Part shown: positions 1-49,947 of the stretch, in pieces
How the letters are laid out: each line of letters begins with the position of its first letter
How positions within the stretch are numbered: position 1 is the first letter of the stretch
NCBI GenBank assembly: GCA_947452235.1
Contig: CANGBK010000005.1
Location: 1-49,947, forward strand
DNA: 49,947 nucleotides
Reading direction: 5' to 3'
From: Micrococcales bacterium
GTDB taxonomy: Bacteria > Actinomycetota > Actinomycetes > Actinomycetales > Microbacteriaceae
The notes under the pieces: generated by a model
Told to the model about the DNA's origin: nothing
What the model saw: the letters and a program-made list of their open reading frames with translations, nothing else
Database searches by the model: none
Program-made: the position numbers and the translations under genes

Positions 1-95
1 CTGGACCACAACATAACCTCGTTGCCAGCATCAGCTAACACCTTGGCGAATGTGGTTCCCCAGGATCCAGCACCAATAACCGCTACCTTAGCCAT
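1..95 (-). CDS. gpsA: Glycerol-3-phosphate dehydrogenase [NAD(P)+], 5' part only
   Basis: Only the first 31 codons are inside the window; the rest lies beyond base 1. The ATG is at 93-95. The N-terminus reads [20 protein letters not shown], the Rossmann dinucleotide-binding start with the GAGSWGT motif typical of GpsA, which reduces dihydroxyacetone phosphate to glycerol-3-phosphate for phospholipid synthesis. It begins 3 bases after the stop of the acyltransferase gene, which uses the product of this enzyme after one acylation, so the two are almost certainly co-transcribed. The call rests on this short segment and on gene order. Confidence 0.85.
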
Positions 96-98
96 CGT

Positions 99-980
99 TT
101 AGCCTTTCGTAACAATCTTGCCGCGCTTGACCTTAGCGCTAGCTGGAAGAGGCGCTAATCCAGCTGCTGCTCTGCGGTCATTCTCTGCTTTGATAATTAG
201 GAACTTCTTGAAATTACCGTGTTCAGGTAATCCGTGTTCACTAGGAACAAATCTTTTTACGGGTGCTTTCTCACCACGTAGCTCTTCCACCAAGTTGGTT
301 ATTTCAACCATAACTTGGTCACTTAGTTCAACTAAGTCTTCAGTTGACATCTTCTTATCTTTATAAGGGTCCATAGAAATTGGTTTACCAATAACAATAC
401 GAACTTTATGCCAAGGCTTTGGTCTGATCTTTGAAGAATATGTTTCCATAACTGCTTCTGTTCCCCACTGCCCTACCGGAATGATTGGAACACCGGTTTC
501 AAGTGACAACCTGATTGCACCAGTTCTAGCCCTCATCGGCCATTGATTAGGTTCACGAGTTAGCGTTCCTTCAGGGAAAATGCCGATGATGTGACCTGCG
601 TTTAGAACATCGTAGGCAGATTGCATTGGGTCTGTGTTGTTGCGACCGCTTCTAAATACAGGTATTTGACCACAAGCCAATAAAACAGGGCCAACGATAG
701 GTGTTCTGAATAATCCTTCCTTGGCTAAGAAATGTGGTGCTCTGTGCAATCTGAAATACATCATGTATGCAACAGCAAGCGCATCCAAAGTCGTTACGTG
801 GTTTGCTGCTAAAACATAACCGCCAGTTTTTGGTAGGTTCTCGGTTCCAGTGACCTCGATTTTATAAAGCAATCTAACGAAAGGTCTAAGAATGTTAGCC
901 AATAATCTGGTTTGCCAAGTTATCTCAACACCCGGCTTGAGTGCTGGCATCTTGATTGAAGCTGCTGATTTTCTTGCCAT
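99..980 (-). CDS. plsC: 1-acyl-sn-glycerol-3-phosphate acyltransferase (PlsC/LPLAT family)
   Basis: A 293-residue membrane-associated acyltransferase that makes phosphatidic acid from lysophosphatidic acid. The acceptor motif NHVTTLD (N60-H61-x4-D66) holds the catalytic His/Asp pair, and FPEGT (135-139) is the glycerophosphate-binding motif. A hydrophobic segment precedes the first motif. The C-terminal 55 or so residues are a basic tail beyond the core domain, common in actinobacterial homologues. It lies between murA (4-base gap) and gpsA (3-base gap) in one minus-strand operon with leuCD. Specificity for lysophosphatidic acid over another acyl acceptor is inferred from the gpsA neighbour. 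Confidence 0.85.
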   Translation of the reverse strand: MARKSAASIKMPALKPGVEITWQTRLLANILRPFVRLLYKIEVTGTENLPKTGGYVLAANHVTTLDALAVAYMMYFRLHRAPHFLAKEGLFRTPIVGPVLLACGQIPVFRSGRNNTDPMQSAYDVLNAGHIIGIFPEGTLTREPNQWPMRARTGAIRLSLETGVPIIPVGQWGTEAVMETYSSKIRPKPWHKVRIVIGKPISMDPYKDKKMSTEDLVELSDQVMVEITNLVEELRGEKAPVKRFVPSEHGLPEHGNFKKFLIIKAENDRRAAAGLAPLPASAKVKRGKIVTKG

Positions 981-984
981 CTAA

Positions 985-2298
985 TTACTCGGTGTAGGTG
1001 AACTGCGCACCAAGAGCAGTTAGCTTGTCTAGGAAGTGCTCATAGCCACGAGAAATAAGTTGAACGTTAGTAACATTCGAGGTTCCTTCAGCGGCAAGGG
1101 CTGCCACCATATGTGAGAAACCTCCACGAAGATCAGGAACTCTAATATCTGCTCCCTTTAGCTTTGAAGGACCCGAGATGACTGCTGAGTGATTAAAGTT
1201 TCTTTGACCAAAACGACAAGAGTTACCACCCAAGCATTCACGGTAAATCTGAATTTGAGCACCCATTTGATTTAGCGCATCAGTAAAGCCAAATCTGTTT
1301 TCATAAACGGTTTCGTGAACGATAGAAAAACCAGTTGCCTGAGTCATTGCAACCACCAAAGGTTGCTGCCAGTCAGTCATGAAGCCTGGGTGAACATCGG
1401 TTTCGATTACAACCGGTTGTAGTTGACCACCAGGGTGACGGAAACGAATACCATCATCCAAGATCTCGAACGCTCCACCAATCTTTCTGAAAACATTCAG
1501 GAATGTGGTCATCTCCTGCTGTCTTGCTCCTCCGACCACGATGTCTCCACCTGTAGCTAAAGCAGCTGCAGCCCAACTGGCAGCTTCGTTTCTATCGAAC
1601 AGCGCTCTGTGTGAATAACCGTTCAGAGTTGAAACACCTTCGATACGAATTACGCGGTCGGTATCAACAGAAATAATTGCACCCATCTTTTGCAAGATGG
1701 CGATGAGGTCCATAATCTCGGGTTCAACTGCAGCACCAGAAAGTTCTGTTAGACCCTGAGCTTTTGTTGCGGTTAGCAGAACCTGCTCGGTAGCTCCAAC
1801 TGAAGGGTAAGGCAAAGAAATCTTTGCACCATGCAAACCTTTAGGTGCAGAAAGTCTTGTTCCACTAGGCAACTGTTCGATAACAGCACCAAAGTTTCTC
1901 AAAACTTCGAAGTGGTAATCAACTGGACGATCACCAATGTGACAGCCACCAAGATCAGGGATGAAAGCTTCGCCTAACTGGTGAAGTAGTGGACCACAGA
2001 ACAAGATAGGGATACGTGAAGAACCAGCGTGAGCATCGATGTCGACCATGCGAGCAGATTTGACGTTTGTTGGATCCAACTTCATTACACCATCGTCACT
2101 AAAGTCGATCTTTACCCCGTGCAGTTGTAGTAACTGCTGAACAACTTCAACGTCCGAGATCTTAGGAACATCACGCAGCTCGCTTGGAGTCTCACCCAAT
2201 AGGGCTGCGACCATCGCTTTAGTAACAAGGTTTTTAGCACCACGAACGTCTACACGTCCAACCAGTGGTTTACCACCCTGAACAGTTATCTGACTCAT
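985..2298 (-). CDS. murA: UDP-N-acetylglucosamine 1-carboxyvinyltransferase
   Basis: 437 residues, normal for MurA, the first committed step of peptidoglycan synthesis: transfer of enolpyruvate from PEP to UDP-GlcNAc in the cytoplasm. K22-N23 (in GAKN) and the loop [11 protein letters not shown] with C119 match the substrate-binding and catalytic-loop residues. The cysteine is kept, unlike mycobacterial MurA, where it is Asp and gives fosfomycin resistance. The start overlaps the leuD stop by 4 bases (ATGA), so translation is probably coupled. Linkage of leuCD to murA-plsC-gpsA is common in Microbacteriaceae. Confidence 0.93.
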
Positions 2299-2900
2299 TT
2301 ATTTCCCTTAGCTGGTAACGTCTTGGGCATCCAAGCCGGTCTCTTCTTCTCAAACTCTGTGATGTCTTCTTCGTTTTTCAGGGTTAGACCAATATCGTCT
2401 AAACCTTCCATCAAGCGCCATCTGGTGTAATCGTCTATGTCAAAACTAACGGTGATATCCCCAAGATGTGCTTTTCTAGCACCCAAGTCAACCGTGATTT
2501 CAACCCCAGGATTAGCCTCTATAGCTGACCAGAGTCTTTCAGTGTCATCTTCGCTGATAACACCTGTAACTAACCCCTGCTTACCTGAGTTCCCTCTAAA
2601 AATATCTGCAAACTTAGGTGATAGAACAACCTTGAAACCGTAATCTCTAAGCGCCCAAACCGCATGCTCTCTTGATGATCCTGTCCCAAAATCACTTCCA
2701 GCAACAAGAACCTGACCGTTTTTGTATGCTTCCTGATTTAGAACAAACTCTGGATCTTGCCTCCATGAGGCAAACAATGCATCTTCGAACCCTGTTTTAG
2801 TTATTCGCTTTAGATAAACAGCAGGAATGATTTGATCTGTATCAACGTTGCTTCTTCTTAGCGGAACTGCAACACCAGTAAAGGTAGTGAACTTATCCAT
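2295..2900 (-). CDS. leuD: 3-isopropylmalate dehydratase small subunit
   Basis: 201 residues, matching the swivel-domain subunit of isopropylmalate isomerase in leucine synthesis. The N-terminus has the family pattern [19 protein letters not shown], and [17 protein letters not shown] (about residues 69-85) is the substrate-binding loop. It forms a heterodimer with LeuC, encoded immediately upstream with a 1-base overlap, which fits equal production of the two subunits. Normal length, nothing broken. Confidence 0.95.
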
Positions 2901-4318
2901 TAGTTACCCACCAAATCTGAAGGCGATGAAAGTGTTCCACGAATAGCAGTTGCGGCAGCTACCAAAGGTGAAACTAGATGGGTTCTAGCCCCTTTGCCTT
3001 GACGACCTTCAAAGTTACGGTTTGAAGTCGATGCTGCTCGCTCCCCTGGAGCTAATTGGTCTGGGTTCATACCCAAACACATTGAACAACCAGCAAAACG
3101 CCACTCAGCACCGAAATCTTTGAAGATGACGTCTAAGCCCTCCTGCTCTGCCTGCAATCTAACTCGAGCAGAACCAGGGACAACCATCATGCGTAAGCCT
3201 TCAGCCTTCTTGTGTCCCTTGATAATTGCAGCTGCTGCACGAAGATCTTCAATTCTTGAGTTGGTGCAAGAACCAAGGAAGACAGTGTCTATCTTGATAT
3301 CTTTCATCTTTGTTCCAGGAACTAGATCCATGTATTCAAGTGCTCTGCTGGCAGCAGCTTGGTCGTTAGCATCTAGGTAGTCTTCAGGCTTTGGAACAAC
3401 ATCATTTAGCGAAACACCTTGGCCTGGGTTTGTTCCCCAAGTAACAAAAGGTTCCAAAGTGTTGGCATCCAAGAAAACTTCTTTATCAAACACTGCTTCA
3501 TCATCAGTAACAAGGGATTTCCAGTATTCAACTGCTTCATCCCAGTCCTTACCTTCAGGTGCATGCGCTTTACCTTTAAGGTAATCAAAAGTTATTTGGT
3601 CTGGTGCAACCATTCCTGCTCTTGCACCAGCTTCGATAGACATATTGCAAATAGTCATACGAGCTTCCATGGATAGCGCTCTAATAGCTGAGCCACGGTA
3701 TTCCAAAACATATCCTTGGCCGCCACCGGTACCAATCATGGCAATTACCGCCAAGATGATATCTTTCGATGTCACACCAGGTCGTAGGGTTCCCTCAACA
3801 TTAATGGCCATTGTTTTAAATGGCTTTAAAGGTAGCGTTTGGGTTGCTAGAACATGCTCAACTTCGCTGGTTCCAATACCCATAGCCAAGGCACCAAAAG
3901 CTCCATGAGTTGAAGTGTGTGAATCACCACAAACCACTGTGATACCAGGCATGGTTAGTCCTAGTTGTGGTCCTACGACGTGAACGATACCTTGGTCGAT
4001 GTCCCCCAACGAGTGAATTCGAATACCGAACTCTTTAGCGTTATGCCTTAGGGCTTCAATCTGTGTTCGGCTCGTAACATCAGCGATTGGCTTATCAATG
4101 TCGATGGTTGGGGTGTTGTGATCTTCTGTAGCAATAGTTAGATCTGGTCTTCTTACCGGACGCCCAGCTAGACGTAACCCGTCAAAAGCCTGTGGGCTTG
4201 TTACCTCGTGAACTAAATGAAGGTCGATGTATAGCAAATCAGGCGCGCCAGCTTCTCCCTTGACCACCAAGTGGTCATTCCAAACCTTTTCGGCTAGGGT
4301 TAGGGGCTTTACGGTCAT
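2900..4318 (-). CDS. leuC: 3-isopropylmalate dehydratase large subunit
   Basis: Large Fe-S subunit of isopropylmalate isomerase (2-isopropylmalate to 3-isopropylmalate). Three cluster cysteines are visible in GSCTNSR and [11 protein letters not shown] (C351, C411 and C414 counted from the chosen start), so the [4Fe-4S] site is intact. A longer reading from a GTG at 4327 is open, but GAGG lies 8 bases upstream of the ATG at 4318 and abuts that GTG, so the ATG is preferred (472 residues). It heads the leuC-leuD-murA-plsC-gpsA operon and is divergent from an MFS gene across about 60 bases. Confidence 0.94.
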
Positions 4319-4367
4319 CTTAGACACCTCAAAAATGCGGTTGAAACTAAAGTTTACCAGCGTGGCG

Positions 4368-4373
4368 TAGATT
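4368..4373 (+). promoter_or_regulatory. -10 box TAGATT of leaderless MFS gene
   Basis: TAGATT lies 6 bases before the GTG at 4380, matching the actinobacterial TANNNT -10 at the spacing that places the transcription start on the start codon. The intervening GGCAGG could also be read as a Shine-Dalgarno sequence, but it touches the start codon and is too close to work normally. Confidence 0.55.
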
Positions 4374-4379
4374 GGCAGG

Positions 4380-5603
4380 GTGAAGAATATCGAGCAAATC
4401 CAGCGCAGAACTATAGGAATTCTGGCTTTAGGCCAGGTTTTAGGCGGTTTTGGACTAGGTTCTGTCCTTTCGATTGGATCCCTGCTAGCCCGCGATTTGA
4501 GCGGTTCTGAAGCTTGGGCTGGTTCAGCAGCGACTTTTTCAACGCTGGGAGCAGCAATTTGGGCTATTCCCCTATCCCGTCTGGCTTATGCCAAAGGCAG
4601 GAGAATCTCCCTAGCCACAGGAGCCGCCTTAGCTATTACCGGTGCACTAACCGTCATTGAAGCGGCCAACCTAAGAATCTTCCCCGTGCTGCTGCTTGGA
4701 ATCTTCTTTCTAGGTGCTGGTTCAGCAACATCTTTGCAAGCTAGATTTGCTGCAACCGACATACCTTCTTCTGGTAAAACCGGAAGATCTATCGGACTGG
4801 TCGTATGGGCAACCACCGTTGGCGCTGTTACAGGCCCTAACCTTTTTGGCCCTGGAGAAGTTTTAGGTCATGCACTCGGATTACCTCACCTAACTGGACC
4901 TTTCGTTTTCACTGTTGCAGCTCAAATCTCTTCAACACTAATTTTCTGGTTTGGGCTAAAACCAGATCCACTCAAATATGCTCAACAACTTCAAGCCGAT
5001 GCGGGTAAAGCGAAACACAAGATTTCTATCAAATCGGCTATCGAAACTTTGAAAGCAAACCCGGTTGCAAGATATGCAGTTATCTCAATTGCACTTTCAC
5101 ACATGGTGATGGTTTCTGTGATGAGTATGACGCCGGTCCATATGCAAGACATGGGTTATGACGTTGTTGTGGTTGGCTTTACCATTAGCCTTCACATTGC
5201 AGGAATGTATGCAGCATCACCGGTGATGGGTTTCCTTGCAGACAAACTCGGTAAGAAACCGATGGTAATCGCAGGTCAACTCACTTATCTGTCAGCTTTA
5301 GCTTTTGCAGGTTTTGGTCATGATGATCGCTGGATGGTAACCATAGGTTTAGCGCTATTAGGTTTAGGTTGGTCAGCTTCAACTGTTGCTGGTTCTGCCC
5401 TACTTGCATCCTCGTTACCAGCTGAGGAAAAGACTAACGTTCAGGGCCTTAGCGACTCACTTATGAATCTAAGCGGAGCAACAGGAGGGGCATTAGCGGG
5501 AACTATCTTGTCTCTGGTTGCATTCCAAGGCTTGAACCTATTTGCATTACTTCCAGTAACGGCAATTCTTGTGATGTCTTTTATAACGAGAGCTAAGAAC
5601 TAA
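4380..5603 (+). CDS. MFS transporter, DHA1-like drug or metabolite exporter
   Basis: 407 residues with about 12 hydrophobic segments, the size and layout of a major facilitator. The loop after the second and third helices ([18 protein letters not shown]) matches the MFS motif A position, and [16 protein letters not shown] repeats it in the second half at about residues 281-296. The substrate cannot be read from sequence. The gene stands alone on the plus strand, with a GTG start and a leaderless-type -10. Its stop overlaps the convergent PfkB gene by 4 bases. No regulator gene is next to it. Confidence 0.8.
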
Positions 5604-6499
5604 CGAATAGCTAAAAGCTCATCCCAGGTTGGACCTGAACAGCCACCTTCATGCTGAATAGAGAACTCTGCAGCTCGGCAGGCTAATTCCAAAGACTCTT
5701 GAAGTGAATTACCAGCTGCTAACGCAGCTAAGAAAGCACCGGTGTGAATATCTCCTGCACCGTTAGTATCAACTACCGAAACTTTACGACCTGGAGCATT
5801 TGCAACAACCTCATTGTTGAAATGAAGCTCTGCACCTTCAGGACCTTTACGAAGTAATAACCAAACATCTTGACCGACGTGTGGAGCAAGTTTTTGATAT
5901 TCACTTTGATTACATGAAATCAAAGTTGCGTTTTTACCTATCCAGCTCAAAGATTCTTCGCTCAGGTGAGCTGTAGTTGGTCCTGGATCAAAAACTATTT
6001 TGCTCTTGATTAGACCACTTGCGAATAGTTCTGAGAAGGCATCTTTTGAGGTTGGATAAACAAGCTCGTAACCGTAGATAACTAGCCAGCTATCTTCCGA
6101 ATATCCATACTGCTTCAACTCATCAAAAGAGCGAAGGCCTTCTGCCCCTGACTGGGTAATGAAACTGCGCTGGCCATTAGGTTCGACCAGAGTAATACAA
6201 AGCCCAGAATCCCCGTGACTGTATTCTTCAACGCCTCTTGCTTCAACACCTTCAATTGCCATCGCTGCTTTGATTGCATCTGCTCTTGGACCCGAACCTA
6301 TAGGTGTGCAGTGAATGGACTTTAGGCCTAATTTGGTGGCTGTTGCCTCAAGGTTTAGAGCACCGCCAACCTGACTGAAAGTCTTGGTGGCTAAAACATC
6401 TCCGCCGGGTTCAGGAAGGCTTGGAACATAGGTGACCTGATCAACTAGCCCACTGGCTAGGCTCAGCAACTGCTTTGGTTGAAAATCTGATAACTGCAT
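5600..6499 (-). CDS. PfkB/ribokinase-family carbohydrate kinase
   Basis: 299 residues of the PfkB fold. The N-terminal signature is present as GGALNLEATATKLG (about 45-58). The C-terminal signature VVDTNGAGDIHTGAFLAAL contains the anion hole and the catalytic base D250. The substrate (sugar, nucleoside or sugar phosphate) cannot be told: no sugar transporter or isomerase is adjacent. It is a single gene with its own leaderless-type promoter, followed only by the convergent MFS gene, with which it shares 4 bases at the stops. Confidence 0.82.
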   Translation of the reverse strand: MQLSDFQPKQLLSLASGLVDQVTYVPSLPEPGGDVLATKTFSQVGGALNLEATATKLGLKSIHCTPIGSGPRADAIKAAMAIEGVEARGVEEYSHGDSGLCITLVEPNGQRSFITQSGAEGLRSFDELKQYGYSEDSWLVIYGYELVYPTSKDAFSELFASGLIKSKIVFDPGPTTAHLSEESLSWIGKNATLISCNQSEYQKLAPHVGQDVWLLLRKGPEGAELHFNNEVVANAPGRKVSVVDTNGAGDIHTGAFLAALAAGNSLQESLELACRAAEFSIQHEGGCSGPTWDELLAIR

Positions 6500-6506
6500 C
6501 AGTTAA

Positions 6507-6512
6507 ACCCTA
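6507..6512 (-). promoter_or_regulatory. -10 box TAGGGT of leaderless PfkB kinase gene
   Basis: On the minus strand TAGGGT is followed by 7 bases and then the ATG at 6499. No purine-rich ribosome-binding site lies between, so the message probably starts at or next to the AUG. Confidence 0.55.
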
Positions 6513-6531
6513 ACCTGCCGAATAAGCCAAA

Positions 6532-6561
6532 CCGCCTTCAATAATTACTTCTTGAAGGCGG
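6532..6561 (-). terminator. Hairpin terminator after tRNA-Glu
   Basis: A perfect 10-bp stem (CCGCCTTCAA / TTGAAGGCGG) with a 10-base loop begins 4 bases after the tRNA CCA end, followed on the minus strand by TTTGG. The U-tract is short, but the position fits a tRNA terminator. It lies just upstream of the PfkB promoter. Confidence 0.6.
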
Positions 6562-6565
6562 AATA

Positions 6566-6641
6566 TGGTGACCCCAGCGGGATTTGAACCCGCGCTACTG
6601 CCGTGAGAGGGCAGCGTCCTAGGCCGCTAAACGATGGGGCC
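6566..6641 (-). tRNA. tRNA-Glu (anticodon CUC)
   Basis: On the minus strand the sequence folds into a full cloverleaf: a 7-bp acceptor stem (GGCCCCA with TGGGGTC, one G-U pair), a CTGCC/GGCAG anticodon stem, the loop CTCTCAC giving anticodon CUC, and a T arm with GGTTCAAATCC. Discriminator A is at 6569, and the 3' CCA is encoded at 6566-6568. It stands alone between the PfkB and lipid-kinase genes. Confidence 0.95.
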
Positions 6642-6694
6642 GTAAAGCAACTTCTCTATTATGCCAGAGTAAATGGTTTGAAACTAGCCCAGAT

Positions 6695-7585
6695 TTAGGC
6701 GAAAACCCTAAGAGACTTAGGTGCCACCTTACATTCAACCGGTGAATCACCAACATGCTCACCATCGCTATAAGCAGGCATGCCCGGTGAATCTAAGACA
6801 ACCTGCTTAGCTCTGATGATTTCAACTGCCGGATGGGTAACATGCTTACCTTCATAAACCGAAGGGAAAAGCTTAATCAGCTCGAGACGACTAATTGAGT
6901 TCAAGATAAAAAGATCAAATTCACCATCATCAACCGAAGCATCAGGTGTGATGTATAGACCACCACCATAGCTAGGTGAATTAGCAACAGTGCAAAGGTT
7001 AGCTTGAAAGATTCTTTCAACACCATCGATAACAGCTCTGTAGTCAATTGGCTTGAATGATGCTAACTCTCGATACATAGCAAAACGGTATTTGATCGGA
7101 CCGGTAATCCAATTCCACATGTTCGCTCTCTTATTTACCAGAGCATCAAAACCTGCACTAACCGCGCCAAAAGAGAAAAACTTTCTGGAATTAGATTCAG
7201 ATTCAATTAGGTCAACCAGACGTGTCGCCTTTAGCTTAGAAACTATATGTGAAACACCAGCAACCACATCGTGAATAGGTAGTCCCAGCGCTCTAGCTGA
7301 ATCATTACCTGTTCCAGCAGCAATCAAACCTAAAGGAATATCTGTCTTAGCAGTGGCGTTAACACCTAGGTGGAACATGCCATCGCCACCAACAACAATC
7401 AAACCTTCAACTGATTTGTCATCGATTGCTTTCTTAGCTTTCAAACTTGCATCTTGAAAGCTCTCCCCAGAAAGATCTACTAATTCAATGCCATGCTTGG
7501 CGAATTCTTCTTTAGCCAGTTTTCCATCGGCTTTACCGCGGCCACGGCCTGAGGTTGGGTTGATAACTATTCCTAGTGTGGCCAT
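6695..7585 (-). CDS. Diacylglycerol/lipid kinase family protein (DagK catalytic domain)
   Basis: 296 residues of the DagK/YegS fold. The N-terminus has NPTSGRGRGK (9-18) for phosphate binding, and GGDGMFH with the GGDG motif at 66-69 is the nucleotide site. AAGTGNDSARALG is the second conserved loop. Such enzymes phosphorylate diacylglycerol, sphingosine-like lipids or related alcohols; which one is not readable here. Its ATG overlaps the copper-ATPase stop by one base (TGATG), so it is translated with that pump, a pairing without an obvious functional reason. Confidence 0.82.
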   Translation of the reverse strand: MATLGIVINPTSGRGRGKADGKLAKEEFAKHGIELVDLSGESFQDASLKAKKAIDDKSVEGLIVVGGDGMFHLGVNATAKTDIPLGLIAAGTGNDSARALGLPIHDVVAGVSHIVSKLKATRLVDLIESESNSRKFFSFGAVSAGFDALVNKRANMWNWITGPIKYRFAMYRELASFKPIDYRAVIDGVERIFQANLCTVANSPSYGGGLYITPDASVDDGEFDLFILNSISRLELIKLFPSVYEGKHVTHPAVEIIRAKQVVLDSPGMPAYSDGEHVGDSPVECKVAPKSLRVFA

Positions 7586-9675
7586 CAGTTCCTTCTCAAA
7601 GCTTGAGCATTAATGGCAACAATCCATGTTGATAGAGACATCAATACTGCTCCTAGTGCAGGAGTCAAAACTAAACCTAATGGCATAAACACTCCAGCCG
7701 CTAAAGGTATTGCCAGAATGTTATAACCAGCAGCCCACCAAAGGTTTTGCAGTGACTTAGCCCGCACTCTTTTACTTAGCTTTACTGCTCTAACTACAGC
7801 CAACGGATCAGAACTTATCAGAACTATCCCGGCGGATTCGATGGCAACATTTGTTCCGGCTCCAACCGCGAAACTCACATCGGCCTGGGCAAGTGCTGGG
7901 GCATCATTCACCCCATCTCCAACAAAGCCAATCATCGCTTTGTGTTCTTGAAGCTTTTTGATAATTGCTGCTTTTTGATTCGGCAATGCTTCAGCGAATA
8001 CTTCATCAACAGCTAGTTCTTTAGCAACAAAATTGGCAACACCTTGAGCATCACCTGTGATCATGCCAACCCTGATTCGTTGAGCTTTGAGTTCATAAAT
8101 TGCTTCAGCCGAAGTGTCTCTTACGACATCACCAACTTTTAACAATCCCTCTAAAACATCATCAACAACCACGCAAACGACACTTTGACCACTGCTTGTT
8201 GCCTGATCTGACCAAACCAAATCAACAACTTCCATACGTATGTTGCGTTCAACCAATAGAGCAGGAGAACCAACTAAAACACTGTATTTACCTAAAGTTC
8301 CAGAAACCCCATTACCCGCAATCTCTTGGAAGTCTTTTAGCTTTAGTAACTTCAAGCCTCTTTTATCCGCAGCAGTCAAAATGGCTTTAGCTATCGAATG
8401 TTCACTGCCGCTTTCAACACCTGCAGCAAGTGAAAGTATCTTGTCTTCGTCATAAAGTTTTGATTTGTTGGCAACACGAACACTCAAAACTCCGCGCACA
8501 CCTTCGGTTAGGGTGCCAGTCTTATCAAAGAGAACGGCATGTAATTTGGATGCCTGTTCAAACATTGATCTGTTTCTAATCAATAGACCACTTGATGCTG
8601 CTTTTGCTGTTGTGATTGCCGTTACAAGAGGAATAGCTAATCCAAGGGCGTGCGGGCAAGCAATAACCAGAACAGTTACCACACGTTCAAGAACAAAATC
8701 AGCACTCTGTGTTCCATTGGTGATCCAATAAATGGCCGTTGCAAGTGCTGAACCCAAAGCAACATAGAACAACCAGCCAGCTGCCTTGTCAGCTAATCGT
8801 TGGGTATTTGATTTGGTCTTTTGTGCTTCAGCAACCAATAGGACTATCTGCGAGAAAGCAGTGTTTTGCCCGGTTGCAGTGGCCTCAATAACTAAAGATC
8901 CTGCTTTCAGGGACTCATCAAAAGTGTTTTTAGTTCCCGCATAAACAAGAGAACCTTTAAACTTTTCAACCAGCGCTGATTCACCAGTCAGCATAGATTC
9001 ATTCACCTTGGCTTGACCATCAACAACAACACCATCAACTGGGATAACAGCTCCAGGAGCGATTACCAACCTATCCCCGATGTTTATTTCACTAACCGAT
9101 ACTTCTTTGTGCTTCTTACCAACCAGCAACACTGCCGTATCTGGAATTAGAGCCTTCAGTTCACCTAGAGCGCCATTAGCGGAACCAACTGCTGAAAGTT
9201 CCAACCAGTGACCTATCAACATGATAAGAATCAAGGTAGCTAACTCCCACCAGAAATCCATGCCGCTGGAATTGAAGCCAACTAATTGGCTAAGGGTTAG
9301 ATAGAGGCTGTAGACAAACGAAACTGAAAGAGCCAAAGCAATAAGAGCCATCATTCCCGGCCTCTTAGCCTTTATCTCTTTCCAACCTGAACTTAGGAAA
9401 ACTCTTCCAGAGGTTGCCATCAGAGCAATACCCGCTAGTGCAGGAAAGTAATTAGAGCCAGGAAATGAAAGTGCAGTAAACCATAAAAGCATTTGAACTG
9501 TGGGAGAGAAATAGGTAGCTGGGATGGTTAGAGCAAGAGCAAGAAGTATTTGTTTTTTGAAAAGATTAGGGTCGTGGGCTTGATGATCACCGTCATGATT
9601 TTCGTGATTCATTGAGGAGTGACCCATTGCTGAGTGATCCATAGAACTATGGTCCATGTGGTCGTGTTCAGCCAT
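7585..9675 (-). CDS. copB: P1B-type copper-exporting ATPase, CPH class (CopB-like)
   Basis: A 696-residue heavy-metal P-type ATPase. The N-terminus is a metal-binding tail rich in His and Met (nine His in the first 35 residues) in place of a CxxC heavy-metal domain. The membrane metal site is CPH (340-342), diagnostic of the P1B-3/CopB group that exports copper or silver. TGES (230-233), DKTGT with phospho-acceptor D384, and GDGVNDAP (586-593) are intact. The usual HP dipeptide of the nucleotide domain reads HS (426-427). The start has a clear AGGAG 7 bases upstream. It is divergent from the metallo-hydrolase gene and coupled to the downstream lipid-kinase gene. Export direction and metal are inferred from the family. 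Confidence 0.85.
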   Translation of the reverse strand: MAEHDHMDHSSMDHSAMGHSSMNHENHDGDHQAHDPNLFKKQILLALALTIPATYFSPTVQMLLWFTALSFPGSNYFPALAGIALMATSGRVFLSSGWKEIKAKRPGMMALIALALSVSFVYSLYLTLSQLVGFNSSGMDFWWELATLILIMLIGHWLELSAVGSANGALGELKALIPDTAVLLVGKKHKEVSVSEINIGDRLVIAPGAVIPVDGVVVDGQAKVNESMLTGESALVEKFKGSLVYAGTKNTFDESLKAGSLVIEATATGQNTAFSQIVLLVAEAQKTKSNTQRLADKAAGWLFYVALGSALATAIYWITNGTQSADFVLERVVTVLVIACPHALGLAIPLVTAITTAKAASSGLLIRNRSMFEQASKLHAVLFDKTGTLTEGVRGVLSVRVANKSKLYDEDKILSLAAGVESGSEHSIAKAILTAADKRGLKLLKLKDFQEIAGNGVSGTLGKYSVLVGSPALLVERNIRMEVVDLVWSDQATSSGQSVVCVVVDDVLEGLLKVGDVVRDTSAEAIYELKAQRIRVGMITGDAQGVANFVAKELAVDEVFAEALPNQKAAIIKKLQEHKAMIGFVGDGVNDAPALAQADVSFAVGAGTNVAIESAGIVLISSDPLAVVRAVKLSKRVRAKSLQNLWWAAGYNILAIPLAAGVFMPLGLVLTPALGAVLMSLSTWIVAINAQALRRN

Positions 9676-9718
9676 TATTGAGCTCCTAAAGGGTACCTTC
9701 CTAGTTTGCCATGCCTTG

Positions 9719-9724
9719 TATTCT
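9719..9724 (+). promoter_or_regulatory. -10 box TATTCT of leaderless metallo-hydrolase gene
   Basis: TATTCT is followed by 7 bases and the ATG at 9732. This supports that ATG over the in-frame ATG at 9711, which lies upstream of the -10 box and so could not be in the transcript. The nearby AAGGGTACCTT (about 9689-9699) is nearly palindromic and lies between the divergent starts. Confidence 0.55.
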
Positions 9725-9731
9725 GAAAGGT

Positions 9732-10367
9732 ATGAAGATAACTAAGTACACGCACGCCTGTTTAGTATTTGAAGAAGCAGGTAAGAAGCTGGTCTTGGAC
9801 CCCGGTGCCTATTCAGAGCCGATGGAAAACCTAACTGATGTGGTGGCAATAGTTATCACCCACGCTCATGATGACCACTGTTTTGAAGAACAAATCAACA
9901 GAATCCTTGAATTCAGTCCAGAAGCGATGATTTATGGACCACCTGAAGTTTGCAACAGACTTGAAGGATATAAGACAACTTCGATTTATCACGGTGATCA
10001 CTACACCACCGAACCCTTCACCATAGAGGTATTTGGTGACCTTCATGCGGAAATTCATCACAGCTATCCTCTGATCCAAAATAGAGGCGTCCTAATAAAT
10101 GACAAGCTGTATTACCCTGGAGATTCTTTCACGCAACCAGATAAAGAAGTTTTGATGCTTGCTGTTCCAACAAGTGCGCCTTGGCTAAAAATAGGTGAAG
10201 TAATGGATTTTGTTTCAGCTATAGATCACAAGCATTCAATGGCCACACACAATGCTTTGCTAAGTGATTTTGGTCATGCCCTAAATAACGGCAGAGTAAA
10301 AGCAATAACTGAATCTAAAGGTGGAACCTTCACCTATCTGCTACCAGGTGAAAGCATAGAGCTTTAG
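9732..10367 (+). CDS. MBL-fold metallo-hydrolase, UlaG-like
   Basis: 211 residues from the chosen ATG. The zinc-binding signature HAHDDH (H44, H46, D48, H49) of the metallo-beta-lactamase fold is present, followed later by YYPGDSF and by a conserved TH near the C-terminus (ATHNALLSD). The start MKITKYTHACLVF is typical of the L-ascorbate-6-phosphate lactonase-like group (beta-strand, then THAC). The substrate is unknown; no sugar-acid genes are nearby. It is divergent from copB and its stop overlaps the next convergent gene by 4 bases. A start 7 codons earlier is open but rejected because of the promoter position. Confidence 0.8.
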   Translation: MKITKYTHACLVFEEAGKKLVLDPGAYSEPMENLTDVVAIVITHAHDDHCFEEQINRILEFSPEAMIYGPPEVCNRLEGYKTTSIYHGDHYTTEPFTIEVFGDLHAEIHHSYPLIQNRGVLINDKLYYPGDSFTQPDKEVLMLAVPTSAPWLKIGEVMDFVSAIDHKHSMATHNALLSDFGHALNNGRVKAITESKGGTFTYLLPGESIEL

Positions 10368-10768
10368 TAAGTTTTACTAACCACTGATCTCATGATCTGC
10401 TGAACCAAATACAAGGGGAACAAAATAAATACTCTTGCGTCTTCAAAGGTCACGAATTCGTGCCGCCCAGAAGAGAAAAAGAATACAAGTTCTAGAACCA
10501 GCAACAAAGCAGCAAGTATGTTGGCTATCTGAATTGTCTTCCAAGCACGCTCAGATGTTTTTGGCTTACCCATTCTGTACATTGTTCTAAAAACTACGGC
10601 TACGTTATAGGAAACAATCATGGCCCAAACAGCGAACGTGTGTGTTGCATCTTGCTGAGCGCTAAAAAGTACTTGTGCGAAAGTAAAGATATACAGAACA
10701 CCGCTAACTGCACAAATAGAAGCAGCGATGTTTGCGTATGAGTTGAATTTATTGAACTTGGTTTCCAT
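10364..10768 (-). CDS. Four-helix membrane protein of unknown function
   Basis: 134 residues with about four hydrophobic segments (roughly 11-31, 44-62, 83-103 and 112-128) separated by short charged loops. I do not recognise the family. A good ribosome-binding site (AGGGGG, 5 bases before the ATG) supports translation. It follows the DUF1801 gene by about 20 bases on the same strand, so the two may be co-transcribed, and its stop overlaps the convergent metallo-hydrolase gene. Confidence 0.6.
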   Translation of the reverse strand: METKFNKFNSYANIAASICAVSGVLYIFTFAQVLFSAQQDATHTFAVWAMIVSYNVAVVFRTMYRMGKPKTSERAWKTIQIANILAALLLVLELVFFFSSGRHEFVTFEDARVFILFPLYLVQQIMRSVVSKTY

Positions 10769-10788
10769 AATTGCCCCCTAGGCCTTGG

Positions 10789-11160
10789 CTATTTACTATT
10801 GTGCATTATTTCTTGGGTTTTAGCTCTTATAAGTAACTTAAGTGTCTTATCTGTTACTTTCTCATTCCAACCAAATCTAATGGTTGATTTATCTAGCTCA
10901 CCTTGGGTTAGATCATCTTCGATTACCTTCCCTAAGCGGCCACTGAGCAGGTAGATGCTATAGAAATCCTTCCAACCCGCAAAAGCCAGGAAGTTCTTCC
11001 CCTTCACTCGAATTGTTGGCAGTTGGTAACTGATAATCAGTTCCTCTTCCGCTTTAGCAAGCTTGACCAGTCTGTCGCTAAGGTCTTTGAGCACTTTAGC
11101 CTGCGCAGGAGTTACTAAATCAAAGTATTTCTCTGCCTCGTGGCGTTCCAACTTGGTCAT
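10789..11160 (-). CDS. DUF1801 / YdhG-like domain protein
   Basis: 123 residues. The family pattern is clear in the middle: ISYQLPTIRVKGKNFLAFAG followed by WKDFYSIYLLSG, matching the DUF1801 (YdhG-like) core that folds like frataxin-type iron chaperones. The biochemical role of the family is not settled. The start lies about 17 bases below the tRNA-Gln terminator hairpin. A TTTAAT hexamer 6 bases before the ATG resembles the leaderless -10 boxes of this genome but lacks the conserved A. Confidence 0.7.
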   Translation of the reverse strand: MTKLERHEAEKYFDLVTPAQAKVLKDLSDRLVKLAKAEEELIISYQLPTIRVKGKNFLAFAGWKDFYSIYLLSGRLGKVIEDDLTQGELDKSTIRFGWNEKVTDKTLKLLIRAKTQEIMHNSK

Positions 11161-11176
11161 GTGCCTATTAAAGCAG

Positions 11177-11204
11177 AACAGTCAGATCAACTGATCTGAC
11201 TGTT
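11177..11204 (-). terminator. Hairpin terminator after tRNA-Gln
   Basis: A perfect 13-bp inverted repeat (AACAGTCAGATCA / TGATCTGACTGTT) separated by 2 bases, starting 5 bases after the 3' end of tRNA-Gln. On the minus strand it is followed by CTGCTTT, so the U-tract is weak. The symmetry means it could act in both directions. Confidence 0.55.
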
Positions 11205-11209
11205 TCTTG

Positions 11210-11281
11210 CTGGGATACCAGGACTCGAACCTAGAACAAATGAACCAGAATCACTCGTGTTGCCAATTACACCATATCCCA
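11210..11281 (-). tRNA. tRNA-Gln (anticodon CUG)
   Basis: On the minus strand: acceptor TGGGATA with TATCCCA, D arm GTGT...ACAC, anticodon stem AGTGA/TCATT around the loop TTCTGGT giving anticodon CUG, and T arm CTAGG-TTCGAGT-CCTGG. Discriminator G is at 11210, and CCA is not encoded. It lies directly downstream of gltX. In most actinobacteria this tRNA is charged by GltX with Glu and then amidated by GatCAB, which gives the linkage some sense. Confidence 0.93.
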
Positions 11282-11319
11282 ATGAGCCCTAAGGGCTCGA
11301 TTTACCATTCTACCCGTGA

Positions 11320-12834
11320 CTAAACTAACTGGGCAAACGCCTTCAAGCGCTTAATGGTCTCTTCCTTACCCAGAATCTCCATAGATTCAAACAAAGGCGG
11401 GCTAATTCTCTTCCCTGAAATACCAGTTCTAAGCGGTCCAAAGGCATTTCTAGGCTTCTGCCCCATCTCTTCGATTAGCTTCTGGTTTAGTGCAGCTTGG
11501 ATGTTTGAAGTTAGGAAGTCGACCTCAGAAATGCCTTCAAGCACATCAACAGCAGCTGAAGTAATCTCCGCGCTGTTCTCAGGCAATCCAGCTTTAGCAT
11601 CCTCTTCAACCACAATCTGATCTGCTGAAACAAACAGGAAGCTCAACATCGGAACTGCCTCAGAAAGAACCACGATTCTTTCTTGAATCAAAGGTGATGC
11701 CTGCTTCAAAATAGCAAGTTCTGTATCTGTTGGTTCTGAACCAATAACGCCAGCACTTTGCAGATAAGGAATAAGTCTTGAAGTGAAATCATCAAGGGTT
11801 AGCAATCGAAGATGGCTTGCATTAATTGCGTCAGCCTTCTTCTGATCAAAACGAGCCGGGTTCGGATTCACGTTAGCAACATCAAAAGCTGCAATCATTT
11901 CTTCAAGGCTGAAAACATCTCTATCGGCACTAATGCTCCAACCCAGTAGAGCTAGGTAGTTCAATAATCCTTCAGGTATGAAACCACGGTCTCTGTGGTG
12001 GAAAAGATTAGATTCAGGGTCGCGCTTAGAAAGTTTCTTATTACCTTCACCCATAACAAACGGTAAATGACCGAACTGTGGAATGAACTTTGTAATACCT
12101 GCTTCAAACATCGCGTTATAAAGTGCAATCTGACGCGGAGTTGAAGAAAGAAGATCTTCGCCCCTAAGCACATGGGTAATACCCATAAGTGCATCATCAA
12201 CCGGGTTCACTAGCGTGTATAGAGGCTGACCATTAGGTCTGACCACAACAAAGTCAGGGAAAGATCCAGCAGGGAAAGTAATCTCTCCTCTAACTAGGTC
12301 ATTAAAAGTAATGTCAACATCTGGAACACGAAGACGAAGTGCTGGTGTCCTGCCTTCTGCTTTATAAGCAGCCTTAGCCTCTTCAGATAGTTCTCGTTCA
12401 GAATTGTCATAACCTAACTGAACTGCACGACCATTGGCTTTGTTACGCTTATCAATCTCTTCACCGGTTAGGAAGCTTTCATAGATGTGACCCGAAGCTT
12501 TTAGCTTCTCAATAACATCAAGATAAATGTCTGTTCGTTCAGACTGACGGTAAGGCTCATTAGGTCCACCAACCCCAACACCTTCATCCCAATTCAAACC
12601 TAGCCAGCGAAGACCATCGAGAATCATCTCGAAAGATTCTTCAGAATCTCTTTCAGCATCAGTATCTTCAATGCGAAAAACAAAGGTTCCACCGGTGTGA
12701 CGAGCATAAGCCCAGTTAAACAAAGCAGTTCTAACTAGCCCTACGTGAGGTGTTCCTGTAGGAGAAGGACAGAATCTGACCTTGATGTCTTTACCAGAAG
12801 CAGTAGTGAAAGGTGCAGTAATTAGGTTTGTCAT
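11320..12834 (-). CDS. gltX: Glutamate--tRNA ligase
   Basis: A 504-residue class I aminoacyl-tRNA synthetase. The HIGH-type motif is HVGL (30-33) within [13 protein letters not shown], and the KMSKS-type motif is KLSKR (267-271). The Glu-binding Arg of FCPSPTG is present. Actinobacterial enzymes usually charge both tRNA-Glu and tRNA-Gln, and this window carries both a tRNA-Gln just downstream and a tRNA-Glu 4.7 kb away. It ends the leuB-ilvE-FAH-gltX run, starting 12 bases after the FAH stop. A short GAGCCCT-A-AGGGCTC hairpin (11284-11298) follows the stop. Confidence 0.95.
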
Positions 12835-12846
12835 AACTAGTCAAGT

Positions 12847-13605
12847 CTAGGCGACAGGGTTCGTAAGAGTTCCTATACCTTCAATGCTTATTTCAACCCT
12901 TTGACCTGAAGTTATCGGACCAATACCTGCTGGGGTTCCTGTGAGGATGATGTCTCCTGGTAGTAGTGTCATGGCTTGTGAGACATGCTCGATGATTCTC
13001 GGGACCTTGTGAATCAAAAGGTCAATGGAAGCATGCTGCTTGACATCGCCATCAACTCTGGTTTCAAGGATCTGACCATCAAGATCAAACTCGGTTTCAA
13101 CCCAAGGTCCTAGTGGGCAGAAAGTGTCAAAGCCTTTGGCCCTGGTCCATTGACCATCTTTGTCTTGAATATCTCTTGCAGTGACATCATTGGCAATGGT
13201 GTATCCCCAGATGTAGTCGAGGGCATTCTCTGCCTTTACATCTTTAGCTATCTGACCCACAACAATCGCTAGTTCACCTTCGAAATCAACGCGTTCAGAA
13301 ATACTTGGTAAAACTATTGCTTCGTTAGGCCCAATAACTGAAGTTAGTGGCTTGAGGAAAATAAGTGGTTCCTTAGGTAATTCCCCACCCATTTCGGCAG
13401 CGTGATCTGCATAGTTCTTACCAATACAAACAACCTTGCTGGTTGGCAGGATTGGTGGAAGAAGTTGAACATCCTTTATGGGAAGTCTCTCACCTGAGGT
13501 TTCGTAACCCTGATAGATAGGGTGACCTCTAAAGACCACTAGCTCTGGGCCATCCACTAGACCCCAGGCAATTCGGTCGTTAGAAGAAAACTTAGCGATA
13601 CGCAT
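12847..13605 (-). CDS. Fumarylacetoacetate hydrolase family protein
   Basis: 252 residues, the single-domain FAH type. The metal-binding motif VDFEGELAIVVG supplies E109 and E111, the NDVTARD segment further on supplies the Asp, and CIGKNYADHAAEMG is the family's active-site lead-in. Members hydrolyse or decarboxylate 2-oxo acids such as acylpyruvates or oxaloacetate. The ATG overlaps the ilvE stop by one base, and gltX follows. The placement next to a transaminase that generates 2-oxo acids hints at clean-up of oxo-acid by-products, but that is only inference. Confidence 0.85.
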   Translation of the reverse strand: MRIAKFSSNDRIAWGLVDGPELVVFRGHPIYQGYETSGERLPIKDVQLLPPILPTSKVVCIGKNYADHAAEMGGELPKEPLIFLKPLTSVIGPNEAIVLPSISERVDFEGELAIVVGQIAKDVKAENALDYIWGYTIANDVTARDIQDKDGQWTRAKGFDTFCPLGPWVETEFDLDGQILETRVDGDVKQHASIDLLIHKVPRIIEHVSQAMTLLPGDIILTGTPAGIGPITSGQRVEISIEGIGTLTNPVA

Positions 13606-14693
13606 TAGCTAAGTTTCACTAACCAGTTGTGACGATCTGGAACACGACCATACTGAATTCCGGTTAGTTCTTCACGAATGCTAAGGGTTAGTTCGCCTGG
13701 TTCAGCATTATCTGGGCCAATAACTTCTAGCTTGCTCTTTAGCTGACCGATAGGTGTGATTGCAGCTGCAGTTCCACAGGCAAAGATTTCTGTAATCTCA
13801 CCAGAGTTATATGCATCTCTGATTTCATCAAGTGTCACAGCACGTTCTTCAATAGTGATGTTTCGATCTTTTAGTAACTGGATGATGGAATCTCTAGTAA
13901 TACCGTGCAGGATGGTTCCATCCAAAGAAGGGGTAACAACGTGACCGTCTTTGTAAACAAAGAACACGTTCATACCACCGAGCTCTTCGATGTATGTGTG
14001 TGATTCAGCATCTAGGAATAGAACCTGTGAACAACCATTCTCATAACCTTCGCCCTGAGCTAGCAAGCTTGCCGCATAGTTACCACCGGTTTTAGCTTCA
14101 CCGGTTCCATAGCGACCAGCACGTGCTGAATCCAAAGCGATCCAGATGTTTACCGGCTTAATCCCGTTAGCAAAGTATGCACCGACTGGACTTGCAATAA
14201 CTCGGTATTCAGCTCTTTGAGCTGCTCTAACCCCTAGGAAAGCTTCAGCCGCGATTTCAAAAGGTCTGATGTATAGGGTCTTTTCGTTTACTGGTTCTGG
14301 AACCCAAGCACCATCAATTTGGATAAGTGCCCTAAGGCTTTCCACAAAGAGCTCTGCAGGTAATTCAGGTAAGGCCATGCGGTGAGCTGATTTTTGTAAT
14401 CTAGCCGCGTTGGCGTGCGGTCTAAAGGTGTGAATAGATCCATCTTCGTGACGATATGCCTTGATGCCTTCAAAGATTTCTTGACCATAGTGCAACACAG
14501 CGCTCGCAGGATCCATAAGCATTGGACCATATGGCTCAACTCTGGCATTATGCCAACCATCTTCTTTAGTCCACTCGATAATCACCTGGTGGTCAGTGAA
14601 GTTCACACCAAAGGCAGGAGCTTTCAGAATCTCTTCACGCTTTTCATCAGAAACAGGATTGTCTGACTTGATTACTTTGAATTCTTGTGACAT
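13605..14693 (-). CDS. ilvE: Branched-chain amino acid aminotransferase
   Basis: A 362-residue fold-type IV PLP aminotransferase. The Schiff-base lysine is K201 in GEAKTGGNYAASLLAQ, and LHYGQEIFEGIKAYR (about 67-81) is the family signature near the N-terminus. It performs the last step of Leu, Ile and Val synthesis with glutamate as donor. It follows leuB by 10 bases with a purine-rich ribosome-binding site (GAAGAAGAG) directly before the ATG, and overlaps the FAH gene by one base. Length is normal for the actinobacterial type. Confidence 0.94.
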   Translation of the reverse strand: MSQEFKVIKSDNPVSDEKREEILKAPAFGVNFTDHQVIIEWTKEDGWHNARVEPYGPMLMDPASAVLHYGQEIFEGIKAYRHEDGSIHTFRPHANAARLQKSAHRMALPELPAELFVESLRALIQIDGAWVPEPVNEKTLYIRPFEIAAEAFLGVRAAQRAEYRVIASPVGAYFANGIKPVNIWIALDSARAGRYGTGEAKTGGNYAASLLAQGEGYENGCSQVLFLDAESHTYIEELGGMNVFFVYKDGHVVTPSLDGTILHGITRDSIIQLLKDRNITIEERAVTLDEIRDAYNSGEITEIFACGTAAAITPIGQLKSKLEVIGPDNAEPGELTLSIREELTGIQYGRVPDRHNWLVKLS

Positions 14694-14703
14694 CTCTTCT
14701 TCT

Positions 14704-15741
14704 CTACAGTTGTTGGAAAATGCTCTGAGCTATCTCAGTTGTGGTTCGCTTAGTTTCTCCCCTGGAAGCCAAATCGTTTGCAACCGCTCTTTCAATACGG
14801 GCTGCGGCAACAGGATTACCTAGGTGATCTAAAAGCATTGCTGCTGAAAGAATTGCTGCGGTTGGATCGGCAATACCTTTACCTGCAATGTCCGGTGCAG
14901 ATCCGTGAACTGGTTCAAACATTGAAGGGAATGCGCCAGTTGGGTTGATGTTTCCCGAGGCAGCAAGCCCGATACCGCCACCGATGGCGGCAGCTAAATC
15001 GGTCAAGATGTCACCAAAAAGGTTGTCTGTAACAATAACGTCAAATCTCTGAGGGTCAGTAACCATATAAATAGTCGCAGCATCAACGTGCTGATAATCC
15101 ACGGTGACTGTGGGGAATTCTTTAGAAACTTCGTCAACGGTTCGCTGCCACAACCAGCCAGCAGAGACCAGCACGTTGTGCTTATGAACCAAAGTCACTT
15201 TCTTACGTTCTCGATTGGCTGCAAGTTCAAAGGCGTAGCGAACAGCTCTTTCAACGCCGAACTTCGTGTTCACTGAGGTCTCGTTGGCAATTTCGTTTTC
15301 AGTTCCAACTCGGATTGCGCCACCGTTACCAACGTAAGCACCTTCGGTTCCTTCACGAACAACAACGAAATCGATTTCGCCAGGTTCAGCCAATGGTGAT
15401 TGAACACCTGGGTATAGCTTGGTTGGACGCAGGTTGATGTAGTGATCGAAACTGAATCTGAGCTTGAGAAGTAATCCACGCTCTAAGACACCACTAGGAA
15501 CTTTAGGGTCACCAATAGCTCCAAGCAGAATTGCATCGTGGGTTGCAAGTGATGCTAAATCTTCATCAGTTAGTGTTTCGCCTTTAGCCAGGTATCTTCT
15601 AGCACCAAGGTCATATTCGGTGGTTACAAACTCAACGCCAGAACCACGAGTAGCTAACTGCATCGCCTCTAAAGCAAGCGCAGTAACTTCAGGACCAATA
15701 CCGTCCCCACCGATGACACCAAGATTGATTTGCTTAGACAC
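14704..15741 (-). CDS. leuB: 3-isopropylmalate dehydrogenase
   Basis: 345 residues. NAD-dependent oxidative decarboxylation of 3-isopropylmalate in leucine synthesis. The nucleotide-site segments (GGDGIGPEV at the start, [15 protein letters not shown] near the C-terminus) and the substrate arginines in ERGLLLKLR (about 87-95) are present, as is [15 protein letters not shown] with its metal-binding aspartates. The start is GTG with AAGG 6 bases upstream. It is separated from the other leu genes of the window (leuCD, 10 kb away) and sits with ilvE; leuA is not seen. Confidence 0.94.
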
Positions 15742-15763
15742 TAGAAACCTTCAGACTCTTTTA

Positions 15764-16375
15764 TTACAACTTTACTTGAGCCAACAAAACTAACGTGACA
15801 GAAGGCTTTAGCCCTTCCCTAGTCTGAATCTGCCCATCCCGGTTTTCAAGGACCTTAATCTCAAGATTGCTGCCTAAAAGAGCTTCAGTAATGGTTGACA
15901 CATCGGGTAAAACCTCTGGGTCTCTCGGCCCCCCGAAGCCACCGGTTAGGTTATCCCTTGAATGCCAAACACCGAAGAGGTGACCACCTGGCTTGATGTT
16001 TGAAGCAAGACGAATAATTGCTTGTTTGAGATCCTTTTGGTTTATTTGCAAATAGGCAATAACACCAAGGTCTACTGGGCTAACTTTAGGGACAAAATCT
16101 AGCGCTGAAGCACAGCTGAAAGAACATTTCTCTTGAACGTTCTCTTCTTTTGCAAACTGCATGTATTTATCTAGAGCGACCTGTGAGAAATCTATGTTCT
16201 CAACTTGCCAACCTCGTTTAGCAAGGTAAACAGAGTTTCGACCTTCGCCACCGGCTAGATCAATGGCAGTTATTCCATGAAGAGTCGAACAGAATTCAAC
16301 GACGAATCTGTTCTCTAGTTTTGTGTAAACAAACTCCTCGGTTGAATACTTTTCGTCCCAATAACCTGAATCCAC
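15764..16375 (-). CDS. Class I SAM-dependent methyltransferase
   Basis: 203 residues. Motif I is AIDLAGGEGRNSVYLAKRGW (37-56) with D39 and the Gly-rich loop, and VENIDFSQVALDKY follows as motif II. The N-terminal YWDEKYSTEEFVYT pattern resembles TehB-like and UbiE-related small methyltransferases that act on small thiols or metalloids. The substrate is unknown. The GTG start overlaps the lipoprotein stop (TAGTG), so the two are translationally linked, and leuB follows 22 bases later. The sulfur flavour of the upstream rhodanese gives a weak hint of a sulfur or metalloid substrate. Confidence 0.75.
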   Translation of the reverse strand: MDSGYWDEKYSTEEFVYTKLENRFVVEFCSTLHGITAIDLAGGEGRNSVYLAKRGWQVENIDFSQVALDKYMQFAKEENVQEKCSFSCASALDFVPKVSPVDLGVIAYLQINQKDLKQAIIRLASNIKPGGHLFGVWHSRDNLTGGFGGPRDPEVLPDVSTITEALLGSNLEIKVLENRDGQIQTREGLKPSVTLVLLAQVKL

Positions 16376-16752
16376 TATTTGGTAACACCAAGCGGCAGCA
16401 CGTTTTGCGCATCAGAAAAATTACCCAAATTCGTCACCTGATTTATTCCCAGGCTCACCATATCTGCCTTAGCATTCCCTGCTTCATCCGCTGTTTCACC
16501 GTAAACGTAGTAAACACCATTGTGAGCCAAGCTACTTGCGTAGGCAAGATATGAACCAGCTGCGTAAGAGATGTTGATAGCGCCAACAATGTGACTCTTA
16601 GCGAACTCTTCTGGAGTTCGGGTATCTATGATCGCTGAAACGTTAGAGACATCTAACTTAGCCGGAGCACAGGAACTTAGTGTTGCCACCAGAAGCATGC
16701 TCAAGACAATAGCTAGAGATAAACGGGTCTTAGGTTTGTTGATGGTTTCCAT
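16375..16752 (-). CDS. Rhodanese-like lipoprotein lacking the catalytic cysteine
   Basis: 125 residues. The N-terminus is a lipoprotein signal: a basic start, a hydrophobic run, then the lipobox LSSC with C28 as the lipid-modified residue. The rest (about 36-125) is a rhodanese fold, seen from AIIDTRTPEEFAKSHIVGAINI. Where active rhodaneses have the CxSGxR loop, this one reads YVYGETADEAG, with no cysteine, so sulfur transfer by the usual mechanism is not possible. It is divergent, over 36 bases, from an intact cytoplasmic rhodanese. It heads a minus-strand run with the methyltransferase, leuB and ilvE. A binding or scaffolding role at the cell surface is possible but unproven. Confidence 0.72.
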   Translation of the reverse strand: METINKPKTRLSLAIVLSMLLVATLSSCAPAKLDVSNVSAIIDTRTPEEFAKSHIVGAINISYAAGSYLAYASSLAHNGVYYVYGETADEAGNAKADMVSLGINQVTNLGNFSDAQNVLPLGVTK

Positions 16753-16759
16753 ACCCCTA

Positions 16760-16765
16760 AGAATA
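16760..16765 (-). promoter_or_regulatory. -10 box TATTCT of leaderless lipoprotein gene
   Basis: On the minus strand TATTCT is followed by 7 bases and the ATG at 16752. It is divergent from the rhodanese promoter; the two -10 boxes are only 11 bases apart, so the two promoters overlap. Confidence 0.55.
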
Positions 16766-16776
16766 ACCTAAGAGCT

Positions 16777-16782
16777 TAAACT
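16777..16782 (+). promoter_or_regulatory. -10 box TAAACT of leaderless rhodanese gene
   Basis: TAAACT lies 6 bases before the ATG at 16789, with no ribosome-binding site between. It is paired with the divergent lipoprotein promoter in a 36-base intergenic region. Confidence 0.6.
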
Positions 16783-16788
16783 AGAGCC

Positions 16789-17106
16789 ATGGCTATTGAA
16801 GTGACCCTAAATGAACTTGCTACCGCTATTGAGCACAATGGCTTTGTCCTTGATGTTAGAGAGGACTTTGAGTGGGAGGAAGGTCACGTTCCTAATGCCC
16901 ACCACATTCCTATGAATGAGGTTGCCAACCAGCTAGACAAGCTTGATGACGGTGCACGAATTTTTGTGATTTGCAAATCAGGGAGAAGGTCTTTGACTGT
17001 AGCGAACTTCCTAGAATCCCAAGGCTACGACGTTGTTTCTGTAGCCGGAGGAACGGAAGGCTGGGTTGAATCTGGCCGAGAGCTCTCTTTCGAGGAAAGC
17101 CTCTAA
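16789..17106 (+). CDS. Rhodanese-like sulfurtransferase
   Basis: A 105-residue single-domain rhodanese. The active-site loop ICKSGRRS places the persulfide-forming cysteine at C62 with arginine neighbours, and LDVREDFEWEEGHVPNAHHI is the conserved N-terminal half. It probably moves sulfane sulfur or reduces thiosulfate or cyanide in the cytoplasm; there is no signal peptide. It converges on serA with a 3-base gap and has a leaderless-type promoter. Confidence 0.85.
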   Translation: MAIEVTLNELATAIEHNGFVLDVREDFEWEEGHVPNAHHIPMNEVANQLDKLDDGARIFVICKSGRRSLTVANFLESQGYDVVSVAGGTEGWVESGRELSFEESL

Positions 17107-17109
17107 AAC

Positions 17110-18702
17110 CTACTCAAGTCTTAGATCAATTGCCTTTAGGACATCAGCATCGATAGCAATACGAACTTCTTCAAGCACCTCTGCTGCAACAGGTGAATCA
17201 ACAGTGATCACCGACAGGGCTTTACCGCCTTTCGAGTTTCTAGCAATCTGCATAGCCGCAATGTTGATGTTGTTCTCTGCAAATGCTTTACCGTAAACCG
17301 CAACGATACCTGGGCGGTCTGCATAAACCATCATCACTAAATGTTCAGCCATAGCTAACTCAACGTCATAGCCGTTGATGTTTACAATCTTTTGGTGAAG
17401 TTTAGGCCCAATAACGGTGCCAGAAACAGATGCCGTTGAACCATCAGCCATAGTTGCTTTGATTGAGGTTACATTTCTGTATTCTTCACTGTTTGAACTA
17501 ACCGAGAGGTTGACCTCAACTCCCCTAGCCTCAGCCATCAAAGGTGCATTCACATAAGAAACCTGTTCAGTAACAGCATTCTGGTAGAAACCTTTTAGAC
17601 CAGCAAGTTTTAGAACAGAAACATCATGAACTGCGATCTCTCCGCGAACCTCAACATCGATAGCCTTCACATTGCCGCCAGAAATTCCAAAGAGTAACTG
17701 CCCCATGTTTTCCATAAGAGCAATGCCAGGCTTCACAGATGAATCAATCACACCGCCGGCAACGTTAACCGCATCAGGAACAAGATCTCCAGCTAGGGCT
17801 AGCCTCACACTCTTAGCAACAGCAATACCTGCTTTTTCTTGAGCTTCATCAGTTGAAGCACCAAGGTGAGGAGTGACAACGATGTTCTCTAATTCAAGCA
17901 GCGGTGAACCTGTTGGTGGTTCGTTCACAAACACATCAAGACCTGCACCAGCAATACGCTTAGTCTTCAAAGCTTCATAGAGTGCTGCTTCATCAATGAT
18001 TCCTCCACGAGAAGCATTAACAATGCGCAAAGACTCTTTAGCAATAGCAAACTGTGCTGTTGAAATCATTCCTGTTGTTTCAGGCGTCTTAGGAATGTGA
18101 ATAGTGATGAAATCAGATCTTTTCATGAGATCCTCTAGTGAAACAAGTTCAACACCAATCTGTTCTGCACGAACAGGGGTTACATATGGGTCATAACCAA
18201 TAAGGGTTGCACCAAAACCTTTAAGTCTTTCTGCGACAAGAGTTCCAATACGACCCAGACCAACAATGCCAATGGTCTTCTCATAAAGTTCAACACCGGT
18301 GAACTTTGATCTTTGCCACTTGCCAGCTTTTAGTGAAGCATTTGCATCAGGAATGTAACGTGCTAGAGAGAAAATGTGACCGATAGCAAGTTCTGCTGCT
18401 GAAATCACGTTAGAGGTTGGAGCATTAACCACCATCACACCAGCATTGGTTGCTGCTTTGATGTCTACATTGTCTAAACCAACACCTGCACGAGCAATAA
18501 CTTTCAAATTAGGTGCTGAAGCAATAGCTTCCGCGTCAACCTGAGTTGCAGATCTAACCAGAATTGCATTAGCGCTCTGCAGAGCTGCTAAAAGAGCAGG
18601 ACGGTCAGTGCCATCAACGTTACGAACCTCAAAGTCAGGTCCTAGGGCTTCCACGGTTGCAGGTGAAAGTTCTTCAGCGATAAGAACAATAGGTTTAGCC
18701 AA
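17110..18702 (-). CDS. serA: D-3-phosphoglycerate dehydrogenase (long form with ACT domain)
   Basis: 530 residues, the long type found in actinobacteria, with an intervening domain (about 320-450) before a C-terminal ACT domain (about 455-530) that senses serine. It catalyses the first step of serine synthesis. The NAD site [17 protein letters not shown] (about 149-165) and the catalytic His region [18 protein letters not shown] are present. The start is TTG with GAGGA 7 bases upstream. It has its own promoter and converges on the rhodanese gene. Confidence 0.94.
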
Positions 18703-18715
18703 GGTTTAGTCCTCG

Positions 18716-18743
18716 AAAATAGTGGGTGATTTTTAGGCTGCAA
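18716..18743 (-). promoter_or_regulatory. Putative sigma-A-type promoter of serA
   Basis: On the minus strand TTGCAG (-35) and TATTTT (-10) are separated by 16 bases, and the serA TTG start follows the -10 by 13 bases with GAGGA between. The match is partial but the spacing is good. Confidence 0.4.
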
Positions 18744-18780
18744 CAGCGAAGCGTAAGACCATCCTACCCAAAGCCTGACC

Positions 18781-18786
18781 TAGTCT
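18781..18786 (+). promoter_or_regulatory. -10 box TAGTCT of leaderless reductase gene
   Basis: TAGTCT is followed by 6 bases and the GTG at 18793. There is no ribosome-binding site in the gap. Confidence 0.55.
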
Positions 18787-18792
18787 TGATGT

Positions 18793-19329
18793 GTGACCGA
18801 ACTGATCTTCTATGCAGCCATCTCAGCCGATGGCTACCTGGCTGGCCCTAACGGGGATATGAGCTGGGCTGAGAAATACCTAGCTTCAGGAGAAGACTAC
18901 GGCTATGTCGAGCTAGTCACATCATCAAGCGCAATCTTGATGGGTAGAGCAACTTTTGAGTGGGAGTTAGAAAGCGGCATTGAAGGGCCAAGGCCCCTCC
19001 CCACATATGTTCTTACCCACATCCCAGAGCTCTATGAGAATGCCAATGTTGAGAACATCTACTTTGTTGGTGGAGACATAACCCCAGTAGTGAACCTAAT
19101 CAAAATGCGTCACCCAGGACAGGTATTCGCTATGGGTGGAGCTAACGTGGCTCAGCAACTTATAGATGCAAACCTCATAGACACCATGAAGCTTTTTGTT
19201 TGCCCAGAAAATCTAGAAGACGGCATAAAAGCATTCCTAGACGACTCCGCATACAACAACTTCACTCTTATCGAAGAAAAACAATACCCTTCAGGAATCA
19301 TCGAAGAGGTTTATCAAAGAACCTTTTAA
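18793..19329 (+). CDS. Dihydrofolate reductase-family protein (RibD C-terminal domain)
   Basis: 178 residues with the DHFR/RibD reductase fold. The N-terminus reads LIFYAAISADGYLAGPNGDM, typical of the YwjB/YyaP group, followed by a MGRATFEWE segment, and GGANVAQQLIDANLID near residue 116 is the NADPH-binding region. These proteins are NADPH-dependent reductases of unknown substrate in many bacteria. The gene is alone on its strand, starts with GTG and ends at a shared bidirectional terminator. Confidence 0.78.
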   Translation: MTELIFYAAISADGYLAGPNGDMSWAEKYLASGEDYGYVELVTSSSAILMGRATFEWELESGIEGPRPLPTYVLTHIPELYENANVENIYFVGGDITPVVNLIKMRHPGQVFAMGGANVAQQLIDANLIDTMKLFVCPENLEDGIKAFLDDSAYNNFTLIEEKQYPSGIIEEVYQRTF

Positions 19330-19337
19330 GAGATAAA

Positions 19338-19355
19338 CCCCTGCCGAAGCAGGGG
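19338..19355. terminator. Bidirectional hairpin terminator
   Basis: The stem CCCCTGC / GCAGGGG has loop CGAA on plus and TTCG on minus. The minus strand is followed by TTTATCTCTT, a fair U-rich tail, and the plus strand by CTATCTATGGCTTTT. The flanks GATA/ATC can extend the stem. It lies between two convergent genes and serves both. Confidence 0.7.
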
Positions 19356-19368
19356 CTATCTATGGCTT

Positions 19369-19809
19369 TTACGGTTGATTAGGTTTGGGTTCTGACGGAG
19401 TCAGTTCCAAAGGGCCGAAAGTCCAGGTTGGATTCCCGCATGCTTCCAGGTAATTCTGTACCCCTTCGGCATGGCCTTTAGCTATGAATTCTTTACACAG
19501 AGCATCGGATTCACTAGGAGCAACAGTCTGATCCTCGGTGAAACCCCTCTGCAAATTATCCTGGCTATTGGTTTCGGTTTTTTCTAATTTCACCAAGTGC
19601 CACGGTCCGAAGTGGACCTTTGTTTCTAAGCACACACCAGAAGGATTGTCAGAATTAAGCGGACTGCCGACCCCACCTTGAGCATAAAATTCTGAGCAAG
19701 TAGGTACATTTGAGCTCTCAGGAGTTATTACCTCTGCGGCATTCGTGGATGATATAGATAACCATCCAAGTAAAGTCGCTACAAATATTGAAATAATTAT
19801 TTTCTTCAA
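19369..19809 (-). CDS. Small secreted protein with two Cys/FGP repeats
   Basis: 146 residues. The first 24 form a signal peptide (basic start, hydrophobic core, cleavage after STNA). The mature part has two similar units: C38-x-EF-x-A-x-G...C60...FGP(W)HL at 38-75 and C105-x-EF-x-A-x-G...C124...FGPLEL at 105-137. In both, the second cysteine lies exactly seven residues before FGP. Each pair may form a disulfide outside the cell. I do not recognise the family. The only usable start is TTG; AGGGG precedes it by only 2 bases, which is unusually close, so the start is uncertain. Hairpin terminators bracket the gene. Confidence 0.6.
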   Translation of the reverse strand: MKKIIISIFVATLLGWLSISSTNAAEVITPESSNVPTCSEFYAQGGVGSPLNSDNPSGVCLETKVHFGPWHLVKLEKTETNSQDNLQRGFTEDQTVAPSESDALCKEFIAKGHAEGVQNYLEACGNPTWTFGPLELTPSEPKPNQP

Positions 19810-19884
19810 TTCCCCTAATTTCCCGGAGGCACTTCCCCCGCCTTTTATGAGTCTAGCAGATACTGTTACCGGACGGGGCTGGTT

Positions 19885-19920
19885 AAGATAAAACCCCTAC
19901 CTTGGTAGGGGTTTTATCTT
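19885..19920 (-). terminator. Strong hairpin terminator after ilvC
   Basis: A perfect 16-bp stem (AAGATAAAACCCCTAC / GTAGGGGTTTTATCTT) with a 4-base loop, 7 bases below the ilvC stop. The T-rich arm after the GC core works as the U-tract on either strand, so it can also stop plus-strand transcripts. Confidence 0.8.
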
Positions 19921-19926
19921 TGGTGA

Positions 19927-20985
<1,059 letters not shown>

Positions 20986-21492
20986 TTACTTCAAAACTTT
21001 TTCAGTGATTGATTTAGACCCGCGACCCATAGCCAAAACACCTGATTGAACAAGTTCTTTGATGCCAAAAGGTTCTAAGACTCTGAGGAAAGCTTCACAC
21101 TTCGCTGTTTCGCCCGTGATTTCAATAATCAATGCATCGCTCGCGACGTCGATGACACGGGCACGGAATAAGGTTACCGCCTCTAGAACTTGAGATCTGG
21201 TAGCTGGATCTGTTTTGACCTTAATCAGCATGTGATCTCGTTCAACGGTTGTTTCAGGCTCCAACTCAACAACCTTGATTACGTTAATCAACTTGTTTAG
21301 CTGCTTGGTTACCTGCTCCAGAGGCGCTCCTTCAACGTTCACAACAACGGTGATTCTTGAAAAACCTGGAACCTCGGTTTGACCTACGGCCAAAGATTCA
21401 ATGTTGAAGCCACGACGAGCAAACAAACCAGCAACACGGGTTAGCAGACCTGGGGTGTCTTCAACTAGAAGGGATAGAACGTGCTGAGACAT
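20986..21492 (-). CDS. ilvN: Acetolactate synthase small (regulatory) subunit
   Basis: 168 residues with an N-terminal ACT domain (HVLSLLVEDTPGLLTRVAGL at 4-23, then GFNIESLAVG) and a C-terminal ALS-small domain. It binds valine and confers feedback inhibition on the IlvB catalytic subunit. The start overlaps the ilvB stop by one base (TAATG). Normal length, about the same as other actinobacterial IlvN proteins. Confidence 0.95.
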   Translation of the reverse strand: MSQHVLSLLVEDTPGLLTRVAGLFARRGFNIESLAVGQTEVPGFSRITVVVNVEGAPLEQVTKQLNKLINVIKVVELEPETTVERDHMLIKVKTDPATRSQVLEAVTLFRARVIDVASDALIIEITGETAKCEAFLRVLEPFGIKELVQSGVLAMGRGSKSITEKVLK

Positions 21493-23252
21493 TACTCTTC
21501 CTCCCCTTCATCCCAAACCGGTCTTGAATCTCTAGCGAACTGAACCTCATCGTTAGATAAACCTGCAGGAACCATAGGCCAAACCATTGCATCGCGACCA
21601 ACAATGAAGTCGATAACAACCGGACGGTCGTTGGTTTCAATAGCCAACTTAATAGCCGCATCAACTTCAGCTTCAGTTTCAACACGAATACCCAAAGCAC
21701 CATATGCTTCAGCTAATTTCACGAAATCTGGAACCATCATGGTGTCTGTTCCAGTGTTCAAATCGGTGTTTGAGTAACGAGAGTTATAGAACAGTGTTTG
21801 CCACTGTCTAACCATTCCCAAAGAAGAGTTGTTGATGATTGCAACTTTGATAGGAATGTTATTGATGGTGCAGGTTGCTAGTTCTTGGTTGGTCATCTGG
21901 AAACAGCCATCGCCATCGATAGCCCAAACCAATCTTTCAGGTTGAGCAACCTTTGCACCCATAGCTGCAGGAACTGAATAACCCATAGTTCCAGCACCAC
22001 CAGAGTTCAGCCAAGAATTAGGACGCTCATATTTGATGAACTGCGCTGACCACATCTGATGTTGACCAACACCGGCAGCGAAGATAGCTTCAGGTCCACT
22101 GATTTCACCAATACGTGAAATAACAAACTGTGGCGATAATTTGCCATCTTCAGGTTCGGTATAGCCAAGTGGGTAACGCTTACGAAGATCGTTTAGGAAA
22201 ACCCACCACTCGGCTAGATCAAGTTTCTTTGAACCTAGTTCTTTACGCAGCTCTTCATTTAGTTCAGGAAGAACTTCCTTTAGGTCACCAACGATAGGAA
22301 CATCTGCGAACTTGATCTTGCCAATTTCAGCAGGATCAATGTCAATATGAATAACTTTTGCATTTGAAGCGAAAGTTTTAACTTGACCGGTAACGCGGTC
22401 ATCAAAGCGTGCACCAAGGGTAATCAAAAGATCGCTCTTCTGAAGTGAAGTAACCGCAGGAACAGTTCCATGCATACCAGGCATGCCTAGGTTCTGTGGA
22501 TCTGAATCCGGGAAAGCACCCCGAGCCATAAGCGTTGTTACTACAGGTGCGCCAGTAATTCTGGCTAGCTCTAGAAGTTCTTGGCTGGCATTAGCTCGAA
22601 CGATTCCACCACCAACATATAAAACTGGACGCTTAGATTCAGCAATCATTTGTGCTGCAGCCTGAACTTGTTTACCGTGCGGCTTAGTTACTGGCTTATA
22701 ACCAGGAAGTTCAACCTTAGGTGGCCAAACAAATTCTGCTTTAGCATTCTGCGCATCTTTAGCGATGTCAACCAGAACTGGCCCTGGTCGACCAGTAGTT
22801 GCAATCAGAACAGCAGCAGCAAGAGTTGCAGGAATGTCTTCTGCTTTAGTAACTAGAAATGAGTGCTTAGTAATTGGCATAGTGATACCAACGATGTCTG
22901 CTTCTTGGAAAGCATCAGTACCAATAGATGTGCTGTTCACCTGACCGGTGATAGCAAGAAGTGGAACAGAATCCATGTGTGCATCAGCGATAGCTGTAAC
23001 TAGGTTGGTGGCACCTGGTCCTGAGGTTGCAATACAAACACCAAGTTTTCCTGAAGCTGACGCGTATCCTTCAGCCGCGTGACCTGCACCTTGTTCGTGA
23101 CGAACAAGAATGTGCCTGATCTTGGTTGAATCCATTAGAGGATCGTAGGTAGGCAAGATAGCTCCACCAGGCAGACCAAACACATCTGTCACACCTAGTA
23201 GCTCTAAGCTGCGAACAATCGCCTGAGCACCTGTCAAAATCTCGTTAGTCAT
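21492..23252 (-). CDS. ilvB: Acetolactate synthase large (catalytic) subunit
   Basis: 586 residues with the three-domain ThDP enzyme layout. The catalytic glutamate is E53 in [14 protein letters not shown], and the ThDP/metal motif starts with GDGCFQM in the C-terminal third. It makes acetolactate or acetohydroxybutyrate from pyruvate. AAGGAAAG lies just before the ATG. It follows ilvD by 15 bases and is coupled to ilvN. Confidence 0.95.
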
Positions 23253-23267
23253 CTAACTTTCCTTGGA

Positions 23268-24959
23268 TTAACCGCAGTATGCACCTTCGGCTGCTGAATG
23301 AACCAACTTGGAATACTTGGCCAAAACACCTCTGGTGTAGCGGGGTTCTAAAGGCACCCATGCGGCTCTGCGGGCTGCCAACTCTTCTGGCTCAACTAGT
23401 AGTTCGAGCGTGCGAGCTGCGATGTTAACTCGAATCAAGTCTGAATCGCGGACCAGAGCAATCGGACCTCCGTCGGTCGCCTCTGGTGCTATGTGTCCGA
23501 TGCAAAGGCCGGTTGTGCCGCCTGAGAATCGTCCGTCAGTCAAGAGTAATACATCTTTACCTAGTCCTGCACCTTTGATTGCACCGGTGATGGCAAGCAT
23601 CTCACGCATACCAGGGCCACCCTTAGGGCCTTCATACCTGATAACCACTACATCTCCAGCTGAAATCTTGCCTTCGGTTAGAGCCTGCATAGCTGCAGCC
23701 TCTCTTTCAAATACTCGAGCAGGACCGGTGAATTCTTCCAGATCGAAACCAGCGGTCTTAACAACAGCACCCTCAGGAGCCATCGAACCTTTCAAAACTG
23801 CAATTCCACCAGTTTTGTGAATTGGGTTATTCAAAGCTCTGATGATTTTGCCGTCAGGATCAGGCGGGTTAATGCCTGCGAGGTTTTCAGCAACAGTCTT
23901 ACCAGTAACAGTGAGTGCATCACCGTGAATTAGACCTGCATCCAAAAGTGCCTTCATAACAACAGGCACTCCACCAACGCGATCAACATCAGCCATAACA
24001 AACTGACCGAACGGTTTTAGATCTCCTAGGTGAGGAACTTTATCTGCAATCTTGTTGAAATCATCAAGAGTGAGATCAACCTCGGCTTCACGTGCGATGG
24101 CAAGTAAATGCAGAACAGCATTGGTTGAACCACCGAAAGCCATAGTCACAGCAATAGCATTCTCAAATGCTTTCTTCGTAAGAATATCTCTAGCAGTAAT
24201 ACCTTTAGCGATTAGGTTCACAACTGCTTCACCGGAACGGTGAGCCCAGTTATCTCTTCTTCTATCCGCTGAAGGAGGTGAAGCAGAACCAGGAAGTGAC
24301 ATACCTAAAGCTTCAGCAGCGCTAGCCATGGTGTTAGCGGTATACATTCCACCACAAGCACCTTCACCAGGACAGATAGCTCTTTCAATACGATCTAAAT
24401 CTTCAAGGCTCATCTTTCCAGCCTTGCAAGCACCAACCGCTTCAAAAGCGTCAATGATGGTTACTTCTTTTTCTGTTCCATCAGTTAGTTTGACCCAACC
24501 TGGTGCAATGGTTCCGGCATAAAGAAACACCGATGCCAAATCTAATCTGGCTGCAGCCATCAACATACCTGGCAGTGACTTGTCACAACCAGCAAGCAAA
24601 ACAGATCCGTCTAGACGTTCTGCCTGCATAACTGTTTCAACTGAGTCAGCGATAACCTCTCTAGAAACTAAAGAGAAGTGCATACCTTCGTGGCCCATAG
24701 AAATACCATCAGAGACAGATATTGTGCCAAATTCAAGTGGATAACCGTGAGCTGCGTGAACACCCTGCTTAGCTGCATCAGCTAGACGATCTAAAGATAG
24801 GTTGCAGGGGGTAACTTCATTCCAAGATGAGGCAACACCAATTTGTGGCTTCTCCCAGTCTTCATCCCCCATACCAACAGCCCTAAGCATTCCCCTAGCA
24901 GCCGCGCGTTCAATGCCATCGGTAACTACCCGAGATCTTGGCTTCATATCTTTGTCCAT
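23268..24959 (-). CDS. ilvD: Dihydroxy-acid dehydratase
   Basis: 563 residues. Three conserved Fe-S cysteines are seen: C52 (TPCNLS), C125 (GCDKSLPG) and C202 ([11 protein letters not shown]), with the C-terminal GGPGMREML and GRFSGGTTG loops. It dehydrates dihydroxy acids to the 2-oxo acids used by IlvE. It is the first gene of the ilvDBNC operon, and its ATG is preceded by a leaderless-type -10, so there is no room for an attenuator or riboswitch before it. It is divergent from corA over 64 bases. Confidence 0.95.
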
Positions 24960-24965
24960 TTGTTA

Positions 24966-24971
24966 AGTTTA
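24966..24971 (-). promoter_or_regulatory. -10 box TAAACT of leaderless ilvDBNC operon
   Basis: On the minus strand TAAACT is followed by TAACAA (6 bases) and the ilvD ATG. No ribosome-binding site is present. Confidence 0.6.
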
Positions 24972-25011
24972 GGCGAACAACTGCTAAGCCATAAGCCCCA
25001 GACTCCCTAGA

Positions 25012-25017
25012 TAGCAT
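25012..25017 (+). promoter_or_regulatory. -10 box TAGCAT of leaderless corA
   Basis: TAGCAT is followed by TGAAAC (6 bases) and the ATG at 25024. It is divergent from the ilvD promoter 40 bases away. Confidence 0.6.
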
Positions 25018-25023
25018 TGAAAC

Positions 25024-25995
25024 ATGTTGAAATCTAGGATTTACCGCAAAGGCAAAGTGACTGATGTTGACTTCCCTTTGGAGCAACTAGGCAAAGTATC
25101 TAAAGATAAGGGTGCTGTCTTTTGGTTAGACCTAGTTGAACCAACCCCTGATGAACTTCATCACCTATCTGAAACCCTTGATCTTCATGAGTTAGCCGTT
25201 GAAGATGCTTTCAAAGGAATGCAAAGGCCAAAGATAGATCACTACGATTCTCATTTGTTTATCAACCTCTACCACGCTGAATATAACGAAAAAGCAAAAG
25301 AGTTAAACACTGTTGAAATGTCTGTTTTTGTTACCAAACGAGGACTCGTTACGATTCGCTCGACAGATCAGTTCGACATGAGTGCTGTCACTAAGCGTTG
25401 GGATGAAAGCGTTGAACTTTCTGATGGTGGAGTTGACTATTTACTTTGGGGTTTATTGGATGTTGTTGTTGATAGCTACTTCGATGTCATTCAAGAGTTA
25501 GACATGGAACTTGAAGAACTTGAAACTTTGATGTTTGAGGTTCAAAGAAACAACAGGTTGATACAGCAAAGAAGTTACGCGCTTAGAAAAGCCCTGGTTC
25601 TACTTCGTCGCGTTGCTATTCCGATGCGTGAAGTTCTAAACCCGCTGGTCCGAAGAGAATCAAAATTCCTAGGCGATCACATGGCTCCATACTTCCAGGA
25701 TGTTTATGACCACATCATGCGAGTTGGCGATTGGACTGATTCTCTTAGAGACCTCGTCACGACTCTGCTAGAAACCAACCTGACAATTCAAGGTAACCAA
25801 ATGAACTTGATTATGAAAAAGGTAACCAGCTGGGCTGCCATCATTGCTGTTCCAACCGCTATCACTGGCTTTTATGGCCAGAATCTTCCATACCCTGGCT
25901 TTGACACCCAAGGTGGATTTATCACTTCAAGTGCTCTGATTGTGGCTATTTCAGGAATTCTTTACTGGGTATTCAAACGTCGAGACTGGTTATAG
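25024..25995 (+). CDS. corA: CorA-family divalent cation transporter with a YGQN motif
   Basis: 323 residues: a soluble N-terminal domain rich in charge, long helices (about 140-265), then two C-terminal membrane helices. The signature at the end of the first helix is GFYGQNLPYPG, so the canonical YGMN selectivity motif reads YGQN (284-287). The short acidic/aromatic loop and the basic tail RRDWL fit the family. Mg2+ is the default substrate, but the altered motif makes Mg, Co or Zn specificity uncertain. Its TAG stop overlaps the presumed crtB -10 box. Not obviously related in function to the carotenoid genes that follow. Confidence 0.85.
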   Translation: MLKSRIYRKGKVTDVDFPLEQLGKVSKDKGAVFWLDLVEPTPDELHHLSETLDLHELAVEDAFKGMQRPKIDHYDSHLFINLYHAEYNEKAKELNTVEMSVFVTKRGLVTIRSTDQFDMSAVTKRWDESVELSDGGVDYLLWGLLDVVVDSYFDVIQELDMELEELETLMFEVQRNNRLIQQRSYALRKALVLLRRVAIPMREVLNPLVRRESKFLGDHMAPYFQDVYDHIMRVGDWTDSLRDLVTTLLETNLTIQGNQMNLIMKKVTSWAAIIAVPTAITGFYGQNLPYPGFDTQGGFITSSALIVAISGILYWVFKRRDWL

Positions 25996-25998
25996 CCT
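25993..25998 (+). promoter_or_regulatory. -10 box TAGCCT of leaderless crt operon, overlapping the corA stop
   Basis: TAGCCT contains the corA stop codon (TAG at 25993-25995) and is followed by TAACTC (6 bases) and the GTG start of crtB at 26005. This gives the crt operon its own internal promoter. Confidence 0.5.
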
Positions 25999-26004
25999 TA
26001 ACTC

Positions 26005-26898
26005 GTGCCTAAAACCCAAAATTCTTTAGATCAAGAATCTCTTGAACGTTATAGCGCTGCTGCTATACGTTCCAGCGCTGAAGTTATAAAGACATACTCG
26101 ACTTCCTTTGGGCTTGCTACCAACCTTTTAGCTAAACCAATAAGAACTCACGTTCAAAACATCTATGCCCTCGTGAGGGTTGCCGATGAAATCGTTGACG
26201 GTGCTGCCGCTGGAGCTTTAGGTCGGGAAAGTAGTTTCAACCTTTCTTCTGAACTAGACAAACTGGAGAATGAAACATATAAGGCCATGAAGACCGGATT
26301 CTCAACCAATCTTGTGGTTCATGCTTTTGCTTTAACTGCCATAAAAACAGGTATCACTCGAAAGATTGTTGAACCGTTCTTCTATTCAATGCGAATGGAT
26401 CTACATCAGACTAAACATGATCAGAAATCTTTCGATAAGTATGTTTATGGTTCAGCAGAAGTAATTGGCCTCATGTGTTTGCAAGCTTTCATGTTGGATA
26501 AAAGTTATAGCCCTAGTGAAATCCAAACACTAACCAAAGGTGCTCAAGCTTTAGGCGCTGCATTCCAAAAAGTTAACTTCCTAAGAGATCTTGCAGCTGA
26601 TTTTGAACAATTAGGTCGTTCATACTTCCCTAACCTAAATGTGAATACCTTCAACGAAGAAACAAAAAAGTATCTTGTTGAGGACATCAATAAAGACCTT
26701 GCACTATCAGCAAAGACGATTCCACTACTGCCTAAATCTTCAAGTCGAGCAGTGGTTGCAGCACAGTTACTCTTTACTGCACTGAATGACAAGATAGCTA
26801 AGACCCCTGCAGAAGAACTAATTAGAACCAGAATACGTGTCAACGATCTACACAAACTAGTAATACTTTTCAAAGCCTGGATAGGAATCAAACCATAA
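26005..26898 (+). CDS. crtB: Phytoene synthase
   Basis: 297 residues of the squalene/phytoene synthase family. Two Asp-rich motifs for the Mg-diphosphate ions are intact: DEIVD (61-65) and DLAAD (195-199) in FLRDLAADFEQLGR. It joins two geranylgeranyl diphosphates to make phytoene. The GTG start has no Shine-Dalgarno sequence but a leaderless -10. It overlaps crtI at TAATG. The gene for its substrate supplier, crtE, is not in the window. Confidence 0.93.
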   Translation: MPKTQNSLDQESLERYSAAAIRSSAEVIKTYSTSFGLATNLLAKPIRTHVQNIYALVRVADEIVDGAAAGALGRESSFNLSSELDKLENETYKAMKTGFSTNLVVHAFALTAIKTGITRKIVEPFFYSMRMDLHQTKHDQKSFDKYVYGSAEVIGLMCLQAFMLDKSYSPSEIQTLTKGAQALGAAFQKVNFLRDLAADFEQLGRSYFPNLNVNTFNEETKKYLVEDINKDLALSAKTIPLLPKSSSRAVVAAQLLFTALNDKIAKTPAEELIRTRIRVNDLHKLVILFKAWIGIKP

Positions 26899-28481
26899 TG
26901 ACTCAAAAAAGCGCGATAGTAATCGGTGGCGGTATCGGGGGCCTTGCAACAGCTGCACTGCTAGCTAAAGCTGGCATGAAAGTAAAGCTTTTTGAAGCTA
27001 GAGAAAAAGTTGGCGGACGTGCTTATATCTGGGAGAAAGATGGCTTCACCTTTGATATGGGTCCATCCTGGTATTTGATGCCAGATGCTTTCGATCAGTT
27101 CTTCAAACTGATGGGCACAACAGCAGATAAAGAGCTAGATCTAGTCAGACTCGATCCTGCTTATAGGACCATCTTTGAAGGTCAAGATGAGCCGATGTTC
27201 ATGCATGAAAGCCTAAAGAAGAACCTTGAAGAGTTCGAAGCTTACGAGCCTGGTAGCGCCAAGATGGTTCAAAAGTATTTAGACAGCGCTGAAGAAACCT
27301 ATCTACTTGCTAACAAGCATTTCTTATACACAAACTTCCAGAATGCTAAATCTTTCACCCATCCTGATGTCATGAAGAAAGCTGCGACTTTCATCAAGCA
27401 CCTACTGTCATCTCTCTATGGCTTCTCAGCTAAGCACGTCAAAGATGAAAGACTACGCAAAGTTCTAAACTTCCCTGCAGTGTTCTTAGGTGCATCTCCT
27501 TACGAGACTCCGAGCATGTATCACCTGATGACTCACATCGACATGAATGTTGGAGTGTTCTATCCTCAGGGTGGTCTATACAAGATCATTGAAGCTGTTG
27601 AACGTTTAGCTAAAGCTCACGGTGTTGAAATACACACCAACTCACCGGTTACCAAGATTCAAGTTGAAGATGGCGTTGCCAAAGGTGTTCAGGTTGGTGA
27701 CGCTTTCTATTCAGCAGACGTTGTTGTTGCTAATGCTGACCTACACTTCGTTGAAACGAAATTACTTGAACCTAAATATCAAACCCTTCCACAAAAGTGG
27801 TGGGATAAGAGAATCCCTGGTCCTTCAGCATTGCTTTTGTATTTAGGTGTCAAAGGAAAGATTGACAACCTAGATCACCACACTCTCCTATACACAGATG
27901 ACTGGGCTTCTAACTTTGCTCAGGTATTCAAAAAGGCTGATGGTAAGAGCAAGGTGGCTAACCCTGCAAGCCTTTATATCTGTGCTCCGAGTAAGACTGA
28001 CCCTTCGGTGGCTCCTGAAGGTTACGAGAACCTCTTCGTTCTAGTCCCAGCAGCTGCTGATCCGTCTATTGGTAAAGGTGGAATCGGTAGAGCAGGTGAT
28101 CCTGAATTCGAAGCTGAAGCGGACAGAGTTATTGATCAGATTGCGCAATGGTGCAAGATTCCTGATCTCAAAGATCGCATCGTGGTTAGAAGAACCATGG
28201 GTCCACAGAACTTCGTTGAAGAACTGAACGCTTGGTCTGGAACTGCCCTAGGTATGGCGCATACTTTGAGGCAGTCAGCTTTCTTTAGACCTAAGAACCA
28301 GAGCAAGAAGGTTAAAGGGCTTTATTACGCAGGCCACCACTCAGTCCCAGGTATTGGTTTACCTATGTGTTTGATCGGTGCGGAGCTTGTTTACAAGCGA
28401 CTAATCGATGACAAGTCTTCAGGTCCAACACCAGACGAAATCCAACCTGTTCCTGAAAACGGTTGGAAAGGTCTGAACTAA
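26898..28481 (+). CDS. crtI: Phytoene desaturase (lycopene-forming)
   Basis: 527 residues. FAD-binding GGGIGGLATAALLAKAGMKV near the N-terminus is followed by GGRAYIWEKDGFTFDMGPSW. The C-terminal signature is YYAGHHSVPGIGLPMCLIGA. Bacterial CrtI introduces double bonds stepwise, normally four, yielding lycopene, the substrate expected by the downstream elongase. The ATG overlaps the crtB stop by one base, and the stop overlaps the crtYe ATG by one base. Confidence 0.93.
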   Translation: MTQKSAIVIGGGIGGLATAALLAKAGMKVKLFEAREKVGGRAYIWEKDGFTFDMGPSWYLMPDAFDQFFKLMGTTADKELDLVRLDPAYRTIFEGQDEPMFMHESLKKNLEEFEAYEPGSAKMVQKYLDSAEETYLLANKHFLYTNFQNAKSFTHPDVMKKAATFIKHLLSSLYGFSAKHVKDERLRKVLNFPAVFLGASPYETPSMYHLMTHIDMNVGVFYPQGGLYKIIEAVERLAKAHGVEIHTNSPVTKIQVEDGVAKGVQVGDAFYSADVVVANADLHFVETKLLEPKYQTLPQKWWDKRIPGPSALLLYLGVKGKIDNLDHHTLLYTDDWASNFAQVFKKADGKSKVANPASLYICAPSKTDPSVAPEGYENLFVLVPAAADPSIGKGGIGRAGDPEFEAEADRVIDQIAQWCKIPDLKDRIVVRRTMGPQNFVEELNAWSGTALGMAHTLRQSAFFRPKNQSKKVKGLYYAGHHSVPGIGLPMCLIGAELVYKRLIDDKSSGPTPDEIQPVPENGWKGLN

Positions 28482-28801
28482 TGTTTGGCTCAGCCCTATA
28501 CCTTCTAGGGTTGCTGTTTTCAATCTGCGGTATGGGGCTCTTGGATTGGAAGTTCAAACTTGCGTTTAGTCAAAATAGAAGAGCCGCACTGCTAACCACC
28601 CTCATCCCGCTTGCTTTCTTCTTGCTTTGGGATGGGGTTGGCATCGCATTAGGTATTTTCTTTAGAGGCGAATCATCCCACCTAACCGGTTTGATTGTTG
28701 CACCAGAATTACCACTTGAAGAAATATTCTTCCTATTCCTTTTGAACTACACATCTCTTTGTTTATACATAGTATTCAAAAGAGTTTGGGGAAAGAAATA
28801 A
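28481..28801 (+). CDS. crtYe: C50 carotenoid cyclase subunit (CrtYe/CrtYc type)
   Basis: 106 residues with three hydrophobic helices (about 3-20, 35-60 and 82-100) and the conserved acidic loop PELPLEE (75-81) of heterodimeric lycopene cyclases. The true ATG is taken at 28481 because it overlaps the crtI stop (TAATG); an ATG 18 bases upstream is open but lies inside crtI. The next gene is its partner. Such small subunits cyclise the ends of C40 or C50 carotenoids; epsilon or beta ring type cannot be read. Name by synteny with Corynebacterium. Confidence 0.85.
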   Translation: MFGSALYLLGLLFSICGMGLLDWKFKLAFSQNRRAALLTTLIPLAFFLLWDGVGIALGIFFRGESSHLTGLIVAPELPLEEIFFLFLLNYTSLCLYIVFKRVWGKK

Positions 28802-29092
28802 ATGTTGTATTTAGCTTTGAACCTAACTTTTACTCTTATAGCTTTTGTGGTTCTGAATGTCTTTGTTAGAAGAATGCCATGGAAAATACTTTCCATTACT
28901 TTAGCTGCAATGCTTATCGCAACAGCCATCTTCGATAACGTAATTATTGGTCTAAAGATTGTTGACTATGACCAAAGCAAGCTAAGTGGAGCATTCTTAG
29001 GCTTAGCCCCAATAGAAGACTTCGCCTATACAGTGGTATCAGTGTTAGCGGTTGCTACCATCTGGAATAAGTTGACAGGTACTAAAAGATGA
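28802..29092 (+). CDS. crtYf: C50 carotenoid cyclase subunit (CrtYf/CrtYd type)
   Basis: 96 residues with three hydrophobic segments and the motif LAPIEDFAYT, the partner of the acidic loop in CrtYe; both are needed for one active cyclase. It starts directly after the crtYe stop (TAAATG) and overlaps crtEb by 4 bases, so the two subunits and the elongase are probably made in step. Confidence 0.85.
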   Translation: MLYLALNLTFTLIAFVVLNVFVRRMPWKILSITLAAMLIATAIFDNVIIGLKIVDYDQSKLSGAFLGLAPIEDFAYTVVSVLAVATIWNKLTGTKR

Positions 29093-29952
29093 ATGCTCTA
29101 AAGCAACTGTTCTGGTCGTCAAGGCCAGTGTCTTGGATTAACACTGCATACCCATTTGCCGCTACCTACATCTTTATTACTCACCGAGTTGACCTAACCC
29201 TAGTAATAGGAACACTTTTCTTCCTGATTCCCTACAACCTTTTAATGTATGGAATTAACGATGTCTTTGACTATGAGAGCGATCTTCGTAACCCCCGTAA
29301 AGGTGGCATTGAAGGAGCACTTCTAAGTAAGAAGTACCACAAGCTAACCATCTGGTCTTCAGTGCTCTCCTGCATCCCTTTCCTTATTTACCTTTACTCC
29401 GTTTCCAACCAAACAGCAGCTCTATACCTAACCCTGTTTGTTTTCACTGTGGTTGCCTATAGCGCTCCTAAACTTCGCTTCAAAGAGAAGCCTTTCCTTG
29501 ATTCACTTACCTCGTCATCACACTTCTTTGGACCTATGGTCTATGCGCTTGCTCTAACCAACACAGACATGAGCCCAAGATCAACCCTTTCTTGCATCCT
29601 TGCTTTTGCTCTGTGGGGTATTGCATCTCACGCTTTCGGAGCTGTTCAAGATGTCATTGCAGACAGAGAAGCTAACATTTCATCGATCGCAACAGTCATT
29701 GGCGCTAAAGCAACAGTTAGATTTGCTTTCCTTGCATACTTTGCCGCTGGCATCCTGGTTCTAAACACCGATGCTCCAGGACCAGTAGCAGCAATAGCAG
29801 CTCTTCCATACCTATTTATCCTGGCTCCGTACCTGAACATCTCTGATGCGCAATGTGAGAAATCAAATAAAGGTTGGCGCAGATTTATTTGGCTGAACTT
29901 CTTCGCCGGCGCAGTTGTGACCATGATTCTTATCTGGTCTGCAATTAGTTAG
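29089..29952 (+). CDS. crtEb: Lycopene elongase, UbiA-type prenyltransferase
   Basis: A 287-residue UbiA-family integral membrane protein with about eight helices. The first Asp-rich motif is NDVFDYESD (57-65), the second DVIADREAN (188-196), both required to bind dimethylallyl diphosphate. CrtEb adds C5 units to lycopene, making flavuxanthin-type C50 intermediates, which CrtYe/CrtYf then cyclise. The gene order crtB-I-Ye-Yf-Eb matches the decaprenoxanthin operon of Corynebacterium glutamicum, which is the basis for this name. Its end overlaps the convergent SprT gene by 8 bases. Confidence 0.88.
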   Translation: MNALKQLFWSSRPVSWINTAYPFAATYIFITHRVDLTLVIGTLFFLIPYNLLMYGINDVFDYESDLRNPRKGGIEGALLSKKYHKLTIWSSVLSCIPFLIYLYSVSNQTAALYLTLFVFTVVAYSAPKLRFKEKPFLDSLTSSSHFFGPMVYALALTNTDMSPRSTLSCILAFALWGIASHAFGAVQDVIADREANISSIATVIGAKATVRFAFLAYFAAGILVLNTDAPGPVAAIAALPYLFILAPYLNISDAQCEKSNKGWRRFIWLNFFAGAVVTMILIWSAIS

Positions 29953-30769
29953 ATCTAACGGCCCAATCAATCATGTATTTCTGGTTGAAACCAGAAGCAC
30001 AAATATTGCAACTATATAACCGCTTAGGTTTTTGATACCGATAATGCTTATGCCCATTAGGACAAAGCCCTTGGTAAGGAGCATAGGCTTCAGCTATCTC
30101 TTCACCGGTATAAGTTTCATTACGGTAACCAATCTTTTTAGCAGTCGCTAACCACTTCTTACCGTGACCTGCTTTAGGTCCTGCTAGAGCATGAGCTATT
30201 TCATGCAGGATGGTTTGCTTCACATCATCGATGTCGTGCACTAAAGAAAGGTATTTACTTACCGTTATTTTCTTATCTGAATAAGAACATAGACCAGCTC
30301 GTCTTCTGCCGCTATCAAAACCAAAACTCCACTCACGATCTTCTAGATGCTCCAGCATCAAAGACTGAGCGATAGCTTCGATGTAATCCCAACGATCACA
30401 AACTAAGCGAACTTTCTTGCCGCCATCAAGTTTTGCTTTCTCAACAAAACCTAGATCCTCCAAAGCCGCTAAAAGTGAAAACTTATCTACGGAGGTTCTA
30501 ATTGAAACTCTGGTCAGCTTCAACTGGTCAAACGCATAATCCAGAACACAGCGAATAGCTTCAGCCAACCAAGCCATGCTCCCCAAAGCATCCTGCTCAA
30601 CAATTAGAAAAGCCCCTGGGCCTTTCTCGGTGAATTCCCCCAGAGAAACTGTTCCGATCAGGCTCTGATCTGACTCTTTATAAACTTTCCAGCAGTTAGC
30701 CTCACCTTGACTGAAAATCAGTCCGGTTCCCTCGGTTTGGGGGCTAATTCTGGGTGCTGTGGCTATCAT
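29945..30769 (-). CDS. GNAT-like domain fused to a SprT-like zinc metalloprotease
   Basis: 274 residues in two parts. Residues about 20-125 look like a GNAT acyltransferase core: LIGTVSLGEF, then AIRCVLDYAFDQLKLTRVSI, then a terminal ALEDLGFVEKAKL with the GF signature of RimJ/RimL-type enzymes. Residues about 130-274 are a SprT-like metalloprotease with HEIAH (H189, E190, H193), a third ligand candidate H202 in AGHGKKW, and a zinc ribbon C236, H240, C254, C257. SprT-like proteins in Microbacteriaceae are usually stand-alone and about 160 residues, so the N-terminal fusion is unusual. DNA-protein crosslink repair is one known role of eukaryotic relatives, not shown here. Confidence 0.75.
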   Translation of the reverse strand: MIATAPRISPQTEGTGLIFSQGEANCWKVYKESDQSLIGTVSLGEFTEKGPGAFLIVEQDALGSMAWLAEAIRCVLDYAFDQLKLTRVSIRTSVDKFSLLAALEDLGFVEKAKLDGGKKVRLVCDRWDYIEAIAQSLMLEHLEDREWSFGFDSGRRRAGLCSYSDKKITVSKYLSLVHDIDDVKQTILHEIAHALAGPKAGHGKKWLATAKKIGYRNETYTGEEIAEAYAPYQGLCPNGHKHYRYQKPKRLYSCNICASGFNQKYMIDWAVRSN

Positions 30770-30809
30770 CGCAAGGCAAGGTTAACCCCGAAGGGCTCTT
30801 TTGGCCTGA

Positions 30810-30834
30810 CTTATCCACCGTTTCTGTGAATAAG
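30810..30834. promoter_or_regulatory. Inverted pair of DnaA-box-like sites
   Basis: CTTATCCAC at 30810-30818 and, on the minus strand, TTATTCACA at 30825-30833 face each other. The second matches the DnaA box TTATNCACA exactly, the first matches 8 of 9 positions. They lie in the 175-base gap between the SprT gene and the cytosine permease. No dnaA, dnaN or other origin gene is near, so a regulatory or incidental site is as likely as an origin part. Confidence 0.35.
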
Positions 30835-30931
30835 AACAGCTTTTGGGGAAAGATTTGTGACTAAAGTTTCAAGTTTGTTAACGATTTGTTTGCCACGGTC
30901 AAATGTACGCATTTTCACAGGGTTTTCCCAA

Positions 30932-30937
30932 TAATCT
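30932..30937 (+). promoter_or_regulatory. -10 box TAATCT of leaderless cytosine permease gene
   Basis: TAATCT is followed by CTTGCCT (7 bases) and the ATG at 30945, which supports that start over the open ATG at 30903 upstream of the box. Confidence 0.55.
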
Positions 30938-30944
30938 CTTGCCT

Positions 30945-32345
30945 ATGACTACTAACACTAAAAACACTGCTTCGGCAGGTGCAATCGAAACCAACGACGT
31001 AGCCCCAATCCCATCGGGCGAACGTCACGGCAAACCGTGGCATTTATTCACAGTTTGGTCGTCCCCGAACCTTGAGTTCGCAACCGTATTCGTCGGCGCT
31101 CTAGGAATTGGCTTTGGACTTAACGTCCTTCAGGCAATCCTTGCAGTTCTAGTCGGAAACGCATTAGCAGGTATCACCCACGGTATTTTCAGCACTTGGG
31201 GTCCAGAAGCTGGACTTCCTCAAATGGTGCTTGGCCGTAACGCTTTCGGCAAGATTGGAAACCTAGTTCCTTCAGGTCTTTCATTCCTTGTTGCAGGTAT
31301 CGGTTGGTTCGCTGTGAATACTGTTTCCGGAACTCTAGCGCTATCAGCTCTTCTTGGCTGTGACGCAGTTCTAGCTCTACTTATCGTGATCGTCGCTCAG
31401 GTAGCCATCGCGTTCGTAGGTCACAACCTAATCCAGGTTTGGGAGCGTTACACCTCTTACTTCCTAGCTGTTGTCTGGTTGATTGTTGCCTACGTTGTGT
31501 TCACACACACTGGCGCATTCACACCTAGCGGTGCAGTAAGCGGATTCTCATGGGTTGGCTTCACACTAACTGCTGGTGCTGCTTATGGTTACACCGCTGG
31601 TTGGACTCCATTCGCTTCTGACTACACCCGTTACCTACCTGCAAACACCAACAAGACTCGTCTAGGTCTAGCAGCTGGTCTAGGAAACTTCCTTAGCACC
31701 ACTGTTCTTATGTCATTGGGTGCAGTTGCATTCAACTTGATTGAGACTGCAGTTGGCGATGCTAACGGTGGACAGTTCGTTGTATTCGGTCCTAACCCAA
31801 CCTCCGTCTTCACCAATGCTCTTGGTAACGATGCTTTGGCTAAGGTAACTCTTCTTGCAATCGCAATCGGATCAATCTCAGCTAACGTGCTAAATGTTTA
31901 CTCTGGTGCAATGTCATTCCTAGCCCTTGGCGTAAAGCTTGGCTTCAAGACTCGTCGTGCAATCATGGTTGCAGTTGCGGGTCTTGCTGGTGGAATCACC
32001 GCATACTTCGGTGTAACTAATGGCGACGTAGGTCACCAACTTGAGAACTTCCTATTGGTTGTTGCTTACTGGGTTGCTCCTTGGATTGCAATCGTTCTTG
32101 TTGAGCGTCTACTCTCTGGTGGCAAAGATGCTGGTGCTCGTGCGCTTGCTCCTAAGAACACCTATGCCGGAGTCATCTCATTCGTTGTTTCTGTCGTAGT
32201 GGCTATCTACTTCTTCTCTAACCAAGTTGAATACAAAGGCCCACTAGCAGGCGACTACGGTGACATCGCAGCACTTGTTGGCTTCGTGCTTGCAGGTGGA
32301 CTATACGCAATCCTTCGCAGTGTTCTAGGCGAAGCAAAGAAATAA
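30945..32345 (+). CDS. NCS1-family cytosine/purine permease
   Basis: 466 residues from the chosen ATG, with about 12 hydrophobic segments after a polar N-terminus. FGLNVLQAILAVLVGNALAGI and GWTPFASDYTRYLP are typical of NCS1 nucleobase symporters (CodB/Fcy2 type). Cytosine as substrate is inferred from the adjacent deaminase gene, 29 bases downstream on the same strand. An ATG 14 codons earlier would add a short unrelated extension and lies before the -10 box. The gene has noticeably more even codon use (many CTA and GGT codons) but nothing clearly foreign. Confidence 0.85.
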   Translation: MTTNTKNTASAGAIETNDVAPIPSGERHGKPWHLFTVWSSPNLEFATVFVGALGIGFGLNVLQAILAVLVGNALAGITHGIFSTWGPEAGLPQMVLGRNAFGKIGNLVPSGLSFLVAGIGWFAVNTVSGTLALSALLGCDAVLALLIVIVAQVAIAFVGHNLIQVWERYTSYFLAVVWLIVAYVVFTHTGAFTPSGAVSGFSWVGFTLTAGAAYGYTAGWTPFASDYTRYLPANTNKTRLGLAAGLGNFLSTTVLMSLGAVAFNLIETAVGDANGGQFVVFGPNPTSVFTNALGNDALAKVTLLAIAIGSISANVLNVYSGAMSFLALGVKLGFKTRRAIMVAVAGLAGGITAYFGVTNGDVGHQLENFLLVVAYWVAPWIAIVLVERLLSGGKDAGARALAPKNTYAGVISFVVSVVVAIYFFSNQVEYKGPLAGDYGDIAALVGFVLAGGLYAILRSVLGEAKK

Positions 32346-32363
32346 CTAAACCCTAAAAACTAG

Positions 32364-32444
32364 GAGCCTCGGCTATGGAATTCAAAGTTGGTCAGATCTT
32401 CGCAACAGACGAAGAGAAGCTAGCGGTGGCCATAGCCGAGGCTC
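32364..32444 (+). repeat. Perfect 15-bp long-range inverted repeat enclosing the start of the cytosine deaminase gene
   Basis: GAGCCTCGGCTATGG at 32364-32378 is exactly complementary to CCATAGCCGAGGCTC at 32430-32444, with 51 bases between. The first arm includes the end of the AGGAG ribosome-binding site and the ATG at 32375-32377; the second arm is codons of the same gene (AIAEAH region, about residues 19-23). If the RNA folds, start codon and part of the ribosome-binding site are paired. Ten of 15 pairs are G-C. No U-tract follows, so it is not a terminator. Confidence 0.7.
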
Positions 32445-32845
32445 ACTTAGGTTTATCCGAAGGTGGCATCCCTATCGGTGCTGCACTATTCGATAAAGAC
32501 GGAGCTCTTCTAGGATCCGGTCACAATCTTCGGGTGCAACAAGGTGACGCATCTATGCATGGTGAAACCAGTGCATTTAGAAACGCTGGCAGACAGCGTT
32601 CATACAAACACGTAACCCTAGCTACCAGCCTCTCCCCTTGCTGGTATTGCTCAGGTCTTATTCGTCAGTTCAACATCGGCAAACTCCTGGTTGGCGACGA
32701 CATCAACTTTAAAGGTGGGCAGGACTGGGTTCAAGAACACGGCTGTGAAGTAACAGTCATGAACGATCCAGGACTTATCAAAGTCATGGGTGATTTCATC
32801 ATCGCTAACCCAACCCTTTGGAATGAAGACATAGGCGAAGACTAA
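32375..32845 (+). CDS. Cytosine deaminase, CDA fold, yeast FCY1-like
   Basis: 156 residues. The zinc-binding signatures of the cytidine-deaminase fold are intact: H62-G63-E64 with the proton-shuttling Glu, and P88-C89-x-x-C92. The second half (LVGDDINFKGGQDWVQEHG, then a tail ending in LWNEDIGED) matches the yeast cytosine deaminase layout closely. It converts cytosine to uracil. The ATG has AGGAG 8 bases upstream, and both lie in a long inverted repeat. The permease is directly upstream, so the pair makes an uptake-and-deaminate salvage unit. E. coli CodA belongs to an unrelated fold. Confidence 0.88.
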   Translation: MEFKVGQIFATDEEKLAVAIAEAHLGLSEGGIPIGAALFDKDGALLGSGHNLRVQQGDASMHGETSAFRNAGRQRSYKHVTLATSLSPCWYCSGLIRQFNIGKLLVGDDINFKGGQDWVQEHGCEVTVMNDPGLIKVMGDFIIANPTLWNEDIGED

Positions 32846-32856
32846 GCAGACTTAAT

Positions 32857-32899
32857 AGAAAAGGTGCGGCCCACAAAACGGGTCGCACCTTTTCTTTAT
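32857..32899. terminator. Bidirectional hairpin terminator
   Basis: A 16-bp stem (AGAAAAGGTGCGGCCC with GGGTCGCACCTTTTCT, one G-U pair) and a 7-base loop, with T-rich sequence on the plus side (TTTCTTTATT) and A-rich on the other, so both the deaminase gene and the convergent Fn3 gene can use it. Confidence 0.8.
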
Positions 32900-32907
32900 T
32901 CAGACAA

Positions 32908-34827
32908 CTAAAGGGTAACTTTAGTGTTTCTAATAAGTGTTGGAATTTTTCCACCTTTACCTGTGTGTTCACCGAAGTTGATCATTGTTGTTGGCCAAGC
33001 ACGGTATCTTGTGATTTGAATCTGAACCTCACCAGTGAAATTTTTCAGTGCAGCCAAAGCGCTCTTTTCTTGTGCCAATTCAGCTGCCGTTTTCTTGACA
33101 GCCTTAATCTTGACGAAATTAGCTTTAGTCATGCCCCCTGATGGAGCGGTTGTCTTTGAATCCAACTTGTTCTTATCAACGCAGAACTGATTTCCTTTGA
33201 AGGTTTTTAGTTTCATTGCAGCTTTCTTTTGTGCCGCAGTTTTCATAGGCATGGCTTTTAGAGTGCCAAAAACTGTTGAACAGGTATAGGTTGTTCCACT
33301 CACTGTGAAAGTGACCTTACCTTCGATGTATCCGGTATAGATTCCAGTTGCTTGAGAAACAAGCTTTCCTGTTGCTTTATTCCAAGACAGTTGGAAATTT
33401 GGATCATTGGTTGGAACAAACTTACCCGTGTTAGGAATACTCTTGGCCGGTGTAGAACCGTCACCTTCGGTCGGAGCAACATCACCGTTTGGATCAAATG
33501 GTGCCACTGGTGCTTTTGCCTCCGAAGCAGCGCTTGTTCCAGCCTCGTTAGTAGCGGTGGTTGTAAAGGTGTAGTAAGTGTTGTTGGTTAGGCCTGTAAT
33601 CTCACAGCTTGTAGCAGGTACTATTACAACGCAACTTGCTCCACCTGGGTTAGCAGTAATGGTGTAACTGGTCGGGGCGTTACCGGTTGGTCCAGCGGTC
33701 GGCGTAACCGTGACCTTTCCATTTCCTGCAGAAACTGTGGTGACCCCTGGGACACCTATAGTCTTTGGCAAAATAGCCGAGGTGGCCGCCGCCGATGCAA
33801 CAGAATCACCAACCGAGTTAACTGCCTTCAACTTAATTGAATACGATTGACCACCAGTTAGCCCGCTAATCACCACTGGCGAAACTGCAGTACCCGCACT
33901 TACCCAGGTTGTTCCCCCATCTATTGAATATTTGTAATCGGTAATAGGTGATCCACCATTTGATGTAGGCGCTGTAAATGGAACGGAAAGTTGTCCATTG
34001 GAAAATGTAATTGAGCCAATTGTCGGCGCTGTTGGAGCTATGTATGTGTTAGTCGTAGTTACCTTTGCACTCTTTAATGTCCCTGTTGTGGTCCAGTTGT
34101 TAGGATTCACCGGGTGAGTCATGAGAGTGAAGCTGCCGTCAGAGTAGGTGGGTGAACTTAGTGCTCTAGCAGAGGCAGACTCTGCTGCCGACAGGGTCCC
34201 ACAAGCTGCGCCGATGGATACGTTAGATCTAAAACTCAAAGCCTGCTTGACGCCGTCTACCCAAATTTCCTGCTGCGACGCTGCAACTGTGTTTGGAACC
34301 ATAACAAATTTGTATGTGTGATAGCTAGTTGTGTCAGGAAGTGCGATTCCATAAATATCTGAGTTAAAGGTGTTGAACCCAATAAAACCTGAATGTCTGT
34401 AGATGTTGTAAGGGACGTACCCGCTTGAATTACCTAGACCAAAAATCATCGATCCGCCGAAACCTTTAGCACAACCATCGTCAGGAAATTTGGCTGTTAT
34501 TTCAACTTCTACTTTTGACATATAAGTGGTGTTCCCGATGTTACCTACCAGGTAGCTATTAGCTGAACCAGCTACTGAATTTGGAAATGACAATCCATCA
34601 GCAGTATTCACTCCAGTTGGAGAACCATTAATGGTGAGATCGGCGATTTTTCCTGGAGCAGGATTGGTGATTTTATTCCCACTAACAGTGGCATTAGTAA
34701 AATCAACATTCAAAACATTGCTGACCACCGGGTCGGCTGCATGAGCAGCCGGAGCCGCAACTAGCCCGAGCGAAATGACGGCCAAAGTGGCATTCAAGGA
34801 AAGTAGTTTTTTGGTGATTTTTGACAT
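32908..34827 (-). CDS. Secreted surface protein with lectin-like and fibronectin type III domains
   Basis: 639 residues. A signal peptide (about 1-30, cleavage after AHA) is followed by a beta-rich N-terminal domain (about 33-265) resembling a concanavalin A/LamG-like fold, two fibronectin type III domains (about 268-352 and 355-440, both with GLTGGQSYSIKLKAVN or GLTNNTYYTFTTTATN patterns), and a Lys-rich C-terminal domain with two cysteines. No LPxTG, transmembrane anchor or catalytic residues are seen, so it is probably an adhesin-like or polysaccharide-binding protein. AGGGAG lies 5 bases before the ATG. The large signal-peptide protein has no near partner gene. Confidence 0.7.
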   Translation of the reverse strand: MSKITKKLLSLNATLAVISLGLVAAPAAHAADPVVSNVLNVDFTNATVSGNKITNPAPGKIADLTINGSPTGVNTADGLSFPNSVAGSANSYLVGNIGNTTYMSKVEVEITAKFPDDGCAKGFGGSMIFGLGNSSGYVPYNIYRHSGFIGFNTFNSDIYGIALPDTTSYHTYKFVMVPNTVAASQQEIWVDGVKQALSFRSNVSIGAACGTLSAAESASARALSSPTYSDGSFTLMTHPVNPNNWTTTGTLKSAKVTTTNTYIAPTAPTIGSITFSNGQLSVPFTAPTSNGGSPITDYKYSIDGGTTWVSAGTAVSPVVISGLTGGQSYSIKLKAVNSVGDSVASAAATSAILPKTIGVPGVTTVSAGNGKVTVTPTAGPTGNAPTSYTITANPGGASCVVIVPATSCEITGLTNNTYYTFTTTATNEAGTSAASEAKAPVAPFDPNGDVAPTEGDGSTPAKSIPNTGKFVPTNDPNFQLSWNKATGKLVSQATGIYTGYIEGKVTFTVSGTTYTCSTVFGTLKAMPMKTAAQKKAAMKLKTFKGNQFCVDKNKLDSKTTAPSGGMTKANFVKIKAVKKTAAELAQEKSALAALKNFTGEVQIQITRYRAWPTTMINFGEHTGKGGKIPTLIRNTKVTL

Positions 34828-34843
34828 TTGTGCTCCCTAAACA

Positions 34844-34855
34844 ATTAGTACTAAT
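34844..34855 (-). promoter_or_regulatory. Palindrome ATTAGTACTAAT before the Fn3 gene
   Basis: A perfect 12-base palindrome lies about 17 bases before the ATG of the Fn3 protein gene. TAGATT, a -10-like hexamer, overlaps its upstream side on the minus strand. A repressor site is possible but not shown. The 133-base gap to the DUF1905 gene otherwise shows only that gene's ribosome-binding site. Confidence 0.35.
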
Positions 34856-34960
34856 CTAGAGCAAAACTCTCTCGGTATCTAGTCGCCCTATCCTGCAAGC
34901 CATTCACAGGCAACTCAATCCCTAAAATGAAAAGAACATACAGCTGAACGGAGGAACCCT

Positions 34961-35251
34961 GTGCTGATACTTGACTTCACAGCAACAACTTTCGAATGGC
35001 GTGGCCCTGCCCCGTTCATGTTTGCCAAAGTTCCAGATAAAGAGACCCAAGAGATTAAAGAAATCAGCAAGATGCTCACCTATGGGTGGGGTGTTATTCC
35101 TTGCATGGTGACTATAGGTAAAACAACTGAGAAGACTTCTCTATTCCCTAAAGATGGTGGTTATCTAGTCCCAATCAAGGTTGCTTTGAGTAAACCTGAA
35201 GGAATAGTTCTAGGTCAGTCGGTAAAGATACAGTTGGAATTCAACACATAG
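34961..35251 (+). CDS. DUF1905 domain protein
   Basis: 96 residues. The domain pattern is complete: FEWRGPAPFMFAKVP near residues 11-25, a TIGKTTEKTSLFPKDGGYLVP block (about 51-71), and a final GQSVKIQLEF. DUF1905 is a small beta-rich family of unsettled function. The GTG start has GGAGG 6 bases upstream. It begins a short plus-strand pair with the following small membrane protein; convergent genes lie on both sides. Confidence 0.8.
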   Translation: MLILDFTATTFEWRGPAPFMFAKVPDKETQEIKEISKMLTYGWGVIPCMVTIGKTTEKTSLFPKDGGYLVPIKVALSKPEGIVLGQSVKIQLEFNT

Positions 35252-35280
35252 TTCAACGGATTGAACTGAAGGGCATGATT

Positions 35281-35544
35281 ATGAAACTTACTAAGTCTGA
35301 ACACGATGCGCTTGTAGCAGCAAAGGTAGCGGAATTCACATCAAGGGGTTGGGAAGTTGAGGGTTACTTCAATGACACAATAGTGATGTCGAAACGCAAG
35401 AAACTTAGTTTCCCGTTGCATCTTTTTCTGGCGCTTATCACAGGTGGGCTATCTCTAATTTATGTCCTAGTCAAACTCGTCAATGGAGACAGGGAATCGA
35501 TGACTATTCGAGTTCGTGACGATGGTGAGATTCGATACATCTAG
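35281..35544 (+). CDS. Small membrane protein of unknown function
   Basis: 87 residues with an N-terminal polar half and one or two hydrophobic segments (LHLFLALITGGLSLIYVLVK, about residues 46-65), then a short polar C-terminus with TIRVRDDG. I do not recognise the family. An ATG at 35275 is also open, but GAAGGG lies 7 bases before 35281 and touches the earlier ATG. It follows the DUF1905 gene by about 30 bases; the stop overlaps the convergent DUF2087 gene by 4 bases. Confidence 0.6.
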   Translation: MKLTKSEHDALVAAKVAEFTSRGWEVEGYFNDTIVMSKRKKLSFPLHLFLALITGGLSLIYVLVKLVNGDRESMTIRVRDDGEIRYI

Positions 35545-35810
35545 TTAGCTTGAACTGCTAACCGATATTCCTTTCCGTACGGATCTCTCTCCAACTTGGA
35601 CGAATCCACCAACATCCTCCTAATCAGAGCGAAGTCGAGAATGTATTCTCCGATGATCTCGTTTACTTCTTTTTCAGTGTAAACGACATTTTGTTCAAAC
35701 AAAGTTAAAGCCCAGTCAGCCAGAGCAATCTTTTTGGAAAGCTTGACTGGCAGCCTCGAAACAATTCCGGAACTGTCCAAGTAGCCCTTGAATGCATCTG
35801 GAATGGTCAT
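35541..35810 (-). CDS. DUF2087 domain protein
   Basis: 89 residues almost entirely a DUF2087 domain: KLSKKIALADWALTLFE, VYTEKEVNEIIGEY, then the conserved RRMLVDSSKLERDPYGKEY block. In other proteins this domain is attached to ArsR-type HTH regulators; here it stands alone without an HTH. A role in DNA binding is therefore only a possibility. A leaderless -10 box precedes it. Confidence 0.82.
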   Translation of the reverse strand: MTIPDAFKGYLDSSGIVSRLPVKLSKKIALADWALTLFEQNVVYTEKEVNEIIGEYILDFALIRRMLVDSSKLERDPYGKEYRLAVQAN

Positions 35811-35816
35811 GAGTTG

Positions 35817-35822
35817 AGCCTA
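35817..35822 (-). promoter_or_regulatory. -10 box TAGGCT of leaderless DUF2087 gene
   Basis: On the minus strand TAGGCT is followed by CAACTC (6 bases) and the ATG at 35810. The box lies just outside the terminator stem of the upstream gene. Confidence 0.55.
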
Positions 35823-35825
35823 TAG

Positions 35826-35864
35826 AGCAAAGCCCCGGTCAGTGTGACTAACCGAGGCTTTGCT
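35826..35864 (-). terminator. Hairpin terminator after the small membrane protein gene
   Basis: AGCAAAGCC / GGCTTTGCT (9 bp) continues after one mismatch into CGGT / ACCG (4 bp) with an 11-base loop. It begins 10 bases below the stop of the minus-strand membrane protein. The U-tract is poor. Confidence 0.6.
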
Positions 35865-35874
35865 AAAAGTTTAT

Positions 35875-36111
35875 TTAGTTATTGTCGGATCCAGATGGTG
35901 CAGCTGGTGTTACATTCTTTGGTGCACTGGCCGCAGCAACAATAAGCATGATTACCCAACTGACTAGGAATGAAAGCCAGAAGAATAACTGGTAGTCAAG
36001 GCCCTTCTTAGCTGCAAACTTGGCAACTGCTCTTGCAATAAAGAATTGAATTACTAAACCAATGGCCAAGATGAATAGAAAAATTGATGAATTAAATGAA
36101 TCGGTAACCAT
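35875..36111 (-). CDS. Small two-helix membrane protein of unknown function
   Basis: 78 residues: two hydrophobic helices (about 9-30 and 42-62) joined by a basic loop, and a short Pro/Ser-rich polar tail. No known family recognised. AAGGGGA precedes the ATG by 4 bases. It stands between the DUF2087 gene and tRNA-Lys with its own terminator. Confidence 0.6.
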   Translation of the reverse strand: MVTDSFNSSIFLFILAIGLVIQFFIARAVAKFAAKKGLDYQLFFWLSFLVSWVIMLIVAAASAPKNVTPAAPSGSDNN

Positions 36112-36142
36112 GATTCCCCTTTTCGGTAGTCGTTTTGCAAGA

Positions 36143-36174
36143 AACCCCGGTCCTCGTGAGAAGGAACCGGGGTT
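36143..36174 (-). terminator. Hairpin terminator after tRNA-Lys
   Basis: AACCCCGGT / ACCGGGGTT (9-bp stem) with further weak pairing inside, 2 bases after the tRNA 3' end, followed on the minus strand by TCTTG. Confidence 0.6.
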
Positions 36175-36176
36175 CG

Positions 36177-36249
36177 TGCGCTCCCCGGGAATCGAACCCG
36201 GAACCCACTGATTAAGAGTCAGTTGCTCTGCCTATTGAGCTAGAAGCGC
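36177..36249 (-). tRNA. tRNA-Lys (anticodon CUU)
   Basis: On the minus strand: acceptor GCGCTTC with GGAGCGC (one G-U pair), D arm GCTC...GAGC, anticodon stem ACTGA/TCAGT around CTCTTAA giving CUU, and T arm CCGGG-TTCGATT-CCCGG. Discriminator A is at 36177; CCA is not encoded. Confidence 0.95.
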
Positions 36250-36326
36250 ATTGCCTTAGGCAACGATTCCCAAGAATACCAGTTTTATGCCTTTTAGTCC
36301 AAGTTTGAAGCTAAGGCGGGTTTGGC

Positions 36327-36332
36327 TAAATT
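36327..36332 (+). promoter_or_regulatory. -10 box TAAATT of leaderless bcp gene
   Basis: TAAATT is followed by AGAGGT (6 bases) and the ATG at 36339. The AGAGG touches the ATG too closely to act as a normal ribosome-binding site. Confidence 0.55.
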
Positions 36333-36338
36333 AGAGGT

Positions 36339-36803
36339 ATGACAACACTAACTACCGGCTCTAAAGCCCCTGCAATCAAACTAAAGAACCAAGACGAAAA
36401 GCTAGTATCTTTGGCGGAATTCAAAGGTAAGAAAGTTATCGTCTACTTCTATCCAGCAGCAGCCACCCCTGGGTGCACCAAGCAAGCCTGTGACTTCCAA
36501 GAGAACATGAGTGTTCTGAAGAAGGCTGGCTATGTTGTTTTGGGCGTCTCACCAGATCTTCCAGCTAAGCTAACCAAGTTCCGCAAGGATGAGGGTCTAA
36601 AGTTCGACATGCTAAGCGATCCTGACATGAAGGTCATCAAGGCTTATGGTGCTTTTGGTGAGAAGAGCATGTATGGGAAGGTCTATGAAGGTTTGCTTCG
36701 TTCAACTTTCGTTATTGGTGAGAACGGCAAGATCGAACATGCTCTATACAACGTGAAAGCCACTGGTCACGTTGCCATGTTGCGTAAATTGCTTGAGGTT
36801 TAA
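36339..36803 (+). CDS. bcp: Thioredoxin-dependent peroxiredoxin, Bcp/PrxQ type
   Basis: 154 residues. The peroxidatic cysteine is C46 in TPGCTKQAC, and the second cysteine C51, five residues later, is the resolving cysteine of PrxQ-type Bcp. Reduction of hydrogen peroxide and organic peroxides with thioredoxin as donor is the family role. The usual TPGCT motif is kept (YPAAATPGCT). Cytoplasmic. Its stop overlaps the convergent membrane-protein gene by 4 bases. Confidence 0.92.
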   Translation: MTTLTTGSKAPAIKLKNQDEKLVSLAEFKGKKVIVYFYPAAATPGCTKQACDFQENMSVLKKAGYVVLGVSPDLPAKLTKFRKDEGLKFDMLSDPDMKVIKAYGAFGEKSMYGKVYEGLLRSTFVIGENGKIEHALYNVKATGHVAMLRKLLEV

Positions 36804-37186
36804 TCTCTGTTTTCTAGTGTTGCTGCCACTATTTGCTTATTGAATAGTGTCAGCAATACTGCAACAGATGGCACTGCCATCAAAAGTCCTAGTGGAATGC
36901 TAGCTTCAAAAGTTCCACCTGCAATGGTCAACTGAATTAGTTGCCAAAAAACTCCTGCGCTTCTAGCCCAACGTTTATTTCTAACTATTGCTTTAGCTGC
37001 CAGGGTTAACCAGATGGCTGCGCCACCAGTAAGAACTGCCATAGCTGAATCTGTTAGTAATGCTTTAGCAGATCCTGAAATCATCGACCAAATTATGACG
37101 GCTGTTGCCACATACAAAAATGCGGCTTCCAGAATATAGGCGATTGCTAGGCCCTTCAGGGTCCTTGAAACGTTCAACTTAGGCAT
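36800..37186 (-). CDS. Four-helix membrane protein of unknown function
   Basis: 128 residues, about four hydrophobic segments (about 12-34, 44-66, 78-92 and 99-115). It has no motifs I can assign. A leaderless-type -10 precedes it, and it lies between bcp (convergent) and whiB1 (divergent). Confidence 0.65.
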   Translation of the reverse strand: MPKLNVSRTLKGLAIAYILEAAFLYVATAVIIWSMISGSAKALLTDSAMAVLTGGAAIWLTLAAKAIVRNKRWARSAGVFWQLIQLTIAGGTFEASIPLGLLMAVPSVAVLLTLFNKQIVAATLENRD

Positions 37187-37193
37187 AACATCA

Positions 37194-37199
37194 AGCCTA
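37194..37199 (-). promoter_or_regulatory. -10 box TAGGCT of leaderless membrane protein gene
   Basis: On the minus strand TAGGCT is followed by TGATGTT (7 bases) and the ATG at 37186. Confidence 0.55.
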
Positions 37200-37205
37200 A
37201 ATGGG

Positions 37206-37303
37206 GTATTTACAAACCAGGCTCGCTGTGGGAAAATTGTCTAGTCGCGGTCGCGAACTAAAAACTCAGAATGACCCGATTTACGTATTTGCTCTGTAAA
37301 TAC
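37206..37303. repeat. Long-range inverted repeat upstream of whiB1
   Basis: GTATTTACA at 37206-37214 and TGTAAATAC at 37295-37303 are exact reverse complements, 80 bases apart, and pairing continues over GG/CC with one mismatch. TACGTA lies between (37282-37287). The second arm lies 29 bases before the whiB1 ATG, near the expected promoter. It could be a pair of regulator sites; there is no direct evidence. Confidence 0.35.
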
Positions 37304-37332
37304 TCCAGATTCGATCTAAGGAACATGAATAT

Positions 37333-37587
37333 ATGGAACTGCCATGGCTAACAGAAGCTCGCTGCCGAACAGAAGATCCAGAACTGTTCTTTCCAGTGGG
37401 AAATACTGGCCCTGCAGTTGAACAGATCGAGCAAGCCAAGAGCATTTGCCGTGAATGTAAAGTAACCACAAACTGTCTTGAATATGCAATCAAAGAGAAC
37501 CAAGACAATGGTGTTTGGGGCGGTCTATCTGAAGATGAGCGTAAGTCGCTAAAGCGCAAGTATGCTCGTGCACGCCGCTCGGCTTAA
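37333..37587 (+). CDS. whiB1: WhiB-family transcriptional regulator, WhiB1-like
   Basis: 84 residues with four iron-sulfur cysteines C11, C39, C42 and C48 and the GVWGG turn (60-64) followed by a basic C-terminus. The pattern DPELFFPVGNTGPA and the length are those of mycobacterial WhiB1, an essential Fe-S protein that reacts with nitric oxide and binds sigma-A. The neighbouring convergent gene is a PdtaS-type kinase, as in mycobacteria (Rv3219/Rv3220c). AAGGA lies 10 bases before the ATG. Its stop overlaps pdtaS by 4 bases. Confidence 0.9.
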   Translation: MELPWLTEARCRTEDPELFFPVGNTGPAVEQIEQAKSICRECKVTTNCLEYAIKENQDNGVWGGLSEDERKSLKRKYARARRSA

Positions 37588-39065
37588 GCTAACGGAACCT
37601 CAACCGAAACAGTTGTTCCTGCAGTCTTATCTGCAATGAAATCAATCTTGCCTCTAAGTTCACCTTCAACAAGTGTCTTAACAATCTGAGTTCCAAGACC
37701 AGCCAAAACTCTATCTTCGGCTAGCCCCACCCCATCGTCAGCGACGCTGATCATAAGTTTTTTAGCTTTGCGCGAAGCTGTCACGGTTAGGTGACCGGTC
37801 TTGTTTGCAAGTCCATGCTCATAGGCATTGGTAACGATCTCAGTTAGAACAACAGCCAGCGGTGTTGCTATTTCACTAGGAAGTCTTCCAAACTTACCTA
37901 TACGCAGGTTAGTGACCCTAGCGTTATAAGCAGCCGCTAATTCAGCAACCATTGCGATGATTCGATCGAAAACCTCATCAAAGTTCACGTCCTGAGCTAA
38001 ACCTTCAGACAGTGAGTCATGAACAACAGCAATGGCTGCCACCCGTCTCTCCGCATCAGATAGGGCTTCAAGGGTTTCAGGTGATTTACTTCTACGCCCC
38101 TGGATGCGAAGCAAAGAAGCAACTGTCTGGAGATTGTTTTTCACTCTGTGGTGAATCTCACGAATGGTTGCATCTTTAGTGATCAGCTCTCGTTCTTGAC
38201 GTCTAAGTTCTGTCACATCACGGCAGAGCAAAATAGCTCCAGTGTGTTCATCACCGTCATAGATAGGTATGGCTCTAACTGATTGAACAGATCCAGCACC
38301 TTCTATATCTGCTCGCCAGGCAACCTTGCCTGAAACCACCATGGGTAGGTTCTCATCGATGTTGTGTTTACCTTTGTTGAGTGAATCTGTGATGTCAACC
38401 AAACGTCGACCTTCCATCTCACCTTCAACACCTAGTTTGTGAAAAGCAGAAATACCGTTAGGTGACGAAAACACAACAGCACCCTGAGCATCCAAATGCA
38501 AAAGCCCGTCGTTCACACGAGGTGCACCTCTTCTAGGTGCACTCTGCTCCGAAAACATTGGGTAGCTACCGTAGGTGACCATCTCGAGTAACTTATCGCC
38601 CAACCCAGCAAGATTTATTCTGGTCTTATTAGGAGCTGCTGCTTCAACCAGGTTTGTGTGTTTAGTAACAACGGCTATAGGTGAAGGTGTAATGTCTTTA
38701 CCGCTTTTGAAGTTCAATCTTCTAAAAACAGGAATAGCACTTAGTCTCGCGGGAACGCCTTGGTACTCATCTAGTTGACCGTATTCGACTATTTCACCTG
38801 TTGCGTATGCTTCAGAAACCAGGTTGGCCCAAGCCTTTTCAACTTGCTTACCTGTGATGTCCCTATAGAAAACTGTTGCAGCACTCGAAGGTCTAGCGTG
38901 ACCGGCAGCAATAAACCCGCCTTTGCCATCTGGAATCCAGAGAACAAGATCAGCGAAACTCAGATCTGCAATAACCTGCCAGTCGGCAACAAGAGCATGA
39001 AGCCATTCGATGTCAGGAGCATGATCTTGACCATGTTGCTTCATTAGATCTGAAAGTGTGGACAC
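37584..39065 (-). CDS. pdtaS: PdtaS-like sensor histidine kinase
   Basis: 493 residues. The N-terminal part (about 1-150) is the GAF-like sensor of this family, the middle (about 185-290) a PAS-like domain, and the C-terminus a HisKA_2/HATPase pair with H-box EIHHRVKNNLQTVASLLRIQ (305-306 HH). It is expected to phosphorylate an ANTAR-domain RNA-binding response regulator (PdtaR), which is not encoded here. Likely cytoplasmic, no transmembrane segment. It starts 1 base after the CpaE-like gene stop. Confidence 0.87.
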   Translation of the reverse strand: MSTLSDLMKQHGQDHAPDIEWLHALVADWQVIADLSFADLVLWIPDGKGGFIAAGHARPSSAATVFYRDITGKQVEKAWANLVSEAYATGEIVEYGQLDEYQGVPARLSAIPVFRRLNFKSGKDITPSPIAVVTKHTNLVEAAAPNKTRINLAGLGDKLLEMVTYGSYPMFSEQSAPRRGAPRVNDGLLHLDAQGAVVFSSPNGISAFHKLGVEGEMEGRRLVDITDSLNKGKHNIDENLPMVVSGKVAWRADIEGAGSVQSVRAIPIYDGDEHTGAILLCRDVTELRRQERELITKDATIREIHHRVKNNLQTVASLLRIQGRRSKSPETLEALSDAERRVAAIAVVHDSLSEGLAQDVNFDEVFDRIIAMVAELAAAYNARVTNLRIGKFGRLPSEIATPLAVVLTEIVTNAYEHGLANKTGHLTVTASRKAKKLMISVADDGVGLAEDRVLAGLGTQIVKTLVEGELRGKIDFIADKTAGTTVSVEVPLA

Positions 39066-39992
39066 CTAAGAAAGTTTAGCCACGCTCGGTGCGTTTCTCG
39101 AAGTCAGCATAACTATTTTGGCTAACTCATCGATAGCTTTCCTAGCTGGTGAAGAGCGTTTGAGTAGCGTCAGCGGTAAACCATTTCTAAGACTCTTCTC
39201 GAAATTCTCTGGTTCGTAAGGAACAAAGCAATCAATTCTTAGTCTGGCGAGACGTTCATAACTAGTAATCAAATCTGCTTTAGCATCTGGTCCTAGTGCA
39301 CTTGTTCTAAATTTGTTCACAACAACCAAAGGTTCCACGGTTGAACCAACCTCATGCAAGTAATCCAACGCTTCAAGAAAGCGCTTTGCGGCTACCGGAT
39401 CGCATCCCGAAACAACAATAAGCTTGCTTGCCTTGGCTAAAACATCTCTAAGCAGAAAGTCCCTATCCGCCTCCCCTATAGAAGGGTGAATCAGAGAGTT
39501 GCTAGACCTTGTTGCGACTGGCAAATCCAGGATCACATGATCCACAAAGCCTTTAATAGCTTCAAGTAGTTTCTCTAGACGCTCTGGGCTAACTTCACTC
39601 CAACGATTTGGATTAGCTAAACCAGGCAACAAAACAAGTTCCTGCCTGCCCAGAGAGATGGTTACTGTTAGCCTCTGAAACTCTTGGTAGCTGAGTCTTC
39701 CTTGTTCTGCTAATCGCAGCAAAGCAGATAACCCTGCTGGTGTGTCAACTAGCCCCAAATGCAGAGCCAAGGAAGGTGCCAAGGTGTTCAGGTCAGCCAG
39801 AAGAACCTTCTGCCCACTTAGTGCCAACTCAGTTGCCAGGTTGATTGCCAACGTACTCACTCCAGGAGATCCTAATCCCGACCAACAAGCAATCACGTTC
39901 AGTGGATAGATGGTCTTAGCTGGAGTAACAGAATGACTTTCGGTTACCACAGCTAAATGTGACGGTCTATTTCTGATCATCGTTGTGCTCAT
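39066..39992 (-). CDS. CpaE/MinD-like ATPase fold protein without Walker lysines
   Basis: 308 residues. The fold is MinD/ParA type: a phosphate loop at 39-47, then LADLN (Walker A' region) and later VNKF. The deviant Walker A motif KGGxGK(T/S) reads LGSPGVST, so both the signature lysine and the P-loop lysine are missing, which should impair ATP hydrolysis. Such actinobacterial proteins are annotated as CpaE-like or septum-site proteins. It is translationally linked to the SAF-domain gene (4-base overlap), without any Flp-pilus genes nearby. Confidence 0.75.
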   Translation of the reverse strand: MSTTMIRNRPSHLAVVTESHSVTPAKTIYPLNVIACWSGLGSPGVSTLAINLATELALSGQKVLLADLNTLAPSLALHLGLVDTPAGLSALLRLAEQGRLSYQEFQRLTVTISLGRQELVLLPGLANPNRWSEVSPERLEKLLEAIKGFVDHVILDLPVATRSSNSLIHPSIGEADRDFLLRDVLAKASKLIVVSGCDPVAAKRFLEALDYLHEVGSTVEPLVVVNKFRTSALGPDAKADLITSYERLARLRIDCFVPYEPENFEKSLRNGLPLTLLKRSSPARKAIDELAKIVMLTSRNAPSVAKLS

Positions 39993-40606
39993 CGCGCTAG
40001 CACCGCAATAACGACTTGCTTCTGAGCTATCGCATTCACAACTGATCGAACTTCTGCGGGGCTAACACAAAGCTCAATGGTTTGAACATTTTGGCTAAGT
40101 GCATCGGTTGCGGTTGCACTATTGAGAAGTTCGGATGCTGTGAGTATTTGAACCGGAATAGTGCCATTAGAAACACTTGAATCGGCGGCCCAAACATTCA
40201 AGAGATCGCCTTTATGGATTCCGCTGTTCAGGCTCATACCTAGATTTAGTTTCATGGCAACACAGCTGGATTGCACTTCAGGTACGACGGCTGAAACCGG
40301 GATGAGCTCCCCAGCTCTTACAGGTTTTGAAATAAACCATGAGGTCATCTTGCTATCGGCAGGAATGTATTTATGTTTTTGATCACCTAGTGAAACCGAA
40401 ACAGTTGTTGAAATAGCTTCACTAAGTTGGGTGAAACTGGTTAGGTCACTTGTTGCAATAAGGTACTGATCCCCTGGGTTCTGATTGCCCACCCCGCTAA
40501 CCCAAACGGCAGCTATCAGAAGACTGAATATGGAAAATAGCAATAATCGGTTTCTTCTAGAACCAATCCTGCTTGCAAGCTTGACCTTGCGGTTACGCTT
40601 TCTCAT
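39989..40606 (-). CDS. SAF-domain protein (CpaB/RcpC-like)
   Basis: About 205 residues from the chosen ATG. A very basic N-terminus precedes one membrane helix (about 19-36), and the rest is extracytoplasmic with a SAF domain, seen in TDLTSFTQLSEAI and the WFISKPVRAGELIPVSAV block, and an RcpC-like second half. The related CpaB protein helps build the Flp pilus outer assembly. Earlier in-frame starts (GTG at 40633, ATG at 40618 and 40612) are open and none has a convincing ribosome-binding site, so the start is uncertain. It overlaps the upstream gene and the CpaE-like gene. Confidence 0.65.
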   Translation of the reverse strand: MRKRNRKVKLASRIGSRRNRLLLFSIFSLLIAAVWVSGVGNQNPGDQYLIATSDLTSFTQLSEAISTTVSVSLGDQKHKYIPADSKMTSWFISKPVRAGELIPVSAVVPEVQSSCVAMKLNLGMSLNSGIHKGDLLNVWAADSSVSNGTIPVQILTASELLNSATATDALSQNVQTIELCVSPAEVRSVVNAIAQKQVVIAVLAR

Positions 40607-41114
40607 CAACATTGCCATCAAGCAATGTTCCACTAATTCTCTTCAGTTCGCTGAGTTTCTCCACAGCAATACTTTTTGTTGAGTAAACAAATACTTGCTG
40701 GTTACCTATCTTCAGCCAACCTTGGTCTACTCCAGAAAGTTCCCCATTTATTTCTGGACTAGGCCAATGAAACTTGAGTTTCAATTGAACTCCAATAAGT
40801 TTTTCTTCGAGCAGCTCTTCAAGAGTTGACCGAGTCCAACTAAGTTCAGCTTTTATTTCCTCAAGAGTTATGGCGTGAATGCTTCGACCTGGTATCAACA
40901 ACCAGGTCATGTCCTGGGTGAAGCCAGCAACGAAATCCTTTCCAGCGATTGGGGCTCTAAGCACCACCGAACTTTGTTCCTGATTTAGGTACGAGACTCG
41001 GATCAGTTTTGCTTTTGGTTTCGCAGAAACCTGTTTAGTTAGGGACTGGAAATATCCTTGGGCTTCAAGGTCTTCTATGGTAGCTTCAATGTTCATTTGG
41101 ATAGTTTCGGCCAT
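40593..41114 (-). CDS. Protein of unknown function
   Basis: 173 residues, soluble. I cannot assign a family. The N-terminal 30 residues contain a helix, the middle is mixed beta, and a helical stretch with Glu-rich sequence (IKAELSWTRSTLEELLEEK, about 87-105) follows. No signal peptide. It overlaps the SAF-domain gene by about 14 bases and is divergent from the Rv3235-family gene. An in-frame ATG at 41096 is an alternative start. Because it is coupled to the SAF and CpaE-like genes it probably works with them. Confidence 0.6.
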   Translation of the reverse strand: MAETIQMNIEATIEDLEAQGYFQSLTKQVSAKPKAKLIRVSYLNQEQSSVVLRAPIAGKDFVAGFTQDMTWLLIPGRSIHAITLEEIKAELSWTRSTLEELLEEKLIGVQLKLKFHWPSPEINGELSGVDQGWLKIGNQQVFVYSTKSIAVEKLSELKRISGTLLDGNVDEKA

Positions 41115-41199
41115 TGGGCAAGGATTGATAACAATCTGTCCACAGGTAGTGTTCCCAGTTATGCGAATGGTCTTTTATTGTGTATCTTGTGTTTTAGTC

Positions 41200-41658
41200 A
41201 TGTCGGGGGGAAGTTATTTAGCAATGGCAACGCAATCAAAAACTGGGGCAAAACGTAAAGTTTCAAGCCCAATAGATTCAGATGAATACTTCGGTCTCCA
41301 ATTCCCTTCGAGTGCTTCCCTGGGAGACCCCAAGCCTGTTCTAGCCTTCTTAGCACAAGCTGTAATTGAGACCATCGCTGGCATTAGAGACATAGAACAT
41401 AGCGCTAGATGGCTCACTGACGGTGTTTATCAGCAACTAAGACTCAAGGCCACAGAAGCATCTAGAGCCAGGGCACAGAGCCAAGCCAAGATCCTTAGGC
41501 CCAACCTTGCCATAGGGAAAATAACCACGTTTAGCCCAAGAGATGGCGTGATTGAGGGCGTTGTTGTGGTGCACAACCAAGGCAGAGCTAGAGCCGTTGC
41601 CATCCGCTTAGAAGGCTATAACGGCCGCTGGAGGGCTAAAACCCTAGCGGTGCTATAA
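41200..41658 (+). CDS. Rv3235-family protein
   Basis: About 152 residues. The conserved core starts at DEYFGLQFPSSASLGDPKPV, then LAQAVIETIAGIRDIEHSARWLTDGVY, and ends in RDGVIEGVVVVHNQGRARAVAIRLEGYNGRWRAKTLAVL, which agrees well with the small actinobacterial family found upstream of secA. The function is unknown. An in-frame ATG at 41224 is equally plausible; no start here has a clear ribosome-binding site. It converges on secA. Confidence 0.75.
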   Translation: MSGGSYLAMATQSKTGAKRKVSSPIDSDEYFGLQFPSSASLGDPKPVLAFLAQAVIETIAGIRDIEHSARWLTDGVYQQLRLKATEASRARAQSQAKILRPNLAIGKITTFSPRDGVIEGVVVVHNQGRARAVAIRLEGYNGRWRAKTLAVL

Positions 41659-41663
41659 GCCTT

Positions 41664-44300
41664 TTACTTCTTGAAGAAAGCGCTACCTGGTCCCTCATCA
41701 GCCTTAGGCTTCTGGATTCCAGGACCTTTGATCTCGGTATCTCCAGATTCGCTTGGAGCTGAGAAGGTTAGGTTGCTTGGAGCAACAGCCTGAGGTTGAG
41801 ATTCAACTTGAACATCCAGGTTGAATAGGAAACCAATGGATTCTTCCTTGATTGCACCCATCATCTGGTTGAACATGTTGTATCCCTCACGCTGGTATTC
41901 AACCAGAGGGTCACGTTGAGCCATTGCACGAAGACCGATACCTTCTTTCAGGTAATCCATCTCATACAAGTGGTCTCTCCACTTTCTATCTAGAACAGAT
42001 AGAACAACACGACGTTCAAGTTCGTGCATAGCTTCTTCACCTACAGAGTTAGCGCGGTTGGCATATGCAATACGTGCATCAGAGATGATTTCCTTAGTCA
42101 ACCAAGCTCTAGTCAACTTAGATCTTGAACCAGCCTCAGCGAGTACTTCTTCAATAGAAATGCCGATTGGGTAGATAGTCTTTAGGTCATTCCAAAGAGT
42201 TTGAAGATCCCAGTCGCTACCGGCGTTATCGTGAATGTTTGATTCAACAATTGCGGTAACCACATCAACAAGGAAAGCATCAACACGACCGGTTAGATCA
42301 TCACCGGCAAGGATGTGACGGCGGTCCGTGTAGATGGCTTCACGTTGACGGTTTAGAACATCGTCATACTTCAAAACATTCTTACGAATTTCAGCGTTAC
42401 GAGCTTCAACCTGACCTTGAGCGGAAGCAATAGCCTTACTCACAACTCCAGATTCGATAGCCATATCATCAGGAACATTAGATCTGTTCATCAGAGCTGC
42501 AGCAGCACCTGAGTTGAACAATCTCATTAGGTCATCAGTTAGTGATAGGTAGAAACGAGATTCACCAGCATCACCTTGACGACCTGAACGACCACGTAGC
42601 TGGTTGTCGATACGACGAGATTCGTGACGCTCAGTTCCTAGAACATACAAACCACCAACAGCTACAACCTTCTCGGCTTCTAGAGAAACTTGCTCCTTGA
42701 TTTCTGCATAAGTCTTAGCCCAGGCAGCCTCATACTCTTCAGGCTTTTCAACAGAGTCATAGCCCTTCTTAGCTAGAGCTTCATAAGCCAGGTGCTCAGC
42801 GTTACCACCGAGCATGATATCTGTTCCACGGCCAGCCATGTTGGTAGCTACTGTAACCGCACCCAAACGACCTGCCTGCGCAACAATAGAAGCTTCACGA
42901 GCATGGTTCTTAGCGTTTAGAACCTCGTGTCTAACTCCACGCTTGGCTAAAAGCTTAGAAAGGTACTCGCTCTTTTCAACGCTGGTAGTTCCAACCAAGA
43001 TAGGCTGACCGGTTTCGTGACGCTTAGCAATGTCTTCAACAACCATCGCGAATTTCACTGCCTCGTTCTTGTAAATAAGATCTGGCTGATCGATACGAAT
43101 CATTGGCTTGTTAGTTGGAATAGGAACAACACCGAGCTTGTAGGTGCTCATGAATTCTGCAGCTTCAGTTGTTGCTGTACCAGTCATACCGGAAAGCTTT
43201 TTATACATTCTGAAGTAGTTCTGCAAAGTAACTGTTGCCAAAGTCTGGTTCTCAGCTTTAACAGCAACACCTTCTTTAGCTTCAATAGCCTGGTGAATAC
43301 CCTCGTTGTAACGACGGCCATCAAGAATACGACCGGTGTGCTCATCAACGATAAGAACTTCACCGTTCATAACCACATAGTCTTTGTCCTTCTTGAACAG
43401 GGCCTTAGCTCTGATTGAGTTGTTCAAGAATGAAATCAGCGGAGTGTTAGCTGACTCGTAAAGGTTAGAAATACCTAGGTAATCTTCAACCTTAGAAATA
43501 CCTGGCTCCAAAATACCTACGGTGCGCTTCTTCTCGTCAATTTCATAGTCAATTACTGGCTGAAGTTTTTCTGCGATCTTTGCAAACTCGTTAAACCAAC
43601 GGTTAGCTTCACCAGATGAAGGTCCAGAAATAATCAAAGGTGTTCTAGCCTCATCGATCAAGATGGAGTCTACCTCGTCAACGATTGCAAAGAAGTGCTC
43701 GCGCTGAACAAGTTCAGCTGAAGATTGAGCCATGTTGTCTCTTAGATAATCAAAACCAAACTCGTTGTTAGTTCCATAAGTAATGTCACACAGATACTGC
43801 TCACGTCTAACATCTGGGCTCTGGCCAGAAATTATGATTCCTGTTGACATACCTAGGGCACGGTAAACACGGCCCATCAATTCACCTTGGTAACTTGCAA
43901 GATAATCGTTGGTTGTAATCACGTGAACACCGCGACCGGCGATAGCGTTCAAGTAAGCAGGCAGGGTTGCAACCAGAGTCTTACCTTCACCAGTACGCAT
44001 TTCAGCAATGTTGGCAAAGTGCAGAGCTGCACCACCCATCAACTGAACATCGTAAGGTCTTTGACCTAGTGTGCGCTTAGCCGCTTCACGAACAGCAGCG
44101 AAGGCTTCAGGAAGCAAATCATCCAGAGTCTCACCGGCAACGTAACGCTCGCGGAGCAAAGCAGTCTCGTGAAGTAAATCTTCGTCGCTAAGAGCAGAGA
44201 AGTCCTGTTCTAGGCCGTTAACAGCAGTAACAACTGAACGAAGCTTGGCAAGAATCTTGCCTTCACCGGCACGAAGTAAACGGTCGATAATTGACGCCAA
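41664..44300 (-). CDS. secA: Protein translocase motor subunit SecA
   Basis: 878 residues. The DEAD-like ATPase motor: Walker A GEGKT (104-108) in [27 protein letters not shown] as Walker B, and the helicase motif [17 protein letters not shown] in the second half. It drives protein export through SecYEG. The start is set at TTG 44300 because GGAG lies 6 bases upstream and the protein then begins [15 protein letters not shown], as in other SecA proteins; the longer reading to 44312 is rejected. The C-terminus lacks the zinc-binding SEC-C domain, as is usual for actinobacterial SecA1. Confidence 0.95.
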
Positions 44301-44370
44301 AGTAAGCTCCAAACGCTATGTGGTCATTCCCTTCCATCTTAGACTGCAAAGGCAAGACCAAACTTGAGCC

Positions 44371-44991
44371 CTATTTAGAGGGCTTTCTAGGCCCAGCATG
44401 GGCAAATACACAGAATCCATGAGCTTCAAGCCCAATATCAGTAAGAGCTTGATGAGCGGCTCTCATGGTGGCCCCAGTAGTCAAAACATCATCTAAGAGA
44501 ACCAGAGGTCCCTGGACTCGAAGGTTAGTCCTAACCCTGAATGCCCCGTTTAGGTTATCTTCCCTTTCTTTAGGACCTAGAAGTACTTGGTCCTTCCTAT
44601 CTCTGGATGACTTGAGAATCTGGCTAACCAAAATTGATTGGTTCCCCCGTGCTAACGCTCTCGCCAACAGCAATGTGTGATCGAAGCCACGCTTACGATA
44701 ATTGGTTGGCGATGAAGGAATTGGAACCAAGGTAACTTCTTCTTGGTATGGCCAGTTCTGCAACATGAATTTGGCCATAAATGGAACTAGAGCTGTGTAA
44801 CTCGTTTCTTTGATGTTCTGAACCAACTTGGAACTTTGATCGTTATAGGAGGTAAAGCTAAAGCCTGATATCTGATCAAGTCTGAATGGATGAAGACTAA
44901 GTTCAAACCCACTTTCACAAGAAGAACAAAGTGCCGAGCCAGTTTTCAAACAGAGAACACAGGGTGTAGGTAATAAGTAATCGAGTAGCAC
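44371..44991 (-). CDS. comF: ComF-family phosphoribosyltransferase-like protein
   Basis: 206 residues. Four N-terminal cysteines (C11, C14, C22, C25) form a zinc-finger-like head, and LLDDVLTTGAT (165-175) is the PRPP-binding motif of type I phosphoribosyltransferases. ComF proteins take part in DNA uptake in naturally competent bacteria, and in actinobacteria the gene sits in this mtrAB-secA neighbourhood without proven competence. The start is GTG directly at the edge of a hairpin, with no clear ribosome-binding site, so it is uncertain. secA follows after about 70 bases. Confidence 0.8.
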   Translation of the reverse strand: MLLDYLLPTPCVLCLKTGSALCSSCESGFELSLHPFRLDQISGFSFTSYNDQSSKLVQNIKETSYTALVPFMAKFMLQNWPYQEEVTLVPIPSSPTNYRKRGFDHTLLLARALARGNQSILVSQILKSSRDRKDQVLLGPKEREDNLNGAFRVRTNLRVQGPLVLLDDVLTTGATMRAAHQALTDIGLEAHGFCVFAHAGPRKPSK

Positions 44992-45015
44992 TAAATAACT
45001 ATGAAGGTTATTTAG
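44991..45015 (-). repeat. Hairpin at the comF start
   Basis: CTAAATAAC (44991-44999) and GTTATTTAG (45007-45015) are exact reverse complements with a 7-base loop, directly before the comF GTG on the minus strand. It could terminate mtrB transcripts, but no U-tract follows, or affect initiation of comF. Confidence 0.45.
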
Positions 45016-45049
45016 AACATTGTTTCAACTAAACAGTTTTTGTTGAAAA

Positions 45050-46609
45050 CTATGCTCTTTCAACAGCAAGCGGTAGCGGTGATTCGAATTCGGTTATGGT
45101 GCTGTCTTTAGGCAAAGTTAATCTAAAGCAAGAACCAACACCAGGCTCTGCTGTTACTTCAAGCAACCCGTTGTGAAGTGTTGCATCTTCGAATGAAATA
45201 GCCAGACCCAAACCAGTTCCACCAGTAGTTCGCTTCCTTGATGGATCAGCTCGCCAGAACCGATTGAACACCTGAGAAATCTCAGATTCATTCATACCGA
45301 TACCTTTATCGGTCACGCTAACTGCTACCGCCGAATCATTCTGGGCAACCCTAATCTTCACTGGCCGGCCTTCGCTGTGTTCAATAGCGTTGGTTAGCAA
45401 GTTGTTGAGAATTCTTCCGATACGGATGGCATCCATTTCACATTTCACAGCACCACTAGGAACATCAGCATCTAGGTAAACACCTTTGCTGTCAGCAAAC
45501 TGCTGAATGCTGGCCAAAGCAGTACCAACAACACCATTTAGATCTTGCAGTTCAAACTCTCTCTGAACATTGGAAGCGTCATACCGAGAGATTTCAAGGA
45601 GGTCGGCAAGTAGCTTGTCAAAGCGATTCATCTGGCCATGCATGATCTCAATTGAGCGCTTCTCATCGTTACCAAAGTCATCACGCTTGGCATAAAGAAT
45701 ATCTGCTGATAATCGCATGGTAGTTAGCGGTGTTCGAAGTTCATGAGAAACATCAGACACGAATCGCTGCTGCATGGTTGAAATGTTATTTAGGTCTTTG
45801 ATCTTCTCTTGAAGTGAATCTGCCATGTGATTGAAAGATGTCGCCAGAACAGCAACCACATCGGTACCCTTCACCGGCAATCTTCTACCCAAGTCACCGC
45901 TAGCAATCAACTCACTTGTGATGGCGGCTTCTTGAACAGGCTTGACTAGCCAACTGGTAACTAAGAATGAGAAGAAACCAATGATCATCAAAGTAACAAG
46001 ACCACCTAAGACCAATGTTCTTTGAACAAAGGCTAGGTTCTGTTGTTCGCTAATCATGTCATAAACCAAATACAGCTCGTAGTGATGCCCACCAGGCAGA
46101 GTGATTGGTTGACCAATCAAAATAGCTGGAACGCTTTCGCCAGCTTTTTTAATCTGAACAGTTTGTGAAGTAAGTCCAGGCTGTGAACGAACTTTGTTTC
46201 TAAAACTATCGGTAATAAGCGAAAGGTCTAGTCCAGCAGATTGAGGATTCGAAAGCTCATACGGGTTTGGTTGTTTGTTGCTGTGCAAGAAAGCAACTAA
46301 ACGAGTTTGTGAAACACCGATGGATTCAAGTTCTGGAACAACATTCTGAATCGTTTGATCTAAAGCCCAAGTGTTATATGGAGACATCCCGTTGAAAAGT
46401 CTTGAAACCGTAAACTTTGCTCTCTCGCTTTCAACTAATGCACGCTCGGTTCTGGTATTGAAAAGACCGTTACCAATTGAAACGCTTAGAACACCACCCA
46501 AGATAACGAGCGCGGTTCCAGAAAGCGCAACGGTATAAACCAGAGCTCTAATCTGCAGCGAAGACCTGAACAGTCCTAGAGCCGCCTTATATGTGCGGCT
46601 AAATATCAT
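45050..46609 (-). CDS. mtrB: MtrB sensor histidine kinase
   Basis: 519 residues: helix (about 25-47), periplasmic loop (about 48-195), helix (about 198-220), HAMP, then HisKA with phospho-acceptor H289 in DVSHELRTPL and an HATPase domain (GTGLGLAIS near the end). Together with MtrA it controls cell wall and division functions in actinobacteria. Its ATG follows the mtrA stop with no gap. The expected lpqB lipoprotein gene is not found next to it. Confidence 0.93.
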   Translation of the reverse strand: MIFSRTYKAALGLFRSSLQIRALVYTVALSGTALVILGGVLSVSIGNGLFNTRTERALVESERAKFTVSRLFNGMSPYNTWALDQTIQNVVPELESIGVSQTRLVAFLHSNKQPNPYELSNPQSAGLDLSLITDSFRNKVRSQPGLTSQTVQIKKAGESVPAILIGQPITLPGGHHYELYLVYDMISEQQNLAFVQRTLVLGGLVTLMIIGFFSFLVTSWLVKPVQEAAITSELIASGDLGRRLPVKGTDVVAVLATSFNHMADSLQEKIKDLNNISTMQQRFVSDVSHELRTPLTTMRLSADILYAKRDDFGNDEKRSIEIMHGQMNRFDKLLADLLEISRYDASNVQREFELQDLNGVVGTALASIQQFADSKGVYLDADVPSGAVKCEMDAIRIGRILNNLLTNAIEHSEGRPVKIRVAQNDSAVAVSVTDKGIGMNESEISQVFNRFWRADPSRKRTTGGTGLGLAISFEDATLHNGLLEVTAEPGVGSCFRLTLPKDSTITEFESPLPLAVERA

Positions 46610-47287
46610 TTACTCTGGTCCAGCCTTGTAACCCCAACCTCTAACAGTTAGGACTAGCTTTGGATCTTCCTGATCATCTTCAATCTTTGAACGCAGACGT
46701 TGAATGTGAACGTTCACTAGACGGGTGTCAGCTTTGTAGGTGTATTCCCAAACCTGTTCCAGAAGCATTTCACGGGTGTAAACCTCGTTTGGGTGTGAAG
46801 CCAAAGTTAGAAGCAACTTGAATTCAAGCGGGGTCAGAGCAATCTTCTTCTCCCCCTTACGAACTTCGTGACTTAGAGTGTCCAGCTCAACTGAACCGAT
46901 CTTAACAATCGGGTTTTCAATAACTCGAGTTAGCGGACGCAATCTAGCTTTAATTCTTGAAACCAAAACCTCGATTGGGTAGGGCTTGGTCACATAGTCA
47001 TCAGCACCTGCTTCAAGACCACGAATCATGTCTTGATCGTCTGTTCTAGCAGTCAAAATGATGATTGGAACACCAGAGGTTTTTCTGATCTCAGTACAAA
47101 TCTCAATACCGTTTTTACCAGGCAGCATCAGATCCAAAAGGATTAGGTCTGGCTTTAGTTTTTCAAAAGCAGGAATCGCATCGGTTCCAGTTGCAACTGA
47201 AGCAACATCAAAACCATGGGTCCTAAGACCAATCTCCAGCTGCTCTCTTAGAGCGTCATCGTCTTCAACGATAAGAAGTTTAGACAT
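46610..47287 (-). CDS. mtrA: MtrA response regulator (OmpR family)
   Basis: 225 residues. Receiver domain with acidic D9/D10 and phospho-acceptor D52 in LLDLMLPGKNG, followed by a C-terminal winged helix with TPLEFKLLLTLASHPNEVYTR. MtrA is an essential actinobacterial regulator of cell wall and division genes. AGGAAG lies before the ATG, 13 bases after the ahcY stop, so it is probably co-transcribed with ahcY. Confidence 0.95.
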   Translation of the reverse strand: MSKLLIVEDDDALREQLEIGLRTHGFDVASVATGTDAIPAFEKLKPDLILLDLMLPGKNGIEICTEIRKTSGVPIIILTARTDDQDMIRGLEAGADDYVTKPYPIEVLVSRIKARLRPLTRVIENPIVKIGSVELDTLSHEVRKGEKKIALTPLEFKLLLTLASHPNEVYTREMLLEQVWEYTYKADTRLVNVHIQRLRSKIEDDQEDPKLVLTVRGWGYKAGPE

Positions 47288-47300
47288 TCCTTAGCTCTTC

Positions 47301-48776
47301 CTAGTATCGGTAGTGGTCCGGTTTGAAAGGACCATTAGGCTCGACACCAATATACCTACTTTGGTCCTTAGATAGTTCAGTCAATTCAACTCCTAGGGCA
47401 TCAAGGTGCAATCTAGCCACCTTCTCATCTAGGTGCTTAGGCAGGATATAAACCCCAATTGGATACTCGTCACGCTTAGTGAATAGCTCAATCTGAGCTA
47501 ACACCTGGTTAGAGAAAGATGTACTCATCACAAAGCTAGGGTGCCCGGTGGCGTTACCTAGGTTCATCAAGCGTCCTTCAGAGAGAATCAACACAGACTT
47601 ATCATCTGGAAGCTGCCACTCGTGAACCTGAGGCTTAACTTCAATCTTCTTGATACCTGGGATGCGGGCAATGCCCTCCATGTCAATCTCATTATCAAAG
47701 TGACCGATGTTGGCAATAACTGCCAGGTGCTTCATCTTTAGAACATGTTCCGGTCTAATAATTCCGGCGTTACCGGTACCGGTGATAAAGAAGTCAATCT
47801 TGTCAACAACCTTATCGATGGTGGTTACCTGATAACCATCCATAGCTGCCTGCAAAGCACAAATCGGATCAACTTCGCTAACAATAACTCTTGCACCTTG
47901 GCCACGCATGGCTTCTGCAGCACCTTTACCAACATCACCGTAACCAGCAACAAAAACAGTCTTGCCACCAATGAGAATGTCTGTTGCACGGTTAAGACCA
48001 TCAGGTAGTGAGTGTCTGATTCCATACTTGTTATCAAACTTAGATTTAGTAACAGAGTCGTTTACGTTAATACCTGGGAAAAGCAACTGTCCCTTTTTGA
48101 ACATTTCATAAAGGCGCTTAACACCGGTAGTTGTCTCTTCGGTAACACCGTAGATATCTTTAGCAATAGTCGTAAAGCGATTCGGGTTCTTCTGGAATTC
48201 TTGAGCCAGAAGAGCAAGAATCACACGATACTCTTCGTTATCTTCAACACCTGCTGGTGGAACAGATCCCGCTTCTTCAAACTCTTTACCTTTGTGCACC
48301 AAAAGAGTTGCATCTCCACCATCATCCAAAATCATGTTTGGACCAATGTAGTCCGCACCCTCAGCCATGGCTTCCTGGGTCCAGTCAAAGATTCGCTCTG
48401 TAGCCCACCAGTATTCCTCTAGTGATTCGCCTTTCCAAGCAAAAACTGGAACACCTTGAGGTAATTCTTTGGTGCCGTGAGGACCAACAACAACGGCAGC
48501 AGCCGCTTCATCCTGGGTTGAGAAAATGTTGCAAGAAGCCCAACGAACTTTAGCTCCAAGAGCAACCAAAGTTTCAATTAGAACTGCAGTTTGGATGGTC
48601 ATGTGAAGTGAACCGGCAATACGTGCACCACGAAGTGGCTGTAGTGGACCGAACTCGTCACGCAAAGACATCAAGCCAGGCATTTCGTTTTCAGCTAAAC
48701 GCATCTGGTGGCGACCGTATTCGGCTAGGCCTAGGTCAGCAACTTTGTTTTCAACGCCCTGTTTGGTTTGAGTCAT
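47301..48776 (-). CDS. ahcY: Adenosylhomocysteinase
   Basis: 491 residues, the long type. NAD-binding [20 protein letters not shown] and the catalytic region with the conserved His, Asp and Glu are intact. It splits S-adenosylhomocysteine into adenosine and homocysteine, keeping methyltransferases free of product inhibition. It is linked to mtrA by a 13-base gap and preceded by AGGAA. The proximity to mtrA is conserved in many actinobacteria. Confidence 0.95.
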
Positions 48777-48798
48777 GTTTCCTATTATCGCCTGTTAT

Positions 48799-49947
48799 TT
48801 AGCTTCGGATAAGGGCTAGAACTTCATCCCTGATGGCACTCATAACTGAACTTTCTTTAGCCTCAACGTTTAGTCGAAGCAAAGGTTCGGTATTAGATGC
48901 ACGAACGTTGAACCACCACCATGAACCATCCTCAGCCTTACCCTTAGCGGTAATGCCATCAAAATGATCAAACTCTGCTCTTGATTGGAAACTTTCTTCA
49001 ATAATTGCCTTAGCTTTGGCAACATCGCTAACGGTTGAGTTGATTTCACCAGAAAGGAAATACGGGTTGTATTGCTTAGCAATAGCGCTCAAAGATTTTG
49101 GCTGTGAACCAAACTCAGCCAGGACATGCATCGCAGCCAACATGCCGTTATCTGCACCCCAGAAATCTCTGAAGTAATAGTGAGCTGAATGCTCACCACC
49201 GAAGATCGCATTAGTTTCAGCCATTCTGTCTTTAATCAAAGAATGGCCAACCTTGGTTCTCTCACCAATAGCGCCATCATTGGCAATAACTTCAGCAACA
49301 ACTTTCGATGTGATTAAGTTATATAAAACAGTGATCTCTCCTGTTTCGCCATCAGCTCTCACTCTGGCAATCTCACGACGAGCAACCATGGCTGCAACAG
49401 CACTTGGTGTTACTGGATCACCATTTTCATCAATAACGAAACACCTATCAGCATCGCCATCAAAAGCGAGCCCCAGATCTGCTTTGTGCTCAACAACAGC
49501 CTTCTGAAGATCAACTAGGTTCTTAGCTTCTAATGGGTTTGCTTCGTGGTTAGGGAAAGTTCCATCCAGTTCGAAATACATTTCAACTATTTCGATAGGT
49601 AACTGAGATAGTCCAGCACTTGTTCCTAAAACAGCCGGAACGGTTAGACCACCCATACCGTTTGCTGCATCAACAACAACCTTCATAGGCTTTACTGAAC
49701 TTAGATCAACTAACTTACGAAGGTAGGTTGCATAGTCGACCAAAACATCTTTAGATGAAGTTGAACCAACAGGTGAAACCTCTGGAATGCCGTTAGCTAA
49801 AAACTCTTTAGCTCGATCCCTGATAGCTGCAAGACCGGTGTCAAGGCTGATACCTCTAGCACCTGCTCTTGAAAACTTGATCCCGTTATAGCTTGCTGGG
49901 TTATGGCTAGCGGTAAACATCGCAGCCGGAAGATTTAGATAACCAGA
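48799..49947 (-). CDS. manB: Phosphomannomutase/phosphoglucomutase, 5' end cut off
   Basis: The gene runs past the right end of the window; 382 codons are visible, starting with SGYLNLPAAMF. The phosphoserine loop TASHNP and the metal-binding DGDADRC loop of alpha-D-phosphohexomutases are intact, with GGEHSAHYYFRDFWGADNG as the sugar-binding loop. It interconverts mannose-6-P and mannose-1-P, or the glucose equivalents, feeding GDP-mannose. An ATG at 49920 is inside the gene, not its start. It heads the run that leads to ahcY-mtrAB. Confidence 0.9.
   Translation of the reverse strand, partial: SGYLNLPAAMFTASHNPASYNGIKFSRAGARGISLDTGLAAIRDRAKEFLANGIPEVSPVGSTSSKDVLVDYATYLRKLVDLSSVKPMKVVVDAANGMGGLTVPAVLGTSAGLSQLPIEIVEMYFELDGTFPNHEANPLEAKNLVDLQKAVVEHKADLGLAFDGDADRCFVIDENGDPVTPSAVAAMVARREIARVRADGETGEITVLYNLITSKVVAEVIANDGAIGERTKVGHSLIKDRMAETNAIFGGEHSAHYYFRDFWGADNGMLAAMHVLAEFGSQPKSLSAIAKQYNPYFLSGEINSTVSDVAKAKAIIEESFQSRAEFDHFDGITAKGKAEDGSWWWFNVRASNTEPLLRLNVEAKESSVMSAIRDEVLALIRS

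Follow-up and report, generated by a model that had tools for sequence, protein, structure and literature searches.

The CpaB-CpaE pair is typical of Tad systems. In Caulobacter, CpaE dimers lie around CpaF, and CpaB forms a cage above the membrane (PMC13170226). Micrococcus luteus has two tad loci that are both essential for transformation (PMC12849477), and another paper reports TadZ as missing from its tad clusters (PMC4322843). The type of locus analyzed here is already known from this species. A competence-mutant screen found its densest cluster of mutations at an HTH-17 gene and the divergent operon beside it, which contains genes for a SAF/CpaB-like protein, a TadZ/CpaE-like protein, and a PAS kinase (PMC8467076). 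Deletion of the SAF gene lowered transformation 10^4-fold, and the G27D mutation lowered it more than 10^5-fold (PMC8467076). The deletion raised comEA/EC promoter activity in LB, and mutants of the neighboring HTH gene also changed the activity of this promoter (PMC8467076). The authors reported comparable arrangements in several genera and stated that a direct role of the operon in pili was still to be verified (PMC8467076). The Figure 5 legend of the paper colors Mlut_14670, a neighbor of the cluster (cluster 13). Literature searches by M. luteus locus tags returned PMC8467076 only.

The window is the whole stretch of DNA that was analyzed (49,947 nucleotides), contig C5 of genome G000 (1.2 Mb, 92.9% complete). 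The first-pass annotation had described three overlapping genes on the minus strand at 39066-41114, and their coordinates were confirmed (Table 1). The first gene, U173, overlaps the SAF gene by 14 bases, and the SAF gene overlaps the CpaE-like gene by 4. An alternative GTG start of the SAF gene at 40633 would give a protein of 214 amino acids and an overlap with U173 of 41 bases. pdtaS begins at the base right after the CpaE-like gene (39065), so the genes form a four-gene run. The PdtaS domains score above the Pfam cut-offs (GAF_PdtaS, 120.8 bits; HisKA_2, 81.5 bits; HATPase, 45.5 bits).

Table 1. Features of the locus, with coordinates in the window, strand, and remarks
U173 (173-aa protein)	40593..41114	minus	First gene of the run; FEDLEAQ-type N-terminal segment, then two related repeats
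SAF/CpaB-like protein, 205 aa	39989..40606	minus	One N-terminal hydrophobic segment (by eye), followed by a SAF-type region
CpaE/MinD-like protein, 308 aa	39066..39992	minus	Lacks the long N-terminal extension of most larger-genome relatives
Altered Walker A LGSPGVST, residues 40-47 of the 308-aa protein	39852..39875	minus	
Asn69, replacing the second Asp of DxD in the CpaE-like protein	39786..39788	minus	
pdtaS sensor histidine kinase (GAF_PdtaS, PAS, HisKA_2, HATPase)	37584..39065	minus	Directly downstream, 0-base gap
whiB-type gene	37333..37587	plus	Convergent flank; position conserved
DUF6459 protein	41224..41658	plus	Divergent flank; ORF opens at 41077, probable start ATG 41224 (by inspection)
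secA	41664..44312	minus	Conserved flank

The SAF, CpaE-like, and PAS/PdtaS kinase genes lie in a single run in the window. M. luteus cluster 13 (Mlut_14660, HTH; Mlut_14650/40/30, SAF, CpaE-like, and PAS kinase) has the same gene types, order, and operon by the annotation in PMC8467076. It differs in having the HTH gene, which the window's genus no longer has at this locus. The passages of PMC8467076 on cluster 13 do not describe an altered Walker motif or a U173-like protein. Gene order and annotation suggest that the window genes are orthologous to the Micrococcus genes.

The stretch of roughly 110 bases (41115-41223) that separates U173 from the probable start of DUF6459 is likely a two-way promoter region. 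Scanning 41050-41300 for consensus sites gave no promoter-like site and no sigma-70 match. One terminator-like site turned up, within U173 (0.1 expected). At the other end of the set, the CpaE-like stop codon usually abuts the pdtaS GTG in the genus. The CpaE-like proteins end in AKL(G/S) at 27 of 41 genus loci (the window and L064-L103) and at 0 of 20 family loci. This ending may be a protein signal or a constraint of translation coupling.

An initial scan of relatives gave distant ParA-type matches only. The CpaE-like query matched 131 of 150 family genomes at E<=0.001, and the weak family matches are likely other MinD/ParA-type proteins. Matches were found in 65 of 67 genus genomes, some of them weak (about 1e-4 to 1e-7), and in all 22 genus genomes with at least 90% completeness and at most 5% contamination. 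The window was compared with the surroundings of 60 good matches, of which 40 came from the genus and the other 20 from the family. The order secA+, DUF6459-, U173+, SAF+, CpaE-like+, pdtaS+, whiB- is common to the window and these Microbacteriaceae relatives. In some family members, pdtaS or secA is further away or the stretch ends short of it. The earlier proposal that the three genes act together is upheld. Iterated profiles found SAF at 61 and U173 at 54 of 61 loci, all picked for having the CpaE-like gene. pdtaS lies within 50 bases downstream of the CpaE-like gene at 51 of the 61. A divergent HTH gene is present between U173 and SAF at 14/20 family loci and 0/41 genus loci.

The class was searched with a profile of 56 CpaE-like domains on 246 genomes. 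All 246 gave some match because MinD/ParA proteins are everywhere. The CpaE-like family was present in 122 genomes at E<=1.2e-37, and 12 of the 122 are from the window's own family. This threshold marks a gap. The next matches (2.4e-29 and 2.8e-28) are second fragments in two positive genomes, with weak ones below. A U173 profile of 40 members matched 79 of the 246 genomes. It was found only with the CpaE-like family (79/122 positive versus 0/124 other genomes). As read from coordinates, the U173 match lies apart from the CpaE-like gene in eight f32 family genomes and on a different contig in several fragmented genomes.

We examined 16 class loci in detail (L161 and L163-L177). They contained SAF (16), U173 (15), HTH (15), DUF6459 (15), and secA (14). 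Most of the window gene order is thus also present in other families, and the counts give U173-HTH-SAF-CpaE beside secA as the core of the module. pdtaS adjoining the CpaE-like gene was not found in the 16 loci sampled. Microbacteriaceae show the direct pdtaS link, and so does the published M. luteus operon as annotated. The use of the names Microbacteriaceae and class follows the first-pass annotation and the genes present. The first-pass annotation had called the cluster an orphan. With the family in half of the class sample, that label has to be dropped. Many actinobacteria carry this cluster, and the window has a reduced form of it.

The 308-amino-acid protein has a MinD-like fold by profile (MinD 1hyq, E 2.4e-18). 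It falls under every Pfam and NCBIfam cut-off, including those of the MinD models TIGR01968 (24.6 versus 212.9 bits) and TIGR01969 (39.5 versus 201.75 bits). Its best match is TIGR03815 Ssd (40.3 versus 154.45 bits). Ssd (Rv3660c type) is likewise an actinobacterial CpaE homologue, and its neighborhood presumably differs from that of the window gene. A paper on Rv3660c (PMC3095998) gave no useful passage on Walker, CpaE, or Flp. Only about 30 residues precede the MinD domain in the window protein, which leaves it without the receiver-like N-terminus of Tad CpaE/TadZ. The N-terminal extension of four relatives matched no Pfam receiver model.

The absence of both Walker lysines from LGSPGVST, noted in the first pass, stands. 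Leu stands in for the signature lysine and Val for the P-loop lysine, and Asn replaces the second Asp of DxD (DxN). The family norm of Walker A is (A/T/H)G(A/S)PGR(T/S). We surveyed the motif in 118 genomes (41 genus, 36 family, and 41 class) after dropping 11 duplicate loci. The Walker B Asp is present at every locus surveyed, as in MinD and ParA. Unlike in those proteins, the signature lysine is missing in 118/118 genomes. The P-loop place has Arg in 80, Lys in 35, Val in 2, and Ala in 1. Lys is common there in the window's genus. Among the 41 genus loci, Val and DxN each occur only in the window. The CpaE-like domain of the sister L064 is 74% identical to that of the window and has Arg at the P-loop. 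A somewhat different Walker A, one residue shorter and nearer the classical form (QGSGKST or AGSGKT(N/S)), was observed at L087, L090, L091, L115, and L117.

A recent loss of the P-loop lysine was considered and rejected, since Arg is present in 41/41 class genomes outside the genus and family lists. On these residues, Arg is most likely the old state of this place. A recent reduction also does not fit an altered Walker A that is the family norm or a cluster conserved across the class. Judged from the motif, a cycle of the MinD or ParA kind is improbable for the CpaE-like family.

Between the window and L064, dN is 0.22 for the CpaE-like gene, 0.27 for SAF, 0.52 for U173, and 0.037 for SecA. 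dS is saturated or high (1.85 for U173), with dN well below it. The cluster genes are under constraint yet fast-evolving. U173 is just 45% identical to its counterpart in the sister species versus 94% for SecA. This low identity, together with the Val and DxN unique to the window, could be taken for a decaying remnant that is functionless in the window species. We find decay very improbable. All reading frames are intact, and the CpaE/SecA dN ratio of about 6 in the window pair is also about 6 in the congeneric pair L093/L097. comEA-comEC is still present in the genome. Low dN relative to dS and a gene order kept across the class argue against both chance and decay.

The CpaB and CpaE resemblance noticed in the first pass is supported, on the CpaB side through relatives of the window protein. 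The window SAF protein itself matched no Pfam model. Of 49 aligned SAF-family members, 42 matched PF08666 SAF and 33 matched TIGR03177 CpaB (E<=0.1).

U173 had been left unassigned, and profile searches of Pfam, NCBIfam, and PDB gave no match. The U173 profile found nothing significant in PDB (best E, 0.053), and 40 members gave chance-level matches only in Pfam. The N- and C-terminal halves match each other (hhalign, 28 aligned members; probability 96%, E 2.3e-9). U173 contains two related repeats with the pattern 'v.l..G....G.l..vG.D...l.......vPl..i..v'. The repeats may be small beta-barrels (Sm/SH3-like). A single-sequence fold of U173 was discarded (pLDDT 33.5).

The window pair resembles the Tad/Flp CpaB-CpaE pair (RcpC-TadZ) in that a SAF and a MinD-like protein are encoded by adjacent, overlapping genes. 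It differs in belonging to a separate clade, in having no CpaF beside it, and in lacking KGGxGK. We fetched 21 paralogue loci with their surroundings (20 weaker CpaE matches and one in G261). They are tad linked, with CpaF at 20/21 and tad-type CpaB at 20/21. Walker A has both lysines (KGGxGK) in 20/21. In a tree of 107 sequences, a single branch splits tad-linked from secA-linked proteins (SH-aLRT 100, quick method). The two are coexisting families, and 17 of the 21 paralogue genomes have the secA-linked family as well, as members of the set of 122.

These 17 genomes keep the cluster despite a tad-type CpaE set of their own, which counts against a pilus role. A non-pilus system for polar or membrane positioning, perhaps for secA-linked export or division, would suit this retention alongside an existing CpaB and CpaE. 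It would also suit the conserved place beside secA and the MinD-like fold. We consider it improbable. The CpaB-CpaE pair is a typical Tad feature, both generally and in the tad-linked loci here, and the family is missing from about half of the class genomes sampled. The effect on transformation published for the SAF gene of M. luteus also argues against it.

No T2SSE or T2SSF match was found on the window's contig, which agrees with the earlier remark that no pilus genes are nearby. In G000, such matches are confined to contig C1, with one for T2SSE (1.8e-37) and two for T2SSF. The stretch G000:C1:8170-11807 contains a CpaF-like gene, two platform-protein genes (one scoring under the Pfam cut-off), and short pseudopilin-like ORFs (by eye). 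It gave no match to the CpaE family, and no ORF resembling CpaB was noticed in it. Flp pilus genes thus exist elsewhere in the genome as a small tad locus, and CpaB and CpaE were not seen among them. ComEA and ComEC (9.2e-52) are encoded side by side on contig C49. ComEA is over the cut-off of PF12836 and under that of TIGR01259 (98 versus 152 bits).

ComEC was found in 236/246 and T2SSF in 237/246 class genomes. Both are near-universal, so their co-occurrence with the cluster hardly discriminates. T2SSF is missing in 1/122 cluster-positive versus 8/124 other genomes (Fisher p 0.036, uncorrected for kinship). Three congeners with the cluster (G161, G163, and G207) have no T2SSF match and have a T2SSE match in each.

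Other pilus-like loci were observed in congeners. L188, L189, L191, and L193 contain a second small tad-like locus beside topA, with an ATPase, a platform protein, and two short pseudopilin-like ORFs. It was not detected in the window's own incomplete genome. In the 99% complete congener genome of L192, two in-frame TGA codons occur in the CpaF-type ATPase gene of the first tad-like locus (G194:C3:153054-153974), and the CpaE-like gene is intact. L160 (G092:C1:1066000-1082000) is a type IV pilus-like locus with two ATPases, a platform protein, and prepilin-like ORFs (by eye).

We lean, with modest confidence, toward the window genes being accessory parts of a Tad/Flp-type DNA-uptake pilus that act in trans. 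The motor, platform, and pseudopilin genes would lie elsewhere in the genome, and the window subunits would join their products in trans. Outside the membrane, the membrane-anchored SAF protein would take the CpaB (alignment/cage) role. On the inner face, the CpaE (motor-ring/positioning) role would fall to the CpaE-like protein. Its MinD fold would probably have given up switch-like ATP hydrolysis and become a pseudo-ATPase scaffold. U173 would be a third, new soluble partner, and the co-transcribed PdtaS kinase would couple the set to a signal. We infer the physical assembly with the pilus, the loss of hydrolysis, and the part of U173, which is a candidate new component.

The M. luteus phenotype can also be read another way, since a regulator also fits the rise of the comEA/EC promoter after SAF deletion in LB. 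In a signaling module, SAF would be an envelope sensor, the CpaE-like protein an adaptor, and PdtaS the output. It would control com expression and build no pilus. The close pdtaS gene at 51/61 loci and the promoter effects of the SAF deletion and HTH-gene mutants (PMC8467076) are in keeping with it. We think it unlikely. The SAF deletion removes most transformation despite the com promoter being raised (in LB), a pattern that suggests the loss of a component and not a lack of expression. All 41 genus loci lack the HTH regulator, and none of the 16 sampled class loci showed pdtaS beside the CpaE-like gene.

The earlier interpretation is partly supported by these results. The non-pilus role that it proposed is the weaker reading, and an unlikely one. 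The genome has a small tad locus and comEA-comEC, and the equivalent M. luteus operon is required for transformation.

A more specific form of the pilus reading can be put forward tentatively. The cluster might be a dedicated competence paralogue of Tad CpaB-CpaE in actinobacteria, in which an ATP-independent MinD-type scaffold (P-loop Arg, in places Lys or Val) is regularly accompanied by U173 as a third partner. These proteins would assemble into a ring in the membrane, and the ring would recruit the Tad motor, encoded elsewhere, for DNA uptake. The literature searched did not mention the altered Walker motif across the class, the split from tad-linked CpaE, or the link to U173.

Rhodoluna lacicola and Aurantimicrobium photophilum are presumably members of the window's family. 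Both are freshwater Actinobacteria that are naturally transformable and gene-editable (PMC11577799), so the idea is directly testable. DNA import by Gram-positive actinobacteria is poorly understood. As far as seen, CpaB and CpaE are absent both from the published M. luteus tad loci and from that of the window genome, and the cluster would supply the missing parts. It adds an uncharacterized protein family that was found only with it in our sample, and it provides a naturally occurring member of the MinD family that lacks the catalytic lysines.
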